This document shows, piece by piece, positions 1 through 21,223 of a DNA stretch of 21,223 bases. The stretch is from an uncultured Alphaproteobacteria bacterium. Its GTDB lineage: Bacteria > Pseudomonadota > Alphaproteobacteria > Reyranellales > Reyranellaceae. Both the position numbers and the translations under genes were made by a program. Numbering within the stretch: position 1 is the first letter of the stretch; every line of letters begins with the position of its first letter. The DNA is taken from assembly GCA_903929895.1 (NCBI GenBank), contig CAIYWM010000835.1:1-21223 (forward strand). Direction: 5' to 3'. Below the pieces are notes generated by a model. That model was not told where the DNA came from. It searched no databases and saw only the letters and a program-made list of their open reading frames with translations.

Positions 1-401
1 AGTGCATAGAGCAGGATCGAGTTCCGGCTGAGGAAGGCGTTGGACAGGGTCTCGCGATTGCCGGTGCCCCACAGTTCCTCGCGCGTGACGGCGCGTTTCA
101 CCGTGCGCCGCAGCAGGCGCGACATCACGACGGGTAATGGCAGGTCGAGCCAGACCAGCGTGTCTGCCGGACGCCATACCAGGTCGCGCACCTGGCCGTA
201 ATTGCCGACGACGATCCAGCCGTCCTCGCTGGTCTCGCGCTCGACGCGATGACGGAACAGGTCGACCGGCGCAGGCTGCCAGTCGCGCCCCCAGAAGAGT
301 GCATCGAGTTCGACCACGCGCAGGCCGGCGCGCTCGGCCAGGCGCTCGGCCAGCCAGCTCTTGCCTGATCCCGTCGTTCCGAACACCGCCACCCGTCGCA
401 T
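1..401 (-). CDS. P-loop nucleotide kinase-like protein (adenylate kinase/FlaR-like), 3' end cut by window edge
   Basis: Reading the minus strand from the ATG at 401 gives 133 residues without a stop up to the window edge. Residues 4-15 (VAVFGTTGSGKS) form a Walker A P-loop directly at the N-terminus, followed by a helix rich in Leu, Ala and Glu (WLAERLAERAG) and then ELDALFW. This pattern is typical of small adenylate-kinase-like proteins often annotated as AAA ATPase, adenylate kinase or 'topology modulation protein'. The segments TLVWLDLP and the Arg-rich stretch RLLRRTVKR match the Walker B-like strand and lid region of that group. The likely role is transfer of phosphate from ATP to a small cytoplasmic substrate; the substrate cannot be told from sequence. 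There is no strong ribosome binding site before the ATG. It is divergent from the racemase-like gene at 499, with 97 bases between them for both promoters. Confidence 0.75.
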   Translation of the reverse strand, partial: MRRVAVFGTTGSGKSWLAERLAERAGLRVVELDALFWGRDWQPAPVDLFRHRVERETSEDGWIVVGNYGQVRDLVWRPADTLVWLDLPLPVVMSRLLRRTVKRAVTREELWGTGNRETLSNAFLSRNSILLYA

Positions 402-498
402 GGACAAACTCTAGCCTCCGCGGCGACTGACTCGCAGGCGCGCTTTTCGCCACACCCCGGGGAGTTGCTGCATCCCGGCGGATCGGTGACAGTCGACC

Positions 499-1167
499 AT
501 GCATATCGGACTGATCGCCGGCATCGGACCGGCCGCGACCGACTTCTACTATCGCGGCCTGATCGACCGGCATGTCGCCGGCGGCACCCCGCTCGACCTC
601 ACCATGGCACATGCCGACGTGCGGGAGATGAGCCGCAACCTCGTCGGCAAAAATCCGGAGAGACAGGCTGAAATCTTCGCCGGGCTCATCGGGCGCCTGA
701 AAGCGGCCGGCGCCCAGGCTGCGGCCATCACCTCGATGGGCGGACATTTCTGCGTGAACGAGCTGATGGCGATCTCGCCGCTCCCGATACTCAACGCCAT
801 CCCGGCGGTCGATGCGGCGCTGGCCAAGGGACGGTTCAGGAAGATCGGCATTCTGGGAACCCGCACTGTCATGGAATCGAAACTCTATGGCGGCATCCCC
901 TCGGCCGAGGTCGTCCCGACGGAAGGCGCCGCGCTCGATCTCGTCCACGACACCTACGTCGCCATGGCGACGATCGGACACGTAACCGGCGCCCAGCGCC
1001 GGGTCTTCTTCGACGCCGGTCGCGACCTCTGCGCGCGCGGCGCCGAGGCGATCATGCTGGGCGGCACCGACCTGTTCCTGGCCTTCGCTGGACACGATCC
1101 CGGCTTTCCTGTCATCGACTGCGCCGACATCCATGTCGACGCGATCTACGCCCAATCGGCCGCCTGA
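499..1167 (+). CDS. Aspartate/glutamate racemase family protein lacking the canonical catalytic cysteines
   Basis: This 222-residue protein opens with MHIGLIAGIGPAATDFYYR, which matches the start of the Asp/Glu racemase superfamily, and has the family's length and two-lobe layout. Racemases of this family act with two cysteines, one in a C-N-T motif in the first lobe and one in a G-C-T motif in the second. Here the first place reads ITSMGGH (residues 77-83) and the second reads LGGTDL (187-192), so both cysteines are absent. Cysteines do occur nearby, at 85 (GHFC) and 208 (VIDC). Seen: the fold-level similarity and the substitutions. Inferred: it is either a non-racemase member such as a hydantoin-racemase/decarboxylase-like relative, or uses the displaced cysteines. 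The ATG at 499 is the first start in frame. The NYN-domain gene follows after 17 bases, so the two may be co-transcribed. Confidence 0.8.
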   Translation: MHIGLIAGIGPAATDFYYRGLIDRHVAGGTPLDLTMAHADVREMSRNLVGKNPERQAEIFAGLIGRLKAAGAQAAAITSMGGHFCVNELMAISPLPILNAIPAVDAALAKGRFRKIGILGTRTVMESKLYGGIPSAEVVPTEGAALDLVHDTYVAMATIGHVTGAQRRVFFDAGRDLCARGAEAIMLGGTDLFLAFAGHDPGFPVIDCADIHVDAIYAQSAA

Positions 1168-1184
1168 CGGCCCGGAGCATCGAC

Positions 1185-2006
1185 ATGGCCGAAGACACCC
1201 GCCCACGCCGCTTCGCCGTCCTGATCGACGCCGACAACACCTCGCCGCGTATCGCCGCCGGCCTGTTCGAGGAGATCGCCAAGTTCGGCGAGGCCAGCGT
1301 GCGCCGCATCTACGGCGACTTCTCGAGCACGCGACTCAAGTCATGGGCCGAGATCCTGCAGAAATACGCGATCGACCCCTACCAGCAGTTCGCCTACACC
1401 TCGGGCAAGAACGCCTCCGACATCGCGCTCGTGATCGATGCGATGGACCTGCTGCACAGCCGGCGGTTCGACGGCTTCTGTCTCGTCTCTTCCGACAGCG
1501 ACTTCACACGACTTGCATCCCGTCTGCGTGAGGAGGGGGCCGACGTCTATGGCTTCGGCGCTCAGAAGACGCCCGAAAGCTTCCGGCAGGCCTGCCGCCG
1601 GTTCATCTACACCGAGAATCTCCTGCCCGAGGCCGCGGTGACCACTCCCGGCGAGGGCGCGCCTGCGAATTCCCTGCAGCCTGCCAGCGCCGCCATCCCG
1701 TTCCTGACGAAGGCGATCGCGCAGATGGAGACGGAAGACGGTTGGGTGAGCCTCGGCGCGGTCGGCCAGCGCCTCGCCAACATCGCCTCGGATTTCGACC
1801 CGCGCACCTACGGCTTCCGCAAGCTCAGCGACCTGATCCGCAAGACCGGCGCCTTCGACATGGAGCAGCCGGATGGACGCACCGTGCGGATACGTGCCAA
1901 GCCGCTCAAGCCCCTTGCGGAAAACGCGCCCGCCCGCAGTCGCAGTCGCAGCCGGGGACGCGGCAGAGGAGCCGCTTCCGCCGCGCCGCGGTCAGAATCG
2001 GCTTAG
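1185..2006 (+). CDS. NYN domain (LabA-like) protein with C-terminal OST-HTH/LOTUS domain
   Basis: This 273-residue protein is a putative RNA-binding ribonuclease. Residues 10-145 form a NYN/PIN-like domain. VLIDADN carries the acidic residues D15 and D17 with N18, D79 lies in NASDIALVIDAMDLL, and VSSDSDF (101-107) carries D104 and D106. Together these make the usual metal-binding acidic set. Residues about 168-238 (IPFLTKAIAQM...GWVSLGAVGQRL...YGFRKLSDLIRK) match an OST-HTH/LOTUS winged helix, a domain linked to RNA binding. The tail (250-262) is an Arg-Ser then Arg-Gly run (RSRSRSRGRGRG), basic and disordered, of the kind that contacts RNA. A GGAG box seven bases before the ATG supports the start. 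NYN-LOTUS pairing is known in bacteria, but the RNA target is not known. Confidence 0.87.
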   Translation: MAEDTRPRRFAVLIDADNTSPRIAAGLFEEIAKFGEASVRRIYGDFSSTRLKSWAEILQKYAIDPYQQFAYTSGKNASDIALVIDAMDLLHSRRFDGFCLVSSDSDFTRLASRLREEGADVYGFGAQKTPESFRQACRRFIYTENLLPEAAVTTPGEGAPANSLQPASAAIPFLTKAIAQMETEDGWVSLGAVGQRLANIASDFDPRTYGFRKLSDLIRKTGAFDMEQPDGRTVRIRAKPLKPLAENAPARSRSRSRGRGRGAASAAPRSESA

Positions 2007-2120
2007 TCGCGAAGATTCGCAGCGCTGGGCCACTTCGCTCGTTGCTTTTGCCCAGACCGCCGCCTAAGCCGGATTTGCGGCTGCCGACGCCCGCTCCTCT
2101 TCTCAAGGAAATTCACTCGT

Positions 2121-3161
2121 TTGAGCACCCCTCCGGAAGCGGCCGGCCCGCGCGCGCACGTGGCGAAAGCCGCCCGCGCCTGGGCCCAGATCCTCTCGCG
2201 CTATCGACAGCCCAGCAACAGCCGCAGCATCTTCGAGATCGCCGTCACGGTGGTGCCGCTGATCGCCTTGTGGGCGCTGGCCTGGGCGACGCTCGACATC
2301 GGCTACTGGCTGGCCCTGCCGCTGGCCTTCGCGGCCGGCGCCTTCATGGTTCGCCTGTTCGCGATCCAGCACGATTGCGGGCATGGCGCCTTCTTCCGCC
2401 AGCGCTCGGCGAACGACTGGATCGGCCGCATTGCCAGCGTCCTCACGCTGACCCCTTACGAAGTGTGGCGCCGCACGCATGCGACCCATCATGCCAGCAC
2501 CGGCAATCTCGACAAGCGCGGCCTCGGAGACGTCGACACGCTGACGGTCGAGGAATACCGCGCCCGCTCGATGTGGGGCCGGCTGCGCTATCGTCTCTAT
2601 CGCCATCCGCTGGTGATGTTCGGTCTCGGACCGGCCTATCTGTTCATCGTCCAGCATCGCCTTCCGATCGGCTTGATGCGCGATGGCTGGCGACCGTGGG
2701 TCAGTACGATGACGAACAACCTGGCGATCGTTCTGGTCGCCGGTCTGCTCATCTGGCTGGTCGGCATCAAGGCCTTCCTGCTGATCCACCTCCCGGTGCT
2801 GCTGCTCTCCGCCTCGGTCGGCGTGTGGCTGTTCTTCGTCCAGCACCAGTTCGAGCACACGAAGTGGGACAACGATCCCGACTGGAACCTGCACGAGGCC
2901 GCCCTGCACGGAAGCTCGCACTATGACCTGCCGGCCTTCCTGCGCTGGTTCACCGCCAACATCGGCATCCACCACGTCCATCATCTCAGCAGCCGCATCC
3001 CCTACTACCGGCTGCCGCACGTGCTGCGCGATCATCCCGAGCTTCGGGACGTCGGGCGCCTGACCCTGATCCAGAGTTTCCGTTGCGTACGCCTGGTTCT
3101 GTGGGACGAGACGCAGCGTCGCCTCGTGTCCTTCCGCGAGGCGCGCGCTTCACGCGTCTGA
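2121..3161 (+). CDS. Membrane fatty acid desaturase family protein
   Basis: This 346-residue integral membrane protein has the three histidine boxes of the acyl-lipid desaturase/hydroxylase family: HDCGH at 84-88, HATHH at 120-124 and HHVHH at 284-288. QHQFEH at 241-246 is a further typical His motif. Hydrophobic segments lie at about 40-56, 60-80, 200-215 and 218-240, with the boxes on the cytoplasmic side. The boxes hold a di-iron centre that inserts a double bond or hydroxyl into a lipid acyl chain; the position is not predictable. The start is a TTG, chosen because AAGGAA lies nine bases upstream and no ATG or GTG in frame fits better. The 114 bases before it hold no recognisable gene. 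Its last 12 bases overlap the 3' end of the convergent cyclase gene. It could also act on carotenoids or sphingolipids. Confidence 0.86.
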   Translation: MSTPPEAAGPRAHVAKAARAWAQILSRYRQPSNSRSIFEIAVTVVPLIALWALAWATLDIGYWLALPLAFAAGAFMVRLFAIQHDCGHGAFFRQRSANDWIGRIASVLTLTPYEVWRRTHATHHASTGNLDKRGLGDVDTLTVEEYRARSMWGRLRYRLYRHPLVMFGLGPAYLFIVQHRLPIGLMRDGWRPWVSTMTNNLAIVLVAGLLIWLVGIKAFLLIHLPVLLLSASVGVWLFFVQHQFEHTKWDNDPDWNLHEAALHGSSHYDLPAFLRWFTANIGIHHVHHLSSRIPYYRLPHVLRDHPELRDVGRLTLIQSFRCVRLVLWDETQRRLVSFREARASRV

Positions 3162-5105
3162 GGGACAGCTCTTCAGCAGATTGGCGACCGCCGGATCGGC
3201 CGGCGCCAGTGTGAGACTCTCCTCGAAGTGGGTGCGCGCCGCCGCGATGTCATGGCGGAGCAGGGCCTCGACCCCGCGCAGCAACGGCTCGCGTGTCCTG
3301 AGCTTGACCTCGCGCTCCGGCGACGGGTCGCGATCGAACACCTCGAACAGCACCACCGGTCGCGTCTTGCCCCTGACCACCACGACATCGAGTGGCCGGA
3401 TCGCATAGGCAGCGGGATCCGCCAGCTGATCGTAGGTGTACTGCGAGATCAGCATGCGGACCCGATAGACCTTGGTGAGGCTCTCGATCCTGGAGGCAAG
3501 GTTGACGGCGTCGGAAATCACCGTGCCGTCCATGCGGTGCAGCTCGCCGATCGTTCCCATCATCAGCGAGCCGGTGTTGAGTCCGGTCCCGATGGCCACC
3601 GGCACCAGGCCCTTCGTCACGCGAGGGGCATTGAACGAGTCCAGAGCGTCCAGCATCGCAAGACCGGCCCGCACGCCGTCGTCAGCCGTTTCGAACAGGG
3701 CCATGATCGCGTCGCCGATATACTTGTCTATGAAGCCGCCATGGTCGCGGATCACCGGCCCCACGTGGCTGAGATAGGCGTTGATGAACGCGAAATTCTC
3801 GTCCGGCGTCATCGTCTCCGACAGCGCCGTGAAGTTGCGGATATCGGAGAACATGACGGTCATGTGCTCGCGCTTGTTATCGCCCAGCGCAACCGACACG
3901 ATGTTCGGCTTGCCGATTTTGGCCAGGAAGGCCTGCGGCACGAACCGCTCGATCGCCAGGTTGGTTTCCCGGAGGTCGTTGATCCGCGACCGCACCGAAT
4001 CCCGCATCGAAGAGAAGCTGCGGGCGAGATGCCCGATCTCGTCGCGCCGGTCGGTGTTGGCGATCGCGTGATCGAGGTCGCCGCCGGCGATGGCGCCGGC
4101 CTCGCCGCGCAGGTTCAGGATCGGATCGATGATCCCGCGCTGCAGCAGGCGCGAGGCGATCCAGTAGATCAGCGGCAAGGTGAGCGCGACCAGGACCATC
4201 GAACTCACGAACACGTGCACCACGGCCTCCCGCGCGAGCGCCAGGTCGTAGGTGACCTTGCGCACGATCATCATCGGCCTTTCGTCGTTGATTGTGTCTG
4301 CCCTGTTGTAGCGGCTGTAGGTCGTGACGCGATGGCCGGAGGCGTCGGGTATCTGGAGGCGACCATCCCTCAGGATCTCGGCGGCACGGATGGGATCGAG
4401 CTTCTCGCCGGGCCGGATCAGCGACCAGGTCCCCGAGTCGTTGACCAGGTACATGTCGACATCGGCCACATAGGCGTTCGACCTGACGGCATCGGAAAAA
4501 TAGTCCTCGAAGAAATAGCGGCTCATCCAGCCGAAGTCGCTCTGCTTCAGCGTCGTGCGCACCTCGGTGGAGGCCTCGATGAGGTAGTCCTTACCGGGCG
4601 GACCGTAGTAGGTGTAGGTCCGCAGGGTGCCCGTGACCGACGACAGGTCGATCCCGCCGCTCATCGCCTGGCCCTTGCCGAACACCGAATCGAGAAAGCC
4701 CGTGAAGGGCCCCTTCGGAAACACCAGCCCCCTGTCCGAGACGAGGTTGGTTTTGAAGACCTTGTGGTCGCGGTTGATGAAATAGATGTGCTCGACGCCG
4801 TACCGGGCCGAGAGTTCGTTCAGCTCGTCGACGGTCAGATCGGCTGGATCGCGGCCGGTACTTTCAACATCCGCCTCGATCCGGGGGAGCACCTTCGCCA
4901 TGACCGCCGTGTTGCGCTCGTTCTCGCTGCGCAGCATCGTCTCGAAGACGTCGAAGCGCTGGCTGAGGCTGGCCTCGATGCGGTGCAGCTCCTCGTCCTG
5001 CAGCCTCGACACCAGATGGTACATGGCGAGCGAAGCGACGATCGTCGAGCCCAGGCTGACGGCGACCAGGACCACGAGGAGGAACAGACCGACCTTGCGC
5101 TTCAT
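3150..5105 (-). CDS. Transmembrane sensor adenylate cyclase (class III, with HAMP domain)
   Basis: This 651-residue receptor-type cyclase has a first TM helix at about 7-29, a periplasmic sensor region of about 265 residues (Cache-like by layout), a second TM at about 295-318, a HAMP linker at about 319-372 and a class III cyclase domain at about 412-590. A short helical tail resembling one TPR unit follows. In the catalytic domain, metal-binding D421 (FSDIRNF) and D465 (DKYIGD), substrate-specifying K461 and D526 (RMDGT), and transition-state N535 and R539 (DAVNLASR) are all present, so it should be active and ATP-specific. It makes cAMP in response to an unknown periplasmic signal. AGGA lies upstream of the ATG. 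The PPOX-type flavoprotein gene ends 23 bases before it on the same strand, suggesting an operon. Confidence 0.92.
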   Translation of the reverse strand: MKRKVGLFLLVVLVAVSLGSTIVASLAMYHLVSRLQDEELHRIEASLSQRFDVFETMLRSENERNTAVMAKVLPRIEADVESTGRDPADLTVDELNELSARYGVEHIYFINRDHKVFKTNLVSDRGLVFPKGPFTGFLDSVFGKGQAMSGGIDLSSVTGTLRTYTYYGPPGKDYLIEASTEVRTTLKQSDFGWMSRYFFEDYFSDAVRSNAYVADVDMYLVNDSGTWSLIRPGEKLDPIRAAEILRDGRLQIPDASGHRVTTYSRYNRADTINDERPMMIVRKVTYDLALAREAVVHVFVSSMVLVALTLPLIYWIASRLLQRGIIDPILNLRGEAGAIAGGDLDHAIANTDRRDEIGHLARSFSSMRDSVRSRINDLRETNLAIERFVPQAFLAKIGKPNIVSVALGDNKREHMTVMFSDIRNFTALSETMTPDENFAFINAYLSHVGPVIRDHGGFIDKYIGDAIMALFETADDGVRAGLAMLDALDSFNAPRVTKGLVPVAIGTGLNTGSLMMGTIGELHRMDGTVISDAVNLASRIESLTKVYRVRMLISQYTYDQLADPAAYAIRPLDVVVVRGKTRPVVLFEVFDRDPSPEREVKLRTREPLLRGVEALLRHDIAAARTHFEESLTLAPADPAVANLLKSCPSDA

Positions 5106-5128
5106 CGAAGGGCCGGTCCTTCAGCCGA

Positions 5129-5752
5129 TCATGTGTTTTGCCACAGCCGCGTCGTGTAGGCGCCCTCGACATTGGCATCGATCTGCGCCGCGACGGCGTC
5201 GCTCTCGCCGATGCGCGGCGCGATGATCTTGCCGAACGAGATGCGGGCGGGCGCCGGCCACGCCTTCGGGTCCCACAGCTTGGCGCGCACAATCGAGCGG
5301 GCGCAATGGAAGTAGCAATGCTTGATGCGCACGCGGGTCGCAAGCAACGCCGGCTTGCCCAGCGAGCTGAGCGATGCCACGAGGTCGGGGTCGTCGTGGA
5401 TCTCCGCCGTGCCGGAGATGCGAAGCGTCTCGCCGGTCGCCGGTACCAGCGCGATGATACCGATCTCGCCGGTGTCGATGATGTTGTTCAGGCCGAAGGC
5501 GAGATTGTTGCCGACCCGCTCGGGGATCAGCAGCGTCTTCGCATCCTCGACCCGGATGAACCCCGGCTCGTCGCCCTTGGGAGAGACTTCCACGGTGCCG
5601 TCCGCCGACGTGGTGCCGAGCAGGGCGAACGGGCAGCGCTTCAGGAACTCGATCGACTGCTCGTCCAGCGCGTCGAGGATCTTGACGCGGCTGGCCGGTC
5701 GCGGTTCGGCAATGATGCGCCGCAGGTCTTCCTTCGTGCTGATGCGAGCCAT
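5129..5752 (-). CDS. PPOX-type FMN-dependent flavoprotein (pyridoxamine 5'-phosphate oxidase-like)
   Basis: This 207-residue cytoplasmic protein has the split-barrel layout of the pyridoxamine-phosphate-oxidase-like family, close to the DR_2398/MSMEG_1061-type 'probable FMN-dependent' group. Diagnostic stretches are FALLGTTSADGTVEVSPKGD (residues about 42-61), the strand LLIPERVGNNLAFGLNNI (FMN phosphate side) and GTAEIHDD. The second half contains IKHCYFHCARSIVRAKLW, a feature of this subgroup. It probably binds FMN or F420 and reduces a small organic compound; the substrate is unknown. A GGGAG box eight bases before the ATG supports the start. It is followed on the same strand by the cyclase gene. 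There is no evidence that it is a true pyridoxine biosynthesis enzyme. Confidence 0.86.
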   Translation of the reverse strand: MARISTKEDLRRIIAEPRPASRVKILDALDEQSIEFLKRCPFALLGTTSADGTVEVSPKGDEPGFIRVEDAKTLLIPERVGNNLAFGLNNIIDTGEIGIIALVPATGETLRISGTAEIHDDPDLVASLSSLGKPALLATRVRIKHCYFHCARSIVRAKLWDPKAWPAPARISFGKIIAPRIGESDAVAAQIDANVEGAYTTRLWQNT

Positions 5753-5844
5753 GAGACAAACTCCCTCGAGACGCGTGATGCGCCAGCATCAGCCACTTGC
5801 GAACGACTTGCAACCTCGCCGGTGGTGGGGGTTCTGCGGCGGCG

Positions 5845-6900
5845 TCAGGCGAAGTGTGGCGCCACCTCGAGCATGAAGCGCTGCATCTGCTCCTTCACCA
5901 TGGCATGCGGCTTCTGCCCGTAGTTGAAGTAAAGGATGACCTCGGCGACGCCGGCCGCCTCGACCTGCTTCAGCGTGTCGACGATGTGCTGCGGGCTGCC
6001 GCACAGGATCGACTTGTCGGTCAGCTTCTCCGGCCGCATGTCGCGCAGGATGTTCACGATCTCGACGAAGTATTTGTAGGTCGGTGGCACCTTCTCGCCC
6101 GACGACGAGGGGAAGGCCGCGATCAGCGCGTCCTGGAAATAGCGGACCAGGGCTTCCTTGCCGTAGCGCTCCTCCTCCGGAGTCGCGGCGATGTGCACGA
6201 AGTAGGAGCACATGGCCCGCCGCATCGGCCGCTTGAACCCGGCCTCGCAGGTCTCGCGATAGACCCGCACCGCGTCGGCCAGCGACCCGTAGACCATGGC
6301 CGCGGCGAACGGCGCATAAATGACGTTCCAGTCGTTCTTCGCCGCCAGCTCCATCGACGGCCTCGAAAAGCAGGCCACGTAGGGCCGGAGCGGGCTCTGC
6401 GCCGGCTTCGGGCGCACCTCGACGTCGTTGAATTCGTAGAACCGGCCCTTGTGGGACCACGTGCCGGGCTCGGTCCAGGCGCGCCACACGATCTCCAGCC
6501 CCTCGGCGAACAGCTCGGCGGAGTCGTCGAAGGGCATCTGGAACGGATCGTATTCCTTGCGGTCGTAGCCGCGGCCGGCCGCGAAATCGACCCGGCCGCC
6601 CGACAGGAGATCGAGCGTCGCCCATTCCTCGGCGACATGCAGCGGATGGTGGACCGGCAGCAGGGTCACGGCCGGCGCCAGCCGCAGCTTCGTCGTGGCG
6701 CCCGCCAGCTGCGCCAGCATCGCCAGCGGCGAGGCGTTGACGCCCAGCAGGTTGAAGTGATGCTCGCCGATCCAGGCCGAGTTCAGCCCGACCTTCTCGG
6801 CCCACAACGCCTCGGCATAGATGTCCTTGATGAAGGACTCGGCCGAGCGCGGATTGTTCGGATACCGGTTGTCGGACAGCGTGAAATAGCCGAATTGCAT
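5845..6900 (-). CDS. LLM-class flavin-dependent oxidoreductase (luciferase-like monooxygenase)
   Basis: This 351-residue protein has a TIM-barrel luciferase-like sequence: MQFGYFTLSDNRYPNN at the start, SAWIGEHHFN (41-50), the phosphate-binding strand region TLLPVHHPLHVAEEWATLDLLSGG in residues 79-102, and GRGYDRKEYDPF (109-120). These are typical of FMN- or F420-dependent LLM enzymes that insert oxygen into, or oxidise, small organic compounds using a separately supplied reduced flavin. GGAG seven bases before the ATG supports the start. It lies 57 bases downstream of the gntR-type regulator on the same strand and is probably co-transcribed with it. The divergent unit codes for another flavin monooxygenase. 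This suggests a small catabolic locus, but the substrate cannot be named. Confidence 0.9.
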   Translation of the reverse strand: MQFGYFTLSDNRYPNNPRSAESFIKDIYAEALWAEKVGLNSAWIGEHHFNLLGVNASPLAMLAQLAGATTKLRLAPAVTLLPVHHPLHVAEEWATLDLLSGGRVDFAAGRGYDRKEYDPFQMPFDDSAELFAEGLEIVWRAWTEPGTWSHKGRFYEFNDVEVRPKPAQSPLRPYVACFSRPSMELAAKNDWNVIYAPFAAAMVYGSLADAVRVYRETCEAGFKRPMRRAMCSYFVHIAATPEEERYGKEALVRYFQDALIAAFPSSSGEKVPPTYKYFVEIVNILRDMRPEKLTDKSILCGSPQHIVDTLKQVEAAGVAEVILYFNYGQKPHAMVKEQMQRFMLEVAPHFA

Positions 6901-6957
6901 GGCGTTTCTCCGGACATGATTTCATTTATTGCAACGAAGGGAGTCTTCGCTGGGCCA

Positions 6958-7686
6958 CTATTGCTTGTCCGTTTGGGTGCGCCGCTCCAGCAGCTCGGCC
7001 ACATGCCGACCCAGGCGAACCAGATAGCGCCGGGTCTCATGCTCCGCTGCCGGACCATCGCCGGCAACCACGGCCGAAACGAACGCTGCGTGCCCGGCCC
7101 TGACGAAGGGCGGCAGATCGCGATGGCCGAAGGCCACCCGGATGAGGAAGTCGCTCTGGTCCCAGAAGGATTCGGCAATCTCGACACTCCGGGGCGAGCG
7201 GGCGAGTTCATGCAGAAGTTCATATCGCCGCCGATTCCGCTGCCGCAGCTCCAAGAACCGGGCGGCCGGTTCATGGGGCAGTCCCGCTGCGGAGGCCAGG
7301 GCGGCGCATCGACGCCCGAACTGCTCCGCTTCGATGGCCGATCGCCGCTCGGCGGCCAGGCGAGCGATGACGCCCTCGGTCGCGCCGAAAAGCTCATAGA
7401 GGTCCTTCACCTCGGCGGGAACGGGCCGAACCACACGACAGCCGACCTGGGGCCGTATCTCGAGCAGGCCTTCGACCGTGAGACGGCGGATCGCGTCGGC
7501 AACCGGCGCGCGACTGATCGACAGGACGCGACCGACCCCTTCGGACGAGATCTGGTCCCCGGGATCGAGTCCCCCGCCGAGCAACAGGCCCTTCAAGTAC
7601 GCGTATGCCAGATCGTGCAACCTGGGGGCGCCCTGCCACAGCGCTTCGGGCGCGTCGGGGAGAAGCACATTGAGAGATGTTCGCAT
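6958..7686 (-). CDS. GntR family transcriptional regulator with FCD ligand-binding domain
   Basis: This 242-residue regulator has a winged helix-turn-helix at about 25-88. Typical GntR signatures are HDLAYAYLKGLLLGG, then GVGRVLSISRAPVADAIRRLTVEGLLEIRP. An all-helical FCD (FadR C-terminal) effector domain spans about 95-228. FCD proteins bind small organic acids and usually repress neighbouring catabolic genes. It is divergent from the monooxygenase gene and upstream of the LLM gene on its own strand, so it most likely controls both and itself. No ribosome binding site precedes the ATG. The predicted promoter gives a leader of only about 13 bases, so initiation may depend little on a Shine-Dalgarno sequence. 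Confidence 0.9.
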   Translation of the reverse strand: MRTSLNVLLPDAPEALWQGAPRLHDLAYAYLKGLLLGGGLDPGDQISSEGVGRVLSISRAPVADAIRRLTVEGLLEIRPQVGCRVVRPVPAEVKDLYELFGATEGVIARLAAERRSAIEAEQFGRRCAALASAAGLPHEPAARFLELRQRNRRRYELLHELARSPRSVEIAESFWDQSDFLIRVAFGHRDLPPFVRAGHAAFVSAVVAGDGPAAEHETRRYLVRLGRHVAELLERRTQTDKQ

Positions 7687-7734
7687 GGTCTATATACTAA
7701 CATACTAGTATATTCAGACATAACGAACACTCAA
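7670..7734. promoter_or_regulatory. Overlapping face-to-face promoters and candidate GntR operator
   Basis: A plus-strand promoter is visible for the monooxygenase gene: TTGAGA (7670-7675), a 17-base spacer, TATACT (7693-7698). A minus-strand promoter is visible for the gntR-type gene: TTGAGT (complement of 7729-7734), a 16-base spacer, TATACT (complement of 7707-7712). The -10 boxes lie in the arms of an inverted repeat, ATATACTA (7692-7699) and TAGTATAT (7706-7713). A perfect 10-base palindrome, ATACTAGTAT, occupies 7702-7711. The two polymerase footprints overlap, so the promoters should exclude each other. A regulator bound at the palindrome could block both. Whether the symmetry is an operator or simply two mirrored -10 boxes cannot be decided by eye. 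Confidence 0.55.
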
Positions 7735-7753
7735 CGGGTCTGTGGAGGACGCC

Positions 7754-8905
7754 ATGTACGACGCGGGCAACGCGCTGAAGATCGTGGAGGCGCTGAAGGA
7801 CACCGAGGCCGAGTCGGAGGCCAACCGGCAGCTCAGTGCTCGCGCCGTTGACCTGCTTCATCAATCTGGCGTCACCCGTATCGTGGCCCCTGCCGCTTAT
7901 GGCGGCTACGAACTGCCGGTCCGGGCCCTGGTGGAAGCCGAGCGGACGATCGCCCAGGGCAGCACGGCGGCCTCATGGGTGCTGATGGTTTGCGCGGCCC
8001 ACACCTTCATCGCCGGCCGCCTGCCCTCGCAGGGCCAGGATGAAATCTTCGGCGGCCATCCGGGCATGCTCATTCCGGGCGTGCCGTCGCTTCGCGGCAC
8101 CTGCCAGCGCGCCGATGGCGGCTACATCCTCAACGGTCGTTGGCCCTATGCCAGCGGGGCCGACCATGGTGACTGGGTCCTGGTGGGCTGCAAGGGACTC
8201 CGCAACGAAGCGGGCGCCTCCTGCCCCTCCCTGATCGTGGTGATGCCCAAGAAGGACGCCGTCATCGACGACACCTGGTTCACCCTCGGCATGCGCGGGA
8301 CCGGTTCCAAGGACATCGTTCTCGACAACGTCTTCATCCCGGAGCGGTACGCGGTCCCCATGTTGGAGGCTCAGCAGGGCACCGTCCCGGGAATCGACAT
8401 CCCGCTTTATCGGCTTCCGATCCGCCCGACCCTGGCGACGATGCTGCTCGGCACGATCGTGGGAATGGCCGAGCGTGGACTGCAGCTCTTCATCGACAAG
8501 ACCCGCGGTCGACGCGACGTCTACACCGGCGTGATGAAGGCCGAGAACGCCGGCGTGCAGCGGAGGGTCGCGGAGGCGAGCGTGGAAATCTCCTGCGCCT
8601 GGGCGCTCACTCGGCAGAACTGCGACCTCCTCGAGGAGGCGATGCTGCGCGATCCCCCGATGCCCGCGGCGAAGCGGGCACAAATCCGCTGGAATGCGGC
8701 CTACGCCACCGAGTTGTGCCGGCGTGCCTGCAACAGGCTCTTCGAGGGTGCGGGTGCGGGTGCTGCCCATGACAGCCATGTCATGCAGGTCTTCTTTCGC
8801 GACATGAACACCGCGTCACACCACGCCATGCTGGATTTCGACGTGAACGTCGAGATACAGGGCAAGAGCCTGCTGGGCGTGCACCTCGACGACGCCTGGG
8901 TGTGA
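7754..8905 (+). CDS. Acyl-CoA dehydrogenase-fold flavin monooxygenase (group D, two-component type)
   Basis: This 383-residue protein has an acyl-CoA-dehydrogenase-like fold: an N-terminal helical part, a central beta domain with GRWPYASGADHGDW (128-141) and GMRGTGSKDIVLDNVFIP (179-196), and a C-terminal helical part. The W-P-Y-A-S-G-x-x-H pattern and a C-terminus lacking the acyl-CoA dehydrogenase catalytic Glu context point to group D flavin monooxygenases (relatives of HsaA, HpaH/C2 and DszC). These use reduced flavin from a partner reductase to hydroxylate or desulfurise aromatic substrates. The ATG at 7754 is chosen over an in-frame GTG at 7742 because GGAGG lies five bases upstream. No reductase is seen next to it. 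It ends exactly where the convergent LysR gene ends, with no base between the stop codons. Confidence 0.8.
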   Translation: MYDAGNALKIVEALKDTEAESEANRQLSARAVDLLHQSGVTRIVAPAAYGGYELPVRALVEAERTIAQGSTAASWVLMVCAAHTFIAGRLPSQGQDEIFGGHPGMLIPGVPSLRGTCQRADGGYILNGRWPYASGADHGDWVLVGCKGLRNEAGASCPSLIVVMPKKDAVIDDTWFTLGMRGTGSKDIVLDNVFIPERYAVPMLEAQQGTVPGIDIPLYRLPIRPTLATMLLGTIVGMAERGLQLFIDKTRGRRDVYTGVMKAENAGVQRRVAEASVEISCAWALTRQNCDLLEEAMLRDPPMPAAKRAQIRWNAAYATELCRRACNRLFEGAGAGAAHDSHVMQVFFRDMNTASHHAMLDFDVNVEIQGKSLLGVHLDDAWV

Positions 8906-9808
8906 TCACCCCGCCTGCTGCGCCACTTCTGACAGGGAGACGATCCAGTCGCGGAACGCCTTGATCTTGCGCCGCCGGATCGCCTCGGGCGGATAGACGA
9001 GATAATAGGCGAAGTCCGAGGAGCGCTTGAACTCGAAGGGCACGACCAGCCGGCCGGCCTTGAGGTCGGGCTCGACCAGCGGATTGCGCCCGACCGCCAC
9101 CCCGAGCCCATCCATCGCCGCCTGATAGGCTGCTAACGGGAAGTCAAACGAGACGCCACGCGAGGCATCGACGCCCTTCACGCCCGCGGCCGTCAGCCAG
9201 ACCTGCCAGTCGTCCGGGAAGTTGCCGATATGCAGCAGCGTGAACCGCTTGAGGTCGGTTGGCTTCTTCAGGCCGTTCGGCCCCTTGAGCAACGAGGGCG
9301 CGCAAACCGGCATGACGTCCTCGGCAACCAGCCGCTCGGCCATCAGGTTCGGCCACTGACCGCGGCCATAGCGGATACCGATGTCGACATCCTCGCGCGA
9401 GAAATCGACCAGCCCCGTGCCGGTCGAAATGCGCACGTCGATCTCGGTGTTGGCACGTTGAAAGCCGCCCAGCCGAGGCACCAGCCATTTCATGGCGAAC
9501 GACGCCGTGGTCGTTACCGTGAGGTGGCCGCCCTTGTCCTTCTGCAGCAGCTTCTCGGTCGCCTCGTTCAGCTGGTCGAAGGCAGCTCGCACCGAGGGGA
9601 GATAGGCCTGACCGGCCTCAGACAGCAGCAGAGAGCGATTGCGCCGCACGAACAATTTTAATCCGAGTCGCTGCTCCAGCCCACGCACCTGATGGCTGAT
9701 CGCGGCCTGCGTGACGCTCAATTCTTCCGCGGCATCGGTAAAGCTCATATGCCGTGCCGCTGCCTCGAAGGCGCGCAATCCATTAAGGGGCGGCAGGGAT
9801 CGTTTCAT
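8906..9808 (-). CDS. LysR family transcriptional regulator, GcvA-like
   Basis: This 300-residue regulator has an N-terminal helix-turn-helix at about 5-64 (LNGLRAFEAAARHMSFT, then ELSVTQAAISHQVRGLEQRL) and a periplasmic-binding-like effector domain at about 92-295. The opening KRSLPPLNGLRAFEAAARH and TVTTTASFAMKWLVPRL are characteristic of the GcvA-like subgroup, which includes regulators of glycine cleavage and of beta-lactamase (AmpR). The gene is divergent from the small DUF1127 gene 116 bases away and is likely to control it and itself. The effector is not predictable. Confidence 0.92.
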   Translation of the reverse strand: MKRSLPPLNGLRAFEAAARHMSFTDAAEELSVTQAAISHQVRGLEQRLGLKLFVRRNRSLLLSEAGQAYLPSVRAAFDQLNEATEKLLQKDKGGHLTVTTTASFAMKWLVPRLGGFQRANTEIDVRISTGTGLVDFSREDVDIGIRYGRGQWPNLMAERLVAEDVMPVCAPSLLKGPNGLKKPTDLKRFTLLHIGNFPDDWQVWLTAAGVKGVDASRGVSFDFPLAAYQAAMDGLGVAVGRNPLVEPDLKAGRLVVPFEFKRSSDFAYYLVYPPEAIRRRKIKAFRDWIVSLSEVAQQAG

Positions 9809-9823
9809 CGTGCGTCCTTCACA

Positions 9824-9839
9824 TGAGCTAATTTAATCA
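9824..9839. promoter_or_regulatory. Candidate LysR-type operator between lysR and the DUF1127 gene
   Basis: TGAGCTAATTTAATCA is an AT-rich imperfect palindrome (outer TGA/TCA arms and a central AATT-like core) in otherwise GC-rich DNA. It starts 16 bases upstream of the LysR start codon. Such T-Nx-A sites within a divergent region are usual for LysR regulators that act on themselves and the opposite gene. The match is loose (5 of 8 pairs), so this is a suggestion only. Confidence 0.3.
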
Positions 9840-9924
9840 AAACAGGACAAAGGGTCGTTTGTAAAGGGGGGTCCCGGAGCGCACATCAGGCCCAACAGAA
9901 CTCAACCCTTTCGGGAGCAGTCCC

Positions 9925-10128
9925 ATGGCCAACATATCCCTCCAGTACTCATCGCAGGCCCCGCTGGCCGGCACCTTCACCGCCTTCGGCCAGATCCTCG
10001 CCACCTGGCGCGAGCGGGCCAGGCAGCGCCGCGAACTCGTCAACCTGGACTACCGGACAATGCGTGATCTGGGCATCAGCCCGACCGACGTCCAGTTCGA
10101 GGCGAACAAGCCCTTCTGGCGCAGCTGA
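9925..10128 (+). CDS. DUF1127 domain small protein (YjiS-like)
   Basis: This 67-residue protein carries a C-terminal DUF1127 motif. An Arg-rich helix (TWRERARQRRELVNLDYRTMRDLGIS, about residues 28-53, split here only by the reader's eye) is followed by the short tail EANKPFWRS. DUF1127 proteins are small and basic. They are common in Alphaproteobacteria, where some bind RNA and affect RNA turnover and nutrient responses; no catalytic role is expected. GGGAG seven bases before the ATG supports the start. It is divergent from a GcvA-like LysR gene, a recurrent arrangement, and followed by a strong terminator, so it forms a single-gene unit. Confidence 0.87.
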   Translation: MANISLQYSSQAPLAGTFTAFGQILATWRERARQRRELVNLDYRTMRDLGISPTDVQFEANKPFWRS

Positions 10129-10190
10129 CATCCGAATCCGGAGGGGTCCCGTTCCTTACCCTGCGCGGGACCATCCCACTCCGGTGCCTG

Positions 10191-10236
10191 GCCGGCGGTC
10201 GCTCCAGCCTCCCTTGCGACCGCCGGCTTTTTCTTT
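10191..10236 (+). terminator. Strong intrinsic terminator after the DUF1127 gene
   Basis: A perfect 12-base-pair stem, GCCGGCGGTCGC (10191-10202) with GCGACCGCCGGC (10216-10227), closes a 13-base loop and is followed directly by TTTTTCTTT (10228-10236). It ends the DUF1127 transcript and separates it from the TPR gene starting at 10271. Confidence 0.94.
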
Positions 10237-10270
10237 GCGGGCCGGCACGTCCCTCTGCTAGAGCCGCCCC

Positions 10271-11497
10271 GTGCCGCTCAACGACCAGCAGATCCAGTCC
10301 CTCGGCCGCGACGCCCTGCAGCGCGCGGCGGCGGGCGATTTCGCGTCGGCCGAAGAGATGTTCGCCCGCATCGTCGAGGCGCGTCCCAACATGGGCCAGG
10401 CACTCCATCTGCTGGGCCAGGTGCGGCTGAAGCTCGGCCGTTTTGCCGAGGCGCGCGAGCCGCTGGAGCGGGCCGCGCAGTTTCTGCCGCGCGACGTCGC
10501 CGCTCAGACCAACCTTGCAGGCTGCCTGATGCAGCTCGGCCGGCACGAGCAGGCGCTGGCCGCGCTTGCCAAGGCGGCGCGGCTCAAGCCGGACGACGCT
10601 GTCATCTCCCACAATACCGGCCGCACCCTCGAAGCGCTGGGTCGGGCCGAGGAAGCCGAGCGCGCCTACGATCTCGCTCTGTCGATCGACCACCGGCTGC
10701 TGCCGGCGCTCAGCGCACGGGCGGAGCTGCTGGCCGCGCGCGGCGAATGGGCCGGCGCCCTCGCCGATCTCGAAACGGCGCTGGTGAGCCAGCCCGACGA
10801 TCCGCGTCTCAGGCTGCGACGTGGCGAGCTGATGTTGCGCCAAGGCGACTGGTGGCGCGGGCTCGGCGATTACGAAGCGCGGCTCGAGATGCCGGGCGAG
10901 CGCTACACGCCCGATCTGCCGCGCTGGCAGGGCGAACCGCTCGACGGCCGGCTGCTGCTCTACCCCGAGCAGACCGACATCGAGAGCGACGCGGCCCTGC
11001 GCGATACCTTGATGCTCGCTCGCGGCGTCGAGGCCGTCGTGCAATGCAGTGAGATCCTCGCCGGCTGGTTCGACGGACCGACCGTGCGCCGCGGCGAACC
11101 GCTCGACGGTTTCGCGGCTGCCGCCCCGCTGCGCAGCCTGCCGCTTCTGATGAACTGGACGCGCGACGCGCTGCCGCCACCGGCAACGCTGCGACGCAGG
11201 CCCGAGCCTTCTTCGCGCATCGGCTGGTTCAGCGCCTCCGAGCCTCCCCCTGGCCTGGCCGGTCGCGATCTCGTGCGCTCTCCAGAGGAGATCCCGACCT
11301 GTCGTCTCGTCGTGGGCGACGACACCTGGCCCGTTCATGCCGCGGCTTCGCTCGGCATCGCGACGGTGATCCTGGTGCCGCCTATCGCAGACTGGCTCTG
11401 GGGACCGAACCTCGGAATATCGCCGTGGTATGCGTCTGCGGAACTGCTGCGCGACGATGATCGCGAAGGACTGGCGGCGCGGCTCGCCGGGTGCTGA
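10271..11497 (+). CDS. TPR protein with shortened glycosyltransferase-like C-terminal region
   Basis: This 408-residue protein starts at a GTG with no clear ribosome binding site. Residues about 10-200 are five to six TPR units (for example ALHLLGQVRLKLGRFAEAREPLERA and the following repeats with conserved Leu, Gly, Ala and Pro), giving a protein-binding solenoid. Residues 200-240 (GLGDYEARLEM...PRWQGEPLDGRLLLYPEQ) and 345-408 (LVVGDDTWPVHAAASLGI, then DWLWGPNLGISPWY) match the start and end of the glycosyltransferase-like module in TPR-glycosyltransferase proteins. The stretch between is short and poorly conserved, and the usual E-Q-G-x-G-D motif reads EQTDIESD. The enzyme part is probably reduced or inactive. 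The gene ends 44 bases before leuC on the same strand. Confidence 0.8.
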   Translation: MPLNDQQIQSLGRDALQRAAAGDFASAEEMFARIVEARPNMGQALHLLGQVRLKLGRFAEAREPLERAAQFLPRDVAAQTNLAGCLMQLGRHEQALAALAKAARLKPDDAVISHNTGRTLEALGRAEEAERAYDLALSIDHRLLPALSARAELLAARGEWAGALADLETALVSQPDDPRLRLRRGELMLRQGDWWRGLGDYEARLEMPGERYTPDLPRWQGEPLDGRLLLYPEQTDIESDAALRDTLMLARGVEAVVQCSEILAGWFDGPTVRRGEPLDGFAAAAPLRSLPLLMNWTRDALPPPATLRRRPEPSSRIGWFSASEPPPGLAGRDLVRSPEEIPTCRLVVGDDTWPVHAAASLGIATVILVPPIADWLWGPNLGISPWYASAELLRDDDREGLAARLAGC

Positions 11498-11541
11498 TAT
11501 CCGCCTCCGGCGGAAACACCCAACACCCAGAGGCCAACCCC

Positions 11542-12936
11542 ATGGGCAAGACCCTGTTCGACAAGATCTGGGACAGCCACGTCATCACCGATCTCGGCAA
11601 CGGCTTCGTGCTGCTGCACATCGATCGCTTGCTGCTCCATGACATGTCGGGCGGCAAGGCGCTGAAAGAAGCCATCGACAAGGGCTATCCGCCGGTGCAG
11701 CCGCGGCTGATCTACGGCACGCCCGATCACACCATGTCGACCAGGCCCGGCCGCACCGAGCACACCCATCCGCCGGGCCTGCCGCTGATCAAGTCGATGC
11801 GCGAGACAACCAGCGCCTACGGCATCAAGCTGTTCGACCTCGGCCAGGACGGGCAGGGCATCGTTCACGTGATGGGTCCCGAGCAGGGGCTGACGCTTCC
11901 CGGCACGACTCTCGTCTGCGGCGACAGCCATACCTCCACGCACGGCGGCATGGGTGCACTGGCCTTCGGCATCGGCTCGTCCGAGCTCGTGCATGTGATC
12001 GCGACGCAAACGATGGTGCAGCGCAAGCCCAAGCGGATGCGCGCCAGCTTCGAAGGCAAGCTGCTGCCGGGCGTCACGGCCAAGGACATGATCCTTCACC
12101 TGATCGGCGAACTCGGTACCGCCGCCGGCACGGGCTATTCGGTCGAGTATGCGGGCTCGGCGGTGCGGGCGCTGCCGGTCGAGGCGCGCCTGACGCTCTG
12201 CAACCTCACCATCGAGATGGGCGCGCGCACCGGCATGGTGGCGCCCGACGACACGACCTACGAGTATCTGAACGGCCGCGACTATGCGCCCAAGGGCGCG
12301 ATGTGGGACCGTGCCGTCGCGCACTGGCGCACCCTGCCGACCGATCCCGATGCCGAGTTCGATCGCGAGCACACGATCGACATGAAGAACGTCGCGCCGC
12401 AGATCACCTGGGGCACGAGTCCCGAGCATGTCATCGCCGTCGATCGCGCCATTCCCGATCCGCGCACCGGTCCGGAGGAGAAGCGCGGCGCCTGGGAAGC
12501 GGCGCTCCAGTATCAGGGGCTCGAGCCCGGCAAGCCGATCGAGGGCACCCCTGTCGACTGGGTGTTCATCGGCTCCTGCACCAACTCCCGCATCTCCGAC
12601 CTGCGCGCCGCCGCCGAGATCGTGAAGGGCCGCCACAAGGCCGACCACGTGACCGCCTGGGTCGTGCCGGGCTCCGTGCGCATCAAGGCCGAAGCCGAGG
12701 CCGAGGGGCTGGACCGCGTGTTCCTCGATGCCGGCTTCGAATGGCGCGAGCCCGGCTGCTCGATGTGCCTCGCCTCCAACGGCGAGCGGGTGCCGCCGGG
12801 CAAGCGCAGCGTCTCGACCTCCAACCGCAACTTCGTCGGCCGACAAGGCCCCGGCGCGCGCACCCATCTCGCCAGCCCCGCCATGGCCGCCGCCGCCGCC
12901 ATCAAGGGCGCCATCGCCGACGTCAGGAAGATCTGA
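11542..12936 (+). CDS. leuC: 3-isopropylmalate dehydratase large subunit
   Basis: LeuC and LeuD form the enzyme that isomerises 2-isopropylmalate to 3-isopropylmalate in leucine synthesis. The 464-residue product has the family length. The three cysteines that hold the 4Fe-4S cluster are in place: C346 in GSCTNSR, and C406 and C409 in GCSMC. Other aconitase-family signatures are CGDSHTSTHG and TSNRNFVGRQG. The start is the ATG at 11542 (MGKTLFDKIWDSHV), with AGAGG eight bases upstream; an ATG 51 bases earlier adds residues not found in the family. leuD begins two bases after the stop. A related substrate such as dimethylmalate or citraconate is possible but less likely given the strong match. 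Confidence 0.96.
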   Translation: MGKTLFDKIWDSHVITDLGNGFVLLHIDRLLLHDMSGGKALKEAIDKGYPPVQPRLIYGTPDHTMSTRPGRTEHTHPPGLPLIKSMRETTSAYGIKLFDLGQDGQGIVHVMGPEQGLTLPGTTLVCGDSHTSTHGGMGALAFGIGSSELVHVIATQTMVQRKPKRMRASFEGKLLPGVTAKDMILHLIGELGTAAGTGYSVEYAGSAVRALPVEARLTLCNLTIEMGARTGMVAPDDTTYEYLNGRDYAPKGAMWDRAVAHWRTLPTDPDAEFDREHTIDMKNVAPQITWGTSPEHVIAVDRAIPDPRTGPEEKRGAWEAALQYQGLEPGKPIEGTPVDWVFIGSCTNSRISDLRAAAEIVKGRHKADHVTAWVVPGSVRIKAEAEAEGLDRVFLDAGFEWREPGCSMCLASNGERVPPGKRSVSTSNRNFVGRQGPGARTHLASPAMAAAAAIKGAIADVRKI

Positions 12937-12938
12937 AC

Positions 12939-13556
12939 ATGGACAAGTTCACCAAGGTGACCGGCGTCGCCACGCCGCTGATGCGCCAGAACGTCGACAC
13001 CGACCTGATCATCCGCATCGAGCGGCTGGTCGACAATGTCACGCGAGAGGGACTTGGGCCCTATGCCTTCGAGCAGATCCGCTTCAAGCCCGACGGCAGC
13101 GAGGATCCGGACTGCATCTTCAACCAGACGCCCTATCGCGACGCGCCGATCATCCTCAGCCGTGAGAATTTCGGCTGCGGCTCGAGCCGCGAGGGCGCCG
13201 TCTGGGCGCTGAAGGGCATGGGCATCAAGGCGGTGATCGCGCCCTACTTCGGCGACATCTTCAACAACAACTGCTTCCAGAACGGACTTCTCCCGGTGGC
13301 GCTGCCGATCCACGAGATCGAGTAGCTCGCCGACGAGATGAAGGCTTCGCCCGGCAACGCGCGGATCACCGTCGACCTCGAGAACTGCCAGGTCATCTCG
13401 CCGACCGGCCGCACGATTCCCTTTCAGGTCGACGCGCGGCGCCAACACGCCATGCTGAACGGCCTCGACGACATCGCGCTCACCATGTCGCGCCGCGATG
13501 AGATCGAGGCGTGGCAGACGTCCGACAAGAGTTCGCGCCCCTGGGTCTGGCTGTAG
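12939..13556 (+). pseudogene. leuD: 3-isopropylmalate dehydratase small subunit, interrupted by an in-frame TAG codon
   Basis: Read through, this is a full LeuD of 206 codons including the normal terminal TAG at 13554. It carries NVDTD (18-22), the substrate-loop motif ENFGCGSSRE (76-85) and the C-terminal part RRQHAMLNGLDDIALT. Codon 129 (13323-13325) is TAG, between HEIE and LADEMKASPGNA. The family reads straight through here, usually with Glu, Gln or Asp (E. coli: DAEVDELF). The frame is unchanged on both sides, so this is a single base substitution (CAG or GAG to TAG), not a frameshift. Without suppression, only 128 residues are made and the last third is lost. Possible explanations are a real recent loss, a sequencing error, or readthrough. 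It starts two bases after leuC, and the downstream transporter starts four bases after its final stop. Confidence 0.9.
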
Positions 13557-13560
13557 GCGC

Positions 13561-14424
13561 TTGAGCCCGCTGCACCTCGCGGCGGCTCTCCTCATCGTGG
13601 CGATGTGGGGGCTGAACTTCACGGTCATCCGCTTCGGCCTCGACGAGTTCACGCCCTTCGCCTTCGCGACCTGGCGCTTCCTGCTGGGCGCCCTGCCGGC
13701 CTTCTTCATTCCCAAGCCCGCCGTCTCCTGGTCCGTCCTGGCGGGGATCGGCGGCCTGATGTTCGGCGGCCAGTTCATCTTCCTGTTCTTCGCCATGGGG
13801 GCCGGCCTGCCGCCCGGCCTCACCTCCGTGCTGGTGCAGCTCCAAGGGCCGCTCACCGTCGTGCTGGCCGCCCTGCTGCTGCGCGAACACGCCACGCGCG
13901 GGCAGTGGCTCGGCCTCGCCGTTGCGGTCGCCGGTGTGGTGCTGCTCGCACGCTCGATCTCCGACGACACGCCGCTGCTGGCGATTGGCCTGGCGCTGAT
14001 GTCGGCCTTCACCTGGGCGCTGGGCAATCTCGTCTTCCGCTCGGCCCGCGGGGTCTCGATGTTCGCCGTCACCGTCTGGGCGAGCGTCCTGCCGCCAATC
14101 CCGCTTGCTCTCGCGTCCCTCGTGCTCGACGGGCCGGCGGCGCTGGCCGCGCCGATCCTCGCGCCGACCTGGCTTGGCTGGTTCGTGCTCTTCTACACGG
14201 TCGTTCCGGTGATGTGGCTGGGCTACCTGATCTGGGGCACGCTGCTGCGTACCTATCCCGCCGCGAAGGTCGGCCCCGTCAGCCTGCTCGTGCCCTGTGC
14301 CGCGCTCGCCATCTCGGCCTACCTGACCGGCGAGCCGCTGTCGGCGGAGCGCCTCGCGGCCGTGGCGGTCGTGCTGGGCGGCGTGGCGCTCGGCGTCTAC
14401 GCTTCGGCGCGACGCTTGCGCTGA
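13561..14424 (+). CDS. eamA: EamA/DMT-family exporter (O-acetylserine/cysteine exporter-like)
   Basis: This 287-residue protein has about ten hydrophobic helices in two EamA repeats (about 5-128 and 138-284). MWGLNFTVIRFGL near the start, FIFLFFAMGAGLPPGLTSVLV, FTWALGNLVF and the segment YLIWGTLLRTYPAAKVGPVS follow the E. coli EamA (YdeD) sequence closely. EamA exports cysteine and O-acetylserine across the inner membrane, so the symbol is reasonable, though the exact substrate is not proven. The TTG at 13561 is chosen because the first membrane helix starts four residues later; an upstream ATG at 13498 would add an Arg-rich tail inside leuD. It starts four bases after the leuD stop, suggesting translational coupling, and its end overlaps the convergent lrp-type gene by 28 bases. 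Confidence 0.85.
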   Translation: MSPLHLAAALLIVAMWGLNFTVIRFGLDEFTPFAFATWRFLLGALPAFFIPKPAVSWSVLAGIGGLMFGGQFIFLFFAMGAGLPPGLTSVLVQLQGPLTVVLAALLLREHATRGQWLGLAVAVAGVVLLARSISDDTPLLAIGLALMSAFTWALGNLVFRSARGVSMFAVTVWASVLPPIPLALASLVLDGPAALAAPILAPTWLGWFVLFYTVVPVMWLGYLIWGTLLRTYPAAKVGPVSLLVPCAALAISAYLTGEPLSAERLAAVAVVLGGVALGVYASARRLR

Positions 14425-14906
14425 ACACCTCGCGCCGTCTTGCCGAACACCGACGGCGGCACCGCGCGGTTCACGACCTCGCGCAACGCGAAGCTCGATT
14501 CCAGCCGAGCGACCCGCGGCAGGCGCGAGAGTTCGGTGCGATGGATGTGCTCGAAATCCTCGATGTCGCGCGCCAACACGATCACGACATAGTCGTCGCT
14601 GCCGGACATCAGGAAGCAGCGCACCACCGAGGGACAGTCGATGACTCCCCGCTCGAATGCGGTCAGCGCCTCGTCGCTCTGACTGTCGAGCGTGATCCGC
14701 ACCACGACCGTCGTGGCCAGCCCGAAGCGGCCCAGATCCAGCACGGCCTGGTAGCCGCGGATCAGGCCCTCCTCCTCCAGCGCACGCTGCCGCCGCGCCA
14801 CCGCCGTGCTCGACAGGCCGACCCGCGCCGCGAGATCGACCTGGCTCACCCGGGCATTCTCCGTCAGCTCCGACAGGATGGTGGCGTCGATCTTGTCGGG
14901 ATGCAT
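14397..14906 (-). CDS. Lrp/AsnC family transcriptional regulator (AldR-like)
   Basis: This 169-residue regulator has an N-terminal helix-turn-helix (KIDATILSELTENARVSQ, then DLAARVGLSSTAVARRQRALEEEGLIRGY, residues about 5-52). It has an AsnC/RAM ligand-binding domain at about 65-145 with GSDDYVVIVLARDIEDF. Members bind amino acids and form octamers that wrap DNA. The ATG at 14906 is preferred because AGGA lies eight bases upstream; an ATG nine codons earlier is possible. It is divergent from ald, the classic arrangement for a local activator of alanine dehydrogenase responding to alanine. A promoter reading TTGTGT (complement of 14959-14964), a 17-base spacer and TACGCT (complement of 14936-14941) precedes it. 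Confidence 0.92.
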   Translation of the reverse strand: MHPDKIDATILSELTENARVSQVDLAARVGLSSTAVARRQRALEEEGLIRGYQAVLDLGRFGLATTVVVRITLDSQSDEALTAFERGVIDCPSVVRCFLMSGSDDYVVIVLARDIEDFEHIHRTELSRLPRVARLESSFALREVVNRAVPPSVFGKTARGVQRKRRAEA

Positions 14907-14924
14907 GTTCGGATTCCTGCGTGT

Positions 14925-15000
14925 TTTCGGCATTGAGCGTAGAATTTCGGCAAGAGAGACACAATTCATCTTGAGAATGCCGGGAAACAAACCGGCATTC
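14925..15000. promoter_or_regulatory. Candidate Lrp-type multi-site operator in the lrp/ald divergent region
   Basis: Two direct copies of TTTCGGCA lie at 14925-14932 and 14945-14952, exactly 20 bases apart (two helix turns), overlapping the predicted lrp promoter. A perfect inverted repeat, GAATGCCGG (14975-14983) with CCGGCATTC (14992-15000), follows and contains the same CGGCA core in both directions. Repeated, helically phased half-sites between an Lrp-family gene and its target are what this family usually binds. The assignment is by position and symmetry, not by a known consensus. Confidence 0.45.
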
Positions 15001-15039
15001 CTTGGTTTGATGCCCCCGAACCTGCCTGGAGATGACCCT

Positions 15040-16155
15040 ATGCGCGTCGGTGTGCCGAAAGAGATCAAGACCCATGAATATCGCGTCGGGCTGACGCCCG
15101 GCGCGGTCCGCGAATACGTTCATGCCGGCCACGAGGTCGTGGTCGAGACCGGCGCGGGCGCCGGGATCGGGGCAAGCGACGAGGTCTACCGCACGGCGGG
15201 CGCGCGCATTGCCGACACGGCCGCCGAGATCTTCTCGACCGCGGAGATGATCGTGAAGGTGAAGGAGCCGCAGCCCGGCGAATGGGTGCAACTGCGCTCA
15301 GGCCAGATCCTGTTCACCTACCTTCATCTCGCCGCCGATCCCGCGCAGGCCAAGGGCCTGATTGAATCGGGCTGCACCGCCATCGCCTACGAGACCGTGA
15401 CCGATGCTCGCGGCGGCCTGCCGCTGCTCGCGCCGATGAGCGAGGTCGCCGGGCGTCTCTCGATCGAGGCGGCGGGCGGCGCCCTGCAGCGTCACCGCGG
15501 CGGGCGTGGCCTGCTGCTTGGTGGCGTACCCGGCGTCAAGCCAGCCCATGTCGTCGTGCTGGGCGGCGGTGTCGTGGGCACGCACGCCGCACGGATGGCC
15601 GCCGGGCTCGGCGCCGAGGTCACGGTGCTCGACCGCTCGCTGCCGCGGTTGCGCGAGCTCGACGAGCTGTTCCAGGGCCGGGTCCGCACGCGCTACTCGA
15701 CGATCGACGCCATCGAGCAGGAAGTCTTCTCGGCCGACGCCGTGATCGGCGCCGTGCTGGTGGCCGGCGCCACCGCGCCCAGGCTCGTGACCAAGGCAAT
15801 GCTGAAGTCGATGAAGCCGGGCGCGGTGATCGTCGACGTCGCCATCGACCAGGGCGGGTGCTTCGAGACCTCGCATGCCACGACGCATGCCGACCCGACC
15901 TACGAGGTCGACGGCATCATCCATTATTGAGTGGCCAACATGCCGGGCGCCGTCCCCGTGACCTCGAGCGAGGCGCTGAACAATGCGACCCTGCCGTTCG
16001 GCCTCGCCCTCGCCGCCAAGGGCCTCGCCGCCATCTCCGCAAACCCGCATCTCGCCGCCGGCCTCAACGTCCATCGCGGCCGCCTGACGCACAAGGCGGC
16101 GGCCGAAAGCCTCGGCCTTCCCTACGCGCCCGCCGAGCAGGCGATCGCCGGCTGA
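15040..16155 (+). pseudogene. ald: Alanine dehydrogenase, interrupted by an in-frame TGA codon
   Basis: Read through, this is a 371-codon alanine dehydrogenase plus the normal stop. The enzyme interconverts L-alanine and pyruvate plus ammonia with NAD. All four catalytic residues are at their family positions: R15 (HEYRVGL), K75 (VKVKEP), H96 (TYLHLA) and D270 (VAIDQGG). The NAD-binding loop GGGVVG is at 175-180. Codon 297 (15928-15930) is TGA, between GIIHY and [12 protein letters not shown]. Homologues have Cys or Ala here (HYCVANMPG), so the original codon was probably TGC or TGT. The frame is intact after it to the stop at 16155. Termination would give a 296-residue product lacking the conserved VANMPG loop and C-terminal helices. 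GGAG eight bases before the ATG supports the start. The gene is divergent from an AldR-like regulator. Confidence 0.9.
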
Positions 16156-16164
16156 CCTGTATTC

Positions 16165-16192
16165 CTCCCCGCCTTCTCTTCAGGGCGGGGAG
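16165..16192. terminator. GC-rich hairpin after ald, possible weak terminator
   Basis: CTCCCCGCC (16165-16173) pairs perfectly with GGCGGGGAG (16184-16192) across a 10-base loop, ten bases after the ald stop. There is no run of T on either side, so it may slow polymerase or protect the 3' end rather than act as a full intrinsic terminator. Confidence 0.4.
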
Positions 16193-16213
16193 AATATCCT
16201 GCCTCCGCATGGC

Positions 16214-16252
16214 TTGATTCCATCACTCCAACGATCTATGGATTGTTAGATC
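16214..16252 (+). promoter_or_regulatory. Promoter and inverted-repeat operator of the ArsR/SmtB-type gene
   Basis: TTGATT (16214-16219), a 17-base spacer and TATGGA (16237-16242) form a reasonable sigma-70 promoter. An inverted repeat, GATCTA (16233-16238) and TAGATC (16247-16252) with an 8-base spacer, overlaps the -10 box and stops just before the ATG at 16254. ArsR/SmtB repressors commonly bind such sites over their own promoter. The expected transcript start is about four bases before the ATG, and no ribosome binding site is present, so the mRNA may be almost leaderless. Confidence 0.5.
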
Positions 16253-16253
16253 A

Positions 16254-16568
16254 ATGGTAAGGAAATCCATACTCAAAGCGGCCGGCGGCCGGCACCTGGA
16301 AGAAGCGGCCCGCATGTTCGACGCCCTGTCGGACGTTGCGCGCCTGCGGACACTGATGCTGCTCGCCGACAACAACCTCAGCGTCTCGGAAATTGCCGCC
16401 GCCGAGGAAGAGAAGATCACCACCGTTTCGGCGCGCCTGCAGGTGTTGCATGCCGCCCGACTGATCGAGCGCCAGAGGGAGGGCAAGAGCGTCATCTACC
16501 GGATCGCCGACGATCACGTTCTCACGCTTGTCCGCAACGCCATCGCCCACGCTGGCGAGAGGCACTGA
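16254..16568 (+). CDS. ArsR/SmtB family zinc-sensing repressor with complete alpha-5 metal site
   Basis: This 104-residue winged-helix protein has the ArsR core: MFDALSDVARLRTLMLLADNNLSVSEIA (residues 21-48), the recognition helix TVSARLQVLHAARLIERQREGKSVIYRI (57-84), then the C-terminal helix. That helix reads D86-x-H88, ten residues, H99-x-x-E102. This is exactly the alpha-5 site that binds Zn(II) in SmtB and CzrA (D-x-H-x10-H-x2-E), so it should release DNA when zinc is plentiful. The Cys-based arsenic or cadmium sites (alpha-3 CxC) are absent. It precedes the His-rich gene by 23 bases and is presumably co-transcribed with and controls it. The start has no ribosome binding site; a later ATG at 16314 would remove only the N-terminal helix. 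Confidence 0.88.
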   Translation: MVRKSILKAAGGRHLEEAARMFDALSDVARLRTLMLLADNNLSVSEIAAAEEEKITTVSARLQVLHAARLIERQREGKSVIYRIADDHVLTLVRNAIAHAGERH

Positions 16569-16591
16569 ATTTTCACGAAAGGATGAATGTC

Positions 16592-16957
16592 ATGTCCAGC
16601 CACGACCATAAGATCCATGCCGACCATCCGCACGCGCATGGCCCAGCCTGCGGTCACACCGCGATCAAGCACGGCGATCATCTCGACTACCTGCACGATG
16701 GCCATCTCCATCACCCGCACGGCAATCACGTCGACGAGCACACGATCGAGGTGAGCGCCCACACTCCGGGGGCCTGCACGCCCGACCATGTCTGCGCCGG
16801 CCATGACAAGAACCACAAGCATGGCCCGGGCTGCGGCCACGAAGCGGTGCCGCACGGCGACCATGTCGACTACCTGGTCGACGGGCACCTGCATCACCCC
16901 CATGGCGCGCACTGCGACAACCACGGTCCCGTGGAGATCGTCCAGAAGGCCGCGTAG
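16592..16957 (+). CDS. Histidine-rich metal-binding protein with two tandem repeat units
   Basis: This 121-residue protein has 30 His and 5 Cys with many Asp and Gly, and no signal peptide or membrane segment, so it is probably a cytoplasmic metal-binding or storage protein. It is built on two copies of a 35-residue unit (residues 16-50 and 77-111; 26 identical positions). Each unit contains CGH, HGDH, DYL and DGHLHHPHG in order, separated by a spacer with ACTPDHVCAGHD. Zinc is the likeliest ligand because of the SmtB-type regulator before it and the Zur-like box and COG0523 genes after it; nickel or copper cannot be excluded. The ATG at 16592 is preferred over one nine bases earlier because AAAGGA sits eight bases upstream. 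A strong terminator follows. Confidence 0.86.
   Translation: MSSHDHKIHADHPHAHGPACGHTAIKHGDHLDYLHDGHLHHPHGNHVDEHTIEVSAHTPGACTPDHVCAGHDKNHKHGPGCGHEAVPHGDHVDYLVDGHLHHPHGAHCDNHGPVEIVQKAA
16637..16741 (+). repeat. First copy of the His-rich 35-codon repeat
   Basis: Codes for residues 16-50 of the His-rich protein. Shared landmarks with the second copy are C-G-H, H-G-D-H, D-Y-L and D-G-H-L-H-H-P-H-G. Confidence 0.85.
16820..16924 (+). repeat. Second copy of the His-rich 35-codon repeat
   Basis: Codes for residues 77-111 of the His-rich protein. It matches the first copy at 26 of 35 residues; one difference adds a Cys (HCDN where the first copy has HVDE). Confidence 0.85.
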
Positions 16958-16968
16958 CGCGGACCGAT

Positions 16969-16999
16969 AAAGGGGCGGGAGGCAACTCCCGCCCTTTTT
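16969..16999 (+). terminator. Strong intrinsic terminator after the His-rich gene
   Basis: A perfect stem, GGGCGGGAG (16973-16981) with CTCCCGCCC (16986-16994), closes a GCAA tetraloop and is followed by TTTTT (16995-16999). Upstream A residues can extend the stem into the T run. It separates the ArsR/His-rich unit from the Zur-box-controlled operon. Confidence 0.94.
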
Positions 17000-17030
17000 G
17001 TTTGCGCGCGATTCCGCAGCTTGACCATTA

Positions 17031-17053
17031 GAAATGTTATACTGTACCAATTC
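17031..17053. promoter_or_regulatory. Zur-like box (zinc uptake regulator operator)
   Basis: A 23-base pseudo-palindrome: the left half is GAAATGTTATA, the centre C, and the right half TGTACCAATTC. The left half equals the classic proteobacterial Zur half-site, and the right half matches its reverse complement (TATAACATTTC) at 8 of 11 positions. It is an AT-rich island lying 53 bases before the first COG0523 gene. It contains TATACT (17038-17043), which could be a -10 box, so a bound Zur would cover the promoter. Genes of the COG0523 family are well-known Zur targets, which supports the call. Confidence 0.7.
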
Positions 17054-17106
17054 TAGGAGACCACCGCAGACGCCCCTGGTCCGCAGGGGATTCCCGAGAG
17101 GCATTC

Positions 17107-18066
17107 ATGGATCAGGTCCCCGTCACCGTGCTGACCGGATACCTCGGCGCCGGAAAGACAACCCTCCTCAACCGCCTGCTGACCGAGCAGCACGGCCGGA
17201 AGTTTGCCGTCATCGTCAACGAGTTTGGCGAACTTGGCATCGACAACGATCTCGTCGTCGATGCCGAGGAAGAAGTGTTCGAGATGAACAACGGCTGCAT
17301 CTGCTGCACCGTGCGCGGCGATCTGATCCGCATCATCGAAGGGCTGATGAAACGCAAGGGCCGCTTTGATGCGATCCTGATCGAGACCACGGGCCTGGCC
17401 GACCCGGCGCCGGTCGCCCAGACCTTCTTCGTCGACGAGGACGTGCGCAGCCGGACCCGGCTCGATTCCATCATCACGGTCGTCGATGCGAAGAACTTTC
17501 TGCAACGGCTGGAAGACAGTCATGAAGCCGCCGAGCAGGTCGCCTTCGCCGACATCGTTCTGCTGAACAAGGTCGATCTCGTCCCGGCCGAGGAGGCGGC
17601 CCGCGTCGAGGCCCGCATCCGCGCGATCAATCCGATGGCCCGCCTGCACCGGACCGATCATTGCGCCCTGCCGGTCACGGAGCTGCTCGATCGCGGGGCC
17701 TTCGACCTCAACCGCATTCTCGAGATCGAGCCCGGCTTCCTGGGCGAGGACGATCACGAGCACGACGAGGCAATCACCAGCGTCTCGTTGCGGGCCTCGC
17801 GGCCCGTGGATGCGCCCCGGTTCACGACATGGATTTCAGAACTGCTGCGCGTTCGTGGCACCGACATCCTTCGCTGCAAAGGCATCCTCGAGCTGAACAA
17901 CAGCCCCAACCGCTATGTGTTCCAGGGCGTGCACATGCTGATGGATGCCACCGTCGGCAGACCCTGGAAGGATCACGACACACGCGAATCGCGCTTCGTC
18001 CTGATCGGTCGGAATCTCGACGCGGCAGCCCTCAAGGCGGGATTCGAGTCGTGTCTGGCGCCGTGA
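17107..18066 (+). CDS. COG0523 (CobW-like) GTPase, putative zinc metallochaperone
   Basis: This 319-residue G3E-family GTPase has a Walker A motif GYLGAGKT (11-18), the metal-binding CICC motif (C64, C66, C67) within NNGCICCTVRGDL, ETTG (93-96), NKVD guanine specificity at 154-157, and a CobW C-terminal domain from about 225. The short acidic-His segment EDDHEHDE (214-221) can bind metal. COG0523 members of this type use GTP to hand zinc to client enzymes when zinc is scarce. GAGAGG five bases before the ATG supports the start. It is the first gene after the Zur-like box, and its stop overlaps the start of the DUF1826 gene. A role with cobalt or nickel cannot be excluded by sequence. Confidence 0.92.
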   Translation: MDQVPVTVLTGYLGAGKTTLLNRLLTEQHGRKFAVIVNEFGELGIDNDLVVDAEEEVFEMNNGCICCTVRGDLIRIIEGLMKRKGRFDAILIETTGLADPAPVAQTFFVDEDVRSRTRLDSIITVVDAKNFLQRLEDSHEAAEQVAFADIVLLNKVDLVPAEEAARVEARIRAINPMARLHRTDHCALPVTELLDRGAFDLNRILEIEPGFLGEDDHEHDEAITSVSLRASRPVDAPRFTTWISELLRVRGTDILRCKGILELNNSPNRYVFQGVHMLMDATVGRPWKDHDTRESRFVLIGRNLDAAALKAGFESCLAP

Positions 18067-18677
18067 CCGTACGGGTCGTCGAGAGCAGCGATGACGCCGT
18101 CCTGCATCGGGTTGCCGAGAACGACGTCGCCCTCGCCATCTGGCATCGCCCCCAACCGGCGGGGCTGGCCGCCTGGCTCGATTCCCTGCCGGCGGAACGC
18201 CTGCCCGAGGGCCACTTCATCGGACCGGCCGCCTGCGTCCCGGCCCGGCTCGCCGCCCTCTGCGATCTCGTGGAGCTTGCGGACAGCCCCGAGCGCCGCG
18301 CACTGATCGACGATATTGCCGGGCTTGCACGCTGCTTCGCCGCGCGCGCCGGCAGCCCCGACGTCGACCTGCGCTTGGAAGCGATCACCCATGACGCCTG
18401 CTGGCGGTTCCATCGCGACCATGTCGGCTACCGTCTCAACGCAACCTATCGCGGGCCCGGCACGCAATGGCCGCCACTCGAGCATGCCGCCCGCGCGCTG
18501 AAGGCGCAGCGCCGCTATCGCGGGCCCCTGAACGAATTCCCGCGCTTTGCCGCCGGTCTGTTCAAGGGCGTGGTGCGGGCCGGGACGAAAGCCATCGTGC
18601 ACCGCTCACCCCCGGTCGCCGGCAGCGGCCAGACGCGACTCTTCCTCTGCCTCAACGAGGTTCATGACGATGAATAG
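18063..18677 (+). CDS. DUF1826 domain protein, possible iron-dependent enzyme
   Basis: This 204-residue protein belongs to the DUF1826 family, commonly found beside COG0523 GTPases in zinc-limitation loci; its function is unknown. The conserved core is [20 protein letters not shown] (113-132) continuing into GTQW, and later [11 protein letters not shown] (174-184) followed by [10 protein letters not shown]117-x-D119 plus H180 with a nearby Arg resembles the HxD...H iron site and 2-oxoglutarate-binding Arg of Fe(II) dioxygenases. This is my inference and not an established fact. The GTG at 18063 overlaps the upstream stop (GTGA); a GTG 12 bases earlier is also possible. Its last 8 bases overlap the next COG0523 gene. 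Confidence 0.8.
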
Positions 18678-19875
18678 GCTCCCCGTCACCGTGCTGTCCG
18701 GCTATCTCGGCGCCGGCAAGACGACCTTGCTCAACCATGTCCTGAACAACCGCGAGGGCCGCAAGGTCGCGGTGATCGTGAACGACATGAGCGAGATCAA
18801 CATCGATGCCGCCCTCGTGCGCCAGGGCGGCGCCGAGTTGAGCCGCAGCGAAGAGAAGCTGGTTGAGATGTCGAACGGCTGCATCTGCTGCACCCTGCGC
18901 GAAGATCTCCTCGAGGAGGTCGAGCGGCTGGCAGCCGAGGGACGCTTCGACTATCTGCTGATCGAATCGACCGGGATTTCCGAGCCCATGCCGGTCGCCG
19001 CCACCTTCGAATTCGAGGACGAGGCGGGCAAGAGCCTGTCGAAGGTCGCGCGCCTCGACACGATGGTGACGGTGGTCGACGCCCGGGCGTTCATCGAGGA
19101 GTACAGCTCGGCCGACTTCCTGCATCAGCGCGGCCAGACCGCCGAGCCCGAGGATACGCGGACGGTTGTCGACCTGCTGGTCGAACAGGTCGAGTTCGCC
19201 GACGTCATCGTCGTGAACAAGGCCGATCTCGTCTCGCCCGATGAACTCGGCTTCCTGAAGACGATGCTGCGGCGTCTCAATGCCAAGGCCCGGATCGTCA
19301 CCGGCGAGTTCGGCAAGGTGCCACTCGACCAGATCATGGACACCGGCCTGTTCTCCTATGAGAAGGCCAGCGAGGCCCCCGGCTGGATGCAGGAGATGCG
19401 CGGCATCCATACGCCGGAAACCGAGACCTACGGTTTCTGGAGCTTCGTCTACAAGGCCCGCCGGCCGTTCAATCCCATGCGCCTCTACGCCCTGCTCAAC
19501 GGCCGCTGGGACGGTGTGATCCGCTCCAAGGGCTTCTTCTGGCTGGCGTCACGCATGAACTTCGCAGGCTCCCTCAGCCAGGCCGGCGGCATGCTTCGCC
19601 ACGAAGCAGCAGGCGCCTGGTGGGCGGCGGTGAAGCGCGAGGACTGGCCCCAGGATTCGACCTGGCGCGCCACCATCCGCAATTCCTTCAAGAGCCCCTA
19701 CGGCGACCGCCGGCAGGAGATCGTGTTCATCGGCACCAAGGGCATGGACCGCAAGGAACTCACGCGCCGTCTCGATGACTGCCTCCTGACCGACGCCGAG
19801 ATGAAGATGGGACCCGCGATGTGGGGCCGGCTCCCCGACCCCTTCCCCGTCTGGAAAATGCCGGGGCACGAATGA
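18670..19875 (+). CDS. COG0523 (CobW-like) GTPase, longer ZagA/ZigA-like type
   Basis: This 401-residue G3E GTPase has Walker A GYLGAGKT (11-18), CICC (C71, C73, C74), ESTG (99-102) and NKAD (183-186). Its longer C-terminal half carries [28 protein letters not shown] and the terminal VWKMPGHE. The length and this C-terminal part match the YciC/ZagA/ZigA branch, which is induced by zinc starvation and supports zinc-dependent enzymes. It differs clearly from the 319-residue paralogue upstream, so the two are old paralogues rather than a recent duplication. The ATG at 18670 is preferred over one at 18664 because GAGG is nine bases upstream. Its stop overlaps the start of the next small gene by four bases (ATGA). 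Confidence 0.92.
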
Positions 19876-20165
19876 GCCACCGACATCCATCGGCCACCGG
19901 CCGCGACGACGGCGCAGCGACAAGCCCCGAGGCGCGGATTGCGGAGGTCCATGCGGCCGACGTCGCCAAGGCCCGCACCCTGCTGAAGGACGCCATCGCC
20001 TCGGCGCGGGAGCAATGGCTTCCGGGCAATGCGATCGCCGACGCCCTGGTCCAGGAACTGATCGACCTCGGGTCGCGCGGAGCGCCGCCGGCCCGGACTT
20101 CGGCCTATCTCCGCGGCGTCGCACATCTGCTCGACGACGCGGCGGCCGCCCCCAGGACGAACTGA
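19872..20165 (+). CDS. Small hypothetical protein in the zinc operon
   Basis: This 97-residue protein is not recognised. It starts with an ATG overlapping the upstream stop (ATGA), so it is almost certainly translated with its neighbour. The first 20 residues are polar with two His (MSHRHPS). The rest is mainly helical and Ala-rich ([18 protein letters not shown], then [13 protein letters not shown], then [15 protein letters not shown]). There are no Cys, signal peptide or membrane segments. Position between the COG0523 gene and the iron alcohol dehydrogenase gene (14 bases on) suggests a shared role, but none can be named. Confidence 0.62.
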
Positions 20166-20179
20166 CGAGACGGCGCGAC

Positions 20180-21223
20180 ATGGCGATTCTGAGCTATCTC
20201 ACCACCACGCATTTCGACTTCGGCGCCCTCCGCATCCTGCCGAAGGAGCTGGAACGTCTCGGCATGCACCGGCCGCTGATCGCGACCGACCGCGGCGTCC
20301 GCGCCGCCGGCCTGCTCGATGCCGTGCTCGCCGTCATTCCAGGCGCCCAAGACATTCCCGTCTTCGACGACACGCCCGGCAATCCCACCGAAGCGGCGGC
20401 GCTGGCGGCCTTCGATCTCTACCAGGCGAACGGGTGCGACGGTGTCATCGGCCTGGGCGGTGGATCGTCCATGGACCTCGGCAAGGCCGTCGCCCTGCTG
20501 GCCGGTAGTGGCGGCTCCCTCGACCGCTACGATCCGCTGACGGGCGGTGCCCGCCGGATCGACCGGGTCGCGCCGGTCATCGCCATTCCCACCACGTCGG
20601 GCACCGGCAGCGAAGTGTCGGTCGGCTTCGTGATCGTCATGAAGGACGGCCGCAAGCTCACCTTCGCCAGTCCGAAGATGATCCCGAGCGTCGCGATCTG
20701 CGATCCCGAACTGACCCTCGGCCTGCCGCCCGCGCTCACGGCGGCGACCGGCATGGATGCGGTGACCCATTGCATCGAGGCCATCCTGTCGCCGGTGGTG
20801 AATCCGCCGGCGGAAGGGATCGGGTACGACGGGCTGCGGCGGGCCTGGCGGCACATCGAGAGGGCCGTGCAGGACGGCAGCGACCGCGAGGCACGCTGGA
20901 ACATGATGATGGCGTCGACCGAGGGGGCAATGGCCTTCGTGAAGGGATTGGGCGCCGTCCACTCGATGAGCCATGCCGCCGGTCGCCTGCCCGGCCTCAG
21001 GCTGCACCATGGCACGCTGAACGCCGTGATCCTGCCGACGATCCTGCGCTTCAACGCCGGCACGGCGCCCGAGAAATACGATCGGATGGCCGAAGCCATG
21101 GGCCTCTCCACCGGCGCCGATCTGGCCGAGGCGGTCCTGGCGCGCAACGCGAGCATCGGCCTGCCCGGCGGACTGCGCGTGATGGGCGTCACCGAGGAGA
21201 TGATTCCCGACCTCGTGCCGCAC
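20180..21223 (+). CDS. Iron-containing (group III) alcohol dehydrogenase, 3' end cut by window edge
   Basis: 348 residues of an iron-type alcohol dehydrogenase (usual length about 380-390), open to the window edge. The NAD-binding GGGSSMDLGK (93-102) and TTSGTGSEVS (138-147) are typical. The metal ligands appear as D193 and H197 (MDAVTHCIEA), H261 (VHSMSHAAG) and H277 (LHHGTLNA), closely matching the positions in E. coli FucO. It oxidises an alcohol or reduces an aldehyde; the substrate is unknown. Start choice: first ATG in frame, 14 bases after the previous gene, with only a weak ribosome binding site. As the last visible gene of a Zur-box operon, it may replace a zinc alcohol dehydrogenase during zinc shortage; that is inference. 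Confidence 0.92.
   Translation, partial: MAILSYLTTTHFDFGALRILPKELERLGMHRPLIATDRGVRAAGLLDAVLAVIPGAQDIPVFDDTPGNPTEAAALAAFDLYQANGCDGVIGLGGGSSMDLGKAVALLAGSGGSLDRYDPLTGGARRIDRVAPVIAIPTTSGTGSEVSVGFVIVMKDGRKLTFASPKMIPSVAICDPELTLGLPPALTAATGMDAVTHCIEAILSPVVNPPAEGIGYDGLRRAWRHIERAVQDGSDREARWNMMMASTEGAMAFVKGLGAVHSMSHAAGRLPGLRLHHGTLNAVILPTILRFNAGTAPEKYDRMAEAMGLSTGADLAEAVLARNASIGLPGGLRVMGVTEEMIPDLVPH

Follow-up and report, generated by a model that had tools for sequence, protein, structure and literature searches.

How would a gene for a putative zinc sponge be controlled when it lies directly upstream of genes that appear to serve zinc starvation, and would the two respond to zinc in opposite directions? 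The question is raised by contig G000:C835 of a Reyranella MAG, a 21,223-nucleotide stretch of DNA that was analyzed whole and is called the window here. Close to its end, a putative zinc-sponge gene, accompanied by a dedicated zinc sensor, stands directly 5′ of a predicted zinc-starvation operon. We think it fairly likely that these are two back-to-back zinc homeostasis units with opposite logic; opposite switching by zinc is supported by motifs in the sequence.

The features of the locus are as follows.
16217..16250, + strand: imperfect inverted repeats 5′ of ArsR, candidate operator (arms perfect in relatives)
16254..16568, + strand: ArsR/SmtB-family metal sensor (NF033788, alpha-5 motif), start possibly somewhat downstream
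16583..16957, + strand: HisR, two-repeat His-rich protein (alternative start 16592)
~16969..17003, + strand: putative intrinsic terminator closing the ArsR-HisR unit (fold energy, relatives)
17031..17053, no strand assigned: Zur-type box of the predicted zinc-starvation operon (20.5 bits)
17107..18066, + strand: COG0523 GTPase, YjiA-like (PF02492 211 bits, PF07683 96 bits)
18063..18677, + strand: DUF1826 protein (PF08856 155.8 bits, cut-off 22)
18670..19875, + strand: ZigA-type COG0523 zinc metallochaperone GTPase (NF038288, an equivalog model, 648.4 bits, cut-off 600)
19872..20165, + strand: 97-aa orphan of a small conserved family tied to the alcohol dehydrogenase (31 homologues)
20180..21223, + strand: iron-type alcohol dehydrogenase (ADH), incomplete at the contig end (PF00465 143 bits)

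Unit 1 comprises the ArsR/SmtB repressor and HisR, with a strong terminator at its end. Behind the Zur-type box, unit 2 runs in the order YjiA-like COG0523, DUF1826, ZigA, orphan, and iron-type ADH. Three of its junctions are overlaps, of 4, 8 and 4 bases, and the ADH start lies 14 bases past the orphan stop; the ADH is open at the contig end, and it and the gene cluster extend beyond the window. Open reading frames and family matches agree with the gene content and layout that the original prediction had given for both units.

The ArsR protein scores 67.1 bits against NF033788 (cut-off 55), has a winged-helix ArsR fold as judged by sequence, and finds its closest solved structures in SmtB (1r22) and CzrA. 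Its alpha-5 motif, DxH-x10-HxxE, corresponds to the SmtB/CzrA-type metal site and is kept in 13 of 13 HisR-linked ArsRs checked (that of the window and 12 others, with Reyranella, Pantoea and Pediococcus among the sources); the DxH...HxxE/H set in the last helix presumably provides the ligands. Judged by these residues, the earlier assignment as an SmtB-type zinc sensor appears sound. Upstream of the gene, the arms ATTCCAT...ATGGAAT are imperfect in the window and perfect over 7-8 bases in loci L101 and L104. Palindromes with perfect 11-base arms lie 5′ of ArsR-HisR in L161 and 5′ of HisR in L183, and were matched in 1/1000 and 3/1000 shuffled stretches, respectively. That the candidate operator is imperfect in the window counts against the opposite-logic explanation.

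Of the 124 residues of HisR, the His-rich partner expected beside the sensor, 30 are His and 5 are Cys. Synechococcus smtB-smtA likewise pairs an alpha-5 ArsR sensor with a small metal-binding protein, and we propose by analogy that unit 1 may act in the same manner, a His-rich protein replacing the Cys-rich one. Here, however, the two genes share a strand and the protein is not a Cys-rich metallothionein; no homology is claimed. Identification of HisR as a bacterial metallothionein of the SmtA type was ruled out on its low Cys content and the lack of a Pfam or NCBIfam match. The small His-rich cytosolic nickel protein Hpn of Helicobacter resembles HisR by description but differs in regulation and metal. 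An obligate ArsR-HisR pair was also rejected: among 18 loci outside the genus, 4 have ArsR directly 5′ of HisR and 14 have HisR with no adjacent ArsR (L188 and L189 being one genome, and L194 starting 97 bases before HisR). Inside the genus, HisR has no adjacent ArsR in 1 of 9 loci. These solitary HisR genes weigh against the opposite-logic explanation.

Some gene neighborhoods would also fit another metal. The ArsR-HisR unit could answer nickel, cobalt or cadmium and stand beside a zinc operon only because metal genes cluster here: ArsR sensors vary in metal, a NicO-type transporter adjoins the ADH in L103 and L019, and HisR has as neighbors, in L181, a TonB receptor and cobalamin-type genes (these genes recognized by eye) and, in L163, arsenic-type genes nearby (also by eye). 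Nevertheless, the four ArsR ligands fit the SmtB pattern, and in relatives znuA, zur-like, ZigA and HisI2 genes surround the module. We regard a metal other than zinc as quite improbable.

The two units are separated by sequence elements of their own. The stretch 16955-17015 folds with -36.4 kcal/mol (z -5.6), a value that none of 200 shuffles equaled, which upholds the strong terminator anticipated after the His-rich gene, and L101, L103 and L106 have the same hairpin and T run; a generic pattern scan did not list the hairpin at ~16969-17003. The Zur-type box, scored at 17034-17050, reaches 20.5 bits with a matrix built from 8 boxes outside the window. As a sequence motif, the Zur-like box foreseen before the operon stands far above background: the next separate site in the window reaches 6.0 bits, and none of 60 first-order Markov sequences of window length attained 20.5 bits. 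Twelve of 13 Reyranella loci, window included, have a box with 2-4 mismatches to an idealized 17-mer at most 200 bases from the first gene; at the thirteenth, L019, it lies ~0.5 kb upstream. The position of the box is the same whether the first operon gene is YjiA or DUF1826.

A search of the genome for a zur gene and boxes elsewhere, proposed with the original prediction, found both: the same genome encodes a Zur-like Fur, and boxes resembling that of the window precede znuA and a TonB receptor. A point against the opposite-logic explanation is that an E. coli-type Zur model with a cut-off of 167 bits gives the Zur-like proteins L003 and L103 only 121 and 107 bits; Zur is the best family match of L003, yet below that cut-off. 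Counting boxes genome-wide by mismatches was abandoned, as signal equaled control: the idealized 17-mer with at most 3 mismatches was found at one place, as was the reversed control. Because the window box has 4 mismatches, this search is blind to it and unable to count the regulon.

The two COG0523 GTPases are distinct, as had been claimed, the first being YjiA-like (best NCBIfam model PRK11537, YjiA, 230.5 bits where 361 are required, which leaves the protein unassigned to a COG0523 subfamily) and the second ZigA. Zur-regulated COG0523 clusters have been described (Haas et al. 2009, PMC2770081), and unit 2 has the makeup of such a cluster plus two cargo genes not named in the main text of that paper. 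Common to both are the Zur box, two COG0523 paralogues and DUF1826, and a HisI paralogue and zinc transporters nearby are found here in relatives; unlike those clusters, the present operon includes the orphan and the iron-type ADH and has the ArsR-HisR unit in front. The nine paralogue families of that study do not include alcohol dehydrogenase, a term missing in its main text. The P. aeruginosa unit PA5536-PA5534 is likewise a zinc-starvation unit with COG0523 genes, but carries dksA2, with no ADH named in the available text (PMC10393844).

The arrangement recurs within the genus. HisR occurs in 9 of 61 genus genomes and lies directly 5′ of the operon in 6 of these 9; the full seven-gene order is present in 2 of 61, genome G028 having the same seven genes as the window, so the gene order is conserved in a relative. 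HisR and DUF1826 were both looked for in 37 genus genomes, and all 6 HisR carriers there fall within the 10 DUF1826 carriers. The operon is followed in relatives by NicO, HisI2, a second Zur-like Fur and a third COG0523. In G006 (L019), ArsR-HisR is back to back with znuA, and the shared gap holds a Zur box and, separately, an inverted repeat. The zinc interpretation offered originally stands as to sensor, His-rich partner, Zur box, Zur-like Fur and recurrence; calling the system complete went too far, as it is in relatives, beyond the window, that the transporters, second Zur-like Fur, HisI2 and third COG0523 are located. The idea that Zur/ZigA operons generally include HisR was rejected, since among the 80 ZigA loci listed (named genomes) it occurs only in L017 and L019, both Reyranella-type.

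The position of HisR before the Zur operon in those six genomes also fits a reading in which both units serve starvation, HisR being a high-affinity reservoir or chaperone that feeds the COG0523 GTPases while ArsR only tunes it. Outside the genus, HisR adjoins COG0523 genes on Paraburkholderia pl2 (L190) and on a Streptomyces plasmid (L193), where a second S14 ribosomal protein gene is also beside it. Against this, the terminator and the separate box split the units, no Zur-like site lies 220 bases or less from the window's ArsR start (the best candidate has 8 mismatches), and known alpha-5 ArsR sensors are derepressed by metal. A shared starvation role seems quite unlikely. At L190 and L193, membership of HisR on the starvation side is conceivable.

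Under the opposite logic that we favor, Zn(II) in ample supply would bind the alpha-5 site of ArsR and release the repressor from its operator, so that the ArsR-HisR unit is expressed; HisR would then buffer zinc through its ~30 His and 5 Cys, in the way SmtA acts under SmtB control. When zinc is scarce, zinc-free Zur would leave the box at 17031-17053, and the YjiA-DUF1826-ZigA-orphan-FeADH operon would be made; the two GTPases may then steer what zinc is left to selected client proteins, and the terminator would keep the two units apart. We infer the direction of the sensor, repression by Zur and the role of the GTPases from known families. The group III ADH might supply aldehyde/alcohol activity with a non-zinc metal, or just more enzyme.

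The ADH fragment scores 492.5 bits against NF058672 (4-hydroxybutyrate dehydrogenase; cut-off 500), and its full-length orthologues in L103 and L019 exceed the cut-off at 516.9 and 508.3. The motifs GMDAVTH, VHSMSH and HHG are present and align with solved Fe-ADHs; we take them to mark the Asp-His-His-His metal ligand positions of group III ADHs. What we say of its substrate and metal is a guess, the substrate being probably of the succinate-semialdehyde or 4-hydroxybutyrate type. The iron-enzyme substitution of the original prediction is possible but was overstated: the family is 4-hydroxybutyrate-dehydrogenase-like, and a simple zinc-to-iron ADH exchange was rejected because the nearest paralogue in the genome belongs to the same Fe-ADH family (56% identical). 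The term Zur-controlled iron-containing ADH was absent from the literature matches listed. The orphan, with no match in Pfam or NCBIfam, is present in 6 of 61 genus genomes; that it partners the ADH is a guess.

Orphan and ADH may instead be passengers, co-transcribed by chance at the operon end with no role in zinc economy. The same operon lacks both in G008 and G034, the paralogue class present in the genus shares just 49-58% identity with the island class, and no zinc-dependent counterpart of the ADH was identified. Orphan and island-type ADH nonetheless occur together behind ZigA in G000, G028, G006, G065 and G003; G069 retains an orphan/ADH remnant, and the G009 contig stops within the ADH. 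Yeast, moreover, uses the group III enzyme Adh4 in zinc deficiency (PMC2535606). We consider chance passengers somewhat unlikely. Like the operon ADH, yeast ADH4 is of the iron family, and it is induced in zinc deficiency under Zap1, although Zap1 is a eukaryotic activator and the repression of two zinc ADHs in exchange is a yeast feature (PMC2535606). If the zinc-sparing role of the ADH is true, it would extend the yeast Adh4 switch to bacteria.

The furthest-reaching reading, which we hold to be unlikely as a whole, is that HisR proteins are widespread His-based metallothionein analogues, filled with zinc under an alpha-5 ArsR and drawn on as a reservoir by COG0523 GTPases upon the Zur starvation signal, linking storage to allocation, and that group III ADHs add to the kinds of replacement enzyme under Zur control in bacteria. 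The zinc source of COG0523 GTPases is, to our knowledge, an open question, for which a sponge gene adjoining two of them is a small, testable set-up.

Most components of the locus are of familiar types, but HisR is, by sequence, a widespread family without a name or a family model in Pfam or NCBIfam, with 3985 homologues in the database. Neither HisR nor the homologues listed have a Pfam domain, HisR has no NCBIfam match, and no paper on HisR was among the matches listed in literature searches. With thousands of relatives, no model and misleading labels, naming the family would improve the annotation of metal genes. One such label on a HisR relative is "threonine dehydratase", and one database protein (P0076) is ArsR and HisR fused in a single chain.

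The zinc-related genes of the window are best read as two adjacent units under opposite zinc control. The window spans the whole of contig C835 of a Reyranella MAG (G000; 1031 contigs, 84% completeness, 7% contamination), and our genus sample comprised dozens of other genomes assigned to the same genus. The first unit, consisting of an ArsR/SmtB-type sensor (ArsR) and a histidine-rich protein (HisR), ends at a terminator, and a Zur-type box separates this terminator from the second unit, a five-gene operon:

16254-16568, same strand as HisR: ArsR
16583-16957, same strand as ArsR, after a gap of 14 bases: HisR
17031-17053: Zur-type box
After the box, in order: YjiA-like COG0523 GTPase, DUF1826, ZigA (second COG0523 GTPase; close named relatives are Reyranella MAGs), 97-aa orphan, iron alcohol dehydrogenase (ADH)

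The operon genes overlap by 4, 8, and 4 bases, with a single gap of 14 bases; the ADH is incomplete and extends past the contig end. In the proposed mechanism, zinc would induce ArsR-HisR, leading to zinc buffering, and zinc starvation would call on Zur-controlled allocation and an alternative dehydrogenase. Judged from sequence, DNA evidence is good for the predicted Zur switch and fair for the predicted ArsR switch; the clients of the GTPases, the ligand bound by HisR, and the role of the ADH in this scheme are what we infer.

The Zur-type box was scored with a matrix of eight boxes, all from outside the window (two copied by hand; one, L100, upstream of the DUF1826 gene of another species). 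Its score of 20.5 bits compares with 6.0 bits for the runner-up among separate sites of the window and was attained in none of 60 simulated windows or 3000 simulated gaps. Twelve of the 13 Reyranella loci examined, window included, carry a site with 2 to 4 mismatches to an idealized 17-mer within 200 bases of the first operon gene; in the thirteenth (L019, from genome G006), a Zur-type site lies ~0.5 kb upstream. The box is kept with the operon irrespective of whether the first gene is YjiA or DUF1826. Proven Zur boxes of Paracoccus, as described in the accessible text (PMC5387054), are related to these boxes in sequence. Similar boxes also occur in G000 ahead of ZnuA (83 bases from its matched portion) and ahead of a TonB receptor (18 bases), and the best model for a Fur-family protein of this genome is Zur (121 bits, below the cut-off of 167). 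Counting against the Zur-box case, a whole-genome search allowing up to three mismatches returned one place, as did the control.

ArsR scores above the threshold of an NCBIfam metalloregulator model, and among solved structures it is closest to SmtB (E 1.1e-11) and CzrA. Its last helix, DDHVLTLVRNAIAHAGE, matches the DxH...HxxE set, a pattern present in all 13 HisR-linked ArsRs examined (eight from Reyranella, one each from Pantoea and Pediococcus, and three from other genomes; the copy at locus L183 sits 2.1 kb from HisR). Inverted repeats upstream of ArsR are candidate operators; those of the window are imperfect, and in relatives L101 and L104 the arms match perfectly over 7 to 8 bases. Two loci have a palindrome with perfect 11-base arms: Pantoea (L161), upstream of ArsR-HisR, where 1 of 1000 shuffled stretches was as good, and L183, upstream of HisR, where 3 of 1000 were.

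HisR has 124 residues, including 30 histidines and 5 cysteines, arranged as two repeats of the form HGPxCGHxAxxHGDHxDYLxDGHLHHPHGxHxDxH. It had no match in Pfam or NCBIfam and no relative among solved structures up to E 1. Homologs number 3985 at E up to 0.001 (3990 candidates); a few among the 120 matches listed are labeled "threonine dehydratase" by their sources, and a short Rhodococcus gene labeled "zinc transporter permease" covers one-third of HisR. One database protein, P0076, joins ArsR and HisR in a single chain, a putative fusion. Distribution by genome is patchy: HisR occurs in 9 of 61 genus genomes, 6 of 299 in a phylum draw, and 6 of 385 in a class draw (the genome of the window counted in each), and in 6 of 196 genomes of one other family, counts that take in some partial copies and copies with stop codons. 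At 4 of 18 loci from outside the genus, ArsR immediately precedes HisR. Neighbors include an annotated zinc ABC transporter (Paraburkholderia pl1), a same-strand CDF-type efflux gene (L184), COG0523 genes (Paraburkholderia pl2, L190; a Streptomyces plasmid, L193), and an ArsP-type permease (L183); inspection by eye found no clear zinc link among the neighbors at loci such as L182, L185, L191, and L192.

Within the genus, the full gene order is found in G000 and G028. HisR is immediately upstream of the operon in six of the nine HisR-bearing genomes (G000, G028, G008, G034, G025, and G069) and ~2.7 kb from it in G006 and G070; G063 has ArsR-HisR without the operon alongside. The operon lacks the orphan and ADH in G008 and G034, runs DUF1826-ZigA and then another COG0523 gene in G025, and consists of DUF1826-ZigA alone in G030. 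Searches for DUF1826 and HisR together covered 37 genus genomes: 10 carry DUF1826, and the 6 with HisR all belong to that set, an overlap with a chance probability of 9e-5 under independence of the genomes, an assumption that does not hold here.

For the orphan, the database contains 31 relatives, whose source names, where given, are Reyranella sp. and a Rhodospirillaceae bacterium; the orphan is present in 6 of 61 genus genomes. It precedes an island-type ADH, the type found in the operon, in G000, G028, G006, G065, and G003; in G069 (L148, 12223-12552), it is followed by only a short ADH remnant, ~64% identical. The six island-type ADHs share 72 to 95% identity, the other ADH class (24 of the sequences fetched) 85 to 98%, and the two classes, both present in G000, 49 to 58% with each other. 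Full-length island ADHs of G028 and G006 score above the cut-off of a 4-hydroxybutyrate dehydrogenase model. The island ADH retains the metal-ligand motifs.

Zur-linked COG0523 clusters with two COG0523 paralogs, DUF1826, and HisI paralogs have been described (Haas et al. 2009, PMC2770081), and alcohol dehydrogenase is not one of the nine zinc-enzyme paralog families given in the accessible text of that paper. In yeast, zinc deficiency induces the iron-family Adh4, according to the accessible text (PMC2535606). By comparison with these reports, as far as their accessible text goes, the second unit is therefore of a known type with two new cargo genes. The first unit is an analog of smtB-smtA with a protein from an unnamed family. 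Their back-to-back combination is a new arrangement of known types.

Beyond the ADH lie a NicO-type transporter (G028 and G006) and, among G028, G006, G065, and G009, a HisI paralog, a second Zur-like Fur (107 bits to the Zur model, below cut-off; no Pfam match at 1e-5), and a third COG0523 gene. These last three recur as a block beside the island ADH (L103 of G028, 3226-5439; L150, 5878-8040; L151, 5808-7962). Zinc gene content varies at the same site, next to an alanine dehydrogenase gene, in L101, L103, L104, L105, and L106, resembling a variable insertion site. In the window, this upstream alanine dehydrogenase gene has an in-frame stop at 15928-15930, a Cys codon in all five of these relatives; it is either a broken copy or a MAG error. 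Another contig of G000 (C730; L208, 5908-7933) carries another YjiA-like COG0523 gene with, as judged by eye, an apparent WD40-type protein behind it, and a COG0523-WD40 pair adjoins HisR on the Paraburkholderia plasmid (L190).
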